Source: Natronobacterium haloterrestre (GTDB lineage: Archaea > Halobacteriota > Halobacteria > Halobacteriales > Natrialbaceae). From it: 64,000 nt of DNA. The stretch covers positions 186,001 through 250,000 of the forward strand of contig NZ_FOKW01000007.1 in the NCBI RefSeq assembly GCF_900112205.1, given 5' to 3'. Under the pieces are notes generated by a model, which had not been told where the DNA came from, did not search any database, and was given only the letters and a program-made list of their open reading frames with translations. Shown piece by piece: positions 1 to 64,000 of the stretch (position 1 is its first letter; each line of letters opens with the position of its first letter). The position numbers and the translations under genes were made by a program.

Positions 1-516
1 GTAGAAGAGGTACCACGGCATGATCAACATCGCCATGAATCCGCCGACGAGCAGTCGCTGGACGAGGTCGTCGTTCCGGGTGCGCCCGTCGACCTCCTCG
101 TCGGGGAACCGCGCGTCGTAGCCGTGTGCCGACAGCGTGTCGGGGAGATCCGCCCGCTCGAGGTCGTCGGGATCGTAGACGACGCGGGCGGTGTCGGTGG
201 CGTAACTGGCCTCGACGCGGCGGATGCCCTCGCTTCGCTCACCGAGCAGGCCAACGAACCCCTCGCAGGTCGAGCAGTGCATACCGTCGATCGAGAGAAA
301 CGCCACCTCGGCGTCGTCGGGGACGTCGCGGTGCTCGTCGCCGTCGGAGTCGTGGGCGCGTTCCCTGACAGCCTCGCGGTCGACGTCGAGGTCGTCGCTC
401 GCCGAAAGCGTTCGGCTGACCTCGAGACAGCCACGACAGCAGAAGGTGCCGTCGACGCCCTCCTCGGTCACCGGCTGCTCCGGCGTCGGCAACTCACAGA
501 GTGAACAGGTGGTCAT
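1..516 (-). CDS. Heavy-metal (copper-type) translocating P-type ATPase, N-terminal part (truncated by window edge)
   Basis: The reading frame starts at an ATG at 516 and runs open to base 1, giving the first 172 residues. Residues 4-30 form a metal-binding cysteine cluster (C4, C7, C26, C27, C30) typical of the extra N-terminal domain of cation-transport ATPases. A heavy-metal-associated domain follows with GMHCSTC (C81, C84) at about residues 72-137. A hydrophobic segment starting near residue 155 is the first membrane helix. By family it pumps copper or a related ion out of the cell using ATP. The catalytic domains lie outside the window, so ion specificity is inferred. It is divergent from the HTH regulator at 869 and close to a cysteine-rich regulator, which suggests metal-responsive control. 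Confidence 0.88.
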   Translation of the reverse strand, partial: MTTCSLCELPTPEQPVTEEGVDGTFCCRGCLEVSRTLSASDDLDVDREAVRERAHDSDGDEHRDVPDDAEVAFLSIDGMHCSTCEGFVGLLGERSEGIRRVEASYATDTARVVYDPDDLERADLPDTLSAHGYDARFPDEEVDGRTRNDDLVQRLLVGGFMAMLIMPWYLFY

Positions 517-868
517 CCCCTGACCGACCGTTGGACCACTCGGCCGATAGACGTGGTGACGAATATGTTCGACGGATACCGTACCTGAGACGCCGAAAAC
601 CGGCAGGACTCGCGAGGAGCTTATAAATAACTGTAATATAAAGAGGTGGCTAAATCGGTTCGGGGTACGTTCTCACACGCATGAGCCATTATCCGATCCG
701 GGACGGGCCGACCAGGCATTCGGGCCCCAAGAACGGGCGGAGGGTCGCGCTCGAGGCCACCGCTCGGCGGTCCCGCCCCGGATGCGCCACCCAGGCCGGA
801 GACTGGCTTCCGGAAACGGGTTTTCGCCCTCTCGAAGCCGCCGGTCCCGCGAACGGGGGTGACCGCCG
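517..868. other. Divergent intergenic region with AT-rich promoter elements
   Basis: This 352-base gap separates the P-type ATPase (minus) from the HTH_10 gene (plus). It holds an AT-rich block at about 620-645 containing two overlapping TATA-like boxes. The 3' part is GC-rich. The small open frame at 681-872 is arginine-rich, unlike haloarchaeal proteins, and is not called as a gene. Confidence 0.5.
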
Positions 869-1252
869 ATGAGCGACGAGTCGATCGACGACCGGTTCCG
901 GATCACCGTCACCGTGACTGACGAGGAAACGATTCTGGACCTCGTCGATCGCGTCGACGACGTCGTCGACGCCCGCGTCGTCCCCGACGGTGGGGCCGAC
1001 GACCTCGTCCCGCCACAGAACCGTCCCTCGAGCGTCCGGGTCGATCTCCGCGACCTGACGCCGAAACAGTGGGAAGCCCTCGAGTTGGCGTTCAAGCGAG
1101 GATACTACGACCAGCCCCGATCGGTCGACCTCCAGGCGCTCTCCGAGGAGCTCGATATCTCGAAATCGGCGGTCTCCCAGCGGCTCCGCTCGGCCGAGGC
1201 TACGGTCGTCGAGAGCGTCCTCGAGGGAGCGATGTCGGCGTCGAACGGCTGA
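869..1252 (+). CDS. HTH_10 (bacterio-opsin activator type) transcriptional regulator, short form
   Basis: A 127-residue protein. An N-terminal half (about 1-65) could be a small sensing domain. The C-terminal HTH_10 domain starts at LTPKQWEAL, continues through GYYDQP, and ends with a recognition helix carrying SKSAVSQRLRSAE. This signature is shared with bacterio-opsin activator and DmsR-like regulators of haloarchaea. The protein lacks the long GAF/PAS part of Bat. It is divergent from the copper-type ATPase and convergent with a second HTH_10 gene (1410-2099), so the three probably form one regulatory neighbourhood. The effector is unknown. Confidence 0.85.
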   Translation: MSDESIDDRFRITVTVTDEETILDLVDRVDDVVDARVVPDGGADDLVPPQNRPSSVRVDLRDLTPKQWEALELAFKRGYYDQPRSVDLQALSEELDISKSAVSQRLRSAEATVVESVLEGAMSASNG

Positions 1253-1409
1253 TACGGTTTGCTGGAAGACGGAGCCCGTCGTACTCGTTGTCAGTTCCGG
1301 CACAATCGCGACCCGACGGCGGTCGCGCCGGTACATCGGGACAGCAATCCCTACGAGTCGTCCTCTCCGTGCATTCATCCTCCGACGATAGTGCTCTCCG
1401 ACCGCCGAC

Positions 1410-2099
1410 TCACGACGAGAGAAACGATCTGAGCAACTTCGACTCCGCCGCGTTGAGTCGCTGTGAGACGGCCGATCGCGAAATTTCCAGTCTATCCGCA
1501 AGCTCCTGAAGGTCCGTCCGCCGGGGCCGGTCGTAGTAGCCCAATTCCACCGCCAGTTCGATCGCCTCCCGCTGCTTGGCCGTGATGTCGGCTGCGTCGA
1601 CCGACGGCTCGTCCCGCTCGGCTCCGGCTCCGGCTTCGGCTTCGTCGGTAGTGATTCGCTCGAGTCGCACCGAGCCGCCGGTTTCGCGGATCGCGGCGAC
1701 GATGTCGGTAATCAACTCCCGGTCGCGAACGACGATCGTGAAGACGAGCGATCCGTCCCTGATGGACTCGAGCGAGAAGACGCAGTCGAAGGCCGAGATC
1801 GCCGGGCAGACACAGTCCGATCCGATGTCTGCCGAGGTGTGGATCCGCTCGCCACCGCTGCCCTTTCCCGTGGTCCCGGTCCCGACCCCGGCCCCGTTCC
1901 CGGTCCCGTTTCGCGACGCGACCGTCACTTCGCTGTGACAGGTGCGACAGTCACCGGCACACGACAGTGTCTGGGAGACCTCCGCCGCGTCCGGGGCCTT
2001 CCGGGCGAGCGGACAATCCGGCGGGTCGACGAGTAGCGTCGCCTCGAGCGGAGTGCCCCTCGACTCCGGACTCGTCGCTGTGGAAGCGTCGGTGGCCAT
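1410..2099 (-). CDS. Cysteine-rich HTH_10 transcriptional regulator (candidate metal sensor)
   Basis: A 229-residue protein from the ATG at 2099; an upstream ATG at 2147 would overlap the AT-rich promoter (TATATG near 2125) and add unlikely sequence. The N-terminal third carries many cysteines (PDCP, SCAGDCRTCH, then SDCVCP and FDCVF), broken by a Gly/Thr linker encoded by a GGTCCC-like repeat. A middle alpha/beta region resembles the partner domain of other HTH_10 proteins. The C-terminal HTH_10 domain runs from ITAKQREAI to SRSAVSQRLNAAE. The cysteines and the nearby copper-type ATPase suggest metal sensing; this is inference. It could instead sense redox or act on unrelated genes. Confidence 0.85.
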   Translation of the reverse strand: MATDASTATSPESRGTPLEATLLVDPPDCPLARKAPDAAEVSQTLSCAGDCRTCHSEVTVASRNGTGNGAGVGTGTTGKGSGGERIHTSADIGSDCVCPAISAFDCVFSLESIRDGSLVFTIVVRDRELITDIVAAIRETGGSVRLERITTDEAEAGAGAERDEPSVDAADITAKQREAIELAVELGYYDRPRRTDLQELADRLEISRSAVSQRLNAAESKLLRSFLSS

Positions 2100-2282
2100 G
2101 TTCGTATCCACCGCACTCGAGCGAATATATGATCGGTCACGTTCCAACTGGGTGGGAACCGACGGCAGGTGTAGCGGAGAGACGCTTCCCGTCCCTACAC
2201 GAGCGCGACCGAGGACGGTTGTCGAACGAGCGGAAACGGAAGGAAAACGAGACGAGGGATGCCGAGACGAAGGATGACTGGA

Positions 2283-2498
2283 TTAGTCCGCGTTGAGCGG
2301 CGGTCGGGCCGACTGGGCCTCGTCGGAGGCGTCCGCAGGCGTGTTCACGAACATCGCATGGCCGATGATTCCCATCGCGACGAACGCGCCGATCGGGACT
2401 GCCGTGGTAAAGGACATGCCAACGACGAGGAGGGCTGCGGTGATCCCGAGCAGTGCGACTGGGATGAGGCCGAGAACGATGTCGTAATATCCAGTCAT
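2283..2498 (-). CDS. Small two-helix membrane protein, unknown function
   Basis: A 71-residue protein with two hydrophobic segments, about residues 7-27 and 30-50, and a short hydrophilic tail ending in a Pro/Asn/Asp stretch. No family is recognised. A TATA-like box on the minus strand at 2525-2533 places the expected transcription start within a few bases of the ATG, so the mRNA is probably leaderless; this supports the start and the reality of the gene. It stands alone beside an AT-rich gap. Confidence 0.7.
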   Translation of the reverse strand: MTGYYDIVLGLIPVALLGITAALLVVGMSFTTAVPIGAFVAMGIIGHAMFVNTPADASDEAQSARPPLNAD

Positions 2499-2867
2499 AA
2501 TCTAACTAATAGTATGAGAAATGCGTATATAAGTGTTTCCCATAATCGGCCAGTACTTGACCAGTTTCTAATCCATATTCACAGCATATAATTCTCATAA
2601 GTTATAGGCTGGTTATTAGGTAACGAATACTCACGAAAGATTTCGCGTACCGGGCCGGGTTAGTGGCAAGGAACATGTAGGAACTGACAATGGTAATTTG
2701 TTAACCGCAAGAAGGGAGCGAGCCGGATAGCGTCGAATGACTTGCCACGGCTGGACAAATATAATGCTTTATAATGTAGTTTGTTTCATCGGAGGATTTT
2801 TCGTATTCTGTTCGTGATACATCTCTCGAGGGTCGGGCATCTCCGGCGGGACCGGACCGGCCGAGGG
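2499..2867. other. AT-rich gap without a recognisable gene
   Basis: The region at about 2500-2830 is much richer in A and T than the rest of the window, with repeated TATA-like, TAATG and TTATA strings. I see no credible coding frame; the long frame at 2701-3600 (minus) is arginine-rich and is a shadow. No inverted-repeat ends of an insertion sequence are evident. Confidence 0.5.
2525..2533 (-). promoter_or_regulatory. TATA box of the small membrane protein gene
   Basis: Minus strand reads CTTATATAC, centred about 31 bases upstream of the ATG at 2498. The spacing fits a leaderless haloarchaeal transcript. Confidence 0.6.
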
Positions 2868-3296
2868 TTACGCCGATCGGGTCGCGTATACGGCGTACGC
2901 GACTCGCCAGCCGACTAGCGCGACGAGTCCGGTCCCGGTCATGACGACCGTAAACGTCCACGGCGCGTCGCCCGCGAACACTGGCGACCCACGCAGGATG
3001 AACCCCACGTTCGCCGCCGCGATCCAGCTCACAGCCGTCAGGCGGGCGACTCGAGACGGAGTCGTCGCGACGCCGCGGGCGTACAGCCCGACCAGAATCG
3101 ATGCCGCGATCCAGCCGATCGCGAACGGAACGATGGTCTCCAGCGATGCCAGCGGCTCGGTAACGATATTGACGTCGTGGGAACGCTGTCCGACGAGGAT
3201 CAAGGCGACGAGGACCGCGAGATCGGCGACACCGAGCGCTAGCGCGTCTCGATCGAAGAGACCGCGTCCGGTGCCGGCTCGAGTTGCCGTGTCCAT
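2868..3296 (-). CDS. DUF3054-type membrane protein
   Basis: A 142-residue protein from the ATG at 3296; the longer start at 3320 adds eight residues not typical of the family. Four hydrophobic segments are visible (about 22-38, 55-75, 88-104 and 117-135 of the protein), with the Gly-Gln-Arg-Ser-His motif after helix 1 that I associate with DUF3054. Function is unknown. The family is common in halophilic archaea and actinobacteria. No operon partner is evident; the next gene lies 342 bases away on the other strand. Confidence 0.72.
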   Translation of the reverse strand: MDTATRAGTGRGLFDRDALALGVADLAVLVALILVGQRSHDVNIVTEPLASLETIVPFAIGWIAASILVGLYARGVATTPSRVARLTAVSWIAAANVGFILRGSPVFAGDAPWTFTVVMTGTGLVALVGWRVAYAVYATRSA

Positions 3297-3638
3297 ATCG
3301 ACCGATGGGTGCCCCGGCACTATCGGTGTCCCGGTTCGCGACGCTTCCCCCGCGGCCCTTTCGCGGCCGGACGATGGGGAGCGAACGCCTGCCGGACGAC
3401 CGCTGTCCGAACGACGTCGTTCGACGGAACGGGCGACCGACGAACCGACCCCGTGCAGGCGGGGCGTCCCTCTCGGGACGCTTCGGTATTCGTATCGGTG
3501 ATCGGTCCGAAGAACTCGCCTCCCTCGAGGGGCCGTAGACCGGTCTTACGCTTCGCTCGTGGACGTCCAGGCGGGCGTTTTCGCGTTCCGTAATTACCAC
3601 ACAGGACTCATAAGGGATGGCTGCGAACCACTGCGACC
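3297..3638. other. Intergenic region upstream of the zinc/J-domain gene
   Basis: About 340 bases between divergent genes. Open frames here are arginine-rich shadows. A TATA-like string (CTCATAAGG, near 3608-3616) lies about 27 bases before the GTG at 3639 and is the likely promoter of that gene. Nothing else is evident. Confidence 0.45.
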
Positions 3639-4628
3639 GTGTCGGGGCAACGACGAACGCGAACCGCGTGTGACGGCTGTGATCGGACGGTCCCCGAAGC
3701 GGAGGCGACGACGGTGACGATGCCCGGCGGGGAGCGGGTGACCTGCTGTCCCGAGTGTGCCGAACACGCGCGGGCGGTGAGGGACCGGGCCGGCGACCGC
3801 TCGGCGTCGTCCGATTCGGCCCGCACCCGTTCCGGTTCCCGTACTCGGTCGACCGCTACCTCCCCCGGTTCCGGCGGCTCCGAACCACAGGCCGGCGACT
3901 CCTCGAACGCCGGGCGGACCGGCTCCTCGAGCGCCCGCTCCGGGAGTTCTACCCGGGTCACGGAGTCGACCGGCAACTCCTCGATCGATCACCAGCGAGC
4001 CACCTGCGACGGGTGTGCCCAGTCGGTTCCCGAGACGGACCTCGAGACGCTCATGGTGACCGACGGGACGACGCTCTCCTGTTGTCGGTCGTGTGCGATC
4101 GAGGCTGCGAAACGGGACGACGTGTTCCGGCCGGGCGGCGTGGACCGCGATAGCGGATCCGGGCCCGACTCGAGCACCCGGACCGAGACGGGGACGACGA
4201 CGGACACGGCGGGCGGCTCGAGTTCCCGCTCCGACTCGAGTGACGACGACGGTATCGATGGCGGCGGCTCCCTGCCGACCGACGACCGCGACTACGACCG
4301 GGACCGAAACCGGTGCACGCAGTGTCGCGACGCCGTCGCCGTCGAACGCTACCGCGTCACGACGATCGACGGCCGAACCGAGTGGCTCTGTCCCGCCTGC
4401 AAGGCCGAGGCCGAGGAAGACGGCATCCTCGAGTCGGTGGCCATGCGTACGACGCGGGCCCGCGAGGTCCTCGGCGTGGGGGACGACGCGACGCTCGAGG
4501 AGATCCACGAGGCCTACCGGGTGCAGGTCAAGCGAGCGCACCCCGATCGACGGAGCGGTAGCCGCTCGGCGTTTCAGCTGGTCACCGACGCCTACGAGCG
4601 GTTGCGAGAAGCCGAGGACGACGCGTGA
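3639..4628 (+). CDS. Multi-zinc-ribbon protein with C-terminal J domain
   Basis: A 329-residue protein using a GTG start, supported by a TATA-like box about 27 bases upstream. Three zinc-binding modules are visible: C11-C14 with C36/C37/C40; a second CDGC...CCRSC unit near residues 122-155; and a third CTQC...CPAC unit near residues 226-254. Ser/Thr/Gly-rich linkers separate them. The last ~55 residues form a J domain with the HPD motif at residues 301-303, so it should stimulate an Hsp70 (DnaK) ATPase. Canonical DnaJ has the J domain at the N-terminus; this order is reversed and no client-binding domain is seen. The zinc modules may recruit nucleic acid or protein substrates (inference). Confidence 0.8.
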   Translation: MSGQRRTRTACDGCDRTVPEAEATTVTMPGGERVTCCPECAEHARAVRDRAGDRSASSDSARTRSGSRTRSTATSPGSGGSEPQAGDSSNAGRTGSSSARSGSSTRVTESTGNSSIDHQRATCDGCAQSVPETDLETLMVTDGTTLSCCRSCAIEAAKRDDVFRPGGVDRDSGSGPDSSTRTETGTTTDTAGGSSSRSDSSDDDGIDGGGSLPTDDRDYDRDRNRCTQCRDAVAVERYRVTTIDGRTEWLCPACKAEAEEDGILESVAMRTTRAREVLGVGDDATLEEIHEAYRVQVKRAHPDRRSGSRSAFQLVTDAYERLREAEDDA

Positions 4629-4739
4629 ATATCAGGCTGGCCGACTCCCCTGGTTTGCTACCCAGTTGTCGGCTTCATCCCACCCGTGACCGAGTGGGCT
4701 TTCGCCTCGCTACCGCTGTAACTGGCGACAGAGCGCGGG

Positions 4740-5360
4740 TTACTGCCGGCGGCCGTTCGGTTCCTCGCGACCGAGGTAGCCGATCGTCCCCGGGTCGAAA
4801 TAGTACCGCGAGCCACAGCCGTCACAGTCGGCCGACAGCCGGTGGCCGTTGCGGTGGAGTTTCCAGAGCTTCGTCTGATCCCGGTCGATCTCGAGGACGA
4901 CCGGCTGATCACAGTTCGGAACCGTACAGGGAAACTGCACGTACCAGTTGGGCACCGACAGCGCGCCGAGGGGCGCGAGTTCGCTGCGGAGCCGACTGAG
5001 CAGGTTGAACACCGTCACCGAGGGATTCTCCCGATCGATCGCGACGCCCTCGGCGTCGTCGACGAAGCCGGCGCGTCGCTTTTCGCTGTCGTACATCGGA
5101 ACGATCGGGATCCCCTTCGCTCGGGCGTAGCCGATCTCCTGATGGATCCACTGGTTGTGCTCCGAGCGGTCGGTCAATACTGCGACGACGACGTCGCTGT
5201 TGGCGATCCGGCCCTCGAGTCGCTTCCGCGAGCGGCCCGACTCGACCTCCTCGAGGGCGACGTGGACTCCGATTGGGAAGTTCTTGACCGTAGCGAACAG
5301 CTCCTGGACGAGTTCGACGTCGCCCGGCGCGTGCGAGACGTAGAGCTGTTCCCCCGGCAT
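4740..5360 (-). CDS. TIR-domain protein with C-terminal zinc ribbon
   Basis: A 206-residue protein. Residues 4-125 form a TIR fold: LYVSHAPGD at the start (beta-A), a Glu/Ser/Gly-rich loop near 37-43, NSDVVVAVLT (beta-C/D), and NQWIHQEIGYARAKGIPIVP. The last resembles the SARM1 segment that carries the catalytic glutamate; the equivalent here is E75. The C-terminal part has C145, C150, C179 and C182, a probable zinc ribbon. TIR domains of this type can cleave NAD+ or make signalling nucleotides, often in antiviral defence, but some only bind proteins. It lies 27 bases downstream of the unknown 5388-5819 gene in the same direction. The role is inferred. Confidence 0.82.
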   Translation of the reverse strand: MPGEQLYVSHAPGDVELVQELFATVKNFPIGVHVALEEVESGRSRKRLEGRIANSDVVVAVLTDRSEHNQWIHQEIGYARAKGIPIVPMYDSEKRRAGFVDDAEGVAIDRENPSVTVFNLLSRLRSELAPLGALSVPNWYVQFPCTVPNCDQPVVLEIDRDQTKLWKLHRNGHRLSADCDGCGSRYYFDPGTIGYLGREEPNGRRQ

Positions 5361-5387
5361 TGACTGAGGTACGTTACCCCTCCACCA

Positions 5388-5819
5388 TTAATTTACGTGA
5401 TCCTCACCCGTAGTTACGGTCTCGAGGACGCGCTCGGAGAACTCGACGTCGGAGAGGCCGATCCCGAGCCGATCGAACCAGTCGGCCTCGACGTGCCAGC
5501 GCCCGCGCAGGTCGCCGTCCGTCGTCAGCGAGGTCGCCTCGAGTCGGCCGGGGGTCCACTCCCGCTCGTCGGCGATCGAGAGCAGGGTTCGGACGACCGC
5601 GCCGACCTCGTCGCTCGTGACGACCGGGGGTTCCGCGACGGCCTCGTATTCGAGGGCGAACGCGGGACGTGTGCCCCCGCTCGCCTCGATCTCGCCGTCC
5701 TCCTCTTCGCCATCCTCCCCTTCGCCGTCCTCGTCCAGTCGCTCGCACGACAGCACGTAGATCCCGTGGCTCATGAGTCGGTTCTCGAGCGCGACGGCCA
5801 CCGGTCGCTCGTCGGTCAT
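5388..5819 (-). CDS. Uncharacterised acidic haloarchaeal protein
   Basis: A 143-residue protein; the ATG at 5819 gives an acidic, haloarchaeal-type N-terminus, whereas the open frame upstream to 6173 is arginine-rich and overlaps tpiA. It contains a Glu/Asp/Gly-rich insertion near residues 29-45 and a C-terminal segment with WHVEADWFDRLG. I do not recognise a family. It lies 67 bases after tpiA and 27 bases before the TIR gene, so it may be co-transcribed with both. Confidence 0.75.
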   Translation of the reverse strand: MTDERPVAVALENRLMSHGIYVLSCERLDEDGEGEDGEEEDGEIEASGGTRPAFALEYEAVAEPPVVTSDEVGAVVRTLLSIADEREWTPGRLEATSLTTDGDLRGRWHVEADWFDRLGIGLSDVEFSERVLETVTTGEDHVN

Positions 5820-5886
5820 GGGTGGTCGTTGGACGAGTACCGAGAAAAGTGATTGTGGTCGGACGACGGGACGACAGCGCCGAAGA

Positions 5887-6531
5887 TCAGAGCGGATCGA
5901 CCAGATCCTCGAGCGCGGCCCGCGGATCGTCGGCCTTGGCGACCCCGCTGGCGAGCAACACGCCCTCGGCGCCGAGGTCGCCGGCCGCGACGACGTCGTC
6001 ACCGGTACTGATCCCCGCGCCACAGAGCACGGAGACGTCCGGGTCGACGTTCCGGGCGGCCTCGACGGCATCCTCGACGACCTCGGGGTCGGCCTGGCTG
6101 ACCGGGGTCCCCGTCCCGATGAGTTCCGGCGGTTCGACGGCGACGGCGTCCGGGCCGAGCGCCGCCGCGGCACCGATCTGTTCGGGGTTGTTCGCGCAGA
6201 CGACGGTCTCGAGGCCTGCGCGCTCGGCAGCCTCGACGGCGCCGTCGATGTCCGCGAGTTTCAGCCGTCGTTCGGAGTGGTTGATCAGCGTCCCGTCCGC
6301 CCCCGCGTCGGCGAGCGACTCGGCGAGCGCGTGACCGGTGTTGCTCCCGTAGTCGATCGGGTCGACGTGCTGGGCCCAGGTTTCGACGCCGGTTTCGGCC
6401 ACGCGCTCGAGGTGGGCCGCCTGCGGGGCGACCGCCAGCCGGGCGTCAGTCGCTTCGTCGACGTCGCGTACCGCCGTCGCGACGTCGACCGGATCACACG
6501 GATACGTCTTCAGGTTGACGAGGACGAACAT
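5887..6531 (-). CDS. tpiA: Triosephosphate isomerase
   Basis: A 214-residue TIM barrel, the short archaeal form. It interconverts glyceraldehyde-3-phosphate and dihydroxyacetone phosphate in glycolysis and gluconeogenesis in the cytoplasm. The active-site residues are visible: N6 and K8 in NLKTY, H85 in NHSERR, and E133 in [12 protein letters not shown]. The phosphate-binding loop CGAGIS is near residue 170. Length matches archaeal enzymes of about 210-230 residues. It sits in a run of minus-strand housekeeping genes. Confidence 0.96.
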
Positions 6532-6652
6532 GGGCGTGAGAGGGCCCGCACGAAAGAAATAGCTTGCGAGTCATCGACGAGGATGGACGTGGGCCGAGAA
6601 GAGCGACAGACCGCGGGAAAACTCGCGGACGAACCGGCTGGTCCGGGCCGAC

Positions 6653-7219
6653 TCAGTCCTTGCGCTTGACGACGTCGCCCAGCGTGTAGCTGCCCGACGA
6701 GGAGCCGCCGGACCACTCCGAATCGTCGCCGGAGCCGCTCTGGGCGCTGAGTTCGATCTCGAGGAACCGCTCGAGTTTCGACTGGACCTCGTCGCTGGGC
6801 AGGGTGTCCCCGCGCTCGATCTTCCGGATGAGACTCGCCTTCTCGTTCAACTCGTTGGCGAGATCGGACTGGCTGAGCCCCTTCTGCTCGCGGGCCTTCC
6901 GGACGCGCTCGTCGTAGTCGGTGGCGAGTTCGTCCATGTCGTCGAACATGTCCGACCGGGAGCGACCGCCGGAGCCACCGGAGCCGCCGGATCGGCTCGA
7001 GGAGCTTCCGCCCGTCGAGCCACCCGAGCTCGAGCCGCCCGAACCCGACGAGGAACTGCTCGAGCCGGTCGAGTACTTCGTCGAGGAGCCGGAGCTAGAG
7101 GTCTGGGTGACCTCGGTGCCGAAATCGGTGCAGTTCGAACATACGTCTAACTTCGCACCCTCGACTTTGATGGTCTTCGGAGACGACGTCTCGGCGCCAC
7201 ACATCTCGCACTGAACCAT
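6653..7219 (-). CDS. Archaeal multiprotein bridging factor 1 (aMBF1)
   Basis: A 188-residue protein from the ATG at 7219. An N-terminal zinc ribbon (C4, C7, C27, C30) is followed by a Ser/Gly-rich linker (about 38-88) and a Cro/C1-type helix-turn-helix (about 103-157) with the GLSQSDLANELNEKASLIRKIE core. This is the aMBF1 architecture. Archaeal MBF1 associates with ribosomal subunits and may link translation and transcription. The linker is unusually long and low in complexity. The tail after the HTH ends in a conserved-looking TLGDVVKRKD. Confidence 0.92.
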   Translation of the reverse strand: MVQCEMCGAETSSPKTIKVEGAKLDVCSNCTDFGTEVTQTSSSGSSTKYSTGSSSSSSGSGGSSSGGSTGGSSSSRSGGSGGSGGRSRSDMFDDMDELATDYDERVRKAREQKGLSQSDLANELNEKASLIRKIERGDTLPSDEVQSKLERFLEIELSAQSGSGDDSEWSGGSSSGSYTLGDVVKRKD

Positions 7220-7286
7220 GCCCGAAGCTATATCGCGGCGAGTCATAAAGGATGCGGCGCGGTCCCCGGAATTGAGAGGTTCCGGG

Positions 7287-7898
7287 TCAGTCCAGGGCCG
7301 ACCAGGAGTAGGCGAACCGCTGGAGGGCGGTCAGGTGGCCCACGGCTGCGAGGAAGACCAGCAGCCAGCCGATCAGTCCCCAGCCGCCGTAGGTGCCCGT
7401 AAAGGGGTACGCCAGGAAGCCGACGAACCCGATGATCGCGAGCCGATCCGCGCGGCCGACGGCCCCGCCGTAGACCCGCTCGAGGCCGACCGCCTGGGCC
7501 TGCGTGCCGAGATAGGAGGTCATCACGACGCCGGTCACGGCCAGGAAGCCGAGGAAGTAGTCGGCGATACCGGCCGCGAGGCCGCCGATGACGACGATGT
7601 CGGCGTAGCGATCCAGGACGTGATCGAGCAGATCGCCGGCCGCCGACGCGACGTCCTGCTCGCGGGCGAGCGCGCCGTCGATGATGTCGAGCCAGCCGTT
7701 GAGAAAGACCAGCACCGCCCCGGCGACGTACCAGATCGGATCGGCGCGGCCGCCGAGCAAGAAGGCGGCCCCGGCCAGGATCGCCGTCCCGAACGCGAGG
7801 ACGCTCACCCCGTTCGGCGTCAACCCGACGCGGTCGAACCCCGCGACGAACGGGTCGAGAAACGGCGAGATGTACGGGCGAAGCTGATCCAGCGTCAT
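7287..7898 (-). CDS. CDP-alcohol phosphatidyltransferase (archaetidylinositol-phosphate synthase type)
   Basis: A 203-residue integral membrane enzyme with about six hydrophobic segments. The full family motif is present: D71, D74, G75, A78, R79, G88, D92 and D96, which binds CDP-lipid and Mg2+. By family and length it transfers a polar head group (probably inositol 1-phosphate) to CDP-archaeol in membrane lipid synthesis. The substrate cannot be read from sequence alone. Its start overlaps the end of the adenylate-kinase-like gene by four bases, so hisC, this kinase and this gene are probably translationally coupled. Confidence 0.87.
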   Translation of the reverse strand: MTLDQLRPYISPFLDPFVAGFDRVGLTPNGVSVLAFGTAILAGAAFLLGGRADPIWYVAGAVLVFLNGWLDIIDGALAREQDVASAAGDLLDHVLDRYADIVVIGGLAAGIADYFLGFLAVTGVVMTSYLGTQAQAVGLERVYGGAVGRADRLAIIGFVGFLAYPFTGTYGGWGLIGWLLVFLAAVGHLTALQRFAYSWSALD

Positions 7899-8428
7899 GT
7901 GAGATACCCCATGAAGTCGACCTCGCCGGCACTCGGTTCCCGATCCCCGGTGACGACCGCCTCGAGCGCGTCGGCGACCCCGTCGGGATCGCGGTCGGTC
8001 GTGTCGATCTCGTAGACCAACTCGAGGCCGTGCTCCTCGACCGCTTCCGAGAGGACGACGTCTAAGGCTTCGCTCTCGGCGTTCTCCGCGGCTTTCGCCT
8101 CGGTTTCGCCACGTTCGAGCAGTCGCTCCTCGAGTCGCTCGGGTTCACACCGGAGGACCGCCACGCGGTCCGCCTCGAAGTGGTGGGCGAGGTGGGATTC
8201 GACGACCCCCTCCCGACCCTCGAGCCACTCCGCCAGGGCGTCGAGGTCGGCGACCTTGCTCTCGCGCTCGGCGTCGACCTCGGTGTACAGCCCCTCGCGC
8301 TCGAGGACGCGGTTGAGGTGGATCACCTCGAGGTCCGGCAGGGAGTCGTCCTCGGCGAGGCGCTCCTCGAGGAGGTCGGTCGCGGTTGTCTTCCCGGTAC
8401 CGGGGGTGCCGGTGACGGCGACTCTCAC
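7895..8428 (-). CDS. Adenylate kinase family protein, Fap7-like
   Basis: A 177-residue P-loop NTPase with GTPGTGKTT at residues 7-15, and an HLNRVLEREGLY segment resembling the NMP-binding region of archaeal Fap7/AK6 proteins. Family members have adenylate kinase or ATPase activity and, in eukaryotes and archaea, take part in maturation of the small ribosomal subunit. It overlaps hisC upstream and the phosphatidyltransferase downstream by four bases each (ATGA junctions). Confidence 0.9.
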   Translation of the reverse strand: MRVAVTGTPGTGKTTATDLLEERLAEDDSLPDLEVIHLNRVLEREGLYTEVDAERESKVADLDALAEWLEGREGVVESHLAHHFEADRVAVLRCEPERLEERLLERGETEAKAAENAESEALDVVLSEAVEEHGLELVYEIDTTDRDPDGVADALEAVVTGDREPSAGEVDFMGYLT

Positions 8429-9585
8429 GCGTCGGTCACCTCCCGGCTATCGGGGTCGGATTCGGGGTCGGATTCGGATTCGGCTCCCGAGTCGACCTCC
8501 GCGAGCACCGCGTTGACCGTCTCGACCGCGCGTTCGGTCTCCTCCTCGGTACCGCAGGTGATCCGGATACACTCCGGCAGCCCGAAACTCGTGCAGTCGC
8601 GGACGATGACGCCCCGTCGCTGTGCTTCCTCGGCGACCCGCTCGGCGTCGCCGACGTCGACGAGGACGAAGTTCCCCTCGCTCTCCCAGACGCGGGCCTC
8701 GAGGTGTTCCCGCATGTACGTGCGGGACTCGCGGGCCGTCTCGACCGTCCGCTCGACGTGTTCGTCGTCGTCGATGGCGGCCAGCCCGGCCCGGCAAGCC
8801 AGTTCGCTGGCGGCGAACGGCGTGTTCACGCGGGCGTAGGCGTCGCCCCACTCTTCCGGAACGATGGCGTACCCCAGCCGAATCCCGGCCAGCCCGTAGG
8901 CCTTCGAGAAGGTCCGGAGGACGGCGACGTCGTCGCGGGCGTCGAACCCGTCCCGGCCCTCGATCAGCGCGACTGCGCTGTCCCGGTCCGCGAACTCGCC
9001 GTAGGCCTCGTCGACGACGACCAGGGTCCTTTCGTCCGTGCGCTCGGCGATCTCGGCGACGTCCTCGAGCGGGATCGTCGACCCCGTCGGGTTGTGGGGG
9101 CTGGTGAGATACACCATCCGGTCGCCGTCGTAGGACTCGAGGACGGTCTCGGCGTCCTGTGCGAAGTCGTTCCCCTTCGAGAGTTCGTACTCCCGGACGT
9201 CGCCGTGGTGGAAGCGGGCGCTCATCCCGTAGTAGGCGAAGCCGGGCGCAGGAACGAGGGCGTCGTCGCCGGGTTCGAGGACGGCCCGCGAGAGGTAGTC
9301 GATCGCGCCGTCGCCGCCGTTTGCAAGCCACACCTGCTCGTCGTCGACGTCCCACTGCTCGGCGATGGCGGCGGTGAGATCGGCGTGGGCGGCTTTCGGG
9401 TAGGAACTGACGCTGGAAGCGGTCTCGCGGATCGCGACGGCAGCCGCGGGGGAGGGGCCGTGGGGGTTCTCGTTCGAGGCGAGTTTGACGAACTCGGAGG
9501 GGTCCCGGTCGAGTTCCCGGGCGACTTCCTCGATCCCCCGACCCGCTTCGTACGCGACGTGGTCGGAGAGGTCTCGCGGTTGCAT
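8425..9585 (-). CDS. hisC: Histidinol-phosphate aminotransferase
   Basis: A 386-residue class I/II PLP-dependent aminotransferase from the ATG at 9585. It makes histidinol phosphate from imidazole acetol phosphate and glutamate. Visible signatures are SNENPHGPSP near the N-terminus, LTSPHNPTG, DEAYGEF, and TFSKAYGLAG with the PLP lysine at K228. The C-terminal R-x-T-C-G segment binds the substrate. The last ~25 residues are an acidic Ser/Glu/Asp tail encoded by a GGATTC-like repeat. First gene of a three-gene overlapping unit. Confidence 0.93.
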   Translation of the reverse strand: MQPRDLSDHVAYEAGRGIEEVARELDRDPSEFVKLASNENPHGPSPAAAVAIRETASSVSSYPKAAHADLTAAIAEQWDVDDEQVWLANGGDGAIDYLSRAVLEPGDDALVPAPGFAYYGMSARFHHGDVREYELSKGNDFAQDAETVLESYDGDRMVYLTSPHNPTGSTIPLEDVAEIAERTDERTLVVVDEAYGEFADRDSAVALIEGRDGFDARDDVAVLRTFSKAYGLAGIRLGYAIVPEEWGDAYARVNTPFAASELACRAGLAAIDDDEHVERTVETARESRTYMREHLEARVWESEGNFVLVDVGDAERVAEEAQRRGVIVRDCTSFGLPECIRITCGTEEETERAVETVNAVLAEVDSGAESESDPESDPDSREVTDA

Positions 9586-9704
9586 ACGGGAACCCTGTTG
9601 CCGATGGCTCTTAAGGGTGCTCACCTCTCTCGAGGGCCGTGGGCGATCGGACCGATCCCGGCCCGGTCACCAATCGCTAAGTAGGGGCCGCGAGCAGGAC
9701 GCGT

Positions 9705-10169
9705 ATGGACATCGTCGAAAACACCCTCGAGTGCCCGCTCGAGGACGTCCTCGAGCGGCCGCTGTTCTGTTTCTTCGGGACCGTCTCGTCGGACGCAGCA
9801 CCCAGAATCTCCCCGCTGTGGTACCTCTGGGAGGACGAGCGGATCTGGATCATCGCCGACACCGGGAAGTCCTACGTCGACCGCGTCGCCGCGGACCCAC
9901 GGACCGCGCTCGCCGTCGTCGACTTCGACGTCGCCACCGGGCGCGTCCATCACGTCGGGATGCGCGGCCGCGCCGACGTCGTCCCGTTCGACGAGGACCG
10001 CGCCGAGCGACTCCTGGGACGGTATCTCGGCCCCGAGGAGAACGAGTGGGATCCCCGGTTCAGGGGCCTCGATCCCGACCGCTGGCGGTTCGTTCGCTTC
10101 GAGCCGGGGACGGTCGTGGCCCGCGACCAGTCGTTCGTTCCGGGGCTCGAGCCGGGAGACGACGCGTAA
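9705..10169 (+). CDS. Pyridoxamine 5'-phosphate oxidase-like flavin/F420-binding protein
   Basis: A 154-residue split-barrel protein. The pattern of a short N-terminal helix, FFGTVSSDAAPRISPLWYLWEDERIWI, and then DPRTALAVVDFD is typical of the PNPOx-like superfamily that binds FMN or F420. The exact substrate is unknown; family members include F420-dependent reductases and heme-utilisation proteins. The last residues form an acidic tail. It stands alone, with the start supported by family-like N-terminal content. Confidence 0.83.
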   Translation: MDIVENTLECPLEDVLERPLFCFFGTVSSDAAPRISPLWYLWEDERIWIIADTGKSYVDRVAADPRTALAVVDFDVATGRVHHVGMRGRADVVPFDEDRAERLLGRYLGPEENEWDPRFRGLDPDRWRFVRFEPGTVVARDQSFVPGLEPGDDA

Positions 10170-10232
10170 GCCGCTCCGGTAGACGGGATCGACGTTCGAA
10201 TACTATCGATCGTGGTACCGTTACCCTCGGAA

Positions 10233-10243
10233 GACTTATCCGG
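10233..10243 (+). promoter_or_regulatory. TATA-like box of the cold-shock gene
   Basis: The AT-containing GACTTATCC string is centred about 30 bases before the ATG at 10268, fitting a leaderless or near-leaderless transcript. Confidence 0.5.
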
Positions 10244-10267
10244 GTATCGACCATACGTTTGTTTGTA

Positions 10268-10462
10268 ATGGCAAACGGTAACGTTGATTTCTTCAACGAC
10301 ACTGGCGGCTACGGTTTCATCTCGACGGACGACGCGGACGACGACGTATTCTTCCACATGGAAGACGTTGGCGGCCCGGACCTCGAGGAAGGACAGGACG
10401 TCGAATTCGACATCGAACAGGCCCCCAAGGGCCCCCGCGCGACGAACCTCGTCCGCAACTAA
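10268..10462 (+). CDS. cspA: Cold-shock protein (CspA family)
   Basis: A 64-residue single OB-fold protein. RNP1 is GGYGFIS and RNP2 is VFFHM, both intact, so it should bind single-stranded RNA or DNA and act as an RNA chaperone. The chosen ATG gives the family start MANGNVDFFND; the same frame is open far upstream but that part is shadow. It has its own TATA-like box and is followed by a hairpin plus T-run. Confidence 0.95.
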   Translation: MANGNVDFFNDTGGYGFISTDDADDDVFFHMEDVGGPDLEEGQDVEFDIEQAPKGPRATNLVRN

Positions 10463-10475
10463 TCTCGTTTCGAAC

Positions 10476-10513
10476 TGCCGTTTAACGGCATTTCCGACGC
10501 GATTCCGTTTTTT
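10476..10513 (+). terminator. Hairpin plus T-run after cspA
   Basis: TGCCGTT and AACGGCA form a perfect 7-bp stem around one base (10476-10490), and a run of six T follows at 10508-10513. This fits an archaeal U-tract terminator for the cold-shock gene. Confidence 0.55.
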
Positions 10514-10833
10514 GTAACCTACGATAGCGAGCGACGGCCTCGAATCGGTTCGACCGACGTGGCCGGTACTCGACTCCACGAGGGTCCGGAGTCGAGCGTC
10601 CGGAGTGCCGTCCTCGCCGAGAGGCGGGTCGGCCGTGCGGAATCGGTAGCGCGTTCTTCACTCCCGTACGCCCGTGTATTCAGCATTCGGAAAGATAAAA
10701 TAAGCTAGGCTGTATTCGGGAAATCGTGGGTTCGGGAGTACAGTGGTCCGATAATGGGCGACCCAGAAAGCCCCGATCCATTACATGTCCGTCAAATATA
10801 AATAGTGTACTGAACATGTGAACGTCTGCTACC
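10514..10833. other. Intergenic region with promoter of the FAD oxidase gene
   Basis: About 320 bases without a supported gene. A 9-bp inverted repeat (CTCGACTCC / GGAGTCGAG) lies near 10568-10600. A strong TATA box (AAATATAAATAG, 10794-10805) is centred about 35 bases before the ATG at 10834. Confidence 0.5.
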
Positions 10834-12255
10834 ATGGGGGAGAACACGCATCCGCTAGGGGTAATCGCACGGCTCGACGACGACGATATCGCGGCGTTCG
10901 ACGACGATCTGCGGGGCGACCTCGTACTTCCGGATAGCGAGGCGTACGAGGACGCTCGCAACGTATGGAACGGGCTGATCAACGAGTATCCGGCGATCGT
11001 CGCCCGCGTCGAGGGGGCGGCGGACGTCGCCAAGGCCGTCTCGTTCGCGCGGGACAACGACCTCGAGATCGCCGTCCGCGGTGGTGCCCACAACCAGACC
11101 GGCAGCGCGATCGTCGAGGGCGGCCTCGTCGTCGACCTCGCGGAGCTGGACTCGGTGCAGGTCGACCCCGGGGACCAGGTCGCCCGCGTCGAACCCGGGA
11201 CGCGTGTCGAAGACGTGCTCGCCGAGACGCAGCAGTACGGACTGGCGTGTCCGACCGGCAGCGCGGGCGACGTCGGGATCCCCGGCTCGACGCTGGGCGG
11301 CGGCATCGGCTGGATCCGGCGCAAGCACGGTCTCGGGATCGACGCGCTCCGGAGCGTCGACGTCGTCACCGCCGACGGGACGCTCGTGACGGCCACGCCC
11401 GACCGCAACGAGGACCTGTTCTGGGCGGTCCGCGGAGGCGGCGGCAACTTCGGCGTCGTCACCGGCTTCGAGTTCGACCTCTACGAGGTCGGGCCGATGG
11501 TCCAGGGGCTGGGGGTCTTCTACCCGTACGACGCGGCCGAGGCGGTTCTCGAGACCCACCGGCAGGTCATGAGCGACGCGCCCGAGGAGTTGACGACGAT
11601 CCTCCTCAGCGGTCACGTCCCCGGACTGCCGCCGATGCCGGACGAACTCGCCGGCGAGAGCGCCGTCGGCATCCTCGGCTGTTACGCCGGCGATCCCGAG
11701 GAAGGCGCGGAGGTCATCGAGCCGCTGCGGAACGTGACCGAGCCGCTGATCGACATGAGCGACGTGATGCCCTACGAGACGCTCCACGACCTCGGGACGC
11801 AGATGTACCCGTGGGGTCGCAAGTACACCCACCGCTCCGTCTTCGTCGACGACCTCACCGACGACGTTCACGACCTCGTCCTCGAGCGGACCGAGGCGGC
11901 GCCGACCCCGATGTCCGCGATCGCGATCTGGCGGCTCGGCGGCAACGTCGGCCACGGTCCCGACGCGGCCTACGCGTGGGACGACAAGGAGTACATGATT
12001 ACGATCGAGGGCAACTGGGAGGCGTTCGAGAACCGGCCGACCCTCGACTGGGCTGCCGAGACCGAACGCCGCCTCCGCCGCGAAGGAGCCGAAGGGGCTT
12101 ACGCCGGTTTCACCGGCGTCGAAGAGCGCAACTGGGAGGACTGGACGAACCAGGTCTACGGCGATAGCTACGCGCGCCTCGCCGAAGTGAAAGCCGAGTA
12201 CGATCCGGAGAACGTCTTCAGCCGCAACGTCACGGTCGATCCCGACGACGCGTAG
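10834..12255 (+). CDS. FAD-linked oxidase, PCMH/BBE type
   Basis: A 473-residue flavoprotein. The PCMH-type FAD domain covers about residues 45-220, with RGGAHNQTG carrying the histidine that usually takes the 8-alpha-linked FAD, then CPTGSAGDVGIPGSTLGGGIGW, and GGGGNFGVVTGFEF. The C-terminal berberine-bridge-enzyme segment ends in YDPENVFSRN, which closes the FAD site. The family oxidises sugars, alcohols or other carbon compounds with O2 or another acceptor; the substrate is unknown. Position of a C near the PCMH glycine loop is compatible with a second covalent link but is not proof of it. Confidence 0.9.
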   Translation: MGENTHPLGVIARLDDDDIAAFDDDLRGDLVLPDSEAYEDARNVWNGLINEYPAIVARVEGAADVAKAVSFARDNDLEIAVRGGAHNQTGSAIVEGGLVVDLAELDSVQVDPGDQVARVEPGTRVEDVLAETQQYGLACPTGSAGDVGIPGSTLGGGIGWIRRKHGLGIDALRSVDVVTADGTLVTATPDRNEDLFWAVRGGGGNFGVVTGFEFDLYEVGPMVQGLGVFYPYDAAEAVLETHRQVMSDAPEELTTILLSGHVPGLPPMPDELAGESAVGILGCYAGDPEEGAEVIEPLRNVTEPLIDMSDVMPYETLHDLGTQMYPWGRKYTHRSVFVDDLTDDVHDLVLERTEAAPTPMSAIAIWRLGGNVGHGPDAAYAWDDKEYMITIEGNWEAFENRPTLDWAAETERRLRREGAEGAYAGFTGVEERNWEDWTNQVYGDSYARLAEVKAEYDPENVFSRNVTVDPDDA

Positions 12256-12295
12256 CGACGATCCGACACCGATCCCGCTCCCGTCGTCGACGGCG

Positions 12296-14059
12296 CTACG
12301 ACCGCAACCGCTCGACGCGCTCGAGCGTGTCCGCGTCCCCGGGTTCCTTGTCGTCCCGGACCGCGATGAACCGCGGGAATCGCAGCGCGTACCCCGACGA
12401 GTACGTCGGCGAGGTCTGGATCTCCTCGTAGCCGACCTCGAAGACGACGGCGGGCTCGAGATCGACCTCCTGGCCCTCCTCCGCGGCGATGTGGGGCTCG
12501 AGCCGCTCCGTCAGGTCGGCCAGTTTCTCGTCGGTAATCCCGGTCGCGACCTTGCCGACGGTTTCCAGGTCGCCGGTCGCCTCGTCGCGCACGGAGAGTT
12601 CGAAGGTACCGAGGAAGGTCGCCCGTCGGCCCTCGCCCCACTCCGCACCCGTCACCACGCAGTCCAGCGTCTCCACGTCGGGTTTGCGCTTGCGCCAGTG
12701 CTTCCCGCGTCGGCCGGGCGAGTACGCCGAGTCGGGGTTCTTGAGCATGATCCCCTCGTGGCCCGCCTCGAGCGCCGCGGCGTCGATCGACTCGATCTCG
12801 TCGGGGTCGTCGGCGAGCCACAGCAGGGAGAGGCCGTCGACGTCGTCGGGGTCCTGTTGTGGACCGTCGGCCAGCACGCCCTCGAGTCGGTCGTGTCTCG
12901 CGGTCAGGGGCTCCTCGAGCAGGTCGTCGCCGTCGGCGTGCAGACAGTCGAAGAAGACCGGCCGGACGGAAACGTCCTCGCGGGCCTTCGCGACGTCGTG
13001 TTTCCGGCGGAACCGCTTGAGGACCTCCTGGAACGGGAGCGGGTCGCCGTCCTCGTCGACAGCGACGACCTCGCCGTCCAGGATGGCCGGCCCCTCCAGC
13101 GTCCCCTCGGCGAACTCGACGACTTCGGGGAGCGCCCCGGTGACGTCCTCCATGTTCCGGGAGAAGACGCGGGTCGTCGCGTCGGACGCCTCGCCGGCGG
13201 CCGACTCGAGGCCGTCCGGGTCGTAGTGCAACTGGATCCGTGCGCCGTCGTACTTCCACTCGACTGCGGCCTGCTCCCACTCCTCCAGGGCGTCGGTCAC
13301 GGTCCCGGCCTGTGCGAGCATCGCCTGGACGGGACGGCCGACCGCCAGTTCCATCGCGTCCAGCCCCTCGAGCCCTTCGTCGCGGGCGACGCGGGCGACC
13401 TCGCCGTAGTCGTTCGAGACCTGCAGGGCTCGCTCGACGCGCTCCTCGGGGACGTCGAAAGCCGCGGCGACGGCGTCGCGGACGGTGCCCTCGCCGACGC
13501 CGATCCGCATCTCCGAGAGGACGAGGCGGGCGAGATATCGGGCCTCGTCGCTCGAGCAGCGGTTGAAGAGGCCGAAGAGGATGTCGACCTTGCGGTCCTC
13601 GCTGCCCTCGCCCTCGGCGGCGGCGAGGTCGACGAGTTCGTCGTGGACCTCGCGCACGGTGAGATCGTTGTCGCCGACCCCCTGGCCGGCGGCGAAGGCG
13701 CTCAGCCCGCGCTGGCCGCCGAAGTCGTAGCTCGCGGCCACGTCGCCGATCTCGCCCACGTCGGCGAGGCGCTCCTCGACGTCGTCGGCGTCGACGTTCT
13801 GCCCGGCGGCGCGGGCGATCGCCTCGTAGCAGGCGCTGGGTCCGATATCGAGGGTGGTCGAGTCCCACGCGGGGAACACCCGTCCCTGGACGAAGCGGGC
13901 GACGATCTCGACGGTCGCGATTCGGTCGTCGGCTCCGTTATCGGTACTCTCTGGATCCCCAGCGTCCTCGAGGAGGTCCCGCACGTGAGCGACGATCTCT
14001 AAATCCGCGGGCTCGGCTTCGATCGCGGCGGCTCGGTCGGCGAACGTGGCGAACTCCAT
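12296..14059 (-). CDS. lig: ATP-dependent DNA ligase
   Basis: A 587-residue archaeal ligase that seals nicks during replication and repair. The N-terminal DNA-binding domain (about 1-215) precedes the nucleotidyltransferase domain, where K269 in KYDGAR is the adenylated lysine. Later motifs include FSRNMEDVTG (motif III region), LDGEVVA (motif IIIa/IV), EGIMLKN and KHWRKRKP (motifs IV-V). The C-terminal OB domain ends the protein. Length fits archaeal Lig (550-600 residues). It is convergent with the FAD oxidase. Confidence 0.96.
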   Translation of the reverse strand: MEFATFADRAAAIEAEPADLEIVAHVRDLLEDAGDPESTDNGADDRIATVEIVARFVQGRVFPAWDSTTLDIGPSACYEAIARAAGQNVDADDVEERLADVGEIGDVAASYDFGGQRGLSAFAAGQGVGDNDLTVREVHDELVDLAAAEGEGSEDRKVDILFGLFNRCSSDEARYLARLVLSEMRIGVGEGTVRDAVAAAFDVPEERVERALQVSNDYGEVARVARDEGLEGLDAMELAVGRPVQAMLAQAGTVTDALEEWEQAAVEWKYDGARIQLHYDPDGLESAAGEASDATTRVFSRNMEDVTGALPEVVEFAEGTLEGPAILDGEVVAVDEDGDPLPFQEVLKRFRRKHDVAKAREDVSVRPVFFDCLHADGDDLLEEPLTARHDRLEGVLADGPQQDPDDVDGLSLLWLADDPDEIESIDAAALEAGHEGIMLKNPDSAYSPGRRGKHWRKRKPDVETLDCVVTGAEWGEGRRATFLGTFELSVRDEATGDLETVGKVATGITDEKLADLTERLEPHIAAEEGQEVDLEPAVVFEVGYEEIQTSPTYSSGYALRFPRFIAVRDDKEPGDADTLERVERLRS

Positions 14060-14141
14060 CGGCGGTGTCTATCGCCGGGGGAAGTAAAACGGTTCTGAGA
14101 TGCACGACCCTCGTACGGTCCGCTCGAGGCGACGCTTTCCC

Positions 14142-14771
14142 CTATCGGGTCGCCCTGATCCCGACGAACGAGCCCTCGCCGTACCCCTCCTCGACCGGTT
14201 CCGGGCCGTCGATCTCGTCGAGCCAGTGGTAGATCGTCTGGACGAACTCGAAGTCGGTGAAGCCGGCCGCCTCGAGTTGCTCGACGAGTTCGTCCGTCGA
14301 GACGAACGTCGCGTCCCGGTAGAACGGGTTGTGCTCCTTCGTCTCCTGGTATTTGCGGCCGACGGGGCTCTCCCTGTCGATGTACCCGATCACGAGGCTC
14401 CCCGACGGCCGGAGGACGCGATCGGCCTCGGCCAGCGTCGTCGGGATATCGTCGACGAAACAGATGGACGTCACGATCAACGCGGTGTCGAAACTTCCGT
14501 CCCGGAACGGGAGGGATTCGGCGACACCGCGAACCGCGTCCACGTCCCGATCGCGGGCGCGCTCGAGCATCGCCTCGGCCGGATCGACGCCGACCTCGAT
14601 CCCGAGGGGCGCGGCGAACCGCGCGCTGCCGACGCCGATCTCGAGCCCCCGACCGGTCGACGGCACGAGTCGGTCGAGCGCCTCGAGTTCGGACCGATAG
14701 GCGTCCTCGTGTTCCTCGAACCAGCCCTCGTAGCGCTCGGCGTGTTCCTCGAACGGAGCCGTCGTGGGCAT
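14142..14771 (-). CDS. SAM-dependent methyltransferase, class I
   Basis: A 209-residue protein from the ATG at 14771; a longer start at 14798 is possible but less acidic. The fold shows motif I GLEIGVGSARFA, GVDPAEAML (SAM ribose binding), PFRDGSFDTALIVTS (motif II) and VLRPSGSLVIGYID. This matches the UbiE/Methyltransf_11 group. The substrate is unknown. It lies downstream of and on the same strand as lig's neighbour region, with a gap of 82 bases. Confidence 0.87.
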   Translation of the reverse strand: MPTTAPFEEHAERYEGWFEEHEDAYRSELEALDRLVPSTGRGLEIGVGSARFAAPLGIEVGVDPAEAMLERARDRDVDAVRGVAESLPFRDGSFDTALIVTSICFVDDIPTTLAEADRVLRPSGSLVIGYIDRESPVGRKYQETKEHNPFYRDATFVSTDELVEQLEAAGFTDFEFVQTIYHWLDEIDGPEPVEEGYGEGSFVGIRATR

Positions 14772-14881
14772 ACTCGACGATAGGACGCGAACCATCACTA
14801 ACGTTGGGCCCGTATCCGATCCGAGTCGGCTTCCCGCGGCAGGGCCCGCCGTTTTGATCCTGGACGTGGAACGGTCCGAAG

Positions 14882-15559
14882 ATGGACCCGACCGAATTCC
14901 GATCGAGACCCGAATCCGACCGATCGGCCGAAAAGCGGCTGGCGACCGACGGTGCCGGCTCCGGGGACGAGGGAGGCGGTACGCTCGTCGCCCTCGCCTC
15001 CCGGGACGGCGTCCTCATGGCGGCCGACACGCGTGTGAGCGACGGCACCGTCGTCACCGGCGAGCGCGCCCGAAAGCTCGAGAAGGTTCACCCGACCGCC
15101 GCGATGGGATCGGCGGACGGCCTCGGGAGCGTGCGATCGATCGTCCGGGCGGTCCGTTCCGCCGCCGACCGCTACGAGAGCGAGCGAGGCCGCCCGATGA
15201 CGATGCCGGCGCTCGGGAACGCCGCGGCCGCGGAGATCCGGTCCGAGTCGGACGCCGGAGCGTTCGTCCTCGGTGGCGTCGACGACGACGGGCCGCAGGT
15301 CTTCCACCTGCACCCCGACGGGGGCGTCTTCGAGGAGGACCACGTTGCGATCGGAAGCGGCCGCGAGGTCGCCGCGGGCGTTCTCGAGGCCGAGACGACG
15401 GATTCGCTCGCGATGACCGAGGCGAGAGAGATTGTCGCACGAGCCCTCGAGAGCGGCGCCGAACGCGACACGGGGACGGGGTTCGGCGTGTACGTCGCGG
15501 AGATCACGGCGGAGGGGGTCGACCTGAAGGAGCGGGAGTCGATCGCGGAGCTTCGATAG
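14882..15559 (+). CDS. Orphan proteasome beta-type Ntn-hydrolase-like protein
   Basis: A 225-residue protein with a proteasome-beta fold: GGGTLVALASRDGVLMAADTR at residues 31-51, then KLEKV. Ungapped alignment to classical beta subunits puts D49 at position D17 and K65 at K33 of the active site, but the Thr1 position falls on G33 with T34 next to it. It may therefore be inactive, or use T34 after a one-residue shift. The N-terminal 30 residues would be the propeptide. It stands apart from the psmB-psmA pair at 58-59.5 kb. Function unknown; it could be an accessory subunit or a separate hydrolase. Confidence 0.8.
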   Translation: MDPTEFRSRPESDRSAEKRLATDGAGSGDEGGGTLVALASRDGVLMAADTRVSDGTVVTGERARKLEKVHPTAAMGSADGLGSVRSIVRAVRSAADRYESERGRPMTMPALGNAAAAEIRSESDAGAFVLGGVDDDGPQVFHLHPDGGVFEEDHVAIGSGREVAAGVLEAETTDSLAMTEAREIVARALESGAERDTGTGFGVYVAEITAEGVDLKERESIAELR

Positions 15560-15652
15560 GGTCCTCGGCGGACCCGCGCCACTCCCCGGGATCGTTTCCC
15601 TGACATCTCCAGGAGACGTGCTTTCAAGTCCGTCGGGCGCACACTCGGAGGT

Positions 15653-17221
15653 ATGCCAGAAGCGGAACTCGCAACGCGGGTCGCGGACGTCCTGTCCGTC
15701 GACGCCGACGAATTCCGGCGGCGGGCCGAGGAGGACGCCGAGGTGATCAAAGACGCCGTCGAGGACGGCGTGTTCGACAACCCGCAGGCGATCGTCGGCC
15801 TCGAGTACGAGTTCTACGCCGTCAAGGACGACGACTGCGCGCTCCGGCGGGTTCCGCGCCGGCTGCTCGAACTCATCGGATTCGAGAAGGAACTGGGGCT
15901 GCACAACGCCGAGATGACGACCAGCCCCCAGCCGCTGAACGCCGACGGGATCCTCGCCCAGGAGTCGGAGGTCAAGGCCCGGCTGCGGACTGCCCTGGAC
16001 GTGACCCAGTCCGAGCGCATGCGGCTGGTCAGCGACGCGCTCTGGACGCTGCCGCCGGAAGGCGAGGACGCGGGGACGTACCTGACCGACAGCGTCGAGC
16101 GCACGGTCGGCGACACCGAGCGGACGATCCGGATCGCGACCAACATGAGCGATTCCGCCCGCTACCACGCGATGGCCAACACCGACCAGGCCAGCGCCGC
16201 GGGGATGTGCATCGAGGCTCCGAACGTCTCGTTGCAGGGCGATACGGTCATGCCCGAGAGCCTCATCACTTCGATCCAGCCCCACTACCAGGTCGCCCAC
16301 GCCATCGACCTGCCCACCTACTTCAACTACGCGCTGCGAGTCGCCGGCCCGCTGCTCGCGCTGGGGGTCAACTCCCCGTTCTTCCCGGCCGACCTCTACG
16401 ACGATGACGCGACTCCCGAGGCTATCCTCGAGGACGGCTGGATGGAACACCGGATCAGCGTCTTCGAGACCGTCCTCAACGACCCCTCCACCGGCGAGGG
16501 GAAAGTCCGGTTCCCGCGGGACCTGGGGAGCGTCGACGAGGCCATCGACCGGGTCGCGACCGACGACACGATGGTGCCGATGCCGGTCGAGGCCGGCGAG
16601 CGGTTCGACGACGAGTTCCCTCACTTCCGGCGCAAGCACGGCACCTACTGGCGGTGGGTGCGCCCGGTCTTCGGCGGCCCGACCCGGTCGGCCGCCAACG
16701 CCCGCATCGAGTTCCGCCCGATCCCCGCCCAGCCGACGGTGCGGGACTCCGTCTCCTTCCTCGCGGCCTTCGCCGGCCTGCTCGAGAGCCTGGTCCGACT
16801 CGAGCACCCGGTCCACGAACTCGACTGGCAGGTCGCCCGCGAGAACTTCTACGCCGCGATGCGGGAGGGGCTCGAGGCCGACCTCACCTGGATCACCAAC
16901 GACGGGAAGGAAACGACCGATCCGCTCGACCTCTACGAGGACCTGCTCGCCCACGCGGAGGACGGGCTGACGAACCGCGGCCTCTCGGAGGAACAGGCCG
17001 CGAAGTACCTCTACCCGCTGCGCCGACGCGTGCGACAGCGGATGACGCCGGCCAGGTGGAAACGCGCCCAGGTGCGGTCGGCGCTCGAGGACGGCGCGGA
17101 CCTCCCCGACGCGGTCGGGCGGATGCAGCGCCGGTACGTCGAACGACAGAGCGAGACGCTGCTCGACGGGAGTTTCGCGGACTGGATCGTCGAGAACGAC
17201 CGCGAGTGGGATCGGGAGTAA
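15653..17221 (+). CDS. GCS2-type glutamate-cysteine ligase-like protein
   Basis: A 522-residue protein with the carboxylate-amine ligase signature GLEYEFYAV near residue 49, LGLHNAEMTTSPQPL near residue 82, and a C-terminal arginine-rich region (RIEFRPIPAQP). This is the GCS2 (bacterial/archaeal) family that joins glutamate to an amine such as cysteine. Haloarchaea use gamma-glutamylcysteine as a thiol, but their characterised ligase is shorter, so a different amine substrate is possible. It is the first gene of a co-directional set with the aldo/keto reductase downstream (58 bases). Confidence 0.75.
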   Translation: MPEAELATRVADVLSVDADEFRRRAEEDAEVIKDAVEDGVFDNPQAIVGLEYEFYAVKDDDCALRRVPRRLLELIGFEKELGLHNAEMTTSPQPLNADGILAQESEVKARLRTALDVTQSERMRLVSDALWTLPPEGEDAGTYLTDSVERTVGDTERTIRIATNMSDSARYHAMANTDQASAAGMCIEAPNVSLQGDTVMPESLITSIQPHYQVAHAIDLPTYFNYALRVAGPLLALGVNSPFFPADLYDDDATPEAILEDGWMEHRISVFETVLNDPSTGEGKVRFPRDLGSVDEAIDRVATDDTMVPMPVEAGERFDDEFPHFRRKHGTYWRWVRPVFGGPTRSAANARIEFRPIPAQPTVRDSVSFLAAFAGLLESLVRLEHPVHELDWQVARENFYAAMREGLEADLTWITNDGKETTDPLDLYEDLLAHAEDGLTNRGLSEEQAAKYLYPLRRRVRQRMTPARWKRAQVRSALEDGADLPDAVGRMQRRYVERQSETLLDGSFADWIVENDREWDRE

Positions 17222-17279
17222 CGGCGGCCGGCTTGCCGCTTCCCTCACTCACGAGTACCCGCCCTTCGAACCCGCGGGC

Positions 17280-18074
17280 ATGACACGACTCCCGCAACCC
17301 GGTTTCGGTACCTCCGGTCACGAGGGCGAGTCCTGCACGAACGCGGTCCGGACCGCGCTCGAGACCGGCTACCGACACGTCGACACTGCACAGATGTACG
17401 ACAACGAGCGCGCGGTGGGTCGCGCGCTCGAGCACGCCGACGTCGCTCGCGAGGACGTCTTCCTCGCGACGAAGGTTCACCCCTCGAACCTCGCGTACGA
17501 CGACGTGATCGAGACGACCGAGGAGAGCCTCGAGCGACTCGGCGTCGACGCCGTCGACCTGCTGTACGTCCACTGGCCCGTCGACGCCTACGACCCCGAG
17601 GAGACCCTGCCGGCGTTCGACGAGGTCCGCGACCGCGGCTGGACACGCCACGTCGGCGTGAGCAACTTCACGGTCGACCTGCTCGAGGAGGCCGTCGACG
17701 TCCTCGAGTCGCCGATCGCGGCCCACCAGATCGAACTCCACCCGCGGCTCCAGCAGGACGACCTCGTCTCGGTCGCCCGCGAACACGACATCGAGACGGT
17801 CGCGTACTGTCCGATCGCCCAGGGCGACGTGGCCGACATCGACGCTCTTCAGGAGATCGCCGACGCACACGACGCGACGCCGGTACAGGTCGCGCTGGCC
17901 TGGCATTACGGACGGGACGGCGTCGTCCCGATCCCGAAAGGCACCGGCGACCACGTCCGGGAGAACTACGCGGCGCTCGACCTCGAGTTGTCCGACGACG
18001 AACGCCGGCGGATCGCCGGCCTCGAGGACGGCGAACGGCTGGTCGACCCGGATCGGGCGGCCTGGAACCGGTAA
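17280..18074 (+). CDS. Aldo/keto reductase
   Basis: A 264-residue TIM-barrel NADPH-dependent oxidoreductase. Catalytic residues are apparent: D in [15 protein letters not shown] in the same segment, K in ATKVHP, and H in LYVHWPV. The C-terminal [15 protein letters not shown] segment binds the nucleotide phosphate. It resembles 2,5-diketogluconate reductase-type AKRs. The substrate is not predictable. It follows the GCS2-type gene closely and precedes cofD. Confidence 0.92.
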
Positions 18075-18138
18075 CTGCCCCGGCGGCCGCAGGCGCCGGC
18101 CACAAGCGATTAAGTGGCCACGGGCGAGAGTGTTGCGT

Positions 18139-19137
18139 ATGGTTACTTTCCTCTCCGGAGGCACCGGAACCCCGAAGCTTCTGGACGGTGCCGGCGCGGT
18201 GTTTTCGCCGGAGGAGACGACGATCGTCGCCAATACGGGCGACGACATCGAACTCGGCGGTCTCTTCGTCTCGCCGGACGTCGACACGCTACTCTTTCAG
18301 GGCGGCGGAGTTCTCGATCGGGACACGTGGTGGGGGATCGACGGCGACACGCACCGGACCAACGCGGCGCTGATGGACCTCGCGGACGCCGCGGACCTCC
18401 CCGAGGGCCCGCAGTACCTCCCCGAGGAGAAACAGACCGAGGGCCGACGGCTCGCGAACTGGCGGCGCTTTTCTGGAATCGCCGAGTTCATGACCATCGG
18501 CGACCGCGACCGGGCCGTTCACATCACGCGGACGAGCCTGCTGGATCGGGGGTACACGCTGAGCGAGGCGACCGAGACGCTGGCCGACGCCTTCGGCCTC
18601 TCCGTCGACCTCCTGCCGATGAGCGACGACCCCGTCGCCAGCCTCGTCCACACCGAGGACGGGATGATGCACTTCCAGGAGTACTGGGTCGGCCACCGCG
18701 GCGAGCCCTCCGTCGAGACCGTCGAGTTCCGCGGGTCCTCGAGGGCCGAACCCGCGCCGGGCGTCCTCGAGGCGCTCGAGGACACCGTGGTCATCGGCCC
18801 CTCGAACCCCGTCACCAGCATCGGGCCGATGCTCGCTTTGCCCGGCGTCGCGGACGCCCTGGCGAAGACGACCGTCGTCGCCGTCTCGCCGTTCCTCGGG
18901 GACGAGGCGTTCTCCGGGCCGGCCGAGGACCTGATGGCGGCGGTCAACGCCGAACCGAGTACGGAGGGGCTGACGACGGCCTACCCCTTCGCCGACGCGT
19001 TCGTGATCGACGAGGGCGACGACGCGACCTTCGACCAGCCGACGGTGCGGACCGACATCCGGATCGACGGCCCGGAGGACGCCAGGCGGGTAGCCCGGAC
19101 GATCGACGACGCGATCGGCCGCGTCGACCGGGAGTGA
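18139..19137 (+). CDS. cofD: 2-phospho-L-lactate (or phosphoenolpyruvate) transferase of F420 biosynthesis
   Basis: A 332-residue CofD/FbiA-family enzyme from the ATG at 18139; the frame opens nine bases earlier without an ATG. It joins the lactyl-P or PEP part of LPPG/EPPG to Fo, giving F420-0. The N-terminal [14 protein letters not shown] loop, NTGDDIE, and [13 protein letters not shown] are family hallmarks. It supplies coenzyme F420, consistent with the F420-type redox proteins in haloarchaea. Nine bases separate it from the Dus-like gene downstream, so they are probably one operon. Confidence 0.95.
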
Positions 19138-19146
19138 TCATCGACC

Positions 19147-19890
19147 ATGTTCGAACCACGCCTGGCGCTCGCGAGCCTGAGCGGGGCCGCGGACGCCGAC
19201 TGGGCCCGGAACGGGGCCGACTACGCCGGCGCGGCCTTCCTCGGCGGGATCGCGATCGATCCGGAGTCGCGGGCGGCCGCCCGGAAACTGGTCGAGCGCG
19301 ACCGCGAGGAGTTCCTGCCCGAGGACCCCCTCGCGTTCGTCGACCGGGAACTCGCCGCCCTCGAGGACGTTCCCCTCCAGCCGGCGTTCAACGTCCGCAG
19401 CGCGACCGTCGACCCGGTCGCCGACGCCGCGCGGATCTGTCGGGAGCGCGACGCCTTCCTCGAGATCAACGCCCACTGTCGGCAGGCGGAACTGTGTGCG
19501 GTCGGCTGCGGGGAAACGTTGCTGCAGGACGCCGATCGGCTCGCCGACTACGTCCGGACGGCCGCCGACGCCGGCGCGACCGTCGGCGTGAAGGTCCGGA
19601 CGGAGGTGCCGGGCGTCGACCTGCCAGCGGTCGCGCGAGCGATCGACGACGCCGGCGCGTCGTTCGTCCACGTCGACGCGATGGACTCCGAGTCGGTCGT
19701 CGCCGACGTCGCCGACGCCGCGGACCTGTTCGTGATCGCCAACAATGGGGTCCGCGACGACGCGTCGGTCCGGGAGTACGTCGAGTACGGGGCCGACGCC
19801 GTCAGCGTCGGCCGGCCGAGCGACAACCCGGTCGTGCTCGAGCGGGTCCACGACGCGGTTCGGCGGCGGCTCGCGGTCGGAACGCCGTAA
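19147..19890 (+). CDS. Archaeal tRNA-dihydrouridine synthase-like TIM-barrel protein
   Basis: A 247-residue protein. The EINAHCRQAELCAVGCGE segment matches the catalytic-cysteine region of the Dus family in a form seen in archaeal cofD neighbours, followed by GVKVRTEVPGVD and VIANNGVRD, typical FMN-barrel strands. Activity as a tRNA-dihydrouridine synthase is inferred; other Dus-like oxidoreductases cannot be excluded. The extra cysteines after the catalytic one are unusual. It lies nine bases after cofD. Confidence 0.78.
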   Translation: MFEPRLALASLSGAADADWARNGADYAGAAFLGGIAIDPESRAAARKLVERDREEFLPEDPLAFVDRELAALEDVPLQPAFNVRSATVDPVADAARICRERDAFLEINAHCRQAELCAVGCGETLLQDADRLADYVRTAADAGATVGVKVRTEVPGVDLPAVARAIDDAGASFVHVDAMDSESVVADVADAADLFVIANNGVRDDASVREYVEYGADAVSVGRPSDNPVVLERVHDAVRRRLAVGTP

Positions 19891-20110
19891 CGGATCGGGA
19901 CTGTATCGCAGGTCAGCGTCGTCGTCCGGGTCGGGGTTCGGGACTCCCCGCCCCGATCGCGTTCCGCGAGGGGCTATTCAGGTACGCCGTCGCCGGGCTT
20001 CGGTGTGGCTCGATACTCCGACATGGACTTACACGTGGCACGTCTAGGGGCGGACGGAAACTCGAACCGGTCTCGTCGGCGCTGAACTCCCCAGTACTCG
20101 ATCCCTCACT

Positions 20111-21118
20111 ATGACTCGGATTTCGAAACGGTGGATCCAGCACAACCAAGTCGGTATCTACGCTGTCGCCGTTCTCCTCGCGATCGGAGTGGGACTGGGC
20201 CGACCGGACGCGGGTTCGACCGTCGAACGGTTCATCAATCCCGTGCTCGCGGTCCTTCTGTACGTCACCTTCCTCGAGATCCCGTTCGTCCGGATCCGGC
20301 GAGCGTTCCGGAACGGGCGGTTCATGCTGGCCGCACTGGGGATGAACTTCCTGGTCGTTCCCGTCGTCGTCTTCGGTCTCAGCCGATTCCTGCCCCGGGA
20401 GCCGGTCATCCTCGTGGGGGCGTTCATGGTATTGTTGACCCCCTGTATCGACTACGTCATCACGTTCACGGAACTCGCGGACGGGGACGCCGAACAGATC
20501 ACTGCGGCGACACCGGCGCTGATGATCGTCCAGTTGCTGTTGTTGCCGATCTACCTCTGGCTGTTCATGGGGCCGCAGGTCGCCGAGTTCATCGAGGCCG
20601 GGCCGTTCGTCGAGGCGTTCGTCGTCATCATCGCGCTCCCGCTGGCGCTCGCGTGGCTCACGGAACTCCGGGCTGAGCGGTCCACGACGGGTTCCCGGTG
20701 GCAGGGTGCGATGGGGTGGCTGCCGGTTCCGATGATGGGGGCCACCCTGTTCGTGGTGATCGCTTCACAGCTCCCTCGCGTCCGGGATTCGATCGAGCAG
20801 ATCGCTGCTGTGGTCCCGGTGTACGTCACGTTCTTGATCGTCATGCCGCTGCTCGGGCGGCTCGCGGCGGGACTGTTCCGGATGGACGTCGGCGAGAGTC
20901 GCGCGCTCGTGTTCACGTCCGTGACCCGGAACTCGCTCGTCGTCCTTCCGCTGGCGCTCGCACTGCCGCCGGAATACGCCCTCGCGCCGGCGGTCGTCGT
21001 GACCCAGACGCTCGTCGAACTGACGGGGATGGTCGTTCTCACCCGGGTCGTCCCCGGGTGGCTCGTGCCCGATTCGCCGGACCCGCTTCCCTTCCCGGGC
21101 GTCGCCCGGGGCGATTGA
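20111..21118 (+). CDS. ACR3/bile-acid:sodium symporter-family transporter (arsenite efflux type)
   Basis: A 335-residue membrane protein with about ten helices. The conserved cysteine of ACR3 arsenite carriers appears in LLTPCIDYVITFTELADGD, followed by an ITAATPALMIVQLLLLPIYLWL helix. The last helices read FTSVTRNSLVVLPLALALP. The family includes arsenite and bile-acid/Na+ carriers; arsenite export is suggested by the cysteine, not proven. There is no arsR-like gene next to it. Confidence 0.82.
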   Translation: MTRISKRWIQHNQVGIYAVAVLLAIGVGLGRPDAGSTVERFINPVLAVLLYVTFLEIPFVRIRRAFRNGRFMLAALGMNFLVVPVVVFGLSRFLPREPVILVGAFMVLLTPCIDYVITFTELADGDAEQITAATPALMIVQLLLLPIYLWLFMGPQVAEFIEAGPFVEAFVVIIALPLALAWLTELRAERSTTGSRWQGAMGWLPVPMMGATLFVVIASQLPRVRDSIEQIAAVVPVYVTFLIVMPLLGRLAAGLFRMDVGESRALVFTSVTRNSLVVLPLALALPPEYALAPAVVVTQTLVELTGMVVLTRVVPGWLVPDSPDPLPFPGVARGD

Positions 21119-21290
21119 CCCCCGACTCCGTTCGACTGGCAACGACCCTTTCGGACCTTACTGGCGTCACGAACGGACCGGGCGGTAGCGACCTCGAGCG
21201 GTATAACTTCCGTGCGGGTACGTCTCGGTTCCGATCCCCGGACGAGGCGACCACGAAAAGCCTATCCAGCCGGCTCGCTTGCTCTCTCGC

Positions 21291-21614
21291 ATGAGCCTCG
21301 AGGATCTCAACGAGGACGTCCAGGAATCGTACTCCGCGTTCGGCGACGAACTCTCGATCTCGCTCGACCGCGAGACCCGAAACGAACTCGCCCTGCTCGA
21401 GACGGCACTCGAGCCCGACGAGACCGACGAACTCGTCCGGCGGGCGATCCACATGCTCTTCCAGACCAGCGTCGACACCGGGAAACTCGACTTCCACCTC
21501 CGGTCCGGGTTCGACGTCACCTACGACGAGTATCTATCTGGAATGACCTTCGACGAGATGACGGGGGCGGATCAGTACCCCTCGATGGACGACGAGCGGC
21601 GGTACCAGTTCTAA
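21291..21614 (+). CDS. Uncharacterised acidic helical protein
   Basis: A 107-residue protein from the ATG at 21291 (MSLEDL). It is strongly acidic, with a likely helical core (about 28-60) ending in LFQTSVDTGKLDFHLR. I do not recognise a family; it resembles short haloarchaeal-specific proteins often annotated as hypothetical. The start is the first ATG giving an acidic N-terminus. Confidence 0.72.
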   Translation: MSLEDLNEDVQESYSAFGDELSISLDRETRNELALLETALEPDETDELVRRAIHMLFQTSVDTGKLDFHLRSGFDVTYDEYLSGMTFDEMTGADQYPSMDDERRYQF

Positions 21615-21694
21615 CCTCTCGAGCTTCCGTCTCACACACTAGTATCGGTGAGCCGGATCGTTCACATTGGGTGAGTATGTGTATAAGGACCAAC

Positions 21695-21717
21695 CAACTC
21701 TTCGAGTTGTATAATAG
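21695..21717 (+). promoter_or_regulatory. Hairpin and TATA box upstream of zinc microprotein gene
   Basis: CAACTC and GAGTTG form a 6-bp stem around TTC (21695-21709), immediately followed by a TATA-like GTATAATAG (21709-21717) about 40 bases upstream of the ATG at 21753. A second TATA-like GTATAAGG lies at 21681-21688. The hairpin could be an operator next to the BRE. Confidence 0.4.
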
Positions 21718-21752
21718 GTGAGCTTATTAGTCTCCGACGCTCCGCCTCGAGT

Positions 21753-21881
21753 ATGGCAATCAGTCAATCCCCGACCGACGTCGAGTATCGCTGTCCGGAC
21801 TGTGACGGAACGCTTCTCGTTCGACACCAGTCCCTCGAGTGTGACGACTGCGGCTACACGCCGCGACACGGCGCGGACTGA
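21753..21881 (+). CDS. Zinc-finger microprotein, 42 residues
   Basis: A 42-residue frame, MAISQSPTDVEY followed by two CxxC pairs (C14/C17 and C30/C33) in the order CPDC ... CDDC, which is a complete zinc-ribbon. Haloarchaea encode many such one-domain zinc proteins. It has a plausible TATA box and a start consistent with the rest of the frame. Function unknown; candidates are a regulator or a protein-interaction module. The frame at 21718-21978 overlaps it in another phase and is rejected. Confidence 0.75.
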   Translation: MAISQSPTDVEYRCPDCDGTLLVRHQSLECDDCGYTPRHGAD

Positions 21882-21985
21882 GCCGGAGGCATGGAGAATC
21901 GACAGTAAAACGCTATTCGGTGGCCGGTTGTACCTTTCTTCGCCCGATCGAACGACGTACCGCGTGAGGAATCGGTAATCGATCG

Positions 21986-23902
21986 TCAGTCGTCGTCGAT
22001 CGGCGCCGCACTCGAGAGTTCCTCGTCGATCTCGGCGTCCTCCATCTTGTCGACCAGGGCCTCGATCACTTCCTCGCGTTTGCCCTTGACGAACTTGATC
22101 GAGCCGACGACGAGGTGGCCTCCGCCGGAGACGCCGCCGCCCGGCACCTCCGCCTCGAGTTCGGAGACCATCTGCGGGATGTCGAGTCGGACGCCGTCGG
22201 AGCGCAGAACGGCGAAGTCCGGGCCATAGCCCACGGTAATGACGGGATCGCCGGTCTCCTCGATTTTGCGGTCGTGGATCTCGCCGGTCGTCTTGCCCGG
22301 GGCGGGGTAGGTAAAGCGATGAGCGTAGTTCTCGACGTCGATCCGGTAGAGGTGCGCGCCGTTGTCCAGTTCCTCGTGTTCGAGGTGGGGGGTCGCGGCC
22401 TCGAGTTGCTCGTCGACCTCCTCGCGTGCCCGCTCCGCGAAGAAGTCCACGAGTTCGCCGTGGCGCTGTTCGTCGCCGTCGACCTGAAGCAGGTCCTGAA
22501 TGAGCTGGTCGCCCGAATCGTAGCGCAGCCAGAAGGCGGCGTAGTCGAGCGCCTCGCTGACGTCCTGCAGACGGTCCTCGTCGTACCCCTCCTCGGCGGC
22601 CAGCTGGAGGTAGTCGTCCATCGCGTCGGCCTTCGAGCGGTCCGAAAGGCCGGCGACGGCGGGGACGTGTCGCAGTTCGTCGGTGAGGTCGGGGTAGATC
22701 ATCCGCGCGAGTTCGACACAGAGCATCCCCGTCGTGATGCGGTAGTCCTCGTCGTGGAGGTAGGGGTTGACGTGGGCGTCCAGCAGGTCCCCGACCGCGT
22801 CGGGGTCGGGGTGGTGGTGGTCGACGGCGATGATCGGGATGTCGTAGTGGGCAAGCGTCTCGTAGGCCGGGACGTCCTCGGCCGTCGAGCCGTTGTCGAG
22901 CATGAGCAGCAGGGGGAGCTGCTGGCCGTGTTTCTCCCGGTCCTCGAGTGCGAAGTTCAGGTCACGCGTCGCGTCCTCCATCTCGTAGAACGGGGCCTTC
23001 GCGGGCAGGCGCTTGATGAGGTGTCGCGGCGCGTCGTCGTCCTCGTGGACGTCGGCGATGAACTTCTCGAGGGCGACCTGGACCGGGACCGCGGCGCACA
23101 TCCCGTCGCCGTCGGCGTGGTGACGCACGCGGACGGGACGCCCCTCGAGCACCGCACGGCGGAGTCGCTTCGCGACGTCCCGGAGGTTCGGTCGGAGTTT
23201 CTCGAAGGCGGGCCAGTCGATCAGCGGCTCGACGTCGTGGGGCTCGGAGCGGGACTCGAGGGCGGTTTCGATCCGCTCGCGGGCGGCCTCGGCGTCGTCG
23301 CCATCGAGTTTCGAGAGACCGTCGACTTCGATCTGGACGGTTCCCTCGCGGTGTTCGGGGGTACCGGTGACGCGGACGACGTCGCCGACCTCGACGCTCG
23401 GATAGGCACGGACGCCGGCCTCCTCGAACGCTGCACAGGGGACGACGCCGTACTCGTCGGCGATGTGGAAGATCGTCGGGCCGGCGGTCTGTTTGACCTG
23501 GACGACCTCGCCCTCGAGGTGGATCTGGTCGCCGACGTTGGCCTCGAGGCGGTCGGTGCCGGTCAGCGCGTAGTCGTGGGAGACGTTCCGGAGGGTGAGG
23601 TCGTCGACGTCGACCTCGGTGTCGACCGGCTCGAAGGCCATATCTCCGTTGTCGCGGACGCTCTCGAGTTCGACGACGAGTTCGTCGCCGACGGCGAAGG
23701 TGCCCTCGAGGACGGATTCGTGAACGAGACCGGAGACCGATTCGGAGAGATCGACGAAGACGCCGTAGTCGACGATGCCGTTGATTTCGGCGAGATATGG
23801 CTGTCCTTTTTCGACGTCTTCTGCGGTACAGTCGGAGTCGAGATCGTAGACGACGGAATCCCCGTCATCCGCGCCGGGTTCCCCGGCAGAGGCTCGTGTC
23901 AT
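21986..23902 (-). CDS. DHH-family phosphoesterase with S1 domain, RecJ/GAN-like
   Basis: A 638-residue protein. Residues about 27-100 form an S1/OB RNA-binding domain (YLAEINGIVDYGVFVDLSES). A second OB domain follows at about 120-200. The DHH phosphoesterase domain has VRHHADGDGMCAA and AVDHHHPDPD, and the DHHA1 segment ends in PGGGVSGGGHLVVGSIKF. These match archaeal RecJ-like nucleases, one of which (GAN) binds GINS. It should hydrolyse single-stranded nucleic acid 5' ends; replication, repair or RNA processing are all possible. The S1 domain argues for a role involving RNA. Confidence 0.9.
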   Translation of the reverse strand: MTRASAGEPGADDGDSVVYDLDSDCTAEDVEKGQPYLAEINGIVDYGVFVDLSESVSGLVHESVLEGTFAVGDELVVELESVRDNGDMAFEPVDTEVDVDDLTLRNVSHDYALTGTDRLEANVGDQIHLEGEVVQVKQTAGPTIFHIADEYGVVPCAAFEEAGVRAYPSVEVGDVVRVTGTPEHREGTVQIEVDGLSKLDGDDAEAARERIETALESRSEPHDVEPLIDWPAFEKLRPNLRDVAKRLRRAVLEGRPVRVRHHADGDGMCAAVPVQVALEKFIADVHEDDDAPRHLIKRLPAKAPFYEMEDATRDLNFALEDREKHGQQLPLLLMLDNGSTAEDVPAYETLAHYDIPIIAVDHHHPDPDAVGDLLDAHVNPYLHDEDYRITTGMLCVELARMIYPDLTDELRHVPAVAGLSDRSKADAMDDYLQLAAEEGYDEDRLQDVSEALDYAAFWLRYDSGDQLIQDLLQVDGDEQRHGELVDFFAERAREEVDEQLEAATPHLEHEELDNGAHLYRIDVENYAHRFTYPAPGKTTGEIHDRKIEETGDPVITVGYGPDFAVLRSDGVRLDIPQMVSELEAEVPGGGVSGGGHLVVGSIKFVKGKREEVIEALVDKMEDAEIDEELSSAAPIDDD

Positions 23903-24020
23903 CTTGATTCATCGTTTGGGGGTGGCCGCGTATAACCCTTATCAAGAAGCGACGGGTAGGGGTCCGAGCCCGTGATTCGCCGCCGCACCGCTCTCGAGGC
24001 GGCCTTACGAAAAGTGGAGT

Positions 24021-24707
24021 TTACGCCGAGGGGTCGGCGTCGGGTATCGTCGCGCGCGGTTCGCGCCGCAGCCAGCGGCCGACGGCGATCACCGCTGCGA
24101 TGAACGGGAGGAACGTGATCAGGCCGATTACGGGACCGACGCCGAGGGCCTCGCCGACGGGTCCGGCGACCAGGGTCGTCGGCAGTACCAAGAGGAACAG
24201 GGCGGCGACCGACCGCGCCATCGCGCCCGTTCGGAGCAGCGAGACGCCCATGAGGAAGGTTCCGATCGTGATGGCGACCATGAGCCCCAGCCCGATGACC
24301 ATGTTTCCGGGGTCGACGATTCCCATCGCTCCGATCGCCGGGACGACGGTCACGACGAAGAAGCCGATCGTCGCCAGCGCCGCGCCGATGGCGGCCAGCG
24401 CGCTCCCGACGTCCCAGAGCCGGCTCTCGAGGCCGACCATCCGGGCCCGTAGGGCCGCGAATCCAAGGAACATTCCCGCCCACGCGAGGAAGAGCACCCC
24501 TTCGCTCAGGTAGTAGGCGGAACTGCCGATCGTCTCGTATCCGGGAACGACCCCCTGTAGCTGGAGGGCGGTCCCGTAGGTAACGTGGACCAGCAGGACG
24601 AGGGCCCCGGCGATGGCCGCGAGCCCCGCCATTCCGATCCGGCGCGGGGTCCACCTGCTCGAGGACGATACGAGTGACTGTCCGTTGTATCCAAACATCT
24701 GACTCAC
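24021..24707 (-). CDS. Multi-spanning membrane protein, unknown function
   Basis: A 228-residue protein with about six transmembrane segments (near 25-45, 58-80, 98-118, 125-145, 155-175, 185-210). It resembles DUF4386/DUF998-like proteins but I cannot assign it firmly. An AT-rich TATA-like box at 24731-24740 (minus) puts the transcription start about one base before the ATG at 24707, so this start (MSQMFGY) is preferred over the one nine bases later. Confidence 0.7.
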   Translation of the reverse strand: MSQMFGYNGQSLVSSSSRWTPRRIGMAGLAAIAGALVLLVHVTYGTALQLQGVVPGYETIGSSAYYLSEGVLFLAWAGMFLGFAALRARMVGLESRLWDVGSALAAIGAALATIGFFVVTVVPAIGAMGIVDPGNMVIGLGLMVAITIGTFLMGVSLLRTGAMARSVAALFLLVLPTTLVAGPVGEALGVGPVIGLITFLPFIAAVIAVGRWLRREPRATIPDADPSA

Positions 24708-24730
24708 CGACTCTACCGTGTAGAATCGCT

Positions 24731-24740
24731 AGTATATACG
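24731..24740 (-). promoter_or_regulatory. TATA box of the membrane protein gene
   Basis: The AGTATATACG string is centred about 28 bases upstream of the ATG at 24707, giving a near-leaderless transcript. A second TATA-like string (ATATAAACAG) lies at 24751-24760 and could serve the plus-strand JAMM gene with a long leader. Confidence 0.5.
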
Positions 24741-24850
24741 CTCTCTGCCCATATAAACAGTATTTCGTGGATTGGAACCGTCACAAAGGGGGTACGATCG
24801 TGCGGGCCGTCGAGGACGGGCCGGGGCCCGGGCCGTCGTTGATCTCGAGG

Positions 24851-24887
24851 TCGGGATCGGGATCGGGGTCCGGGTCCGGATCGGGTC
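24851..24887. repeat. Degenerate hexamer repeat (TCGGGA/TCCGGG)
   Basis: Five to six degenerate copies of a TCGGG-A/G-T-C hexamer lie in the 5' leader of the JAMM gene, about 60 bases before its start. Similar hexamer tracts occur inside genes in this window (25465-25500, 30581-30616). It could be slippage-prone or a binding array. Confidence 0.5.
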
Positions 24888-24947
24888 CAAATCATGACCG
24901 GGGCCCCTTTCGGAACGTTTAGCAACCGCAAGCCCACAGGTACGGAC

Positions 24948-25440
24948 ATGGGGCTGCTCGACGCCTTGTTTCGCTCGAACGAGATCCTCGGCATCGCCGA
25001 GGAGACCCTCGAGTTCGCGATCGAATCCTCGGAGGCGGCCCACCCCCGCGAGTACATGGGGTTCCTTCGCGGCACCGAGGCCGATCGGCTCGGACTCGAG
25101 CAGGACGGCCTCGTCATCACCGACGTCCTGGTGGTGCCGGGGACCGAGACGAACAGCGTCAGCGCCACGGTCAAGACGAACCAGATCCCGAACGACGTGA
25201 AGGCGTTGGGCAGCGTCCACTCGCACCCGAACGGGGTCATCCAGCCGAGCAACGCGGACCTGGATACGTTCGGCCGGGGAAGCGTGCACATCATCATCGG
25301 CGCGCCCTACCGCCGGACCGACTGGCAGGCGTTCGACTCCCAGGGGAAGCCGACGAACCTGAACGTGCTCGACGTCGACCTTCCCGAGACGGAGGAGTTC
25401 TTCGATTTCACGCAGGCGGATATCGACGAGGATTTGCGAG

Positions 25441-25445
<5 letters not shown>
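24948..25445 (+). CDS. JAMM/MPN+ metalloprotease (Mov34 family)
   Basis: A 165-residue protein from the ATG at 24948. The JAMM motif is complete: E35, H91-S-H93-P, S101 and D104. These bind Zn2+ and catalyse isopeptide hydrolysis. In haloarchaea such enzymes remove SAMP ubiquitin-like modifiers, but this protein differs from the best-known desampylase in its N-terminus, so the substrate is uncertain. Its stop codon overlaps an ATG that opens a basic frame within the following hexamer-repeat tract (25441-25548), which separates it from the FAD synthase gene. Confidence 0.88.
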
Positions 25446-25514
<69 letters not shown>

Positions 25515-25548
25515 AACCACCGATACAACCGACAGAGGCAAGCGACGC

Positions 25549-25986
25549 ATGAGTTCGACCCGAACCGTCATCGCACAGGGAACGTTCGACATCCTCCATC
25601 CGGGACACGTCCACTACCTCGAGGAGGCGGCCGCGATGGGCGACGAACTGTACGTGATCGTCGCCCGGAAGGCGAACGTCGACCACAAGGCGAAACCGAT
25701 CTGTCCCGCCACCCAGCGCCGGGACGTGGTCGACGCCCTCGAGGCCGTCGACGAGGCGATCCTCGGCCACGAGGAGGACATCTTCGTCCCCATCGAGGAG
25801 ATCGACCCGGACGTGATCGCGCTCGGCCACGACCAGCACCACGACGACGACGCCATCGCGGCCGAACTCGAGCGTCGAGGGATCGACTGTGCCGTCGAAC
25901 GGGCCAGCGCCCGAGAGCCGAAACGCGACGAGGAACTCCTCTCGACCCGGCTGATCGTCGAGCGCATTCTCGAGCGCCGGGGCTGA
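25549..25986 (+). CDS. ribL: FAD synthase (FMN adenylyltransferase)
   Basis: A 145-residue nucleotidyltransferase with HPGH at residues 17-20 (start of the family motif) and a C-terminal TRLIVERI segment corresponding to the ISSTxIR-type motif. Archaeal RibL is short and adenylates FMN to FAD. The ATG at 25549 gives the normal family start; the frame is open upstream through an acidic repeat that may be an extension or a spacer. The gene is probably co-transcribed with the JAMM gene. Confidence 0.9.
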
Positions 25987-26005
25987 GGCCGTCGGAGCCC
26001 CACCC

Positions 26006-26161
26006 TCAGTTCTCGATCACGATCGGCGGCGGCAACCGCAGTGAATCGACGGTGTGGCCGGTTTCGACGAAGTGTTCGATGGCCGCCTTGGAGACCTCCC
26101 GTTCCGTTAACCCCTCGTCGGTGCCGGCGTGCCAATCGCAGTCGAGACAGTATTTATACAT
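26006..26161 (-). CDS. Small CxxC protein, 51 residues
   Basis: A 51-residue frame starting at the ATG at 26161: MYKYCLDCDWHAG, then a helix with VSKAAIEHFVETGHTVDSL. One CxxC pair and two histidines suggest a small zinc site (CCHH-like). An upstream start at 26272 would add a basic stretch and is rejected. Function unknown; related short haloarchaeal proteins are hypothetical. It is convergent with ribL. Confidence 0.72.
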   Translation of the reverse strand: MYKYCLDCDWHAGTDEGLTEREVSKAAIEHFVETGHTVDSLRLPPPIVIEN

Positions 26162-26342
26162 TCGTACCGACTTCCGTGGTAAGCGGGGGAAAGAACCGTG
26201 CAAGAAATAGAAGGGAGCGCAGCGGTCGAGAGTCGCCCGCGACCCGTGTCGGTTCTCGTCTCGATTTGACACGTGCGGAATTCACCCGCTTGCGTTACGA
26301 ACTCGGGCACGAACGTAGCTCTCGCCGCGCCGGCCGGGTCCG

Positions 26343-26366
26343 CGGGACAGCGGGACAGCGGGACAG
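26343..26366. repeat. Three tandem copies of CGGGACAG
   Basis: An 8-bp unit repeated three times in the gap between the 51-residue gene and ilvD. No coding frame uses it; it may be a slippage tract or a binding array. Confidence 0.6.
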
Positions 26367-26410
26367 CGGGGCGAGACGATCGACTCCGATCGTGAGAGTT
26401 CGCCCTTCGT

Positions 26411-28147
26411 TCACTCCCGTTTGACGCCCGGATTCGTCACCGCGCCGTCGGCCGCGGAACCGAAGTCGCGGCCGAACTTCGCGAGCACGCCGCCCTCGTA
26501 GGCTGGCTCCGGCCGGTCCCACTCCTCGCGACGAGTCTCGAGTTCGTCCTCGTCGACGTCGACCTCGAGGGTGCGGTCCGGGATGTCGACCGTGATCTCG
26601 TCCCCGTCCTCGAGCAGGCCGATGGGGCCGCCGACGAACGCCTCGGGGGCGACGTGGCCGATCATCGGGCCGCGCGTGCCGCCGGAGAACCGCCCGTCGG
26701 TGATCAGGGCGACGTCGTCCTCGTGGCCGGCGCCGACGACCGCCGCGGTCACGCCCAGCATCTCGCGCATGCCGGGCCCACCTTTCGGCCCCTCGTTGCG
26801 GATGACGATCACGTCGCCGGACTCGATGTGTCCCTCCTGGACGTAGGCCATCGCGTCCTCCTCGTTCTCGAAGATCCGGGCCGGCCCCTGGTGGTAGAAC
26901 TCGTCGTCGCCGGTCACCTTCAGCACCGCGCCGTCGGGCGCGAGGTTACCGGTGAGGATCTTGATCGCGCCTTCATCCTCCTTGGGGTCGTCGACGGGGT
27001 AAAGGAAGTCGGCCTCGATCTCGTCGTCGCTCGGCAGTCCGTGTTCCTCCTCGAGGAACGCGAGTTCCTCCGCGATCGTCCGCCCCGTCACGGTCATCGC
27101 GTCGCCGTGGAACAGGTCGGCCTCGAGCAGTCGCCGGATGACGACCGGGACGCCGCCGAGTTCGTGGAGGTCGTTCATCACGCTGTCGCCGCCGGGCTGC
27201 ATGTCGGCGATCTTGGGCGTTCGCTTCGAGATCTCGTCGAAGTCCTCGATCTCGAGATCGACGTCCGCCTCGCGGGCGAGCGCGAGCAGGTGGAGCACCC
27301 CGTTGGTCGAGCCGCCGATCGCGGTCTGGAGCGCGATGGCGTTCTCGAAGGACTTTCGCGAGAGGATATCCGACGGCCGGCGGTCCTCCTCGACGACCTC
27401 GACGGCGAGTTCGCCGGCCCGACGGGCGACGGCGTACCGCTCGTGGTGTTCGGCCGGCGGCGAGGCGCTGCCCAGGGGGGCCATCCCGAGCGCCTCCGAA
27501 ATGGAGGCCATCGTGTTCGCGGTGAACATCCCGCCACAGGAGCCCGCGCCCGGACAGGCGTTGCGCTCGAGGTCGTCGAGTTCGTCGGCGTCCATGTCGC
27601 CGGTGCCGTAGGTCCCGACGCCCTCGAACACCTGGACGATCGTCACGTCGCGACCCTCGTGCTCGCCGGGCATGATCGAGCCGCCGTAGAGGAAGACCGA
27701 GGGGAGATCCGTGCGGATCGCGGCCATCATCATCCCGGGCAGGTTCTTGTCACAGCCCGCGACGGTGACCAGCCCGTCCATCCGTTCCCCGAAGGAGACG
27801 AGTTCGACGCTGTCCGCGATGACCTCCCGCGAGATCAGCGAGGCCTTCATCCCCTCGGTCCCCATCGAGATGGCGTCGGAGATGGTGATCGTGCCGAACT
27901 CGATGGGCATCCCGCCGGCCTCGTCCGCGCCCTCGAGCGCCGACTCGGCGACCTCGTCTAAGTGAACGTTACACGGCGTGATGTCGGCCGCGGGGTTGGG
28001 CACGCCGATCATCGGGGAGGAGAAGTCCTCGTCGTCGAATCCCATCGCGCGGAACATCGCCCGGTGTGGGGCTTTCTCCGCGCCCTCTGTCACGTCGCGG
28101 CTCCGGAGCCGCTCGTCTTTACCGAAATCGAACTCGTCGCTGCTCAT
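26411..28147 (-). CDS. ilvD: Dihydroxy-acid dehydratase
   Basis: A 578-residue enzyme from the ATG at 28147. It dehydrates 2,3-dihydroxy acids in valine and isoleucine synthesis. Family motifs are visible: [30 protein letters not shown] (Fe-S cysteines) and [21 protein letters not shown] near the end. Length matches the family of 550-580 residues. The Fe-S cluster type cannot be read from sequence. It lies alone between ribL-side genes and mobA. Confidence 0.96.
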
Positions 28148-28231
28148 GCACGGATCTTGGGACGCGTCGCCATAAGTCACCCTTTCCCGGCGTATCGTGC
28201 GACACTGGCCGGATCGGCCGAACCGCTTCGG

Positions 28232-28861
28232 TTACCCCAGTCGGTCGGCCGCGTCCTCGAGTTCCGCCTGCGTGTCGACGCTTTCAAAAGTCGCGTCGTC
28301 GACGCCAGCGGCCTCGAGTTCGGACTCGGCGACGGTAACGCAGTCGATCCGATCGATCGCCGCGAGGATTCGCCCGTCGTCACCCTCGAGCGCGGCCGCG
28401 CACGCCTCTGCCATCGCGTCGGTCCGGTACACCGCCTGCGTCGTCTGGTACCAGCCGTCCTCGAGGCGGACGACGGCACCGTCGCTCCCCTGTGCGCGCT
28501 CGAGCAGGAGTTCGAGCAGCGCCGGGTCGACGAACGGCATGTCGCAGGCGACCACCGCGGCGTACTCGCGGGTGGCGGTCTCGAGGCCGACGCGGATGCC
28601 GGCCAGCGGGCCCCGATCCTCGACGGGATCGGTCGCGAACCGGACCGAGGCGTCACAGCCCTCGAGGGCCGCGTCGATCGCCTCGAGCTGGTCCTCGCGG
28701 CAGTTGACCACGATCTCGTCGGTCACCGTCGCGAGCCGGTCGACGACGCGCCGGATCATCGGCGTTCCAGCGAGGTCGGCGACGGCCTTGTCCGCGTCCC
28801 CGAACCGGGTCGAGTAGCCGCCCGCGATGACGACCCCTGCAAGCGTTTGGTTCGTCGGCAC
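28232..28861 (-). CDS. mobA: Molybdenum cofactor guanylyltransferase
   Basis: A 209-residue nucleotidyltransferase using a GTG start at 28861; the upstream ATG at 28945 is possible but adds a basic, atypical N-terminus. The family's GTP-binding loop is visible as AGGYSTRFGDADKAVADL, followed by CREDQLEAI and the metal-binding ACDMPFVDP. It attaches GMP to molybdopterin to make the bis-MGD cofactor used by nitrate- and DMSO-type reductases. It may work with moaC at 56.4 kb, which makes the precursor. Confidence 0.82.
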   Translation of the reverse strand: MPTNQTLAGVVIAGGYSTRFGDADKAVADLAGTPMIRRVVDRLATVTDEIVVNCREDQLEAIDAALEGCDASVRFATDPVEDRGPLAGIRVGLETATREYAAVVACDMPFVDPALLELLLERAQGSDGAVVRLEDGWYQTTQAVYRTDAMAEACAAALEGDDGRILAAIDRIDCVTVAESELEAAGVDDATFESVDTQAELEDAADRLG

Positions 28862-29071
28862 GGTCGTCGGTACGCACGAGCCGGGATTATACCTGTTGGA
28901 CCATCCCACGTGGCGGCAATCGACCGGACCCCGTCGATCCGGCACCGACTCCGCCCCGGTTCGCCCCCCGACGGCGGTCCGATCGACCCCTCGAGCAGGG
29001 TCGAACGATCACGGAATTTTATACGCTAACTGGGCTAATTCGTCCGATCCGACCGTTCCCTGAGGAAAAAA

Positions 29072-29080
29072 GCTTATACC
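29072..29080 (+). promoter_or_regulatory. TATA box of the 29103 gene
   Basis: GCTTATACC centred about 27 bases before the ATG predicts a start within one or two bases of it, so the transcript is probably leaderless. Confidence 0.55.
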
Positions 29081-29102
29081 TCACCGTTCGACTCATCGAA
29101 GC

Positions 29103-29462
29103 ATGGCACGCGACGATCCGGTACCCAGCCAGACAGCATCGATCAAGAACGCGAACACGAACGGAAACGAAGCCGACACCGATGCCCTCCCTAACCTCGT
29201 GACGATCGTCGGTCGGGGCGTCCCCTCCCGGTTCGAGATCGCCGTCGACGGCGAGATCGAGATGGTCGGGGGCGACCCAGAACGGGAAGCGACGGTCGTC
29301 ACCGAGAAAGTGGCCGAGGGTTCGATCGACGTCGGCGTCCAGCGGTTCCGCTTCTCCGGCGAGATGGCGAACGTCCGCGTCGTCGACTGGAACGGCGTCC
29401 CGGCACCCGAATCCGCCAGTACGCCGAACGTCCACGTCGACTACGGCGTTCCCGGCCGGTAG
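29103..29462 (+). CDS. Uncharacterised haloarchaeal beta-rich protein
   Basis: A 119-residue protein. A polar N-terminus (about 1-25) is followed by alternating hydrophobic segments, for example LVTIVGRGVPSRFEIAVDGE and VGVQRFRFSGEMANVRVVD, which suggest a small beta domain. No family is recognised. Promoter position supports the start. It is followed 107 bases later by the RFAP-synthase homologue. Confidence 0.72.
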   Translation: MARDDPVPSQTASIKNANTNGNEADTDALPNLVTIVGRGVPSRFEIAVDGEIEMVGGDPEREATVVTEKVAEGSIDVGVQRFRFSGEMANVRVVDWNGVPAPESASTPNVHVDYGVPGR

Positions 29463-29569
29463 GCGCGACGACTGCGCCCGGGACTCGTTTCTTCTCCCCC
29501 CGACGGCGTCAGTCGTTGCCACCGTCGAAACCCCCTTCCGGAGGGGTTTCCTACCCCCGGCAGAACGGA

Positions 29570-30673
29570 ATGTCGGGAGGACAGCCGACGACCAGAGCGA
29601 CCGTCAGCGCGGGTGCCCGCCTCCACGTCGGGTTCCAGAACCTCTCGCTGGCCCGCGAACGGCTCTACGGCGGGATCGGCGTCGGTCTCGAGCAGCCGCG
29701 GGTGACCGTCACCGCCGAACCCGCCGACGGTCTCGAGGCCGACGACCCGCTGGTGGAGGAGTACGCGCGCCGCGCCGTCGCGGTTCTCGACGTTCCCGGT
29801 GTCGCGGTCGACCTCGAGACGGCCCTCCCCCGTCACGTCGGCCTCGGCAGCGGGACGCAACTCGCGCTGTCGGTTCTCGCCGCGACCGCCCACGCCTACG
29901 GCCTCGAGCCGCGGGTCCGCGAGCGCGCGCCGGCGCTGGGCCGTGGCGGCCGCAGCGGCGTCGGCGTCGCCACCTTCGAGGCCGGCGGGTTCGTCGTCGA
30001 CGCCGGCCACCCGACGAACCGGTTCACGACGGAACCGCCCGCCGAGGGCGACTGGACGGTGCCGCCGGTCGTCGCCCGGCACGACCTCCCCGACCGCTGG
30101 CGGTTCCTCGTCGCCGTCCCCGAAGCGGAACCCGGCCGCAACGGGGACGACGAGGACGCGAGCATGCGCGAAGTCGTCGAACGGGCCGATCCGACCGTTT
30201 CCGACGAGATCGCCGGCGTCGTCACCCGGAAGCTGTTGCCGGCGGCCGCGGAGGGGCGACTCGAGGCATTCGGCGACGCGGTCGCCGAGATCGGCCGGAA
30301 GAACGGCTCCTGGTACGCGGACGCCCAGGGCGGTGTCTTCCGGCCGCCGGCCGGCGCGCTCGTCGAATCGCTCGAGGAGTGTCCGGTGCTGACGGGGATC
30401 GGGCAGTCCTCGTGGGGGCCGGTCGTCTACGGGGTCACGGATCGGAGCCACGCCAGCGAGGCGAAAGCGGCCGCGGAGGACGCGCTCGCAGACCTGGGCT
30501 GCGACGGCCGGGTGTTGCTCTCCGCGCCGGCGGGGGGCGGTACGAACGCGAACGCAAACGGGAGCGCAAATTCGGATCATGACCCGGACCCGGACCCGGA
30601 CCCGGACCCGGACCCGAATCCGGAACCACGAACGACCGGCGGCGCTCGCGTCACCCTCGAGGACGATACGTAG
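29570..30673 (+). CDS. Beta-ribofuranosylaminobenzene 5'-phosphate synthase family (GHMP) protein
   Basis: A 367-residue GHMP-type protein from the ATG at 29570. N-terminal ARLHVGFQNLSL is the GHMP entry strand, and LPRHVGLGSGTQLALSVL is the phosphate-binding loop; GRGGRSGVGVATFEAGGFVVD follows. Homologues make RFAP in methanopterin synthesis from pABA and PRPP. Haloarchaea do not make classical methanopterin, so the product here is uncertain (folate-like pterin is one option). The C-terminus is a low-complexity Asn/Asp-Pro tail encoded by a GACCCG repeat. Confidence 0.78.
   Translation: MSGGQPTTRATVSAGARLHVGFQNLSLARERLYGGIGVGLEQPRVTVTAEPADGLEADDPLVEEYARRAVAVLDVPGVAVDLETALPRHVGLGSGTQLALSVLAATAHAYGLEPRVRERAPALGRGGRSGVGVATFEAGGFVVDAGHPTNRFTTEPPAEGDWTVPPVVARHDLPDRWRFLVAVPEAEPGRNGDDEDASMREVVERADPTVSDEIAGVVTRKLLPAAAEGRLEAFGDAVAEIGRKNGSWYADAQGGVFRPPAGALVESLEECPVLTGIGQSSWGPVVYGVTDRSHASEAKAAAEDALADLGCDGRVLLSAPAGGGTNANANGSANSDHDPDPDPDPDPDPNPEPRTTGGARVTLEDDT
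30581..30616 (+). repeat. Six tandem GACCCG hexamers within the RFAP-type gene
   Basis: Perfect hexamers encode a (Asp-Pro) run in the C-terminal tail of the preceding gene. The run keeps the reading frame, so copy number could vary without loss of the protein. Confidence 0.8.
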
Positions 30674-30736
30674 CACCGGACTCGACGACGACGCCCGCGC
30701 CACAACAGGTAAACCGGTCGACTCCAACGATCAGCC

Positions 30737-31573
30737 ATGGAACGGCTGCCGCTCGGAATCTCGCGACTCGATCGCATCATCGGCGGCGGCGCGCCTGCCG
30801 GCAGCGTCGTGTTACTCGCGGGGGAGTCGGGTGCCGGGGCGCGGGAGTTTTGCTACACCAGCGCGCTGATGAACGGCCTCGCCAGGGTCGGCTCCGACCG
30901 GTTCGACCTCCACTACGGCGCGCTCGAGGAGGGGACGAGGCTCCCCGAAGAGATCCACTACGTTTCGTTCACCGACGAGCGCGACGCCGTCGAGAACGAG
31001 ATGTCGTTCGTCGTCGAGGAGCAACTCGTCGAGGACGGAATGGAGACCATCGAGTTCGTCGAGTTGGCCGAGGAGTACTTCCAGCTGACCCCCGTGCCGA
31101 CCGACTGGTACGCGGAGCGGACCACCGACATCACGAACCTCGGCAACAAGACCGATCGGGGAGACGTCCTCGAGGCGTTCGGCGACTACCTGACCGAACA
31201 CGCCGCGGGGAACCTCGTCGTCGTCGACTCGATCACCGACCTGGCCGCGGCGGCCGACGACCGGCTCGACTGGGCGGACCTGACGGTCCTGCTGAAGGGG
31301 CTTGCCCGCGCCTCCCACCGCTGGGGCGGCGTGATCCTCCTGCTCGTCAACTCCGAGCCGCTCACGTCGACCGAGCTCGGCCGGCTGAAAGAGTCGACCG
31401 ACGGTACCTTGCTCTTCGAGTGGGAGAGCGGCGGCTCCGAGCGCGCCCGGACGCTCGTCGTCGAACAGTTCCGCGGGGTCCTCTCCCGACTCGAGGACGA
31501 GGACGTCGTCCGCTTCGAAACCGAGATCGGCGACGCCGGCTTCGATATCAGCAACGTTCGGAAGATTCGCTGA
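30737..31573 (+). CDS. KaiC/RecA-like (HTR-like) ATPase homologue with degenerate P-loop
   Basis: A 278-residue RecA-fold protein starting MERLPLGISRLDRIIGGG, the KaiC-type entry. The Walker A region reads GESGAGAREF, where GxxxxGK[ST] would be expected, so the lysine and Ser/Thr are missing. The Walker B-like strand NLVVVDSITDL is intact. It resembles haloarchaeal HTR-like/KaiC proteins that have lost the ATPase site. Probable signalling or scaffold role; not proven. Confidence 0.85.
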   Translation: MERLPLGISRLDRIIGGGAPAGSVVLLAGESGAGAREFCYTSALMNGLARVGSDRFDLHYGALEEGTRLPEEIHYVSFTDERDAVENEMSFVVEEQLVEDGMETIEFVELAEEYFQLTPVPTDWYAERTTDITNLGNKTDRGDVLEAFGDYLTEHAAGNLVVVDSITDLAAAADDRLDWADLTVLLKGLARASHRWGGVILLLVNSEPLTSTELGRLKESTDGTLLFEWESGGSERARTLVVEQFRGVLSRLEDEDVVRFETEIGDAGFDISNVRKIR

Positions 31574-31665
31574 CAGGCGTCCCACCGATATCGGTCCCGG
31601 GATCGCTCCGATGCCCGGAAAATGGGCAATAATCCTTATGCGGCGCTCGCCGCTATGTGTGGTAG

Positions 31666-32601
31666 ATGGCGGGTGAGGAAAACGAGAACGGGGGGGTTTC
31701 GTTCGCGTTACCGGCCGACGTCGACGACTGGATCGCCGACGCCGCCGAGCGGCGCGACGAGTCGCGCGACGAGTTCTGTCGCCGCCTGCTTACCGCTGCC
31801 CGCGCCGTCGCGGCTGCCGAGAACGGAGTGCTCGAGGCCGACGTCGAGGCCGAGAGCGAAGACGGGGACGGAGAGGGGGGCGAAGGCGAGTACGCGTTCG
31901 ACCCCGTCGTCCGCGACGACCTCGAGGCCCTGCAGGGCGAACTCGAGGCCAGCCGCGAGGAATTTCGGGAACTGCTGGAGGACGTCCGCTCGCGGGTCGT
32001 CCAGGTCAAACGCGAGACCGACGCGAAGGCACCGGCGGACCACGGGCACCCGGAGTACGCCGAGGCCGAGACCCTCGAGCGCCTCCAGGCGGACCTCGAG
32101 GCCCTCGAAGAGACCGTCGACGGCGGCTTCGACAACTTCGAGGAGGTGCTCGATTACCTCCTCGAACGGACGGATCGCCTCGAGGAGCGGTCGACGGTCC
32201 TCGCGACGGCCGTCGTCGATCTGCGGGATCGGTGGGACGATCTCGTCGAGCGCGAACGACAGCGAGCCCAGGTCGAAGACCTCAAACTGGCCGCGAACCG
32301 GCTCGGGATCCGGTCCGCGGCCTGCGAGGAGTGTGACGCGTCGGTCGATCTCGCCCTGTTGACCGCGCCGGAGTGTCCCCACTGTGCCAGTCCCTTCGCC
32401 GACGTCCGGGAGCGGACGTCTTTCTTCGGCTCTCACACGCTCGAGACCGGTAACCCGCCCGCGCTCGAGGGGCGAGGGAGCGAAGTCGAGACGACGCCGG
32501 AGGGCGTGTTCGAGGCCGTCGAGGCCGACGCGGACGGAACGGGCGAAGACGACCGGGACGACGACCGTCGCGGGCTCGGACTCGGTGGTGGGAACCAGTG
32601 A
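31666..32601 (+). CDS. Coiled-coil protein with zinc ribbon, RHH-like N-terminus
   Basis: A 311-residue protein. Residues 10-45 (FALPADVDDWIADAAERRDESRD) look like a degenerate ribbon-helix-helix or similar short helix pair. A long acidic coiled coil spans about 75-210. A zinc-ribbon follows with CEEC and CPHC near residues 222-246, and an acidic tail. No family is recognised. Its stop overlaps the next gene's GTG start, so the two are translationally coupled. A TATA-like box (AATCCTTATG, ~31630-31640) lies about 30 bases before the ATG. Confidence 0.78.
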   Translation: MAGEENENGGVSFALPADVDDWIADAAERRDESRDEFCRRLLTAARAVAAAENGVLEADVEAESEDGDGEGGEGEYAFDPVVRDDLEALQGELEASREEFRELLEDVRSRVVQVKRETDAKAPADHGHPEYAEAETLERLQADLEALEETVDGGFDNFEEVLDYLLERTDRLEERSTVLATAVVDLRDRWDDLVERERQRAQVEDLKLAANRLGIRSAACEECDASVDLALLTAPECPHCASPFADVRERTSFFGSHTLETGNPPALEGRGSEVETTPEGVFEAVEADADGTGEDDRDDDRRGLGLGGGNQ

Positions 32602-33242
32602 GCGACCGAAACACCGAGGGTGAGAGAGACCAAGGTGGCGAGCGAGAACGCATGACCGACCGCGACGCGGACGACGGGATCGAGCGTTCCCCGAGCGACG
32701 AAAGCGAGGATGGAGACGGGAACGAGAACGCCAACTCGAGAACCGTCCGCCCGACCCTGCGGGACGATTCCGGGACGGAACCGGGCCGATCGCCGGCGGA
32801 CCGCGACGGGAGCGCGTGGACCGACCCCGACGCAGTCTCCGACTCGCGTCCGGAAGGCAGCAGCGCTACCGGCCCGCTCGGTGATCTCGCCGCGACCGTC
32901 GAACGGCGCCGAACCGAGGCCGCGGATCCCGCAACCGGCGCCTCGAGCGACGAGTTCGACGACCTGTTCGACCGCGAGGACGTCGCCGAACTCGATCCCG
33001 ATCGACTCTGGGAGCGACTCGAGGACGACGCGCCGCCGGCGGACCTCTTCGAGGAGGAACGGGAAATCCGCACGGTCGACAAGCGGGAGTACTGCCACCA
33101 GTGCGAGCACTTCGCGACGCCGCCGAACGTCGGTTGCACCCTCGAGGGAACCGACGTCCTCGACATGCCCAGGCTCGACCAGTTCCGGGTCGCCGACTGC
33201 CCCGTGGTTCTCGAGGACGAGGAACTCGAGCGCCGCTACTAG
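32598..33242 (+). CDS. Acidic protein with C-terminal cysteine cluster
   Basis: A 214-residue protein using a GTG start that overlaps the stop of the preceding gene. The N-terminal half (about 1-110) is disordered and highly acidic. The C-terminus has REYCHQCEHFATPPNVGC and a last cysteine in ADCPVV, a probable zinc site. No family is recognised. Coupling to the coiled-coil/zinc gene upstream and to TFS downstream suggests a link to transcription or nucleic acids (inference). Confidence 0.75.
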   Translation: MSDRNTEGERDQGGERERMTDRDADDGIERSPSDESEDGDGNENANSRTVRPTLRDDSGTEPGRSPADRDGSAWTDPDAVSDSRPEGSSATGPLGDLAATVERRRTEAADPATGASSDEFDDLFDREDVAELDPDRLWERLEDDAPPADLFEEEREIRTVDKREYCHQCEHFATPPNVGCTLEGTDVLDMPRLDQFRVADCPVVLEDEELERRY

Positions 33243-33293
33243 ACGGGAACCGAGGACCTGGGTGTTTTTGCGCTCGATCCCGTACCGCCCGAC

Positions 33294-33623
33294 ATGCAGT
33301 TTTGCGACGAATGCGGTTCGATGATGAAAGCCGACGGCGACCGCATGGTCTGTACGAACGAGGACTGCGGTGCCTCGAGCGAGCGGGACAGCGACCTGGA
33401 AGACGAGTTCGTTACGACGGAGTCCCAGTCCGAAGACGACGTCATCGAGTCCAGCGAGGACGCGAACTTCGAGGGCAAACCGAAGGCCACCGACGTGATC
33501 TGTGACGAGTGTGGCAACCAGGAGGCGTGGTACACGCTCAAACAGACTGCCTCGGCCGACGAGCCGCCGACGCGCTTTTTCAAGTGTACCGAGTGCGGTC
33601 ACCGCTGGCGCGGCTACAACTGA
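33294..33623 (+). CDS. tfs: Transcription cleavage factor TFS (TFIIS-like)
   Basis: A 109-residue protein with two zinc ribbons: CDEC...CTNEDC at residues 4-25 and CDEC...CTEC at the C-terminus. The acidic loop residues needed for RNA cleavage (Asp-Glu) are present in SADEPPTRFFKC. TFS rescues backtracked RNA polymerase by stimulating transcript cleavage. Length (about 105-115 residues) fits the family. Probably co-directional with the two genes upstream. Confidence 0.94.
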   Translation: MQFCDECGSMMKADGDRMVCTNEDCGASSERDSDLEDEFVTTESQSEDDVIESSEDANFEGKPKATDVICDECGNQEAWYTLKQTASADEPPTRFFKCTECGHRWRGYN

Positions 33624-33922
33624 CGCCGCCCGATTCGTGTCTCGAGCGGTTTATCCCCTTCGAGTCTTCCACTTTTCGAGTAACGAACGACGACGGTTAT
33701 CCCTCCCCCGACCGAACTCGAGGATGCGGTATTCACCTCTTACAGCCACCGAGACCGCTACGGTCCGACGCCATCGCGTCGGGGAGTCGCCGCGCTCCGG
33801 ACCCGTCGGACCGTTCTGGACCGTCTCCAACCACCACGGGGCGTTTGCCCCACCGTTTCTGACGGCGGGGACCGGACGCAACGTTCACAACCGTCCGCGC
33901 GAATCGATCCGTAGGCACAGGT
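33624..33922. other. Intergenic region, no gene seen
   Basis: About 300 bases between tfs and dinB. The frames here are arginine-rich and lack haloarchaeal composition. No clear hairpin or repeat is evident. Confidence 0.4.
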
Positions 33923-35278
33923 ATGTCCGACGGGCCGCGCCTTCCCGGCGTCGAACGCGAGGACGACGAGGACCGGATCGTCCTCCACGTCGACGCGGAT
34001 TGCTTCTACGCCTCCTGTGAGCGGCTGCGCGAGCCCGAACTCGAGGGCGAACCGGTCGTCGTCGGCATGGGGTACGAACCCGGCGACACCGTCGGTGCGG
34101 TCGCCACCGCCAGCTACGAGGCCCGCGAGTTCGGCGTCGAGAGCGCGCAAGCGATCTCCACGGCCCTGGAACGACTCCCCCGCCGTGCGGCCCTCGACCC
34201 GGGTGCGCCGGATCACGACCCCGACCTGACCCGCGAGGAGACCGGTCACTACCGGCCCGTCGACATGGACTACTACGAGTCGATCGCCGAGGACGTACAG
34301 TCGATCCTCCACGACTGCGCCGACGTCGTCCGGGAGGTCAGCATCGACGAGGCCTACCTCGACGTCACCGACCGCACCGCCTGGGAAGTCGCCGACGGGT
34401 TCGCCCGCCACGTCAAGGACCGAATCCGTCGCGAGGTCGGCGTCGTCGTCAGCGTCGGCGTCGCGCCCACGATGAGCGCTGCCAAGATCGCCAGCGACTA
34501 CGACAAACCCGACGGGCTGACAGTCGTCCGCCCCGACGAACTCCGGGAGTTCCTCGCGCCGCTCGAGGTGGACCTGCTCCACGGCGTCGGCCCCGTGACG
34601 GCCCGGGAGCTCCGCGAGATGGGCCTCGAGACGGCGGGCGACGTCGCCGCCGCCGATCCCGGGCCGCTGGTCGAACGGTTCGGCGAGCGCGGCCGGGAAC
34701 TGTACGACCGTGCGCGCGGCGAGGACGACCGCCGCGTCGAGCCGAAGGGCGATCCAAAGAGCTTCTCGCGTGAGTCGGCCTTCGCCGAACCCGTCGCGGA
34801 GCCCGAGCCGAAGTACGAACAGATCGAGACGCTCGCGGCCGCGGTCGCCGACCGGGCCCGCCGGGAGGGCGCGCTCTACCGGACCGTCGGCGTCAAGGCC
34901 GTCACGCCGCCGTACGACGTCAACACGCGCGAGCGCTCGCTGCCGGGGCCTGTCGACGACCCCGACCTCGTCGACCGGATCGCCCGCGACCTGTTCGGGG
35001 AGTTCGAGGACGACCCCGTCCGGAAGGTCGGCGTCCGCGTGGCGAACCTCGAGTTCGCGTCGGCCGATCAGGCGAGCCTCGAGGGGTGGGGCAGTGACGG
35101 CGAGTCGTCGACCGACGCGATGGGAACCGGGTCCGACGGCGGCGAGGACCTCGAGTCCGAGAGCCAGGACGCCGAGGAGGAGAAGAACGACGAGGGGAGC
35201 GTCGGTCGCCCGACAGGTCGGGACGACCTCCCGCCGGGCCAGACCTCGCTGGCCGATTTCACGTCGCGTTCGCGGTGA
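33923..35278 (+). CDS. dinB: DNA polymerase IV (DinB, Y family) with C-terminal PIP-box-like motif
   Basis: A 451-residue translesion polymerase. Active-site acidic residues are D24 and D26 in HVDADCFYA and D142-E143 in SIDEAYLD. The helix-hairpin-helix region LLHGVGPVTARELREMGLE and the little-finger domain follow. The last 20 residues read GQTSLADFTSR, a PIP-box that would bind the PCNA clamp, after a disordered acidic linker (about 365-430). It copies damaged DNA. Confidence 0.95.
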   Translation: MSDGPRLPGVEREDDEDRIVLHVDADCFYASCERLREPELEGEPVVVGMGYEPGDTVGAVATASYEAREFGVESAQAISTALERLPRRAALDPGAPDHDPDLTREETGHYRPVDMDYYESIAEDVQSILHDCADVVREVSIDEAYLDVTDRTAWEVADGFARHVKDRIRREVGVVVSVGVAPTMSAAKIASDYDKPDGLTVVRPDELREFLAPLEVDLLHGVGPVTARELREMGLETAGDVAAADPGPLVERFGERGRELYDRARGEDDRRVEPKGDPKSFSRESAFAEPVAEPEPKYEQIETLAAAVADRARREGALYRTVGVKAVTPPYDVNTRERSLPGPVDDPDLVDRIARDLFGEFEDDPVRKVGVRVANLEFASADQASLEGWGSDGESSTDAMGTGSDGGEDLESESQDAEEEKNDEGSVGRPTGRDDLPPGQTSLADFTSRSR

Positions 35279-35417
35279 CGCGGATCCGTCGATCGCAGGA
35301 CACAGCGACGGCAACGGGACGGTTTTCGTCTCGTTCCGGATCGATGGGCCGGAACATTGAAATTATAACCCTCCGTTGGTAACGATTCGCCAGACGGATC
35401 CGTCCCCGGACTTTCAC

Positions 35418-36824
35418 ATGACAGACGACTTCTACGACCTTCTCGAGATTCCCTCCGACGCCTCCCAGGACGAGATCAAGGAGGCCTACCGCGAGAAGGT
35501 CCGGGTTTATCACCCCGACGTGAACGACGACGACCGCGCTCGAGCGCAGTTCACGGCGGTCAAGAAAGCCTACGACATCCTCGGCGATCCGGTCGAGCGC
35601 CAGGCCTACGACCGGCTGGGCCACGAAAATTACGTCGCCAAACGAACCAGCGGCATCCCGTCGCCCGACGTCTGGAGCAGCGATAGCGGATCGGACGGGA
35701 CCTCGAGTTCGACGACCTCGACGTCCAGTTCCGGATCGACGGCAGAGGCCTCGAGAACCGCCACCTCGAGTTCGTCGGGCGGCCGAACGAGAACGCAGTC
35801 GCGGACGGGGTCGCCCTCCGGAACTGGCTCGACGGGAGCCACGGGAGCGGGGACCTCGTCGACGTCTACGTCTTCGGGGTCCGGAACCGACTCGCGGAAT
35901 ACGTCGGCGGGTGACGGTGGCGCGACCGGGACGGCCGGAACGGAAACCGCGAGTGCGGCTGGAGCCGGGACCGGGGCCGGGACCGGGACCGGAAACGCGA
36001 CCGCCACCAGCGACGGCGGAACGACGGCGAACGCCGCCGACGCGGGCGCCGCCGGGACGACGAGCGCCGGTACAGCGACGAACCGTTCTGGGACTTCAAA
36101 AACCACGACCGGTACCGGCATCGGCACCGACACGGACTCCGGCAACGCCGTCCTCTCGTGGTGGCGACGGCGGAACTTCTCGCTTCCCCTGATCTGGGCC
36201 TCCCTGCTGGTCTACCTGACCGGGATCGTCCAGTTCGGACTCGCGAACCAGGACGCTCTCGAGGCCGTCGTCGCCGACGCGACCGCCGTCGGCGCGGACC
36301 CGGGGGCCCTCTGGGCGTACCTCACGACCAGCCGACACGGCGTCGAGACGATGTCCGGGTTCGTCGTCGGCTTCGAACCCGTTTCGCCGCCGCTCGAGCC
36401 GCCAGGGTGGTACGCGGCGCTCGCCGGACTCGTCGGCGTCGCCGTCGTGATCGCCCTGGTCGACCGCGTCGTCAGGCGGGAGGACACCTGGGGAACGATC
36501 TCGATCGACGAGACGATCCTGCTCGCGCTCGCGCTCGGGGCGGCGGCGACGCTGGCCGGCGGGCCCGTCCTCGCCGGCGCGGTCCTCATGCCGTTCCTGT
36601 TTACCGTGATCGTCCACCGGACCAGGCTGGGGCCGGGCTGGAAGCCGTCGTACCTCTACGTCCTGCCGGTGCTCGCGCCGGCGACCGGCGTCGCCGTCGG
36701 CGCCGCGGGCGTCGTCGGCGAGGTCACGCTGGTCGTCGACCTGCTCGCGTACGTCGTGTTGCCGCTCGCTGGGGCGCTCGGCCTGCCGCTGCGCGCGACG
36801 ATCAGGAAACACTTCGATCGCTGA
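35418..36824 (+). CDS. Membrane-anchored J-domain protein
   Basis: A 468-residue protein from the ATG at 35418. The N-terminal J domain (about 1-70) has the HPD motif in YHPDVND. A Ser/Thr/Gly-rich linker (about 85-240) contains very low-complexity Thr/Ala/Gly repeats. The C-terminal third has six hydrophobic segments, so the J domain should face the cytoplasm at the membrane and recruit DnaK there. Such DnaJ-like membrane proteins are common in haloarchaea but the client is unknown. Confidence 0.85.
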   Translation: MTDDFYDLLEIPSDASQDEIKEAYREKVRVYHPDVNDDDRARAQFTAVKKAYDILGDPVERQAYDRLGHENYVAKRTSGIPSPDVWSSDSGSDGTSSSTTSTSSSGSTAEASRTATSSSSGGRTRTQSRTGSPSGTGSTGATGAGTSSTSTSSGSGTDSRNTSAGDGGATGTAGTETASAAGAGTGAGTGTGNATATSDGGTTANAADAGAAGTTSAGTATNRSGTSKTTTGTGIGTDTDSGNAVLSWWRRRNFSLPLIWASLLVYLTGIVQFGLANQDALEAVVADATAVGADPGALWAYLTTSRHGVETMSGFVVGFEPVSPPLEPPGWYAALAGLVGVAVVIALVDRVVRREDTWGTISIDETILLALALGAAATLAGGPVLAGAVLMPFLFTVIVHRTRLGPGWKPSYLYVLPVLAPATGVAVGAAGVVGEVTLVVDLLAYVVLPLAGALGLPLRATIRKHFDR

Positions 36825-36840
36825 CCACCGCGTCGTCCGG

Positions 36841-37479
36841 TTAGCCGACCCGCGTCGCCACGCCTTTCGTCTGCCGATAATCGCTCTCGAGGATCGACTC
36901 GAGCGTCGAGACGATCGTCTCCCGGTCGCCGGCCGTCCACTCGTCGGGGTTCCGGATCGGGACGACCATGAAGCCGCGCCCGCGGAGTTCGCGGGCGTGG
37001 AGGTCGGCCATGTCCAGATCGTGGTCGAATCGCCGGCGCTGTGTCGTGTACGCCCGGAGGACGTGATCGGTCGCCGTCTCGCCGACGGGAAGCAGGATGT
37101 GCGCGTTGATCGCGCGCAACTCGGCGTCGAAGTACCGCTCGAGGTCGTCGTACTCCCGCTCGGTCGGCTCGTGGCCGTTGGGGAGACAGCACATGTGGAG
37201 GTAACTGCAGTAGAGGTTCTCACAGTCGGGATCGTCCGCCGGGCCGGTCACGAACTCGGCCTCGCGGAAGACGTCCTGAACGGCCCGTCCGGCGTCGGTC
37301 CCGGTGAACGGGACGCCGGTACGCTTCCCGCCGTGGACGCCCGGGTGGTCGCCGATGACGTGGAAGTCGCCGTTGGCGTCACCGTACCCGAAGACGGCGT
37401 CGCGTCCCTCCTCGGGAGCGCGGTCGCAGGGCGGGCGGAGACCGAACGGATTGCTCGTCCTGTCGGTGACGTTTTTCAC
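36841..37479 (-). CDS. Uracil-DNA glycosylase superfamily protein
   Basis: A 212-residue protein. GDHPGVHGGKRTGVPFTGTDAG matches motif A of the UDG fold (the usual GE-A-P-G changed to GDHPG). NLYCSYLHMCCLPNGHEPTE has several cysteines, and HILLPVGETATDHVL resembles the central strand. Activity as a uracil- or mispair-specific glycosylase is inferred; a Fe-S cluster is possible but the cysteine spacing is not typical. It is in divergent orientation to the J-domain gene. Confidence 0.78.
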   Translation of the reverse strand: MKNVTDRTSNPFGLRPPCDRAPEEGRDAVFGYGDANGDFHVIGDHPGVHGGKRTGVPFTGTDAGRAVQDVFREAEFVTGPADDPDCENLYCSYLHMCCLPNGHEPTEREYDDLERYFDAELRAINAHILLPVGETATDHVLRAYTTQRRRFDHDLDMADLHARELRGRGFMVVPIRNPDEWTAGDRETIVSTLESILESDYRQTKGVATRVG

Positions 37480-37545
37480 GGGTATCGGGAGGAGGCCCCG
37501 ACAAATAACGGGCGCGGTTGACGCCGACAGGGACGCCAGCCCGCG

Positions 37546-38262
37546 TCAGCCGTCGCGATCGGAGCGCGGCTGGGCATCGGTCCCGACGGCCGTTCGGCCG
37601 GTTCCGTCGGCTCGCTGGGAATCGACGAGCAACGTCGCGTTGATCAGGGCGGCGAGCCCGCGACGGAGCCGCTGGGAGACCGCCGAGTCGGAGATCTCGA
37701 GTTGCTCCGCGAGTTCGACGAGCGTCGTCTTCCGTGGAACCTCGAAGTACCCTGCCTCGTAGGCGGCGATCACGAGTTCGCGCTGGGCGCGGGTGAGACC
37801 GAACCGGAACTCGCTGTCGGGATCGACCGCCTCGTGGAGCTGGACCAACTCGAGGGAGACGTCGCCGTCGACGCAGTCCGTGTAGAACTGCGAAAGGTCC
37901 TCGTAGGCCGGAAACCGGAGTCGGAGCGTCCACCGGGAGGCGGTCCCGACCGCGCTGGTGACGATCGCGTCGCTCTCCCGGATGGCCGCGAGCACGCCGT
38001 TGACCCGCTGGTCCCACTCGATCTTTACGAGCACGCTGTCGTCGACCTCGTCGATCGGTGTCGCGTCGTCGACGTCGGTCGAGGCCTCGAGGGCCGCGAG
38101 TATCTCGTCGGCGGCCTCGTCGGGGACCCAGAGGTAGGGGACGACGCCGTCGCTCGTGGGGACCGTCGTCTCGACGGTTACCGTCGCGTCAGGTACGGGT
38201 TCGAGCAACGATCCCAGCGGAAACTCCGACGCGGGAATCGCGACTGTTGCGATGACGCTCAT
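37546..38262 (-). CDS. HTH_10 transcriptional regulator with BAT-type sensor domain
   Basis: A 238-residue protein. The N-terminal 150 residues resemble the bacterio-opsin-activator sensor (BAT) domain, and LTRAQRELVIAAYEAGYFEVPRK plus SDSAVSQRLRRGL form the HTH_10 domain. Third HTH_10 regulator in the window. The target is unknown; BAT-type regulators act on opsin, DMSO reductase or metabolic genes. The start gives the typical family beginning MSVIATVAIPASEFPLG. Confidence 0.87.
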   Translation of the reverse strand: MSVIATVAIPASEFPLGSLLEPVPDATVTVETTVPTSDGVVPYLWVPDEAADEILAALEASTDVDDATPIDEVDDSVLVKIEWDQRVNGVLAAIRESDAIVTSAVGTASRWTLRLRFPAYEDLSQFYTDCVDGDVSLELVQLHEAVDPDSEFRFGLTRAQRELVIAAYEAGYFEVPRKTTLVELAEQLEISDSAVSQRLRRGLAALINATLLVDSQRADGTGRTAVGTDAQPRSDRDG

Positions 38263-38452
38263 TTGCTACTCTCGATATCGGTCGCGTGGCTACCGACAAT
38301 ATCCTTTGTGATCGTTCGTTCTCGAGACGATACGGATCGTCGCCGTCCGCGCTCGCGCCGATACATGTCGAACCTGTCCAGTAAGATATCGGTGGAATCT
38401 GTAAGAAGCGACCGGTTAGATGTCGAAGGTATTTAAGTGGCCTCCGGGAGCG

Positions 38453-38848
38453 TCAGTACTCCTCGGAGCGCAACATCGTCACCGAGACCCGTCCGACGGC
38501 ATCGAAGTCCTTCAGGCGGTAGACCAGCGACCTGATCCCCTCGGCCGCGCCGTGACAGAACACCGCCTCGAGACACCACTCGCCGTGATGGACGTGACAG
38601 GTCGTGTCGATCGCCGCCTGGAACTCGTGTTGGATCTCGTGGAGGTCCTCGATGATCTCGTCGTGGACGTAGTCGAAGACGACCGTCGCGGCGACGGTGC
38701 CCCGCGCCCGCTCTAGGGTGTGGTGGGATTCGACGTACTCCTGGATGGCCTCCCGGAGCGCCCGGGACCGGGAGTCCAGTCCCTCCGCTTTCCAGGTCCG
38801 GTCGAACTCGGCCAGCATCTCTTCGGGAACATTGAGACTCGTCCGCAT
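38453..38848 (-). CDS. nikR: NikR-type nickel-responsive ribbon-helix-helix regulator
   Basis: A 131-residue protein from the ATG at 38848. N-terminal MRTSLNVPEEMLAEFD is the ribbon-helix-helix DNA-binding unit. The C-terminal ACT-like half has H74, H85, H87 and C92, matching the four nickel ligands of NikR, with one fewer residue between the last histidine and cysteine than in E. coli. It should repress nickel uptake genes when nickel is high. No nickel transporter is adjacent; targets may lie elsewhere. Confidence 0.82.
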   Translation of the reverse strand: MRTSLNVPEEMLAEFDRTWKAEGLDSRSRALREAIQEYVESHHTLERARGTVAATVVFDYVHDEIIEDLHEIQHEFQAAIDTTCHVHHGEWCLEAVFCHGAAEGIRSLVYRLKDFDAVGRVSVTMLRSEEY

Positions 38849-38946
38849 ACCCTCCCGTTCGCTCGCGGGCGAAAAAGGTTCGGCGGTCGAACGGCTCCGT
38901 CGCGGTGGATTTATGGGTCGGAACGGGGTCACTCGTACCGAGAGCG

Positions 38947-39438
38947 ATGTACCAGGCTGGTCACTACGGCGCTGCCCTCCTCGCGTACGCCCCGCTCGGG
39001 ATCGTCGTCGCGCTGGCTGGCTACCCCGGCGGCGCGCTCGTCGGCGGACTCCTCTGTGTGGGGCTGTCGACGCTGCCCGACGTCGATCACCGACTCCCAC
39101 TGGTCGATCACCGTGGCCCGACCCACACCGTCGCCTTCGCCTTTCTCGTCGGGGCGGCCCTCGCCGCCGCCGCGGCGATCCTCGTCGAGTCGTCGTCCCC
39201 GCTCGTCGACGTCGGGTTCGTCGGGTTCGCCTTCGTCGTCGGCACGGTCTCGATCGGCTCGCACCTGCTCGCCGACGCGCTGACGCCGATGGGAGTTCGC
39301 CCCTTCTGGCCGTTCTCGGGGCGTCACTACTCGCTCGAGGCGACCCGTGCCGCGAATCCGGTCGCGAACTACGCGCTGCTTGGAGTCGGCGTCGCGGCGA
39401 CGGCTGTGGCTTGCGGGGTCGTATTTCTGGTCGCCTGA
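38947..39438 (+). CDS. DUF457/YdjM-type membrane-bound hydrolase-like protein
   Basis: A 163-residue protein from the ATG at 38947 with about four transmembrane segments. The segment TLPDVDHRLPLVDHRGPTHT carries the conserved Asp/His residues of the family (an HxxxD- and D-H-type site). Members are called membrane-bound metal-dependent hydrolases and in bacteria belong to the LexA-regulated YdjM group. Function in archaea is unknown. It ends close to ctaA on the other strand. Confidence 0.83.
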   Translation: MYQAGHYGAALLAYAPLGIVVALAGYPGGALVGGLLCVGLSTLPDVDHRLPLVDHRGPTHTVAFAFLVGAALAAAAAILVESSSPLVDVGFVGFAFVVGTVSIGSHLLADALTPMGVRPFWPFSGRHYSLEATRAANPVANYALLGVGVAATAVACGVVFLVA

Positions 39439-39462
39439 CACGAACGATCGCGACGCGGGTCG

Positions 39463-40326
39463 TCAGGCGCTCGAGGCGGAGCGGGTCAGGCCCAGTCCCG
39501 CGGCGAACGCGATTGCAAGAAGGGCCACGGCCGCGAGGTAGACCACGTCGAGGGTCGAACTGAAGTTCATCACCGCCTGCCGCCCGAGGTAGGCGACGGC
39601 GAACGCCAGGACGACCGAGACGGAGAAAAGCGGGACGACTCTCCGGTCCTCGAGTCGCCAGCGACCGACCATCGTGGCGACGATGGGGGACGCGAGCAGG
39701 GCGAGGGTCACGCCGTACTGGAGCAACTGAATCGTCGGGGTGTACTCCGTCACGACCCCGAGGTCGGTCGGGCTGAGTGCGACGTGCAGCGGCAACGCGA
39801 CGAATCCGAGGGCGAGGGCGCCGGTGACGTGGCTCGCGGTCAGCGTCGACTGCCAGACGAGTACCGTCGCGACGACGAACAGACTGAAGATGAGGACGGC
39901 CGTCCAGAAGTGCAGCGACAGGATGTCCATCGTGTACTGGGTGACGGTCTCGCGGCCGAGCGTGACCTGAATCGGAGTCAGGAGCATCCCGAGGACGACG
40001 AGGGCGGTAACGCGCTTGTCGACGCTCGAGGACCGCCAGGCCGCAAGCGCGGAGCCGATGATCGCGAAGCCGGCGAACATGGCGACGAAGCGGTGGAACC
40101 ACTCGTAGAAACTCGGCAGGTTCGCGGGCAGCAGGTTGAACGGTCCCGCGTCACACTGGGGCCAGTTGGCCTGGCAGGCCAGGCCCGAACCGGTCGCCTT
40201 CGCGGCGACGCCGAGCAGGATCGTCGCGGTGACGAGCGCCAGCGTTCCCGCGAGCAGGTGGGGGTACCCGAACCGATCGATCAGCGAGCGAGAGGTCCGA
40301 CGCCGGAAGTGACTGTTGGACGGCAC
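39463..40326 (-). CDS. ctaA: Heme A synthase (CtaA/COX15)
   Basis: A 287-residue membrane protein with about eight helices. Conserved histidines that hold heme are visible in FYEWFHRFVAM and LSLHFWTAVL, and further ones in the C-terminal half. GSGLACQANWPQCDAG carries the cysteine pair of the first extracytoplasmic loop. It converts heme O to heme A for cytochrome oxidase. The length is typical for the family. Confidence 0.93.
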   Translation of the reverse strand: MPSNSHFRRRTSRSLIDRFGYPHLLAGTLALVTATILLGVAAKATGSGLACQANWPQCDAGPFNLLPANLPSFYEWFHRFVAMFAGFAIIGSALAAWRSSSVDKRVTALVVLGMLLTPIQVTLGRETVTQYTMDILSLHFWTAVLIFSLFVVATVLVWQSTLTASHVTGALALGFVALPLHVALSPTDLGVVTEYTPTIQLLQYGVTLALLASPIVATMVGRWRLEDRRVVPLFSVSVVLAFAVAYLGRQAVMNFSSTLDVVYLAAVALLAIAFAAGLGLTRSASSA

Positions 40327-40552
40327 GGTCGTTCAGCCGGGGGTTAGGAGCGGGCATATTTAGGTTTCCCGTGTCATGTTCGGTCGGTGGGAGTCGTCCC
40401 CGCCAGAGGGTTCCGGTTCGGAAACTCGCGACCGTCCCACCGACCGGCCAGTGGATCATTTCGACCGGCGACGGCGACGGAGCCGGCGTGGGCGAGAACG
40501 TGCCGGAACGGCGTTCGCCGCATTCAAGATAACCCCTGCCCCAGCACCCGCC

Positions 40553-41782
40553 ATGGAGAAACGCGAGCGACTCGAGGCCTACCTCGAGGCGGAGGGGCTC
40601 GACGCCGTCTGGTTCGCCCGGCCGAACAGTTTTGCCTGGCTGACCGGCGGCTCGAACGTGGTCGACCGCGAGGGCGACACCGGCATCGCGGCGATCGGAT
40701 ACGAACGGGACGGGTCGACGCTGCGGCTCGTGACCAACAACGTCGAAGCCGACCGGCTCGTCGCCGAGGAGCTGCCGGACTTGGAGCCCGACGAGGTCGT
40801 CGTCGAGCGCGATCCCTGGTACGAATCGTCGCTACCCGAGCAGATCGCCGCCCGCGTCGACGAGGACGAAAGCGTCGCCACGGACGTCGAGTTGCCCGGC
40901 CGCGAGACCGTGACCGTCGACGCGAGTCGGCTTCGACAGCCGCTGACCGAGGCCGACCTCGAGCGGTATCGAGCGCTCGGACGGGAGACCGCGAGAGCCG
41001 TCGAATCGGTCTGTCGGGAGCTCCAGTCCGGCGACACCGAACACGAGGTCGCGTCGGCGCTGCGGGTGGCGCTTTCGGCCCGCGGGATCGAGGCGCCGGT
41101 CGTACTGGTCGGCGGCGGGGAACGCGCCCGTCGGTACCGCCACTACACGCCGACGGAGGCGGAACTCGGCGACTACGCGCTCGTCTCGGTGACGGCCGAG
41201 CGGGCCGGTCTCCACGCGAGTTGTACCCGAACCGTGGCCTTCGACCCGCCGGCGTGGCTCGAGGAGCGCCACGAGGCCGCCGCCAGGGTCGAGGCGACGG
41301 CGCTGGCGGCGACGCAGATGGCCGCGACTTCCGGCGGGAGCGAGGCCGGCACCGACACGGACGTCGACGTCGACGCCGGCACCGGCGCCAGCGCCAGCGC
41401 GGGCACCGCCGGCGACGTATTCGCGGCGATCCAGGCCGCCTACGACGCCGTCGGCCACGACGGCGAGTGGGAACACCACCACCAGGGCGGGGCCGCCGGC
41501 TTCGACGGCCGCGAGTGGGTCGCCACGCCCGACCACGAGGCGCCCGTTACGGCGCCGATGGCGTACGCCTGGAATCCGACGGTACAGGGCGCAAAAAGCG
41601 AAGATACTGTGCTCGTGACCGACGAGCACGTCGAGGCGCTGACCGCGACCGGCGACTGGCCGACGACGACCGTCGAGGCGGTCGAACTCGAGCGCGTGGG
41701 CGGGATCGACGCCGGCGACGACGGTGAGGGTAGACTCGCTCTCGAAATCGAACGGCCAGGGATTCTGGACCTCGGGGACTGA
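40553..41782 (+). CDS. M24 (Xaa-Pro aminopeptidase) family protein lacking most metal ligands
   Basis: A 409-residue protein from the ATG at 40553. N-terminal ERLEAYLEAEGLDAVWFARPNSFAWLTGG is the creatinase/prolidase N-domain. In the catalytic domain the first ligand strand reads VSVTAERAGLHASCTRTV, without the two aspartates usually seen there. An insertion rich in Gly/Ala/Asp-Val interrupts the domain (about 260-285). A late His-rich segment (HHHQGG) and SEDTVLV could supply one or two ligands. It may bind a substrate or peptide without peptidase activity. Confidence 0.8.
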   Translation: MEKRERLEAYLEAEGLDAVWFARPNSFAWLTGGSNVVDREGDTGIAAIGYERDGSTLRLVTNNVEADRLVAEELPDLEPDEVVVERDPWYESSLPEQIAARVDEDESVATDVELPGRETVTVDASRLRQPLTEADLERYRALGRETARAVESVCRELQSGDTEHEVASALRVALSARGIEAPVVLVGGGERARRYRHYTPTEAELGDYALVSVTAERAGLHASCTRTVAFDPPAWLEERHEAAARVEATALAATQMAATSGGSEAGTDTDVDVDAGTGASASAGTAGDVFAAIQAAYDAVGHDGEWEHHHQGGAAGFDGREWVATPDHEAPVTAPMAYAWNPTVQGAKSEDTVLVTDEHVEALTATGDWPTTTVEAVELERVGGIDAGDDGEGRLALEIERPGILDLGD

Positions 41783-41783
41783 G

Positions 41784-42515
41784 CTACCGGTCGCCGGCGG
41801 TGTCGTCGTCTGCTTCCGTTCCGTCTCCCGTGTCGGCGTCGTCACCGTTGCCGTCGCGGTCGCCGTCGCCGTCGCCGTCGTCCTCGCCCGCCAGCGGATC
41901 GGTCTCTTCGACGGTGATCGTGACGGGTTCGACGTCGTCCGCGAAGGCGGGTTCACCCGTGTCCGCGCCCGCGCCATCGCGCTCGCGGTCGAGGACTCTG
42001 TCCAGCGTGAAGATCGCGTTCAGTTCCTGCTGGACCTGGTCGACGACGCCGCCGACCAGTTCGCTGGGCTGGATCGCCGTGTACTCGTAGGGGTTGTTGC
42101 CGGCCCCCTGGCTCTCGCGTTTCTCGCGTGTGACGCGTTCCTCGTCGTGGAGTTCGGCGAGCGCCTCGCGGACGGTGCTCGGGTAGAGGCCGGTGCCTTT
42201 CGCGACCTCCTCGGAGGTGCTGCCCGGGTTCGCGAGCAGGAAGACGTAGATCTTCGCCCGCGTCTCGGTGTCGAGGATCCACGAGAGCAGGTCGACGATC
42301 CGCTGGTCGACCTCGTCCGCCGTAGTACGGATTCCGTCTTCGAGGTCCTCCTCGTCGAACTCGCCGTCGAACCCGTCATCGAACTCGTCGTCGAACCCGT
42401 CGCCGTCCTCGAGCGGGTCGCGGTTCGAGTCGTCGGTCGGATCGACGTCGCCCTCGCTTTCGCTCTCACCCTCGTCGTCGTCCACCCGGCGCTCGTCGGT
42501 GTCGTCCGGATTCAT
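41784..42515 (-). CDS. HTH/winged-helix transcriptional regulator
   Basis: A 243-residue protein. An acidic disordered N-terminus (about 1-60) precedes a winged helix (about 70-135) with [46 protein letters not shown] mid-region with [19 protein letters not shown] is probably a dimerisation helix. The C-terminus is an acidic Asp/Gly-rich tail. It is convergent with the M24 gene and divergent from top6B. Target unknown; the fold resembles TrmB/MarR-like regulators of haloarchaea. Confidence 0.8.
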
Positions 42516-42658
42516 GTGTCCTCTCGTATAGGACGAAGTTTCGCGCGAGGTTAAACCTTTGTGAGGCGTCTACGAGGGATTCGCCGTCGTTCGATCGGCG
42601 TCTACTTTCACTCCGGTTGCACACACCTTTTAGCCTCCCCGTTAGTACAGGGAGAGTG

Positions 42659-45136
42659 ATGACGTCGTTCCAGTCGACACTCGGTGAGGAACCGGGGATC
42701 GCCGAGGAGCTGGCGGAGAGCCAGCAGGCGATCTCTATCGCCGAGTTCTTCGAGAAGAACAAGCACATGCTCGGCTTCGACAGCGGCGCTCGAGGCCTCG
42801 TCACGGCCGTCAAGGAGGCCGTCGACAACGCCCTGGACGCCGCCGAGGAAGCCGGTATTCTCCCCGATATCTACGTCGAAATCCAGGAGGAGGGTGACTA
42901 CTACCGGCTGATCGTCGAGGACAACGGCCCCGGGCTGACGAAGGAATCGCTGCCCAAGGTCTTCGGGAAACTGCTCTACGGTTCTCGTTTCCACGCGCGC
43001 GAACAGTCCCGCGGTCAGCAGGGGATCGGGATCTCCGCCGCCGTCCTCTACTCACAGCTGACCAGCGGCAAACCCGCGAAGATCACCAGCCGCACCGAGG
43101 GCTCGAGCGAGGCACAGTACTTCGAACTGATCGTCGACACCGACGACAACGAGCCCGAGATCAGCGTCGAGGAGACGACCACGTGGGACCGCCCGCACGG
43201 CACGCGCATCGAACTCGAGATGGAGGCGAACATGCGCGCCCGCCAGCAGCTTCACGACTACATCAAGCACACGGCGGTCGTCAACCCCCACGCGCGCCTC
43301 GAGCTGCGCGAGCCACAGGCCCACTTCAAATTCGAGCGCGCGACCGACCAGCTCCCCGAGGAGACCGAGGAGATCCGACCCCACCCCCACGGGGTCGAAC
43401 TCGGGACCGTGATGAAGATGCTGACGGCGACAGACTCCCAGACGGTCTCGGGGTTCCTCCAGGAGGAGTTCACCCGCGTCGGGAAAAAGACCGCCGACTC
43501 GATCATCGACGCCTTCCGGGACCGCCACTACGGCCGGGAGATGCGCTGGCGCCCGCCCGCGGTCCACGAGGACGTCGACCTCCACGCCGCCGTCGAGGAC
43601 GCGACGGCGAACAAGGGCGCGGACGCGACCGCCGCCTTCGCCGAGGCCATCGCCGAGGAGGTCGACGGCTACGACCGGATCGCCCACCACGAACTCCTCG
43701 AGGTCGTCGACGAGGCGGCCGAAGCGGTCGAGGACGATCACGGCACCACCTTCGGCGACACGGTCCGCGAGAACGCGGTCGCCGCGGTCTGGCGCGACCT
43801 CGTCGATGCAACGTCGGAGGATGAAGCCGCCGACGGCGACGGCGACGCAGGGGCGGACGAACCCGGGGAATCCCGACTCGTCGCCGACCTCTACGACCTC
43901 GCCGACGAGGCGACGAGCACGCGCAAAGACGACGAGGTCGTCCGCGCGTTCGCCGAACGGCTCGCCGGCAAGTTCGACGACGCCACCGAGGACGACGTTC
44001 GCCACCGGCTCACTCGAGACGACCTCGTGGCGTACGTCGACCGCGCCGCGGACCTCACCGAGGAGTACGACGACGTCGCCTTCGGCGACACGGCCCGCGA
44101 GAACGTCGTCGAGGCGATCTGGGACGTGATGGCGACCGTGCCCGACGACCCGCCGCTCGTGCGCGAACTCAACGGCGACCGCGACGCGACCAGCGACCTC
44201 GTCGACGGGATGCGCGCGACCGACATCATGGCGCCGCCGACGCGGTGTCTCTCGCCCATCTCCGCCGATCTGATCGAGGCCGGCCTCGAGAAGGAGTTCG
44301 ACGCCGACTTCTACGCCTCCGCGACCCGCGACGCCGAGGTTTCGGGCGGCGACCCGTTCATCGTCGAGGCCGGCATCGCCTACGGCGGCGAACTCGAGTC
44401 GGAGGGCGGCGCGGACGTGATGCGGTTCGCGAACCGCGTCCCGCTTGTCTACCAGCGCGGCGCGTGTGCGACCACGGACGTGGTCAAGTCGATCGGCTGG
44501 CGCAACTACGGGCTCGACCAGCCCGGCGGCTCCGGCCTGCCGAAGGGGCCGGCCGTCATCATGGTCCACGTCGCCTCGACGAACGTCCCCTTCACCAGCG
44601 AATCGAAGGACGCCGTCGCGAACGTTCCCGAGATCGAGGACGAGATCGAACTCGCGATCCGCGAGGCGGCCCGCGAACTCAAGAGCTACCTCAACAAGCG
44701 ACGGTCGATGCAGAAACGCCGGAAGAAACAGAACGTCCTCGGCAAGATCCTGCCCGAGATGGCCGAGAAGGTCGCCGAAGTGACCGGCCGCGAGGAACCC
44801 GACATCGACGACGCCATCGCGCGTATCATGAACAACGTGCTCGTCGAGCGCCAGGTCGAGGAGAACGGCGACTCGAAGGCCGTCTCCGTCGTCGTCGAGA
44901 ACAACTCCGGAACGAACGAGAGCCTCGAGATCACGGACATCGTCTCGGCCGAACCGACCGACCTCTCGGACGGCGCGACGGTCGTCGAGATGGACGGCGA
45001 GTGGTTCGTCAAGTGGGAGCCCGAGGTCTCGAGCGACGACGAGGCGACCCTGGAGTACGAGGTGCCCGACGGCGCGAGCTGTGATCTCGACGTGAAGGGT
45101 GTCGAAAGCGAGAAACTCACGGTGAACGAACAATGA
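42659..45136 (+). CDS. top6B: DNA topoisomerase VI subunit B
   Basis: An 825-residue GHKL ATPase from the ATG at 42659; the 14-codon upstream extension is unlikely. The ATP-binding site shows [24 protein letters not shown] and [12 protein letters not shown]2TH and transducer domains follow, with an extra acidic region (about 390-460) typical of haloarchaea. It closes on ATP and drives strand passage by Top6A. TATA-like box (CCTTTTAG, ~42626-42635) lies about 28 bases upstream. The stop overlaps the ATG of top6A. Confidence 0.96.
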
Positions 45137-46224
45137 GCGCGGACAACGAGCAAGAAGCCAGAGAACAGTTGATCGATCTCGCGGCGCAGTTCTACGACCA
45201 GTTCGAACTGGGCGAGATCCCTCACATGTCCGTGCCGACGCGGACGAAGAACAACATCGAGTACGACGAGGAGAAGGACGTCTGGGTCTACGGCGACCGG
45301 GAGTCGACCCGTTCGGCGAACTCCGTCCGCGGCGCACGGAAGCTGTTGAAGGCCGTGTACACGATCGAGTTCCTCGCCGACCAGCTCGACGAAGGCCGGT
45401 CGTCGACCCTGCGTGAACTCTACTACCTCTCGGAGAGCTGGGACAACGAGGAGGCCCAGTTCTCGGATCAGGACGAGTCGAACCAGCTCGTCGAGGACTT
45501 AGAGATCGTGTCGGGCGCGACCCGCGAGGACTTCCACATGCGCCCCGAGGAGTCGGGTGCGACGATCATGGGTCCGCTGCACCTGCGCGAGCAGACTCGC
45601 CGGGGGGAACGCGAGATCCACTGCCAGAAGGACGTCGGCGAGGGCGGCTACCAGATCCCGAACAACCCGGATACGATCGAGTTCCTCGACTGTGACGCCG
45701 ACTTCATCCTCGCCGTCGAGACCGGTGGGATGCGCGACCGGCTCGTCGAGAACGGGTTCGACGACGAGTACAACGCCCTGATCGTCCACCTCAAGGGCCA
45801 GCCCGCACGGGCGACCCGCCGCATCACCAAGCGACTCCACGACGAACTCGATCTCCCCGTGACGGTCTTTACGGACGGTGACCCGTGGTCGTACCGGATC
45901 TACGGCTCCGTCGCCTACGGGTCGATCAAGTCGGCCCACCTCTCAGAGTACCTGGCGACGCCCGAGGCCCAGTTCATCGGTATCCAGCCGGCCGACATCG
46001 TCGAGTACGAACTGCCGACCGACCCGCTCTCGGACTCGGACGTCAACGCCTTAGAGAGCGAACTCGAGGACCCACGCTTCCAGACCGACTACTGGGAGGA
46101 ACAGATCGAACTCCAACTCGAGATCGAGAAGAAGTCCGAACAGCAGTCGCTGGCGTCCCACGGCCTGGACTTCGTGACGGAGACGTACCTGCCGGAGCGA
46201 CTCGACGAGATGGGCGTCCTGTGA
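45133..46224 (+). CDS. top6A: DNA topoisomerase VI subunit A
   Basis: A 363-residue Spo11-like subunit overlapping top6B by four bases (ATGA). The WHD region has [12 protein letters not shown], where Y97 or Y98 is the catalytic tyrosine that attacks DNA. The TOPRIM domain carries the [18 protein letters not shown] acidic pair. Together with Top6B it forms the A2B2 type II enzyme that decatenates and relaxes DNA with 2-base overhangs. Confidence 0.96.
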
Positions 46225-46227
46225 ACC

Positions 46228-46304
46228 GCCTCGGGGTCAAGTGGTTCGAGAGACTTCCTCTCTCGTCATCACGGAAGACGAAGTCTTCCGTACGACTCCG
46301 AGGC
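46228..46304. other. Structured inverted-repeat element (three-way junction), possible IS200/IS605 end or small RNA
   Basis: An outer stem pairs GCCTCGGGGTC (46228-46238) with GACTCCGAGGC (46294-46304), ten Watson-Crick pairs and one G-T. Inside are two hairpins: CGAGAGA/TCTCTCG (46247-46265) and a perfect 9-bp stem with a 3-base loop, ACGGAAGAC/GTCTTCCGT (46271-46291). It lies directly after the top6A stop. The architecture resembles right ends and associated structured RNA of IS200/IS605-type elements and haloarchaeal palindrome-associated elements. No tnpB is present, so it would be a remnant. Confidence 0.7.
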
Positions 46305-46389
46305 ACTCGGCCTGTTCCGTCTGTAGACGGGAACGGGACGTCACCGGTTTTCGACGGGATCGAAAGCGGAGAATCGGGTTTCGGATCCG

Positions 46390-47736
46390 CTACAGGTAGC
46401 CGAACTCGTGGGCTGCGCCCATGAGGCCGAACAAAAGCACCAGGGCCAGGCCGACGCTGTAGTAGGCGATCCACTTGCGGGAGGGCTGGAACGGTTCGGG
46501 CAGATGCTCCCTGACGACGTACCAGTTCGCGGGGTAGAACAGGATTTCGGTGACCGCAAGCAGTGCGGAGATCCAGATCAGGAACGTCACCGGTACGGTC
46601 CCGACGGTGAGGACGACGCCGCAACTGACCGCGACGATACCGACGACGACCAACTTCCGGATCGGTTCGCTGTCCAGGTCCTCGCGCTCGAGCGCCATCG
46701 GGAGGACGTCGGCAGTCGCACGCGACGCGCCGTCGAGCAGCGTGATGACCGTCGAGTAGAGCGCGGCGAACGCACCGAGGACCATCGCGTAGTAGGACCA
46801 CTCGCCGAAGGACTCGCTTAGAATGTCACCGATCGCGACCGCGAGGTTCGCGTCTTCGGGTGGGTTGGGGTAGAGGACGTTCGACGCCAGGAGCACCATC
46901 GCGACGATGAGTACGAAACTGAATACGTAGCCGATGTTGAAGTCACGCCGTCCGGTTCGAATCCAGGCACGGATGTAATCGTGATGCCGCTCGTCGTCCG
47001 GATCGAGGCCCCGTTCCCGGAGTTCGCCCGCCCCTTCCCCCTTGGCCATGCTCCAGCTACCGATGAGGACGCTCGTGCTGAATCCGGTCGGGGCGAACCC
47101 GGCTGCGGCGGCGAAGAGGCCGACGAACAGCGGCCCGGTGAGGTCCGGGGCGGTAAACGTCGTCTCGACGACGACCTCGCCCGAGGGTGGGCCGACCAGG
47201 ACGCCCACCAGGACGAGCACACCGAGCGCGATCGTAAACCCCATTAAAAGTTTCTCGAGGAGGCTGTACCGTGCGAATAGTACGAGCGCACCCGCGAGGC
47301 CGACGCAGGCGACGAACGCCTGCGGGAACGAAAGCGGGGTCAGGGCCTCGACGAAGGCCGCGGTGCTCATCCCGACGGCGGCCGTGATCCCGGTGTAAGC
47401 GACCGTAAAGACTGCGACGGTGAACCACTGCATCCAGTTTTTGGGGCCAGGGATGTCGCCGTACGCCTCGACGGGGTTCCCGCCGACCCCGTAGTTGTAG
47501 CGGATCCCGAGTTCCCAGCCGCCGTACTTCGCGAGGTAGATGATGGCGAACACCCAGATCGCGAAGAGGCCGAACGTCCCTCCGAGCGTCGGTGCGAGGA
47601 CGATGTGACTCCCGCCGATGCCGATCAGCGCCCAGAGCATCGACGGCCCGAAGTGGTTCTTGAAGAAACCGGCCCACTCCGAGGACGGGTAGGTGAGATC
47701 CGGTTCGTCGGTCGTCTCAGTGGACACGCCGCTCAC
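46390..47736 (-). CDS. NRAMP-related transporter lacking canonical metal motifs
   Basis: A 448-residue membrane protein with about eleven helices and the NRAMP overall arrangement. The helix-1 motif is GIGGSHIVLAPTLGG in place of DPGN, and helix 6 has GFAPTGFS in place of the usual MPH. It is therefore likely to carry a substrate other than Mn2+/Fe2+, or to be a divergent member (some NRAMP relatives move Mg2+ or Al3+). The start at 47736 gives an acidic N-terminus. An inverted repeat sits at the predicted transcription start (47832-47854). Confidence 0.78.
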   Translation of the reverse strand: MSGVSTETTDEPDLTYPSSEWAGFFKNHFGPSMLWALIGIGGSHIVLAPTLGGTFGLFAIWVFAIIYLAKYGGWELGIRYNYGVGGNPVEAYGDIPGPKNWMQWFTVAVFTVAYTGITAAVGMSTAAFVEALTPLSFPQAFVACVGLAGALVLFARYSLLEKLLMGFTIALGVLVLVGVLVGPPSGEVVVETTFTAPDLTGPLFVGLFAAAAGFAPTGFSTSVLIGSWSMAKGEGAGELRERGLDPDDERHHDYIRAWIRTGRRDFNIGYVFSFVLIVAMVLLASNVLYPNPPEDANLAVAIGDILSESFGEWSYYAMVLGAFAALYSTVITLLDGASRATADVLPMALEREDLDSEPIRKLVVVGIVAVSCGVVLTVGTVPVTFLIWISALLAVTEILFYPANWYVVREHLPEPFQPSRKWIAYYSVGLALVLLFGLMGAAHEFGYL

Positions 47737-47831
47737 CCGTCTCGGCGCTCGTGTCCGTGGTGGACGTTCCGATAGCCGACGCCTGCCCTGCGCTCTGTGA
47801 CAACGCGTTACGCTTTGTACGAATGTTGGAA

Positions 47832-47854
47832 TACCGCATGGGTTCTATGCGGTA
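47832..47854 (-). promoter_or_regulatory. Inverted repeat overlapping the predicted start of the NRAMP-like transcript
   Basis: TACCGCAT and ATGCGGTA form a perfect 8-bp inverted repeat with a 7-base spacer. A TATA-like GATATAAGTAA on the minus strand (47868-47878) predicts transcription start near 47845, inside the repeat, with a leader of about 110 bases to the ATG. This layout is typical of a repressor operator, perhaps of a metal regulator. Confidence 0.6.
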
Positions 47855-47866
47855 ATTTGTGACACG

Positions 47867-47878
47867 TTACTTATATCC
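47867..47878 (-). promoter_or_regulatory. TATA box for the NRAMP-like gene
   Basis: Minus strand GATATAAGTAA about 27 bases before the inverted repeat. It is the only good TATA-like element between the gene and the MBL hydrolase. Confidence 0.5.
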
Positions 47879-47922
47879 GCGGATTTGCCCTCGAGTGTAC
47901 AGGTGTGTTCATCACTCCCTGC

Positions 47923-48630
47923 TCAGGGGGTGTCGAGAACGACCGGGACGCCGCGCTTCGCGAGGTCGAGGACGAACGCCTCCTCGTCGGCCTCGGTCTC
48001 GGCGTCGGTGTCGTAGTGGACCGGTACCACGAGGTCCGGTTCGACGCGCTCGGCGAAGTCCGCCGCTTCGTGGCGATCCATTGTGACCGTGCCGCCGATC
48101 GGCGGGAGCAGGAGGTCGGCGGCCACCTCATCGTGGAACGGCAGAACGTCGGTGTCGCCTGGCCAGAACGCCGTGACGCCGTCGACCGTGACGCCGAAGC
48201 CACATCCTTCACCCTCCGGGTGGTACGGCGTCCCCTCGTCGTCGGTGTGGGGGCCCGCCGGATCGTTGTACGCCGGCGTCGTGTACAGGTCGAGCGGGCC
48301 CAGGACGAACGATTCGTCCGCGCGGACGCGTTCGACGTCGTACGGGAGGCGTTCGGGTTGGGTCTCGACCCCGTCGATCGCCGCCGCGTCGACGGACTCG
48401 TGGACGACGACGATCGCGTCCTCGTGTGCGACTCGACGGATCGAGTCGGGATCGTAGTGGTGCCCGTGCGAGACCAGGATCAGGTCGCCGTCCCGGGGCT
48501 CTTGTCCCTCGAGCACGCCGTACCGTTCCGGACCTGGATCGATGTAGATGACAGCGCCGGTCCGTCCCTCGAGACGGACGGCCGCGTGGCCGAACCAGTC
48601 GACTGTTACTGCGCCGAAGCGAACGCTCAT
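47923..48630 (-). CDS. MBL-fold metallo-hydrolase
   Basis: A 235-residue protein in the beta-lactamase superfamily (UlaG/YcgK-like group). The metal motif is VSHGHHYDPDS, then PGDTDVLPFHDE and VPVHYDTD. The short form and N-terminal VDWFGHAAVRLEG indicate a cytoplasmic hydrolase of unknown substrate. It is convergent with no partner and stands alone. Confidence 0.87.
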   Translation of the reverse strand: MSVRFGAVTVDWFGHAAVRLEGRTGAVIYIDPGPERYGVLEGQEPRDGDLILVSHGHHYDPDSIRRVAHEDAIVVVHESVDAAAIDGVETQPERLPYDVERVRADESFVLGPLDLYTTPAYNDPAGPHTDDEGTPYHPEGEGCGFGVTVDGVTAFWPGDTDVLPFHDEVAADLLLPPIGGTVTMDRHEAADFAERVEPDLVVPVHYDTDAETEADEEAFVLDLAKRGVPVVLDTP

Positions 48631-48772
48631 GGAGGTCGGTTCTACCGAGGTTCCGAAAAGCGTTGGCTTCGCTGCGACCGGACTCGCGGCCCAGGGATCG
48701 TCAATGATTAATAGACATATAACCGGAACATATATAATAGCAATCCCGGTTGTTTTATAAAGAAGGCGAAAG

Positions 48773-48782
48773 CTTTATATGC
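48773..48782 (+). promoter_or_regulatory. TATA box of tfb
   Basis: CTTTATATGC predicts transcription start near 48805, leaving a leader of about 65 bases rich in C/G hairpin-forming sequence (CACCCGGGAG). Further TATA-like strings upstream (48730-48740, 48753-48760) could give alternative starts. Confidence 0.5.
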
Positions 48783-48870
48783 GTTACGGCCTTACCCTAT
48801 GTTAGCCGAGGCGACCGGGTTTCTTCTGGTTACCCCACCCGGGAGCCCCGAGTAACCGACCCAATACATC

Positions 48871-49848
48871 ATGACGAACATCCGAACCTATACCAACGAA
48901 CGAGAGAAGGAGAGTGAGGAAACGGAACGGCAGGAGCGAGCCGAGGAGCAAGAGCACTGCCCCGAGTGTGGCGGCCGCCTCGTATCGGACGCCGAGCACG
49001 CCGAAACGGTCTGTGCGGACTGTGGGCTCGTCGTCGAAGAGGACGAGATCGACCGTGGCCCCGAATGGCGCGCGTTCGACGCCGCCGAGAAGGACGAGAA
49101 GAGCCGCGTCGGCGCCCCGACGACGAACATGATGCACGACCAGGGCCTGTCGACGAACATCGGCTGGCAGGACAAAGACGCCTACGGGAAGGCCCTCTCG
49201 AGCCGCCAGCGCCAGAAGATGCAGCGCCTGCGCACCTGGAACGAGCGGTTCCGAACCCGCGACTCGAAGGAGCGCAACCTCAAGCAGGCACTCGGCGAGA
49301 TCGACCGCATGGCCTCGGCGCTCGGCCTCCCGGAGAACGTCCGCGAGACCGCGTCGGTGATCTACCGCCGCGCCCTCGAGGAGGACCTCCTGCCGGGCCG
49401 TTCGATCGAGGGCGTCGCGACGGCGTCGCTGTACGCCGCCGCCCGCCAGGCCGGCACCCCGCGCAGCCTCGACGAGATCTCGGCGGTCAGCCGCGTCGAC
49501 AAGATGGAACTGACCCGGACGTACCGCTACGTCATCCGGGAACTCGGCCTCGAGGTTCAGCCGGCCGACCCCGAGAGCTACGTACCGCGGTTCGTCAGCG
49601 ATCTCGACCTCTCGGACGAGACCGAGCGCATGGCCCGCGAACTCCTCGACTCGGCCCGCAAGGAGGGCGTCCACAGCGGCAAGTCGCCCGTCGGCCTCGC
49701 GGCCGCCGGCGTCTACGCTGCCGCCCTGCTGACCAACGAGAAGGTCACCCAGAACGAGGTCAGCGAAGTCGCCAGCATCTCGGAAGTGACCATCCGCAAC
49801 CGATACAAGGAGCTTCTCGAGGCCTCGGACACGGCCGCCCCGGCCTAA
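48871..49848 (+). CDS. tfb: Transcription initiation factor IIB
   Basis: A 325-residue TFB. The N-terminal zinc ribbon is CPEC...CADC (residues 30-51), followed by the B-reader/B-linker (GPEWRAFDAAE) and two cyclin-like repeats (about 125-300) that bind TBP-DNA. One of several TFB paralogues expected in a haloarchaeon. The leader is unusually long for this organism, with possible secondary structure. Confidence 0.96.
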   Translation: MTNIRTYTNEREKESEETERQERAEEQEHCPECGGRLVSDAEHAETVCADCGLVVEEDEIDRGPEWRAFDAAEKDEKSRVGAPTTNMMHDQGLSTNIGWQDKDAYGKALSSRQRQKMQRLRTWNERFRTRDSKERNLKQALGEIDRMASALGLPENVRETASVIYRRALEEDLLPGRSIEGVATASLYAAARQAGTPRSLDEISAVSRVDKMELTRTYRYVIRELGLEVQPADPESYVPRFVSDLDLSDETERMARELLDSARKEGVHSGKSPVGLAAAGVYAAALLTNEKVTQNEVSEVASISEVTIRNRYKELLEASDTAAPA

Positions 49849-49973
49849 GGGGGAGACGTCGGTTCGGTGCCGTTGTAGTCGGGTCGATGCGGTGACGTCG
49901 GAGTTGTAGGATGCGATTTTCCCTGCGTACGAGTGCGACAAAGTTTTTCACGCCTGGTGTGTAACTCCATAAC

Positions 49974-50153
49974 ATGGATGAAACGACAGTGCAACTGTTG
50001 TGTCCGGAATGTGCGAAAGATTGGCAGACCGCGCCCGGCGAACTTCCGGAGTCCACGGCGATGTTTCACTGCCCGAACTGTCACGCATCTCGGCGGATGG
50101 CCGAGTTCATGCGGACCGATCGTGACCTCCAGACGCTGAAGCAACTCGGTTGA
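49974..50153 (+). CDS. Zinc-finger microprotein, 59 residues
   Basis: A 59-residue frame from the ATG at 49974: MDETTVQLLCPECAKDW, then FHCPNCHASRRMAEF. Two CxxC pairs (C10/C13 and C33/C36) make a small zinc ribbon. The frame is short and easily missed. It has a similar architecture to the 42-residue microprotein at 21753 but a different sequence. Function unknown; such proteins influence stress, motility or biofilm in related haloarchaea. Confidence 0.78.
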   Translation: MDETTVQLLCPECAKDWQTAPGELPESTAMFHCPNCHASRRMAEFMRTDRDLQTLKQLG

Positions 50154-50514
50154 CTTCTTTTCCAGTGCGATTTTGACGCCTGAAACCGGGGTCGAGCATA
50201 CTCGAACGCCGACCGAAGGGCGCGGCCTACGGGCGCCGGCAAAGTAACCGCTTCGATTCGAATGCCTCGAGGGGTGGCCCGGCTTCGCTCGTCCGAGCCC
50301 GGGGAAACACTGGACTTCCGACCGGAAGGGAACGATAAATCGATCCTTACCCTACCGTTGGTCGAGTATAGCCGTTTCTTCCACGAGTTTCGATTCGTTA
50401 GAGACCCTCTTCGAAGGGTTAGCGAAAACGATAGTCTCGACCGCTCATACGGGTCGTATGGTAACGCGACTCAAGATAATAATATAACCCTGCAGTGGAT
50501 AGGAGAGCATGGTT
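50154..50514. other. Intergenic region with operator-like repeats and the UPF0058 promoter
   Basis: About 360 bases with no supported gene. Two short hairpin-forming sequences, ACCCT(CTTCGA)AGGGT near 50404-50418 and CATAC(GGGTC)GTATG at 50446-50460, lie just upstream of a TATA box (ATAATATAACC, ~50479-50489) that drives the 50515 gene. Confidence 0.5.
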
Positions 50515-50751
50515 ATGAAGAAGCAGGAACTCATCCACCTTCACGGTCTTCTCGCCGAAGTATCCAACCAGTGTGCAGAGTGGGAGGACTGTGAGATCGA
50601 CCTCGACGAGTACGAATCCCTCGGTATTCGACCGACATCGATTCACAAATCGAAGACTGACCACAAAGCTGCTGTTTTCGCCCTCGCCAGCGGAATCACG
50701 ACCAACATGCGCGAGGACGAACAGGAAGCCGTCGCCGCTACTGCCGACTGA
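50515..50751 (+). CDS. UPF0058 family protein
   Basis: A 78-residue protein; the ATG at 50515 gives the family start MKKQELIHLHGLLAEV, and an in-frame ATG six bases earlier is possible. It has a helix-rich fold with a conserved His pair near the start and a single cysteine pair (QCAEWEDCE) that may bind a metal. UPF0058 is archaeal and of unknown function. The TATA box supports a leaderless transcript. Confidence 0.85.
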   Translation: MKKQELIHLHGLLAEVSNQCAEWEDCEIDLDEYESLGIRPTSIHKSKTDHKAAVFALASGITTNMREDEQEAVAATAD

Positions 50752-51048
50752 GTATCCCGACGTATCCTGCGGTCCTAACAAACCCATAACTGGCGAGACT
50801 GTCACCGCTGTTTCGCTCTCTACTACTGGTTGAAAACGAAACGTCCGATAGTGCACCCGGTAACCAGTTGTTATTTCGTCGGGTCTCGATGGTGGGGGCA
50901 CCACTGCACTGTCAACAGGGAAATCACCCGACGCGAATCCTTCGGCGAGACGGGGAGTCCGCTGCAGGAGAAGGCGGTCCGAAGGTCGCGGGTATCGGTC
51001 GTCGCTCTCGTGTCGACGAGTCGATGCTCGAGTCCCGGAGACGGCCGG
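50752..51048. other. Intergenic region between convergent genes
   Basis: About 300 bases with no supported gene or clear repeat. The open frames are shadows. A termination zone of both flanking genes is likely. Confidence 0.35.
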
Positions 51049-51555
51049 TTATTCGACCAGGTCTTCGAACTCCGGGAGGACTTCGTCGTCTTCCTCGTCC
51101 GCATTACCGGCGTCGTCGGCCTCGTCGGATCCCCCGGACTCCGACTCCTCGTCCTCGGTTTCGGACTCCGGTTCCGCTTCGGTTTCAGTTTCAGTTTCCG
51201 TTTCGTCTTCGATTTCTTCCTCTTCCAGTACCTCGACTTCCGTGACCTCGAGTGGAATGTTCTCGAGCCGTTGGCCGATCTCCTTGCGTGCGATGCGCGA
51301 GGCGTGTTCCTCGCGCTCGACGTTGAAGACGGTCATCTCGAGCTCGAGTGCGACCAGTGCCTCGTCGGCCGCGATGAACGCGGGCGGCAGTTCCTCCCCG
51401 GATGGGGAGGTCCGTTCGCCCATGTTGATCTCGACGTAGTTCAAGTCAGGGTTCAACATCTCTCCCGTCTTCGAGATGGCGATGCGAATCGCCTCGTCTT
51501 CCGTCTCAACGTCGAATACCGGCACGGCAGCTTCGACGACAACCCTGCAGTTCAT
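51049..51555 (-). CDS. UPF0212/DUF555 family protein with altered cysteine motif
   Basis: A 168-residue protein. MNCRVVVEAAVPVFDVETEDEAIRIAISKTGEMLNPDL and NVEREEHASRIARKEIGQRLENIPLEV are the family's conserved blocks. The CxxC that I expect in this family after GxRT reads SPSG here, so the possible zinc site is missing. A long acidic Glu/Asp/Ser tail follows (about 115-160). Function of UPF0212 is unknown; it is found across euryarchaea. Confidence 0.85.
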   Translation of the reverse strand: MNCRVVVEAAVPVFDVETEDEAIRIAISKTGEMLNPDLNYVEINMGERTSPSGEELPPAFIAADEALVALELEMTVFNVEREEHASRIARKEIGQRLENIPLEVTEVEVLEEEEIEDETETETETEAEPESETEDEESESGGSDEADDAGNADEEDDEVLPEFEDLVE

Positions 51556-51761
51556 ACCTAGACATTGTGTCGCCTACAGTATCAAGGTTCGCCTCGACCC
51601 CCCATTTTCGTGGGCGAGGCGGGCATCAGCCTCGAGCGTGTCTCCGACTTCCCATCCCCGTCTCCCATTTTCGACCCCACTGTGAGCGGGCGAAACCGCG
51701 CTCGACCCGCTTTCGCTCGGCTTCGAAAGGTCCAAGCCGCCGCCCTCGAAGCACCCCACGA

Positions 51762-52667
51762 ATGGAAACCGGAACGATCCCGCTTGCGGACCTCTCCGGC
51801 GGCCTCGATCTCTACCTGACGCTCGAGAGCGGACAGAGCTACCTCTGGCGGCGCGAAGACGGCGGAATGTACGCCGGGGAGCGGCCCGGCGACGCCTGGT
51901 ACTACACCGTCGTCGACGACGCCTCGAGCGGGTCGGAGCCGGACGTGATCCGCGTCCGAACCCGTGACGGTCGCCTCGAGTGGGAGTCGACGGCCGACGA
52001 CGCCGAGGCGACCGTCCGCCGACTCCTGCGGCTCGACGACGACCTCGAGTCGATCGTCGCCGCCGCACCCGACGATCCGCTGCTGACCGACGCCTACGAG
52101 GCCCACCGCGGGTTGCGGCTGGTCGCCGATTCGGCCTTCGGCTGTCTGATCTCGTTTATTTGCTCGGCCCAGATGCGCGTGAGCCGCATCCACTCGATGG
52201 TGTCGGCGCTGGCCCGGGAGTACGGCGATCCGGTCGAGTTCGACGGCCGGACCTATCACGCGTTCCCGACGCCCGAACGGCTCGCGGCCGCGACCGAGGA
52301 CGAACTCCGCGAGTTAGGCCTCGGCTACCGCGCGCCGTACGTCGTCCGTACGGCGGAGATGGTCGCCGAGGGCGAGGCCCACCCGGAGGACGCGCGCGAC
52401 CTCGAGTACGAGGCGGCGCGGGACTACCTCGGCCGGTTCGTCGGCGTCGGCGACAAGGTGGCCGACTGCGTGCTTCTGTTCTCGCTCGGGTTCGACGAGG
52501 CCGTGCCGCTCGACACCTGGATCAGGTCGGCGATCGAGGACTACTACCCGGAGTGCGATCGGGGGTCCTACGCCGCCACGTCGCGGGCGATCCGCGAACG
52601 GTTCGGCGGCGAGTACGCGGGATACGCCCAGACGTACGTCTTCCATCACCTGCGAACCGGGGAGTGA
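51762..52667 (+). CDS. ogg: OGG1-type 8-oxoguanine DNA glycosylase/lyase
   Basis: A 301-residue protein from the ATG at 51762. The HhH-GPD region reads GVGDKVADCVLLFSLGFDEAVPLDTW, with K232 and D251 as the catalytic lysine and aspartate. The N-terminal beta domain (SGQSYLWRREDG) resembles the OGG1 family. It removes 8-oxoguanine and cleaves the strand in base excision repair. Confidence 0.9.
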   Translation: METGTIPLADLSGGLDLYLTLESGQSYLWRREDGGMYAGERPGDAWYYTVVDDASSGSEPDVIRVRTRDGRLEWESTADDAEATVRRLLRLDDDLESIVAAAPDDPLLTDAYEAHRGLRLVADSAFGCLISFICSAQMRVSRIHSMVSALAREYGDPVEFDGRTYHAFPTPERLAAATEDELRELGLGYRAPYVVRTAEMVAEGEAHPEDARDLEYEAARDYLGRFVGVGDKVADCVLLFSLGFDEAVPLDTWIRSAIEDYYPECDRGSYAATSRAIRERFGGEYAGYAQTYVFHHLRTGE

Positions 52668-52678
52668 GCGCCTGAGGA

Positions 52679-52927
52679 TCAGTCCTCGTAGTCGGTACGA
52701 CCCGTCAGTGCCCAGTAGGCCTGCGAGACGATCGTAACCGCGAAAACCACCGCGAGGACCGCGACGACAGCCAGCGCGGCGGTGCGCCCGAGGAGGTAGT
52801 ACGCGAGCCCGCCGGCGAAGAGGACGAACAGGACCGATCCGAACGCGAGTTCGAACAGCTCGCGGACGGTCGCGCGGCTCGTCGAGAGGTCGACGAACTC
52901 GTCCTCGAGTCGGTCGAGAACACCCAT
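52679..52927 (-). CDS. Small two-helix membrane protein
   Basis: An 82-residue protein with two hydrophobic segments (about 28-46 and 50-72), and an acidic N-terminal helix (DRLEDEFVDLS). The start overlaps the stop of the beta-CASP gene by one base (TGATG), so it is translationally coupled to it. No family is recognised; a membrane-anchored partner is possible. Confidence 0.75.
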   Translation of the reverse strand: MGVLDRLEDEFVDLSTSRATVRELFELAFGSVLFVLFAGGLAYYLLGRTAALAVVAVLAVVFAVTIVSQAYWALTGRTDYED

Positions 52928-53967
52928 CAGCGGAACTCCCCCAGCGTTCGCTGGTCGCGTTTCAGCGGCCGCGCCCGGTAGCCGTACTCGGTGGCGACTG
53001 TGTCCGCGAACTCCTCGGCGAATCCGTGGTGGGTGTAGACGACCTCGGGGTCGATCGCCTGCACCGTCTCGAGCAGTTCGTCGTAGTCGCAGTGGTCGGT
53101 CAGCGGGAAGGTCGCGTCGTAGCCGCCCCGGTACCGGAAGGAGTCGTCGACAGCCCAGCCGGAGAAGCCGGCCTCCAGGGCGTCCTCGCGGTCGGCCGCG
53201 GTCTCGACCCAGTCCGCTCGCGCCTGGTTCGAGGGGAGGACGACGATCTCGTCGGTCAGGTCCCGCAGGGAGTCGTACGGCCGGCCGGGAAAGGAGAGGT
53301 CGGTCGCGAACTCGATAGCGCGGTTGACCTCGCGGATCGACGCCGAGACGAGGATCTCACGGTCGCCGCCCCGTCCCTCGAGCGCCTCGCGGGCGAGCCA
53401 CTGGAGCTTCTGGGCGCGACCCAGCGAGTAGCCGAAGAGAAAGAGCGGGCGGTCGTCGTTGTCCGCGAGCCAGTCCAGGATCTCGGCCTCGAGGGCGTCC
53501 TGTGGCGGGAACCGGTACGTCGGCCGTCCGTAGGTCGTCTCCATCACGAGCGCGTCGGCGTCGACGGCGTCGGGATCGAACCCCTCGAGGTAGCACCGGT
53601 CGCGGATCGAGAAGTCGCCCGTGTAGCAGTACCGCCGCGGTCCGTTCGCTGACTCGCGGCCGAGATCGACATCGAGGAGCGCCGCTCTCGAGCCGACGAC
53701 GTGGCCCGCCGGGACGAGTTCGACCCCCGGCGCGGTCTCGACGAACTCGAAGCCGGTCCCCGTGCGCGCCTCCGCGATCGCCGCCGTTTCGGCCGAGCAG
53801 ACGACGGCCTCGGGTGCCGATCGAAAGGTGTGGTCGGCGTGGGCGTGGCTGACGACGTTGACCGCGCCGACGGCGCTTCTGGCGTCGGCGACGACGCGAC
53901 CCCGCTCCCCGCGGTCGAAGTGGATGCCGTCCCGGCGGCGGACGGTCCCAGTTCCGGTTCCGGTCAC
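52927..53967 (-). CDS. Beta-CASP MBL-fold nuclease (mRNA 3'-end processing-like)
   Basis: A 346-residue protein using a GTG start at 53967; an ATG start is not available in a sensible position. The MBL motif SHAHADHTF, the D in CYTGDFSIRD, and late segments VMETTYG and LTDHCDYDEL give the MBL/beta-CASP fold. It resembles archaeal exonuclease-like or RNase-J-type proteins; it lacks the KH domains of aCPSF1. Substrate may be RNA or DNA. Its neighbour is an overlapping small membrane protein. Confidence 0.82.
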   Translation of the reverse strand: MTGTGTGTVRRRDGIHFDRGERGRVVADARSAVGAVNVVSHAHADHTFRSAPEAVVCSAETAAIAEARTGTGFEFVETAPGVELVPAGHVVGSRAALLDVDLGRESANGPRRYCYTGDFSIRDRCYLEGFDPDAVDADALVMETTYGRPTYRFPPQDALEAEILDWLADNDDRPLFLFGYSLGRAQKLQWLAREALEGRGGDREILVSASIREVNRAIEFATDLSFPGRPYDSLRDLTDEIVVLPSNQARADWVETAADREDALEAGFSGWAVDDSFRYRGGYDATFPLTDHCDYDELLETVQAIDPEVVYTHHGFAEEFADTVATEYGYRARPLKRDQRTLGEFR

Positions 53968-54071
53968 TGCTGGCGGTACGGACTCGAGGCACCTTGCGTT
54001 GTCGCCCGGTTCCGATCCGTAACGGGCGGGATTTTTGACACTCGCGGTCGATTCCCCGAACACGATACACG

Positions 54072-54350
54072 ATGTCCGAACGCACCCGCGCGCACGTCTT
54101 CGTTTCGGGGACCGTACAGGGCGTCTACTACCGCGCGAACACTCGCGACACCGCCCGCGAGAAGGGCGTCGACGGCTGGGTGAAGAACCTCGCCGACGGC
54201 CGCGTGGAGGCGGTCTTCGAGGGGCCAGAGGAGGCCGTCGAGGGGATGGTCCAGTGGTGTCACACGGGCAGCCCCGCCGCGGAGGTCGAGGACGTCGAGG
54301 TCGAGTACGAGGAGCCACAGGGCGAGGACGGGTTCGAGATCCGGTACTAA
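54072..54350 (+). CDS. acyP: Acylphosphatase
   Basis: A 92-residue alpha/beta protein. VFVSGTVQGVYYRANTRD includes R21, and GWVKNLADGRVEAVFEG includes N39, the two catalytic residues. It hydrolyses acyl phosphates such as 1,3-bisphosphoglycerate. Four bases overlap the end of the convergent 54347-54862 gene. Confidence 0.95.
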   Translation: MSERTRAHVFVSGTVQGVYYRANTRDTAREKGVDGWVKNLADGRVEAVFEGPEEAVEGMVQWCHTGSPAAEVEDVEVEYEEPQGEDGFEIRY

Positions 54351-54862
54351 CCCTGGCTGCTCGCGTCGGCGACCGACTCCCGATACTCCTCGAGCCACGG
54401 CGGCTCCTCGGTGTAGTTCCACTCGGCCCACTCGGCCTTTTCGCCGGCGTAGTAGGCCCGGTAGGCCGCCACCGGATCGCCGGGCCGTTTGTACTCGTCG
54501 GGCATCGCCTGCGGCCGTGGCGTCGGCTCCTCGGCAGGGAATTCGATCTCGTCGGGCTCGATCCGCTCGATCACCCGCCAGCTCGCGTGGTCGTCGTCCT
54601 TCCCGTATCGCTCGACGAACTCCGCGTTGAGCGCCGCGGCGTGCTCGCGAAGCCGGAGCCAGTTGGCCCGCGACTCGGCGGCCCAGCGCGTCACCGGGTG
54701 GCCGACGTGGGTCGACCCGTAGAGGAACTCCGGGTCGTACCCGTGCTCGCGGGCCGCGGTACAGAGGACCTGGGCTGCCTCGAGCAGCATCTTGTTGACG
54801 TGCTGGTCGCAGTGGTACCGCGCGGCGAGCCGGGGTTCCTCGTCGAGCCAGAAGACGTTCAC
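54347..54862 (-). CDS. Conserved protein of unknown function (MNxF...CDxHVxKM type)
   Basis: A 171-residue protein. Its N-terminus MNVFWLDEEPRLAARYHCDQHVNKMLLEAAQVL matches a conserved, mostly phage- and bacteria-borne family I recall with CD-x-HV-x-KM; a catalytic Cys/His/Asp arrangement is conceivable. WRVIERIEPD and YKRPGDPVAAYRAYY follow. Function is not known. It may have come by horizontal transfer, though base composition is normal. Confidence 0.75.
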   Translation of the reverse strand: MNVFWLDEEPRLAARYHCDQHVNKMLLEAAQVLCTAAREHGYDPEFLYGSTHVGHPVTRWAAESRANWLRLREHAAALNAEFVERYGKDDDHASWRVIERIEPDEIEFPAEEPTPRPQAMPDEYKRPGDPVAAYRAYYAGEKAEWAEWNYTEEPPWLEEYRESVADASSQG

Positions 54863-54937
54863 GCCGGCTCTAGCCGCTCCCGGGCCATGAGCGTATCGTC
54901 CGCAATCTTGAACGGCCGGCCGGTCGAACCCCCCTAC

Positions 54938-56416
54938 ATGATCACAGGCAGGCGGATGGCCGCCGTCGACGAGAACGCCGCGGCGCTTGGCGTGGCGCGC
55001 AAGCAGCTCATGGAGTCGAGCGGGAACGCGGTCGCTCGCGCGGTCCGGGACGTCGCCGAGCCGGGCGCGAGCGTGGCGATCGTCGCCGGACGCGGGAACA
55101 ACGGCGGGGACGCGTTCGTCGCCGCCCGCTTCTTGGACGGTGCCGGTCTACGTCCGGAAGCAGGCCGAGACGCATCGCGTCTCGGGCGTGGGTACGACGT
55201 CACGACGCTGTTGCTCGGCCGCGCCGACAACATCGGGACCGGGATCGCCCGGGAGAACTGGGCGGCCCTCGAGCGGGCCGACTACGACGTCCGGGAGGTC
55301 CGGGACTCGAGCGGGTTCGACCTGCCCGAGGCCGACGTGATCGTCGACGCGATGCTCGGAACGGGGATCAGCGGCGACCTCCGGGAACCGGTCGCCACCG
55401 CCGCCGAGGCGATCAACGACGCCGACGCGACCGTCGTGGCCGTCGACGTCCCCACCGGGTTCGACGCCGACGGGGGCGACCACGCCGGGAACCGCGTCGA
55501 GGCGGACCGCGTGGTCACCTTCCACGACGCCAAACCCGGCCTCGAGGACCTCGCCGCCGAGGTGACGGTCGCGGACATCGGCATCCCCGCCGCGGCGGAG
55601 CGGTTCGTCGGCCCCGGCGACCTCTCGCTGGCTCGGCCGGACGGCCGCGACGGTCGCCCCTACGTCATCGGCGGGGGGCCGTACACGGGCGCACCCGCGC
55701 TCGCCGCCCAGGCAGCCCTGCGGGCCGGCGCCGAACTCTCCTTCGTCGCCGCACCCGAGTCGGTCGCCGGCGAGATCCAGGGCTACGCCGAGGACCTCAT
55801 CGTCCAGCCCTACGAGGAGGACGTGCTCACGCCCGAGCGGGCCGAGGACCTCCTCGAGACGGCCCGACGGTACGACAACCCCGTCGTGCTCGGCCCCGGG
55901 CTCGGCACCGCCGACGAGACCCTCGAGGCCGCCGCGCGTTTCCTCGAGTCCTACGACGGCCGTGTGGTCGTCGACGCCGACGCGCTCGAGGTCGTTCCCG
56001 ACGTCGAGACCGACGCCACGCTGGTCTGTACGCCCAACCGGGCCGAGCTCGCGCGGATGGGCGGACCGGACGCCGACGACCTCCGGGCGGTCGCCGACGA
56101 GATCGAGTCGTTCGCCGCGGACCTCGGCCACGTCCTCCTCGCGAAAGGGGCAGACGACGTGATCACGGACGGCGAGCGGACCCGGATCAGCCGCTCGGGG
56201 ACGGTCGGCATGAAGGTCGGCGGCACCGGCGACACGCTCGCCGGAATCGTCGCCGCGCTGCTCGAGGAGGCGGACCCGCTCGAGGCCGCCGCGGCGGGAG
56301 CCCACGTCAACGGCCTCGCCGGGGAACGGCTCGCCGACGCCGACGGACGCGGGTTCCTCGCCTCCGAACTGCTCGGGGAGATTCCCGCGGTCCTGTGGGG
56401 TGGTGCGAATGTCTGA
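54938..56416 (+). CDS. nnr: Bifunctional NAD(P)H-hydrate epimerase/dehydratase
   Basis: A 492-residue two-domain repair enzyme from the ATG at 54938. The N-terminal YjeF-type epimerase has GRGNNGGDAFVAAR and VDAMLGTGISG. The C-terminal ADP-dependent dehydratase has GGGPYTGAPALAAQAALRAGA and GTGDTLAGIVAALL. It restores damaged NAD(P)H (NADHX/NADPHX). Its last codons overlap moaC by eight bases, so the two are coupled. Confidence 0.93.
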   Translation: MITGRRMAAVDENAAALGVARKQLMESSGNAVARAVRDVAEPGASVAIVAGRGNNGGDAFVAARFLDGAGLRPEAGRDASRLGRGYDVTTLLLGRADNIGTGIARENWAALERADYDVREVRDSSGFDLPEADVIVDAMLGTGISGDLREPVATAAEAINDADATVVAVDVPTGFDADGGDHAGNRVEADRVVTFHDAKPGLEDLAAEVTVADIGIPAAAERFVGPGDLSLARPDGRDGRPYVIGGGPYTGAPALAAQAALRAGAELSFVAAPESVAGEIQGYAEDLIVQPYEEDVLTPERAEDLLETARRYDNPVVLGPGLGTADETLEAAARFLESYDGRVVVDADALEVVPDVETDATLVCTPNRAELARMGGPDADDLRAVADEIESFAADLGHVLLAKGADDVITDGERTRISRSGTVGMKVGGTGDTLAGIVAALLEEADPLEAAAAGAHVNGLAGERLADADGRGFLASELLGEIPAVLWGGANV

Positions 56417-56924
56417 GGAGACCGACGCCGACGCCGACGACAACGCGGAGACGGGGGACCTCACCCACACGACCGACGACGGCGACGTCCAGATGGTCGA
56501 CGTCGGGGACAAACCCGACAGCGAGCGCCGTGCCGTCGCGGCGGGCGAGATCCGCCTGCAGCCCTCGACGGTCGAAGCCATCCGCGAGGACGAGATCGGC
56601 AAGGGCGACGTGCTCGCGACCGCCCGGATCGGCGCCGTCCAGGCCGTCAAGCACACCTGGGAGACGATCCCCATGTGCCACCAGATCCCGATCACGAACG
56701 TCGACACCGACTTTTCACTGGGCGAGGACCGCGTCGAGTGCGAGATCGCCGTCGAGACGACCGGCAAGACCGGCTGCGAGATGGAAGCTCTCGAGGGCGT
56801 CACGACCGGGCTGAACGTCGTCTGGGACATGGTCAAGGCAGTCGAGAAGGACGAGGACGGACAGTACCCCGAGACGGGCATCGAGAACGTCCGGGTGCTC
56901 GAGAAGGAGAAACGGACGCCGTAG
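56409..56924 (+). CDS. moaC: Cyclic pyranopterin monophosphate synthase
   Basis: A 171-residue protein from the ATG at 56409. The catalytic region has MCHQIPITNV, CEMEALEGVTTGLNVVWDM and the final KAVEKDEDGQYPETGIENVRV, including the lysine and aspartate of MoaC. It makes cPMP, the first step of molybdopterin synthesis, and would serve the MobA product at 28.2 kb. The first ~20 residues are an acidic extension. Confidence 0.95.
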   Translation: MSEETDADADDNAETGDLTHTTDDGDVQMVDVGDKPDSERRAVAAGEIRLQPSTVEAIREDEIGKGDVLATARIGAVQAVKHTWETIPMCHQIPITNVDTDFSLGEDRVECEIAVETTGKTGCEMEALEGVTTGLNVVWDMVKAVEKDEDGQYPETGIENVRVLEKEKRTP

Positions 56925-57006
56925 CCGCCGGCCTCGGCCCACGACGACCGCGGATTACGATCGTCAGTTTGAGAACTTACTTCTCCGTCCGTGACAAAGC
57001 GTCTCT

Positions 57007-57987
57007 ATGGACGAGGTCGACGAGCCGTCGATCGGATCCCGGGACGGCGGGACGGACTCGAGTCCCTCGATCGCTCCGCCGGCCGCGGAACCGGCGGGGG
57101 CGGAACGCGTGTCCGACCCGAGCGACGCGTTCCAGGCCCTCGGCAACGAGATCCGGATGAGTATCCTGGATACGATGCTCGAGCGGACCGACGGCGACGG
57201 CCCGTCCCGGGTCTCGTTCTCGACGCTGTTCGAGGCATCGGACGTCGATACCTCCGCCGGGTTCGCCTACCACCTCGAGCAACTCGTCGGCCTCTACCTC
57301 CACCGACACGACGACGGCTACGAGCTAACCTACGCCGGCGAACGGATTGCAAGGACCATCGCGACGGGAACGTACACCCACCGCGTCGATCAACCGCCGG
57401 TCGAACTCGAGGGCCCCTGCCCGTTCTGTGATCGGCGGGACCTCGAGGCCCGGTCGGCCGACAACGTCGTGACGATTACCTGTGGCGACTGTGGCCGATC
57501 GCTGTTGCGACTCGGCGTCCCGCCTGCAGGCGCCGAGGCCCACGGCGACGAGTTCCCCGCCGCGTTCGACCGATATCATCGCCACCGACTCGGACTCGCC
57601 GCCGACGGGGTCTGTCCCGACTGTAGCGGCGACGTCTCCGGACGGCTCGTAACCCCGAGGGCCGCCGTCGCCGACGAACTCCCCACGGAGTACGCCGAGC
57701 ACGTCCAGGTGGAGTTCTCGTGTCACAGTTGCGGCATCGAGTTGCGGTGTCCCGTGACGCTCGCCGTTCTCGATCATCCAGCCATCGTCTCCTTCTATCA
57801 CGAACACGGTGAAGACGTCTCGGAGCGGCCGATCTGGAACGTCGGCCACGAGTGGGCCGAGACGATCCTCTCGGAGGAGCCACTCGCCGTTCGCGTCGTC
57901 GCCGAACTCGAGGGGGACGTGCTCGCGCTCTACGTCGACGAGCACGCATCGGTCGTCGACGTACAGCGTTCGTCGGCCGACGAGTGA
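57007..57987 (+). CDS. ArsR-like winged-helix protein with zinc ribbons (HTH plus DUF7351-like)
   Basis: A 326-residue protein. A winged helix at about 38-115 (ALGNEIRMSILDTMLE ... HLEQLVGLYLHRH) is followed by a zinc-ribbon domain with CPFC...CGDC (about 137-160), CPDC, and CHSC...C. The rest is beta-rich. This is a common haloarchaeal regulator layout of ArsR-like HTH and DUF7351/DUF7347-type C-terminus. The ligand is unknown. It is convergent with psmA. Confidence 0.82.
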   Translation: MDEVDEPSIGSRDGGTDSSPSIAPPAAEPAGAERVSDPSDAFQALGNEIRMSILDTMLERTDGDGPSRVSFSTLFEASDVDTSAGFAYHLEQLVGLYLHRHDDGYELTYAGERIARTIATGTYTHRVDQPPVELEGPCPFCDRRDLEARSADNVVTITCGDCGRSLLRLGVPPAGAEAHGDEFPAAFDRYHRHRLGLAADGVCPDCSGDVSGRLVTPRAAVADELPTEYAEHVQVEFSCHSCGIELRCPVTLAVLDHPAIVSFYHEHGEDVSERPIWNVGHEWAETILSEEPLAVRVVAELEGDVLALYVDEHASVVDVQRSSADE

Positions 57988-57993
57988 CGGTCG

Positions 57994-58764
57994 CTACGAG
58001 CCGATTTCGGCGAGGGCGTCCCCGATGCGGGCCGAGGAAAGCGCCTCGACGCCGTCGCGGGAGTCGATCGTTCGGACTTCCAGCGTTTCGGGTTCGAGGT
58101 CGTCACCGGTCGTCGCCTCGAGTCCCTCGAGTGCGGTCTCGATCGCCCACCGGCGTCCGCTCCCGTCCCGGTCCCGGTCTCGGTCTCGGTCCTCGTCCCC
58201 ATCGGCGAACTGCGCTTCGAAGAACCGCCTGACGTCGTTTGCCCCGTCGCCGACCGCAGTCGCGTTCCAGCCGTACGGCGTTCCGCTCGGGTCGACCTCG
58301 AACAGCCGCGGTCGAGTTGCCCCACCAATGGGATCGGCCCCGCCGACCAGCAGCGCAGCCCCGTACGGCCGTGACCCGCCGTTCTGTGTGCGTTCCTGGA
58401 CGTGATCGGCCAGCCGCTTCGCCAGCGTTTCGACGCCGATCTGTTCGTCGTATCGCAGCCGGTGGTGCTGGCTCGCCCGACGGGCGACGTCGACGAGCTG
58501 TCTGGCGTCGGCCGCGTGTCCCGCGGACGCGATTGCGAGCTGGTCGTCGACGGCGTGGACTTTCTCGACCGATGTCGGCTCGAGCAGCGGCGACCGGACG
58601 CGTTTTCGTGCCGCGAGGACAGTGCAGTCGTCGGCGACGACGCCGACGCTCGGCGCACCCCGGTCGACGGCCTCCCGTGCGTACTCGACCTGGTAGAGCC
58701 GGCCGTCCGGCGAGAAAATCGTGCTCCCGCGGTCGTAGGCTCCCTGGTGGGCGGTCGAGTCCAT
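57994..58764 (-). CDS. Proteasome alpha-type subunit (accessory)
   Basis: A 256-residue alpha-type subunit. The N-terminal signature YDRGSTIFSPDGRLYQVEYAREAV is intact, so it should form the gate ring. A low-complexity Asp/Arg insertion (DGDEDRDRDRDRDGSGRR, about 185-205) is unusual. It lies one base after psmB in the same direction, so it would pair with it. Haloarchaea usually have alpha1/alpha2 and a single beta; this adjacent beta-alpha pair is probably a second, accessory core particle. Confidence 0.9.
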   Translation of the reverse strand: MDSTAHQGAYDRGSTIFSPDGRLYQVEYAREAVDRGAPSVGVVADDCTVLAARKRVRSPLLEPTSVEKVHAVDDQLAIASAGHAADARQLVDVARRASQHHRLRYDEQIGVETLAKRLADHVQERTQNGGSRPYGAALLVGGADPIGGATRPRLFEVDPSGTPYGWNATAVGDGANDVRRFFEAQFADGDEDRDRDRDRDGSGRRWAIETALEGLEATTGDDLEPETLEVRTIDSRDGVEALSSARIGDALAEIGS

Positions 58765-58765
58765 C

Positions 58766-59506
58766 TCAGGCCACCTCCTCGGTCGTCGCGGCGACCGCTG
58801 CGTTCGGGGTGTCGAACGTCTCGAGGTCGATGCCGTCGTCCGTGATCGTCGCGAGGGTCGCGCCGTCGCCGCTCGCAGTGTCCCGCTCGGTCGCGCTGTG
58901 GACCGCAACGGCCGCAGCTTCCCGGAGCGCCGACAGCGGGAGGTCGGGCTCGTAGGCGTCCTCGAGGTTGCCATAGGCCAGTTGCATCCCGCTTCCGCTC
59001 GCCGCGTAGTCCGCACGCATGACCCCGCCACCGCGACCGATCTGGTACAGCGACGGCTCGTCGTCGACGCCCGCGAGCACGAGCTCGAGCGCGCGGTATG
59101 GCCCCTGCTGAATCAGGTCGCCGGCGACCGTCGCTATCGTCTCGACCGACGCGGCCCGCTCGCCGCGCAGTTCGTACAGTCGTCGCTCGGACCGAAGCTG
59201 TCGGACGAACGTCTGGGCCTCGCCGACGCTGCCCGAGAACGTGAGGGCCGTCCGGTCGGCGACAGGCTCGATCTTTCGAGCCCGTTTGCTGGTTACGAAG
59301 CGACCACCCAGGCTCGCTCGCCTGTCGGCGGCGAGAACGACACCGTTCGGTCCGACGACGCCGACTGTCGTCGTGCCAGTTTCGACGATTCTACTCGAGT
59401 CGTCCGCCGTTCCTTCCCCGAGAGGGGCCTGAAACCCGTCAGTCGCAGGACTGATCGATTCCGGCTCGCGTCCGGGACGGAACCGATCGTCGGTTGTTCG
59501 TCGCAT
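58766..59506 (-). CDS. Proteasome beta-type subunit (accessory)
   Basis: A 246-residue beta subunit. The 44-residue propeptide ends at IVETG, followed by TTTVGV, so T45 is the processed Thr1; D61 and the following K78 match Asp17 and Lys33. It should be an active threonine protease. The stop is one base from the alpha gene start. A 20-bp palindrome holding the TATA box lies at 59541-59560. Confidence 0.92.
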   Translation of the reverse strand: MRRTTDDRFRPGREPESISPATDGFQAPLGEGTADDSSRIVETGTTTVGVVGPNGVVLAADRRASLGGRFVTSKRARKIEPVADRTALTFSGSVGEAQTFVRQLRSERRLYELRGERAASVETIATVAGDLIQQGPYRALELVLAGVDDEPSLYQIGRGGGVMRADYAASGSGMQLAYGNLEDAYEPDLPLSALREAAAVAVHSATERDTASGDGATLATITDDGIDLETFDTPNAAVAATTEEVA

Positions 59507-59540
59507 ACACCGTACGAGCGGCCCCGCCGGATTAACTGTT

Positions 59541-59560
59541 AGCTAAAATATATTTTAGCT
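59541..59560 (-). promoter_or_regulatory. 20-bp perfect palindrome containing the TATA box of the proteasome pair
   Basis: AGCTAAAATATATTTTAGCT reads the same on both strands. Its centre is about 45 bases upstream of the beta-subunit start, so the TATA element is inside the palindrome and start would be near 59523. It may bind a homodimeric regulator, which would block TBP when bound. Confidence 0.7.
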
Positions 59561-59618
59561 GCGGGTGCGTACGAACCCGGCTCGGCGCTGCTGTGAATCG
59601 GACCCGCAACGAGCGACC

Positions 59619-60362
59619 TTAGAGGTCCATCCCGCCGTTGACGTCGATCACTTCGCCCGTCACGTACGACGACTCCTCGCTCGCGAGGAACCGGACGACA
59701 GAGGCGATGTCCTCGACCTCCGCCAGCCGCTCGAGCGGAATCCCCGAGACGATCCGGTCGAGGACTTCGTCGGGGACGCTCTCGACCATGTCCGTCCGCG
59801 TGAACCCGGGTGCGACGCAGTTGGCCGTCGACCCGCCCTGGGCGAACTCGAGCGCGATCGTTCGCGTGAACCCGAACATGCCGCTCTTTGCGGTGGCGTA
59901 GTTCGCCTGCCCGAAGTTCCCCTGTTTGCCGACGACGCTCGAGATGTTGATCAGCCGGCCCTCCTCGGCGTTCCAGATGTCGTCGTAGAACTCCTGAGTG
60001 CAGTTGAACATCCCGCCGAGGTTGACGTCCATGACGCGATCCCACTCCTCGCGGCTCATCTCGGTAAACTGCTTGTCGGCCGTGATGCCCGCGTTGTTCA
60101 CCAGCACGTCCGCCGGGCCGAACGCCTCGTGACAGATCTCGCGCAGCCGCTCGACGTCCTCGCGGTCCGAGACGTCGGCCTGGGCGGCGACCGCCGACCC
60201 GCCGGCAGTCTCGACGGCGTCGACCGCCTCCCGGGCCGCTTCCTCTGAGGACCGGTAGTTGATGACCACGCTCGCACCCTCGCTGCCGAGACGTTCCGCG
60301 ATCCCCCGACCGATACCGCGCGCTGAGCCCGTTATGACGCAGGTTCGTCCCTCCATAGACAT
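59619..60362 (-). CDS. phaB: Acetoacetyl-CoA reductase (short-chain dehydrogenase)
   Basis: A 247-residue SDR. TGSARGIGRG (NADPH loop), NNAG, SSVVGKQGNFGQANYATAKSG with S141/S142, Y155 and K159 are visible. Next to phaC it should supply (R)-3-hydroxyacyl-CoA for PHA polymerisation, though fabG-type roles are possible. Start at 60362 (MSMEG) is chosen; the longer 60374 start is possible. Its promoter has ACATGT repeats. Confidence 0.92.
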   Translation of the reverse strand: MSMEGRTCVITGSARGIGRGIAERLGSEGASVVINYRSSEEAAREAVDAVETAGGSAVAAQADVSDREDVERLREICHEAFGPADVLVNNAGITADKQFTEMSREEWDRVMDVNLGGMFNCTQEFYDDIWNAEEGRLINISSVVGKQGNFGQANYATAKSGMFGFTRTIALEFAQGGSTANCVAPGFTRTDMVESVPDEVLDRIVSGIPLERLAEVEDIASVVRFLASEESSYVTGEVIDVNGGMDL

Positions 60363-60407
60363 GTTCGGTGACATGTTCTACGGCCACTGATAAATAACGA
60401 CATGTGG
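60358..60407 (-). promoter_or_regulatory. phaB promoter with three GACATGT repeats
   Basis: GACATGTTC occurs at 60358-60366 and 60370-60378, and GACATGTGG at 60399-60407. ACATGT is itself palindromic. A TATA-like TTATTTATC on the minus strand (60388-60400) predicts start near 60366, inside the first two repeats. The arrangement suggests an operator. Confidence 0.55.
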
Positions 60408-60446
60408 AATGAACTAACAAGACGAGCGTCGGGGGGCGGGCGAGCC

Positions 60447-61886
60447 TTACCGTTCGGCAGCCTGGTCGATCCAGTTCTCGATTCGGCTCGGCGAGATTCC
60501 CGTCTCGGCGGCGAGTTCCGCGGCGTCCGCGTCCGCGAGGTCGTCGAACGTCTCGATGCCGGCCGCCGAGAGGTCCTCGGCGTAAGCCTGTCCAACGCCG
60601 TTCAGTTCCGTGAGATCGTCGGGTTCGGCCTCGAGGGCGGTTTCCCCGCCGTCGCCCTCGGTGACCTCGTCGACGACCTCCTCGTCGACCGTCATTTCGC
60701 CCGGCTCCGCGGGCGTTTCCTGAACGTCGTCTTCGCCGCGGGCCTCGATCTCCTCGTCCGATCGGGTGACGGTCTCGGCTTCCGCCTCGAGGTCTTCGTC
60801 GACCCGGGATCGCTCCTCGAACCACTCGCAGACGTCCGGCCAGAGTTCGTCGTGGCTCCGCGAGGAGACCGACATGCCGATGTGGCCCGTCGCGAACTCC
60901 ATGATCTCGGTGTCCTCGGCCGGGATGGCCTCGTTGAACGGCTTCGAGGCCCCCGGCGGGATGAGGTGGTCGTACTCCGCGACGATCTGGAGGACCGGCA
61001 CGTCGATGTTCTCGATGTCGACGTGTTTCCCGTCCAGGTGGAGTTCGTTGTCGATCAGCTTGTTCTCCTGGTAGATGTCCTCGATGAACTGCTCGTAGGC
61101 CCGGCCCGCGACGTCGATCCCCTCCGAGAGCCACCGTTCCATCCGGGCGAAGTTCTCGACGAAGTCCTCGTCCTCGACGTTGTCGTAGAACCGGACGTAC
61201 TTCGTCACGTTGTTCGCGACGGGGTCCATCAGCGCGAACCCGACGTCCAGGAACTCCGCGGGGACGTTGTCGAACGTCTCCGTGACCTTCTCGGGGTCGT
61301 AGTAGTCCTCGGCACCCCACAGTTCGAGGACGCCGCCGTCGCCGGCGAAACAGAGCCCGGCGGCCATCAGCCCGAGGTTACGGACCTTCTCGGGGTGGAG
61401 GGCGGTGTACATCGCGGACATCGTCCCGCCCATACAGTAGCCGAGGACGTTGATCGCGTCCTGGCCGGAGCGGTCGCGGACGACGTCGACGCAGTTGTCG
61501 ATGTACCGGTCGACGTAGTCCTCGAGTCCGAGGGAGCGATCGAGCTTCGAGGGCTCGCCCCAGTCGATCAGGTAGACGTCGAACCCGGCCTCGAGCAGCG
61601 TCTGGACGACCGAGCGGTCCGGCTGCAGGTCGAGGATGTACGGCTTGTTGATCAGCGCGTAGACGATGAGGATCGGGACGTCGTACTGCTCGTCGGTCCG
61701 GGACTCGTAGTGGAGCAGTTCGAGCTTGTTCTCCTCGTAGACGACCTCGCTGGGCGTCTTCCCGACGTCGACGTTCTCGAGGGTCTCGGTCCGCTCGGGC
61801 GCGACCTGGCTCTTCTCGGCCAGGTCGGCCGTCGCTTCCCAGGCTTTCCGCTGGAAGTCCAGTGCGGTTGCGTACGGGTTGTTCAT
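60447..61886 (-). CDS. phaC: Class III PHA synthase PhaC with C-terminal HhH domain
   Basis: A 479-residue synthase. The lipase-like box GYCMGG has the nucleophile C151; D306 in EYDHLIP and H335 in GHIG complete the triad. Normal archaeal PhaC ends near residue 365. Here an acidic linker (about 365-420) leads to a C-terminal helix-hairpin-helix domain (about 424-479, [20 protein letters not shown]). It polymerises (R)-hydroxyacyl-CoA with PhaE. Start overlaps the phaE stop by four bases. Confidence 0.95.
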
Positions 61887-62473
61887 TGCTCGCTATCGCC
61901 CTCCGTCTCGCTTCCCTCGAGGTGCTCGAGGTGCTCGAGGTGCTCGAGTACGCGGTCGAGTTTCCGCTCGACGTCGTGCTGGCGGCGCTCGAGTTCGACG
62001 AGTCGGTCGCCGACCTCGACGACGTCCTCCTCGGTCGCGAAACCGAGCGACCGCAGCGTCTCCTGGGAGGCCTCGTCGGCCTGCTGCTGGAGTTCGAGGA
62101 CGTCGCCGACGGTCTCGCCGGTCATCTTCGCGAAGGCGGTCGTCGACATGACCTCCTTGAACGCCTCGTTGGCCGTGTTGAGCCAGATGTCGCGGAACTC
62201 CTCGACGTCGACGTCCTCGCCCTCGAGCACGTCGTTCATCCGCTCGACCATCTGCTCGGAGGCCCCCATCCAGGACTCGTAGGCCCGCGCGTACCCCTCG
62301 ACGCCGTCCGAGATCTCCTCTTCCTCGCTCATCTCGCCGACCGCGTCCGACCAGCTCTCGACGAACTGGGCCTGGGCCTCCATGTTGTCCTCGAGCGCCT
62401 CGAGGAACTGTTCGTTCCACTGTTCGACGAACGCGTTCCAGTTCCCCGCCTGGGGAGGTTGTGAGTCCGACAT
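61883..62473 (-). CDS. phaE: PHA synthase subunit PhaE
   Basis: A 196-residue helical subunit. The N-terminus [20 protein letters not shown] and central [16 protein letters not shown] are family-like, followed by a coiled coil ending in [13 protein letters not shown]. PhaE is needed for class III PhaC activity. Overlaps phaC by four bases. Confidence 0.92.
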
Positions 62474-62516
62474 TGGCGAAAATTGTGTAAGTAGTGTAAA
62501 AAGTCTGGCCCCGGCG

Positions 62517-63002
62517 TCAGGCCGACACGTCGAACTCGTCGGCGGTCTCCTCGACGTTCTCGGCGACGGCCGAGACGTTGCGTTCCATCTGCTCGTGGGC
62601 CTCGAGCGCGGTGTCGAAGGACGTGTCGATCATCTCGGCGTAGTTGTCGGCGAACTCGTCGTAGGCGTCCTCGGACTCGTGGACCGCCTCGATCATGGCC
62701 TCCATCGACTGCATCTGGGCTTCCGTCGCGGAGTCGACGCCCTCGTCGACGAGGTCGCGCATGTCGTCGAACTCGGCGGCCTCCTCGGGCATCGTGGACT
62801 CGAGCGCGTCGAAGTACGCGTGGAGCGCGCTGCGAGTAAACTCGGCGTTGGACTCGGCCAGCGATTCGGAGGTCTCGAGGGCGTCGGCCATCGCGCTCAT
62901 CGAGGTCTTCTGGGCCTCGAGGGCGTCGTGGGCGAAACGCTGGGATTGTTCGAGGGCGGTGCGCTGTGCGTCGAAGACGGCGGTGAGTGGGTTCTGGGTC
63001 AT
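62517..63002 (-). CDS. phaP: PHA granule-associated phasin
   Basis: A 161-residue helical protein. MTQNPLTAVFDAQRTALEQSQRFAHDALE and repeated long amphipathic helices match haloarchaeal phasin PhaP. It coats PHA granules. It lies between phaE and phaR in the same direction, 43 bases before phaE. Confidence 0.85.
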   Translation of the reverse strand: MTQNPLTAVFDAQRTALEQSQRFAHDALEAQKTSMSAMADALETSESLAESNAEFTRSALHAYFDALESTMPEEAAEFDDMRDLVDEGVDSATEAQMQSMEAMIEAVHESEDAYDEFADNYAEMIDTSFDTALEAHEQMERNVSAVAENVEETADEFDVSA

Positions 63003-63083
63003 GGTTGGTGTGGTGTCGTGGTGTGTCGGGTGTGATCGGATTCGGGGTCTGCCGTGTGTCGGGTGGGTAACGGGATCGCGACG

Positions 63084-63413
63084 TTACTCGTCGTCATCGT
63101 CCCGGTCGCGTTTGACCGGCACGACGATCGTCTGGACGATATCGCCCTCTTCGATGTCGAGGGCTTCCCGTTCGGGGCCGGGAATGCTGATCCGACCGCC
63201 GCTCTGGACGCGAGCCTTGAACGTCGCCGTCCCCATGTTCATCGGCCCGAACGCCGACAGTTCCTCGAAGGGGTTCGACGACGCGGAGGTCGCCTCCAGC
63301 AACTGCTTCATCATCTCCTGCTGGGACTGAGCAACCTGCTCGCCGGCTTCCTGCATTCCCTGGGTGAACATCGCGGGCGGAAACCACGGCGAGCGGTCGG
63401 AGTCGTCCGTCAT
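63084..63413 (-). CDS. phaR: AbrB/SpoVT-type PHA regulator PhaR
   Basis: A 109-residue protein. The C-terminal half FKARVQSGGRISIPGPEREALDIEEGDIVQ is a swapped-hairpin AbrB DNA-binding domain. The N-terminal SPWFPPAMFTQGMQEAGEQVAQSQQEM helix could contact PHA or phasin. In Haloferax mediterranei a similar AbrB-type protein controls PHA genes; the same role is inferred here. The start gives an acidic N-terminus. Confidence 0.87.
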   Translation of the reverse strand: MTDDSDRSPWFPPAMFTQGMQEAGEQVAQSQQEMMKQLLEATSASSNPFEELSAFGPMNMGTATFKARVQSGGRISIPGPEREALDIEEGDIVQTIVVPVKRDRDDDDE

Positions 63414-63435
63414 CACCCGTACCAACGACGGCGTC

Positions 63436-63480
63436 GCTAATAAGCGTTTCCACTAGATACCATTTGATGGCATCAGATGG
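63436..63480 (-). promoter_or_regulatory. phaR promoter with upstream near-perfect palindrome
   Basis: A TATA-like CGCTTATTAGC on the minus strand (63436-63446) predicts a start near the ATG at 63413. Just upstream, 63460-63480 reads CCATTTGATGGCATCAGATGG, a 21-base palindrome with a single T-G mismatch. It is positioned for a homodimeric activator or for autoregulation by PhaR. Confidence 0.6.
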
Positions 63481-63649
63481 GTCGGTCGGGACGATACCGA
63501 CGGTGACCGACGCTCTCGATTCCCTCATGCTTCCGATTCCCACACATCGAAACGGGGTGTAACCAGATCTTACGGCATCCGAGGGATAGTAAAAACCGAT
63601 TGGATGAGCCAAAGAAGTGATAACCTCCCCCACCCTAGTTCGGTCGTAG

Positions 63650-64000
63650 ATGTCTCACCAGAACTCCGGGACACCCGATTTCGCCGCCGTGACGGACGCC
63701 TGGACGACGATGACGCAGAGCTTCTTCCAGAGTGCGACCGCTGCAAACCGGGCGGCAGTATCGGCGATGATGCCCACGACCGACGACCAGCGTTCGTCGG
63801 CGTCCGCGTCGCCCTCGAGCGGCCGCTCGGGTGACGAAACCGTCCCCGCGTCGATCCCATCGGTCGATCACTCCGACCTCGACTGGGAGTTCGACCGCAC
63901 GGTCGACGACCGCGACGAGATCTCCGTCGGGGATACCGTCACGTTCGAGAAGTCCCTGACCGACGAGGACGTTCGCGCGTTCGCGACGATCAGCGGCGAC
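63650..64000 (+). CDS. MaoC-like (R)-specific enoyl-CoA hydratase, N-terminal part (truncated by window edge)
   Basis: The first 117 residues from the ATG at 63650. Residues 90-117 (ISVGDTVTFEKSLTDEDVRAFATISGD) are the start of a MaoC/hot-dog hydratase, which would convert crotonyl-type CoA to (R)-3-hydroxyacyl-CoA for PHA. The first 80 residues (DFAAVTDAWTTMTQSFFQSATAANRAA, then Ser/Thr/Asp-rich) look phasin-like, which suggests granule association. Divergent from phaR. Confidence 0.85.
   Translation, partial: MSHQNSGTPDFAAVTDAWTTMTQSFFQSATAANRAAVSAMMPTTDDQRSSASASPSSGRSGDETVPASIPSVDHSDLDWEFDRTVDDRDEISVGDTVTFEKSLTDEDVRAFATISGD

What the first reader, a model, noticed from the sequence alone, without database searches (positions are those of the whole stretch)
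4740..5360. TIR domain with catalytic-type glutamate fused to a zinc ribbon
The TIR core has NQWIHQEIGYARAKGIPIVP. Its glutamate E75 sits where SARM1-type TIR NADases have their catalytic glutamate. A C-terminal four-cysteine zinc ribbon (C145, C150, C179, C182) is an unusual partner. A small TIR-zinc protein could be a stand-alone effector that destroys NAD+ or makes a signal nucleotide, in defence or stress. Catalysis and role are inference.
Basis: partly seen in the sequence, partly recalled or inferred. Interest (0 to 1): 0.72.

Follow-up and report, generated by a model that had tools for sequence, protein, structure and literature searches.

The report
Conserved archaeal TIR–zinc domain protein
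The gene makes a small protein that joins a TIR enzyme-type domain to a four-cysteine zinc domain; the same two-domain protein is kept as one stable, slowly changing copy in most Natrialbaceae salt-loving archaea and in many methane-making archaea, so it looks more like a core cell component that may cleave NAD than a typical mobile anti-virus gene.

Summary
It is real and strongly conserved. 87 of 101 sampled genomes of its family (Natrialbaceae) carry exactly one copy, and full-length TIR+zinc relatives occur in 47 methanogen genomes. E75, G77, R125, W139 and all four cysteines are invariant in all 133 sequences aligned. AlphaFold plus structure search places it with SARM1, SPARTA, AbTir and ThsB TIR domains. 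'Catalytic-type glutamate' is well supported, though no activity was tested. 'Stand-alone' holds: methanogens show no conserved gene partner. 'Defence effector' is weakly supported: the haloarchaeal gene sits at a fixed housekeeping locus downstream of tpiA (86/90 loci), is under purifying selection, was not found in phage or viral collections, and where missing is lost cleanly. New lead: the haloarchaeal zinc domain resembles the Hsp33 redox-switch zinc domain by profile comparison (probability 94-96%; five control zinc families at most 31%), but structure comparison did not confirm it. Best reading: an uncharacterised core archaeal TIR family that cleaves an N-glycosidic bond of NAD or a related nucleotide under control of a zinc module.

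The parts
4740..5360 (-). TIR-zinc protein, 206 aa (whole gene)
4971..5360 (-). N-terminal TIR domain, about residues 1-130
   Evidence: PF13676, AlphaFold and PDB searches
5136..5138 (-). E75 codon, predicted catalytic glutamate of the WxxxE motif (W71 codon at 5148-5150)
   Evidence: 133/133 conserved; aligned to AbTir WxxxE
4761..4961 (-). C-terminal zinc domain, residues 134-200, Cx4C-x28-CxxC (C145, C150, C179, C182)
   Evidence: 4 Cys in 133/133; spacing; model pLDDT 90; Hsp33-like profile match
5388..5819 (-). small uncharacterised gene between tpiA and the TIR gene, same strand, about 27 bp from the TIR start; ATG near 5819
   Evidence: sequence read; no Pfam match for the longer ORF
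5887..6531 (-). tpiA, triosephosphate isomerase; constant upstream neighbour
   Evidence: PF00121, TIGR00419; same strand in 86/90 loci
3639..4628 (+). convergent neighbour: zinc-knuckle plus J-domain protein
   Evidence: PF00226; 70/90 loci

Best explanation
A stable core gene of Natrialbaceae (and, as a sister form, of Methanosarcinaceae and a second methanogen family) encodes a two-domain protein. The TIR domain most likely cleaves the N-glycosidic (nicotinamide-ribose) bond of NAD+ or an NAD-like nucleotide with E75 as catalytic glutamate. The C-terminal four-cysteine zinc module most likely controls when the TIR domain is active, for example by sensing oxidation or metal state, or by binding a nucleic acid or protein. 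It probably serves regulation or stress physiology rather than dedicated anti-virus suicide. Shown: gene, architecture, invariant residues, fixed locus, purifying selection. Inferred: activity, substrate, zinc binding, switching, biological role.
For: TIR_2 above gathering; top structural matches SARM1 TIR (Foldseek E 1.2e-5) and SPARTA, ThsB, AbTir (Z 11.8-13.2). WxxxE aligned to AbTir, where E208 is required (PMC11374754). E75 in 133/133, W71 in 95/95 haloarchaea, S9 (AbTir S140) in 90/95. Both domains are kept together in two distant lineages. Single copy in 87/101 family genomes; fixed locus next to tpiA, adk and hisC; purifying selection; clean loss in 13 genomes. Archaeal TIRs TcpA and TcpO are NADases (PMC10937652). 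Zinc domain resembles the Hsp33 switch.
Against: No activity measured. Two residues needed in AbTir, D167 and R151, align to A35 and Q19 here (alignment, PMC11374754). W71 is absent in methanogens, although TcpC W240A kept activity (PMC11374754). E75 is also the position of the nucleophilic Glu of deoxyribosyltransferases, so the substrate is open. Structure comparison gave Hsp33 only Z 2.2, within noise. Absence from 14/101 family genomes shows it is dispensable.
Confidence: 0.5

Rival explanations
1. Dedicated anti-virus effector: on infection the TIR domain destroys NAD+ or makes a signal nucleotide and stops the cell, as in Thoeris or other TIR immunity.
For: ThsB_TIR above Pfam gathering, weak PADLOC ThsB matches; most prokaryotic TIRs studied act in immunity (general knowledge).
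Against: Fixed housekeeping locus, near-core, slow evolution, no defence genes in the immediate neighbourhood. Not found in phage or viral collections, and the only full-length plasmid-collection hit is a 987-kb Natrinema replicon. A search for the ThsA STALD domain found nothing in the own genome or 20 relatives, but its positive control also failed, so this is inconclusive.
Confidence: 0.2
2. Redox-gated TIR (a special case of the best explanation): the zinc module is a true Hsp33-type switch. Oxidation of the cysteines releases zinc and turns NAD cleavage on or off.
For: hmmsearch of the zinc profile hits the Hsp33 zinc domain 1xjh at E=4e-5, next family 0.02. hhalign probability 96% (94% haloarchaea alone) against at most 31% for CpXC, S27e, DUF7351, MBF and DnaJ zinc ribbons. 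Hsp33 itself was not found in 247 genomes of the phylum.
Against: Methanogen zinc domains alone match CpXC (94%) and S27e (90%) better than Hsp33 (75%). First Cys pair is Cx4C or CxxC, not CxC. Structural match weak, Z 2.2. Cysteines are close to invariant in ordinary structural zinc ribbons too.
Confidence: 0.2
3. NAD-cap RNA enzyme: the zinc ribbon brings RNA and the TIR domain removes nicotinamide from NAD-capped RNA.
For: Archaeal TcpA does this in vitro and haloarchaea have NAD-RNA (PMC10937652, PMC10663502); zinc ribbons often bind nucleic acid (general knowledge).
Against: No RNA-binding test; TcpO, also archaeal, lacks the activity (PMC10937652); the TIR half is acidic, pI 5.4, though that is usual in haloarchaea.
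Confidence: 0.12
4. Nucleoside or nucleotide N-glycosidase (deoxyribosyltransferase/DNPH1-like) rather than NADase.
For: PF05014 sub-threshold hit (E 5e-4; 4e-5 in L101) with its EIGxA motif at E75; NDT and DNPH1 structures at Z 11.5-12.5, tied with TIRs.
Against: TIR_2 passes its cut-off and PF05014 does not; N-terminal VSHxxxD is TIR-type.
Confidence: 0.12
5. Non-enzymatic scaffold: the TIR domain only self-assembles or binds partners.
For: Some TIRs (MyD88, Z 12.3) are adaptors; D167 and R151 equivalents missing.
Against: Absolute conservation of E75 and G77 over 133 sequences is unusual for a pure scaffold.
Confidence: 0.12

Closest known systems
AbTir / BtTir / TcpB bacterial TIR NADases
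   Same: TIR fold, SH..D start, WxxxE with the required glutamate
   Different: D167 and R151 equivalents not conserved; matched over the TIR part only, the C-terminal zinc domain lies outside the match
SARM1 TIR
   Same: best Foldseek match; Z about 12 over 120 residues
   Different: About 20% identity; SARM1 is gated by ARM/SAM domains, not a zinc module
Thoeris ThsB (PF08937)
   Same: Domain model passes its cut-off; 6lhy Z 12.0
   Different: No ThsA partner seen next to the gene; fixed housekeeping locus
TcpA and TcpO, archaeal TIR NADases (PMC10937652)
   Same: Archaeal TIR proteins with a putative catalytic glutamate
   Different: 327 and 341 aa against 206; sequence relation not tested here
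Hsp33 (HslO) C-terminal redox-switch zinc domain
   Same: Profile match over the whole zinc domain, including the helix between the Cys pairs and CxxCgxxYxFd
   Different: CxC versus Cx4C/CxxC first pair; no chaperone domain; structural match weak

Membership tests
TIR domain superfamily (PF13676 TIR_2) | passes the curated profile score | tested here: met
   33.8 bits vs 28; 39-51 bits in eight relatives
TIR domain superfamily (PF13676 TIR_2) | flavodoxin-like TIR fold | tested here: met
   AlphaFold model; SARM1, SPARTA, AbTir, ThsB at Z 11.8-13.2
TIR NADase | conserved WxxxE glutamate | tested here: met
   E75 133/133; W71 only in haloarchaea
TIR NADase | further AbTir active-site residues (S140, D167, R151, R215) | tested here: inconclusive
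   S9 and K82 match in kind; A35 and Q19 do not (alignment; PMC11374754)
TIR NADase | NAD+ cleavage abolished by mutation of the glutamate | not testable with these tools
   needs an assay
Thoeris (ThsB) | adjacent ThsA effector | tested here: not met
   neighbours are tpiA, a small gene, a J-domain protein, DUF3054
Thoeris (ThsB) | ThsA elsewhere in the genome | tested here: inconclusive
   no STALD match in 21 genomes, but the search's positive control did not ring
Hsp33 redox-switch zinc domain | sequence profile similarity over the domain | tested here: met
   E=4e-5 to 1xjh; hhalign 96%, controls at most 31%; weaker for methanogen members alone
Hsp33 redox-switch zinc domain | CxC-x(29-30)-CxxC spacing seen in the Hsp33 set | tested here: not met
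   Cx4C-x28-CxxC in haloarchaea, CxxC-x27-CxxC in methanogens
Hsp33 redox-switch zinc domain | same fold | tested here: inconclusive
   1vq0 Z 2.2, 45 residues aligned, rmsd 3.6
Nucleoside 2-deoxyribosyltransferase | passes PF05014 score | tested here: not met
   20.6 bits vs 28.8

The most novel reading that the evidence does not exclude
A core, non-immune archaeal TIR enzyme whose NAD (or NAD-RNA) cleavage is gated by an Hsp33-type zinc redox switch: oxidative stress directly controls an NAD-consuming TIR. This regulatory logic was not found for TIR proteins in the papers searched here.
Probability: 0.12. Interest if true: 0.85.

Novelty: new variant of a known kind. Interest (0 to 1): 0.55.

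Why it matters
TIR proteins in prokaryotes are usually seen as mobile immune parts. A single-copy TIR-zinc protein kept at one housekeeping locus across a haloarchaeal family, and kept as the same two-domain unit in methanogens, suggests an old physiological use of TIR chemistry. It gives simple, testable proteins (206 and about 186 aa) for asking what TIR enzymes do outside immunity, and whether a zinc module can gate them.

Tried and rejected
Phage records: no match. Viral contigs with the family alignment: none confirmed. Plasmids: only a 987-kb Natrinema replicon and a TIR-only hit from a Megaira plasmid; methanogen query none. Foldseek with the zinc domain alone: nothing at E<0.7. Single-sequence Pfam scans of the zinc domain are not specific, hitting 120 families weakly. 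CpXC was considered for the zinc domain: sub-threshold in Pfam, 23% by hhalign for the whole family but 94% for methanogens alone, based on only three CpXC sequences. Conserved operon partner in methanogens: none found. Gene calling by composition in GC-rich loci was unreliable and was replaced by tblastn with window genes. The query for the small gene before the TIR gene was out of frame over part of its length, so its count (16 loci) is a lower bound and is not used. The TIR-versus-tpiA distance correlation is only moderate (r 0.59 against 0.83 for tpiA and MBF), so vertical descent is argued mainly from the fixed locus. No literature on a TIR-zinc ribbon NADase or TIR-Hsp33 fusion was found in the held papers.

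Full report
What is there. Window 4740-5360 on the minus strand is a 206-aa ORF with an ATG start. Residues 7-90 match TIR_2 (PF13676, E 5.3e-8) and 17-93 match ThsB_TIR (PF08937, E 2.2e-5), both above their cut-offs; nucleoside deoxyribosyltransferase PF05014 matches below its cut-off. The genome is haloarchaeal: the nearest named relatives are Natrialba, 75-78% identical. PF13676 finds this one TIR_2 protein in the genome.

Distribution. In 391 genomes of the class, 94 have a match, always one per genome: 87 of 101 genomes of the window's own family (Natrialbaceae, judged from Natrialba contigs that recur among the G handles) and 7 of 290 others. A profile search of the phylum found full-length TIR plus zinc homologues (profile positions about 4-193, E 1e-9 to 1e-16) in 47 genomes of two further families, f13 and f27. 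The methanogen proteins read MITKVYISHCEQDE...VNQEIGLAVG...KLDWLKIKCPYCGEEMTQY...CSYCQ...LDPRTFRP.

Conservation. In 95 distinct haloarchaeal sequences W71, E75, G77, N27, R45, R125, W139 and C145/C150/C179/C182 are invariant. Adding 38 methanogen sequences, E75, G77, R125, W139 and the four cysteines stay at 133/133, while W71 becomes variable. Cysteine spacing is Cx4C-x28-CxxC in all 95 haloarchaeal and CxxC-x27-CxxC in all 38 methanogen sequences. dN/dS is 0.02-0.18 in sixteen pairs, with low dN in both domains.

Structure. AlphaFold with 75 homologues gives pLDDT 82.9. Foldseek's best PDB matches are SARM1 TIR (E 1.2e-5), SPARTA TIR-APAZ and Cat1, with deoxyribosyltransferases also under 1e-3. 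VIA-align gives Z 13.2 (SPARTA), 12.3 (SARM1), 12.0 (ThsB), 11.8 (AbTir) and also 12.5 (a deoxyribosyltransferase). The family profile finds AbTir, BtTir and TcpB by sequence; the alignment puts W71-x3-E75 on AbTir's WTNYE, whose E208 is needed for NADase activity (PMC11374754). From the same alignment, AbTir S140 maps to S9 (90/95), R215 to K82 (mostly basic), D167 to A35 and R151 to Q19. Both D167 and R151 are required in AbTir, so activity is likely but not assured.

Genomic context. In 90 haloarchaeal loci with flanks, tpiA lies just upstream on the same strand in 86; hisC, adk, a CDP-alcohol phosphatidyltransferase and an MBF-like HTH protein precede it in 73-75; a convergent zinc-knuckle/J-domain gene follows in 70. 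In the window the TIR start is about 27 bp after a small gene that follows tpiA. In 13 family genomes without the TIR gene the rest of the locus is intact apart from the J-domain gene in most of them, so the TIR gene is lost cleanly and is dispensable. In methanogens the neighbours vary. The immediate neighbours give no defence hit beyond generic HTH models, and phage and viral collections gave no relative. This is the opposite of the usual pattern of a mobile defence island.

The zinc module. Modelled alone it is confident (pLDDT 90; strand, strand, helix, strand, strand, strand). Its profile hits the Hsp33 redox-switch zinc domain 1xjh at E 4e-5, with the next family at 0.02. Against an alignment of Hsp33 C-termini, hhalign gives 96% for the whole family, 94% for haloarchaea and 75% for methanogens; controls (CpXC, S27e, DUF7351, MBF, DnaJ zinc knuckles) are at most 31% for the whole family, but CpXC (94%) and S27e (90%) beat Hsp33 for methanogens alone. 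Structural comparison lists Hsp33 only at Z 2.2. Hsp33 was not found in 247 genomes of the phylum, with the search ringing in 8 bacterial controls. The link is a lead, not a proof. Hsp33 releases zinc and forms disulfides on oxidation (PMC7448276), so a redox gate is a natural hypothesis.

Interpretation. Best supported is a core archaeal TIR enzyme with a zinc control module, probably cleaving the nicotinamide-ribose bond of NAD+ or a relative. Archaeal TcpA and TcpO show that archaeal TIRs can be NADases and that TcpA can also remove nicotinamide from NAD-capped RNA (PMC10937652). The defence reading is possible but loses weight from distribution and locus. No step of the chemistry was measured.

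Limits. Only the own phylum could be searched genome-wide. Taxon names for G handles are inferred. The zinc is inferred from cysteines. No assembly or ligand modelling was possible.

Noticed in passing
window 3639-4628 (+): Protein with three CxxC-type zinc knuckles and a C-terminal J domain, convergent with the TIR gene in 70/90 loci. It is missing from 11 of 13 loci that lack the TIR gene (Fisher p 2e-5, not corrected for relatedness; a single deletion could remove both).
   Followed up: partly
window about 57409-57954 (+): DUF7351 (PF24042), a haloarchaeal family with 14 copies in this genome and only 1 in one congener; strong paralogue expansion.
   Followed up: no
window 869-1252 (+) and 1410-2147 (-): Two HTH_10 (bacterio-opsin activator type) regulators close together, the second with a DmsR_N-like N-terminal domain.
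   Followed up: no
L148 genome (G511) and L140 genome (G527): Some methanogens carry two or three TIR matches: the conserved TIR-zinc protein plus other TIR proteins, useful for contrasting core and accessory TIRs.
   Followed up: no
L208 (Qingshengfaniella alkalisoli Hsp33): This bacterial Hsp33 ends its zinc domain with YVLDPTTLGF, nearly the YYFDPATIGF of the archaeal TIR-zinc proteins.
   Followed up: no

Follow-up and report, generated by a model that had tools for sequence, protein, structure and literature searches.

The DNA analysed here, hereafter called the window, is a stretch of 64,000 nucleotides from Natronobacterium haloterrestre, and one segment of it raises the question of why a highly regular three-way junction should stand directly behind top6A. 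A preliminary description had placed an outer stem of 11 pairs, one of them G-T, around two hairpins at 46228-46304, and both structure and coordinates were borne out. The arms of the outer stem (46228-46238 and 46294-46304) are 91% complementary with all 11 pairs formed in the RNA fold, hairpin 1 reads CGAGAGA-cttcc-TCTCTCG, and hairpin 2 reads ACGGAAGAC-gaa-GTCTTCCGT with 9 perfect pairs. The structure had been judged too regular for chance, and the 77 nt folded as RNA indeed gave -44.1 kcal/mol against a mean of -25.1 (sd 3.7) for shuffled sequences (z -5.14), none of 200 shuffles being as stable. The junction also lies, as had been said, just 3′ of the stop of top6A, a plus-strand open reading frame of 363 aa (45133..46224) for which orthologues were found and whose name is taken from the preliminary description. 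Downstream, a convergent minus-strand open reading frame (46390..47736), which we take to be an NRAMP-like transporter, has relatives beside top6A in loci L111, L115, L116 and L131. Rfam gave 0 matches in the window at the gathering score, and scans for bacterial-type promoters and terminators called nothing at the element.

The likeness to the right end of an IS200/IS605 element, or to a palindrome-associated element, that had been proposed for the whole junction holds for its outer stem, but not for the junction as a single element. On the minus strand the outer stem reads GCCTCGG(A/G)G...TTGACCCCGAGGCGGTTCAC, which is the same right-end palindrome as in tnpB elements of the own genome (L028, L032, L033), and the two hairpins form a module of their own, here called M, which has an independent distribution and is inserted in that palindrome. 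The outer element is an IS200/IS605-type terminal-only remnant (PATE type) on the minus strand at 46221..46327, in which 53 bp of its own and an insert of 54 bp make a composite of 107 nt. In minus-strand sense it runs from TCTACAG on the left through the palindrome to GGTTCAC on the right, at top6A, whose stop codon (46222-46224) falls within the terminal GTGAAC of the remnant. The near-terminal palindrome, likewise on the minus strand, has one arm with its loop at 46228..46241 (plus-strand letters GCCTCGGGG-TCAAG) and the other arm at 46296..46304 (plus-strand letters CTCCGAGGC, one change from CCCCGAGGC). The outer limits were drawn from the stretch common to many copies; an empty site of the remnant whose flanks could be aligned was not found. 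Its ends, GTGAAC and CTGTAGA, are by eye not inverted copies of each other, and because only 53 bp are left without M it is non-coding. The palindrome near its terminus is akin to that of IS605-type elements and matches the right ends of the three tnpB elements named above, and the remnant is present or absent at one site, namely after top6A within the genus, both of which place it with the PATEs.

Comparison of filled and empty copies demonstrated the composite nature of the junction and the precision of its joints. A 53-bp copy without M in the own genome (C15:809584) is identical to the window remnant at 48 of 53 positions once 54 bp are removed from the latter, so that M must have been inserted cleanly, without duplicating its target. 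More M-less remnants were found at L301 and L308, in genomes G080 and G081. The search for other copies and for tnpB, which the preliminary description had suggested, returned 24 matches to the TnpB ribbon family in the own genome, near-full copies of the element at C24:78946, C20:490247 and C9:302630 (at 90-91% in the DNA search), and partial copies, two of them within tnpB genes. In a longer PATE at C20:489924-490325 (L010, genome G000) nearly the same palindrome occurs twice, once empty and once filled by M, and the right half of this PATE is found again at C9:302643. At the right ends of the tnpB elements L028, L032 and L033 the palindrome is plain (GCCTCGGGG-CTTGA-CCCCGAGG), and the same right-end palindrome with the double hairpin inside was found in the full tnpB elements L068, L190, L209 and L215. 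Of two sister tnpB genes on contig C26, L039 has the hairpin GGCTGTGTGG|CACAGCC with no M, and in L040 the same letters are split by 60 bp while the TnpB frame stays open. In every comparison the filled copy differed from the empty one by TGGTT...ACGA, set without duplication between a G and a C. Judged from these copies, the outer stem has another origin than the two hairpins. A first idea, that L006 and L008 show the junction as a permanent component of the tnpB right end, was dropped, as L039 has the same tnpB hairpin without M.

In the window, M is a 54-bp double-hairpin insertion on the plus strand at 46242..46295, composed of TGGTT, hairpin 1 (46247..46265), TCATCA, hairpin 2 (46272..46290; CGGAAGAC-GAA-GTCTTCCG) and TACGA. 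It matches model R1, which was built from five own-genome sequences including that of the window itself, with 77.3 bits (E 2.2e-20); this is the one strong match in the window, the next best having an E of 0.017. Comparison likewise established M as a family, with the plan TGGTT-hairpin-TCATCA-hairpin-(A/T)ACGA. Extraction by a fixed pattern gave 105 distinct instances with 96 distinct sequences, 53-63 bp long and mostly 54 or 60, and the linker was TCATCA in all 105 although the pattern permitted linker variants. The 3′ end was AACGA in 74 instances, TACGA in 30 and AAGGA in 1. At least 7 pairs counted from the base were present in 110 of the 119 distinct hairpins, the first pairs being fixed by the extraction pattern. 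The two strands start GTGGTTCGA and GTCGTTCGA in the AACGA form, which makes short near-inverted ends, and both strands start GT(G/C)GTTCGA. Covariation, another check proposed earlier, was scored on 29 of the 96 distinct sequences, namely those of 54 nt with 19+19 hairpins. Here 99.8% of stem cells were paired against 29-50% in slid structures, both-sided (compensatory) changes occurred in 6 of 16 stem pairs, and the covariation score was reached by 0 of 500 shuffles; the number of pairs with both-sided change alone was equalled by 49 of 500 shuffles and is not beyond them. The covariation indicates that the hairpins of M are preserved as structures while their letters vary. According to the preliminary description, a lack both of haloarchaeal relatives and of covariation would have told against a conserved element; instead, stem pairs covary and relatives are present in most haloarchaeal genomes searched.

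M was found in 120 of the 125 genomes of the family (R1, E <= 1e-3) and in 332 of 391 sampled genomes of the class (E <= 1e-5), the positives coming from 80 of 86 genera and from 11 families. When genomes were drawn from the phylum, R1 matched 75 of 392, all 75 from the same order; the 20 misses listed (297 more were unlisted) comprised 14 labelled 'same phylum' and 6 that belong to the same order or family. These large searches used stricter filters, with few candidates scored per genome. Among the 20 genomes reached via named loci 19 matched R1 (E <= 0.01), including Haloquadratum walsbyi J07HQW1, Natronomonas gomsonensis, Haloferax mucosum, Haladaptatus litoreus, Halobellus inordinatus and Halorientalis regularis, and Natrinema pallidum was the sole one without a match. 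Match counts overstate copy number because both strands of the near-symmetric element are counted, and in the own genome 19 rows (E <= 1e-3) correspond to 13 places in 11 loci. Sites were classed by regular expressions, under which some PATE copies (L071, L214, L259) fall in 'other'.

Hairpins were also observed nested around and within M. At L093 (C20:328223), L095 (C11:84045), L067, L084, L193 and L227, M forms one arm of a repeat within a larger array of many hairpins; the repeats have outer bases like TTTTGCCGAG...CAGCGCAAAA and often lie near gene ends, and the array as a whole resembles a further family of haloarchaeal repeats. Other hairpins sit inside the TCATCA linker at L096 (C10:164894) and L095, as hairpins nested in hairpins. 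In L083 and L087, M lies within a long imperfect palindrome that holds GGATTTGAACC-like letters, reminiscent of a tRNA T-arm.

Apart from the remnants, M was found in the right-end hairpins of full tnpB elements and within tnpB genes, and three kinds of IS-linked site were established by comparison. M was found 11 times in the tnpB ribbon hairpin, each time with a length of 54 or 60 bp, multiples of three, against 57 of 94 instances elsewhere; as the copies are related, these are not 11 independent events. The TnpB frame is open through M in 7 of the 11; of the other four, L069 stops at the contig end, another frame is the longest in L074 and L079, and the frame is apparently broken in L212. 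At the 3′ end of the tnpB gene L043 (C16:326298) the frame crosses several tandem hairpins besides M before the stop, and the flanks of L043 with M recur in L300. The omega-RNAs of Halobacterium are described as carrying a right-end hairpin (PMC12558985), and this may be the hairpin entered by M in tnpB elements. Such a right end would lie at the 3′ end of tnpB on the same strand, which is not the arrangement at top6A: there is no tnpB in this part of the window, where the neighbours are top6A and the convergent transporter-like gene, and none of the 24 own-genome TnpB ribbon matches is on contig C12.

The M-filled remnant follows top6A in two of the five genomes of the genus, G000 and G081, and is missing from this place in G080, G082 and G083; no such element was seen after top6A in the 27 named relatives whose downstream sequence was viewed (of 80 loci). 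Between G000 and G081, top6A is 97.2% identical and the downstream 1.4 kb 96.3%, and the remnant, in the same place, agrees in 51 of 53 bases. M agrees in 39 of 54 (72%), with a 2-nt length change; its joints are kept and both hairpins differ. With differing hairpins thus established by comparison at one orthologous site, either the same loop would have been entered twice or the hairpins would have been replaced in place. Just after top6A, several relatives without the element have partial tandem copies of the gene's final 20-30 bases, stop codon included, which occur one to three times and about 60-80 bp apart (L111, L118, L120, L122, L188, L231 in G083 and L233 in G080).

The junction is most probably a PATE-type remnant at the end of top6A whose palindrome was entered by M, a short mobile repeat. 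A transposase-free IS200/IS605-derived remnant of 53 bp would have inserted on the minus strand at the extreme end of top6A, and its near-terminal palindrome GCCTCGGGG-TCAAG-CCCCGAGGC would then have been entered by the 54-bp M, between the G of the loop and the 3′ arm and with no target duplication. This second insertion, into the palindrome of the remnant, would have produced the three-way junction. No cellular function is needed to explain the element. M itself is presumably mobile, as far as its sequence comparisons go, and no partner gene was found for it. A tentative idea, which we hold to be somewhat short of an even chance, is that M moves as folded single-stranded DNA into the loops of palindromes, through an enzyme acting in trans or through template switching at replication in trans. 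A general preference of M for palindrome loops was expected by the author but not established in two tests. In 23 non-redundant contexts, pairing across the M junction did not exceed that at GC sites within these loci (p 0.41); the 23 were left after L080 (an opposite-strand duplicate) and L081 (short-flank) and then, as redundant, 46 of the other 69 rows had been dropped. A second test of preference for enclosing palindromes kept 27 of 86 rows, with short-flank and redundant rows out and new rows admitted only if starting GTG, and gave an overall p of 0.11; perfect stems of at least 7 bp were enriched at M, in 6 of 27 against 3.7% of 1620 controls. The claim of loop entry is therefore limited to the two settings for which there are empty copies, the ends of IS elements and the hairpin of tnpB.

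It is rather unlikely that an IS200/IS605-family Y1 (HUH) transposase recognises the hairpins of M on single-stranded DNA and moves M in trans, in the manner of REP and RAYT. The two hairpins with conserved unpaired flanks, the shared GT(G/C)GTTCGA start of both strands and the lack of target duplication would suit such an enzyme, and Y1 matches are present in 93 of the 125 family genomes. Of the 32 genomes without one, however, 29 carry M (19 of the 20 listed and, by subtraction, 10 of the 12 unlisted), and in the own genome all three Y1 matches have a tnpB match nearby, and nothing points to a free RAYT. A Y1 in the same genome is therefore not required for the presence of M, even if past Y1-driven movement may have occurred, and for the same reason no mobilising enzyme was identified.

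We are also doubtful of a spread without transposase, in which template switching or repair synthesis would copy M at hairpins as the DNA replicates, such as has been proposed for the hairpin elements of organelles. The double-hairpin elements of fungal and other organelle DNA are tandem short hairpins that are mobile without a known enzyme; their hosts differ, being organelles of eukaryotes, and the likeness to M drawn here is one of form. Such copying agrees with the lack of any enzyme found, with hairpins that differ in place with both arms altered together (G000 and G081), and with the other hairpins nested in the M linker of L095 and L096, whereas the exact constant ends and joints constant throughout haloarchaea better fit a recognised element.

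We give still less credit to the idea that the 107-bp composite of PATE and M is itself the mobile unit, M being an allele of its palindrome that rarely enters independently. In several families many copies of this remnant do hold M at one and the same point of the loop. Yet M was also found away from the remnant, in tnpB genes, hairpin arrays and other settings, remnants that lack M are common within the genus, and M differs in place between G000 and G081. A functional RNA, be it a 3′-end or terminator structure of top6A or a decoy omega-RNA right-end hairpin for TnpB, is improbable, for although the fold is very stable, lies directly 3′ of the stop between convergent genes and has an outer hairpin resembling the haloarchaeal omega-RNA right-end hairpin as described in PMC12558985, it is missing after top6A in most relatives, has no terminator-like site called and no Rfam match, differs in its hairpin letters between close sisters, and would have its omega-RNA sense on the minus strand.

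Insertion of M into a PATE-type remnant has close precedents. The PATEs of Haloquadratum walsbyi are described as transposase-free, with a near-terminal palindrome as in IS605-type elements and terminal-only forms of 52 bp (PMC3119063). The remnant shares these traits, with 53 bp against 52; in contrast its palindrome is split by M. The comparison is with the published description of the Haloquadratum PATEs. The same 2011 genome paper describes SMR-A, repeats of about 110 bp with prominent terminal inverted repeats, in three unrelated families within one species, which insert, without duplicating their target, into the palindromes close to the termini of PATEs and IS605-type elements, and it calls the movement of such short mobile repeats enigmatic (PMC3119063). 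M is likewise short and non-coding and enters such palindromes, which were found both filled and empty, with no target duplication. It differs in its length of 53-63 bp over the 105 instances, in being a double hairpin with fixed joints, in occurring in most haloarchaeal genomes sampled and in standing also inside tnpB frames. M was itself present in the genome record of Haloquadratum J07HQW1, and the likeness drawn here to SMR-A (HqIRS42, HqIRS43, HqIRS55) is to their published description. SMR-A is the nearest described kind, of which M is probably a shorter haloarchaea-wide variant or relative. Among the literature matches listed for the SMR names, relevant text was found only in PMC3119063, and the titles and abstract openings of the papers listed on haloarchaeal palindromic repeats, archaeal REPINs and MITEs contained no description of M. 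The identity of the junction, a terminal-only PATE whose palindrome holds a short mobile repeat, is well supported; the combination of kinds is a known one, and the variant of the repeat is new, shorter and far more widespread.

Among bacterial elements, REP dimers may lie inside palindromes, GTAG REP families are associated with RAYT transposases, and CGTC REPs, including RPE-4 and RPE-6 of Rickettsia, are described as having no known transposase (PMC3733652). M resembles these short palindromes, which often form inverted pairs, sometimes inside larger palindromes, and have tag bases outside the stems, in that its hairpins are tagged by unpaired motifs and paired in inverted fashion, with fixed joints and near-inverted ends. 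In contrast, the hairpins of M always come as a fixed pair joined by 6 nt, its outer tag is GTGG/GTCG and not GTAG or CGTC, and no RAYT was found. The palindromic elements of Rickettsia are short hairpin DNA within genes whose frame is preserved. M too sits within genes with the frame kept, but its in-frame cases were seen in tnpB only, at the 3′ part.

A bolder proposal, which we hold to be less likely than not, is that M is a haloarchaea-wide double-hairpin mobile module and the archaeal counterpart of REPINs and of the Rickettsia palindromic elements, with no known transposase for its movement. It would home to IS200/IS605 hairpin loops, among them a coding hairpin of tnpB guide RNAs, in which the frame is kept, and their right-end hairpin, would be inserted anew or re-written in one and the same loop of sister species, and hence might act as a parasite or regulator of TnpB systems. 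As M is shorter, present in most haloarchaeal genomes sampled and available in exact filled and empty pairs, the question of how it moves becomes testable in tractable haloarchaea. The entry of M into tnpB hairpins, with the frame mostly kept in the readable cases, links it to the biology of the RNA-guided TnpB nucleases.
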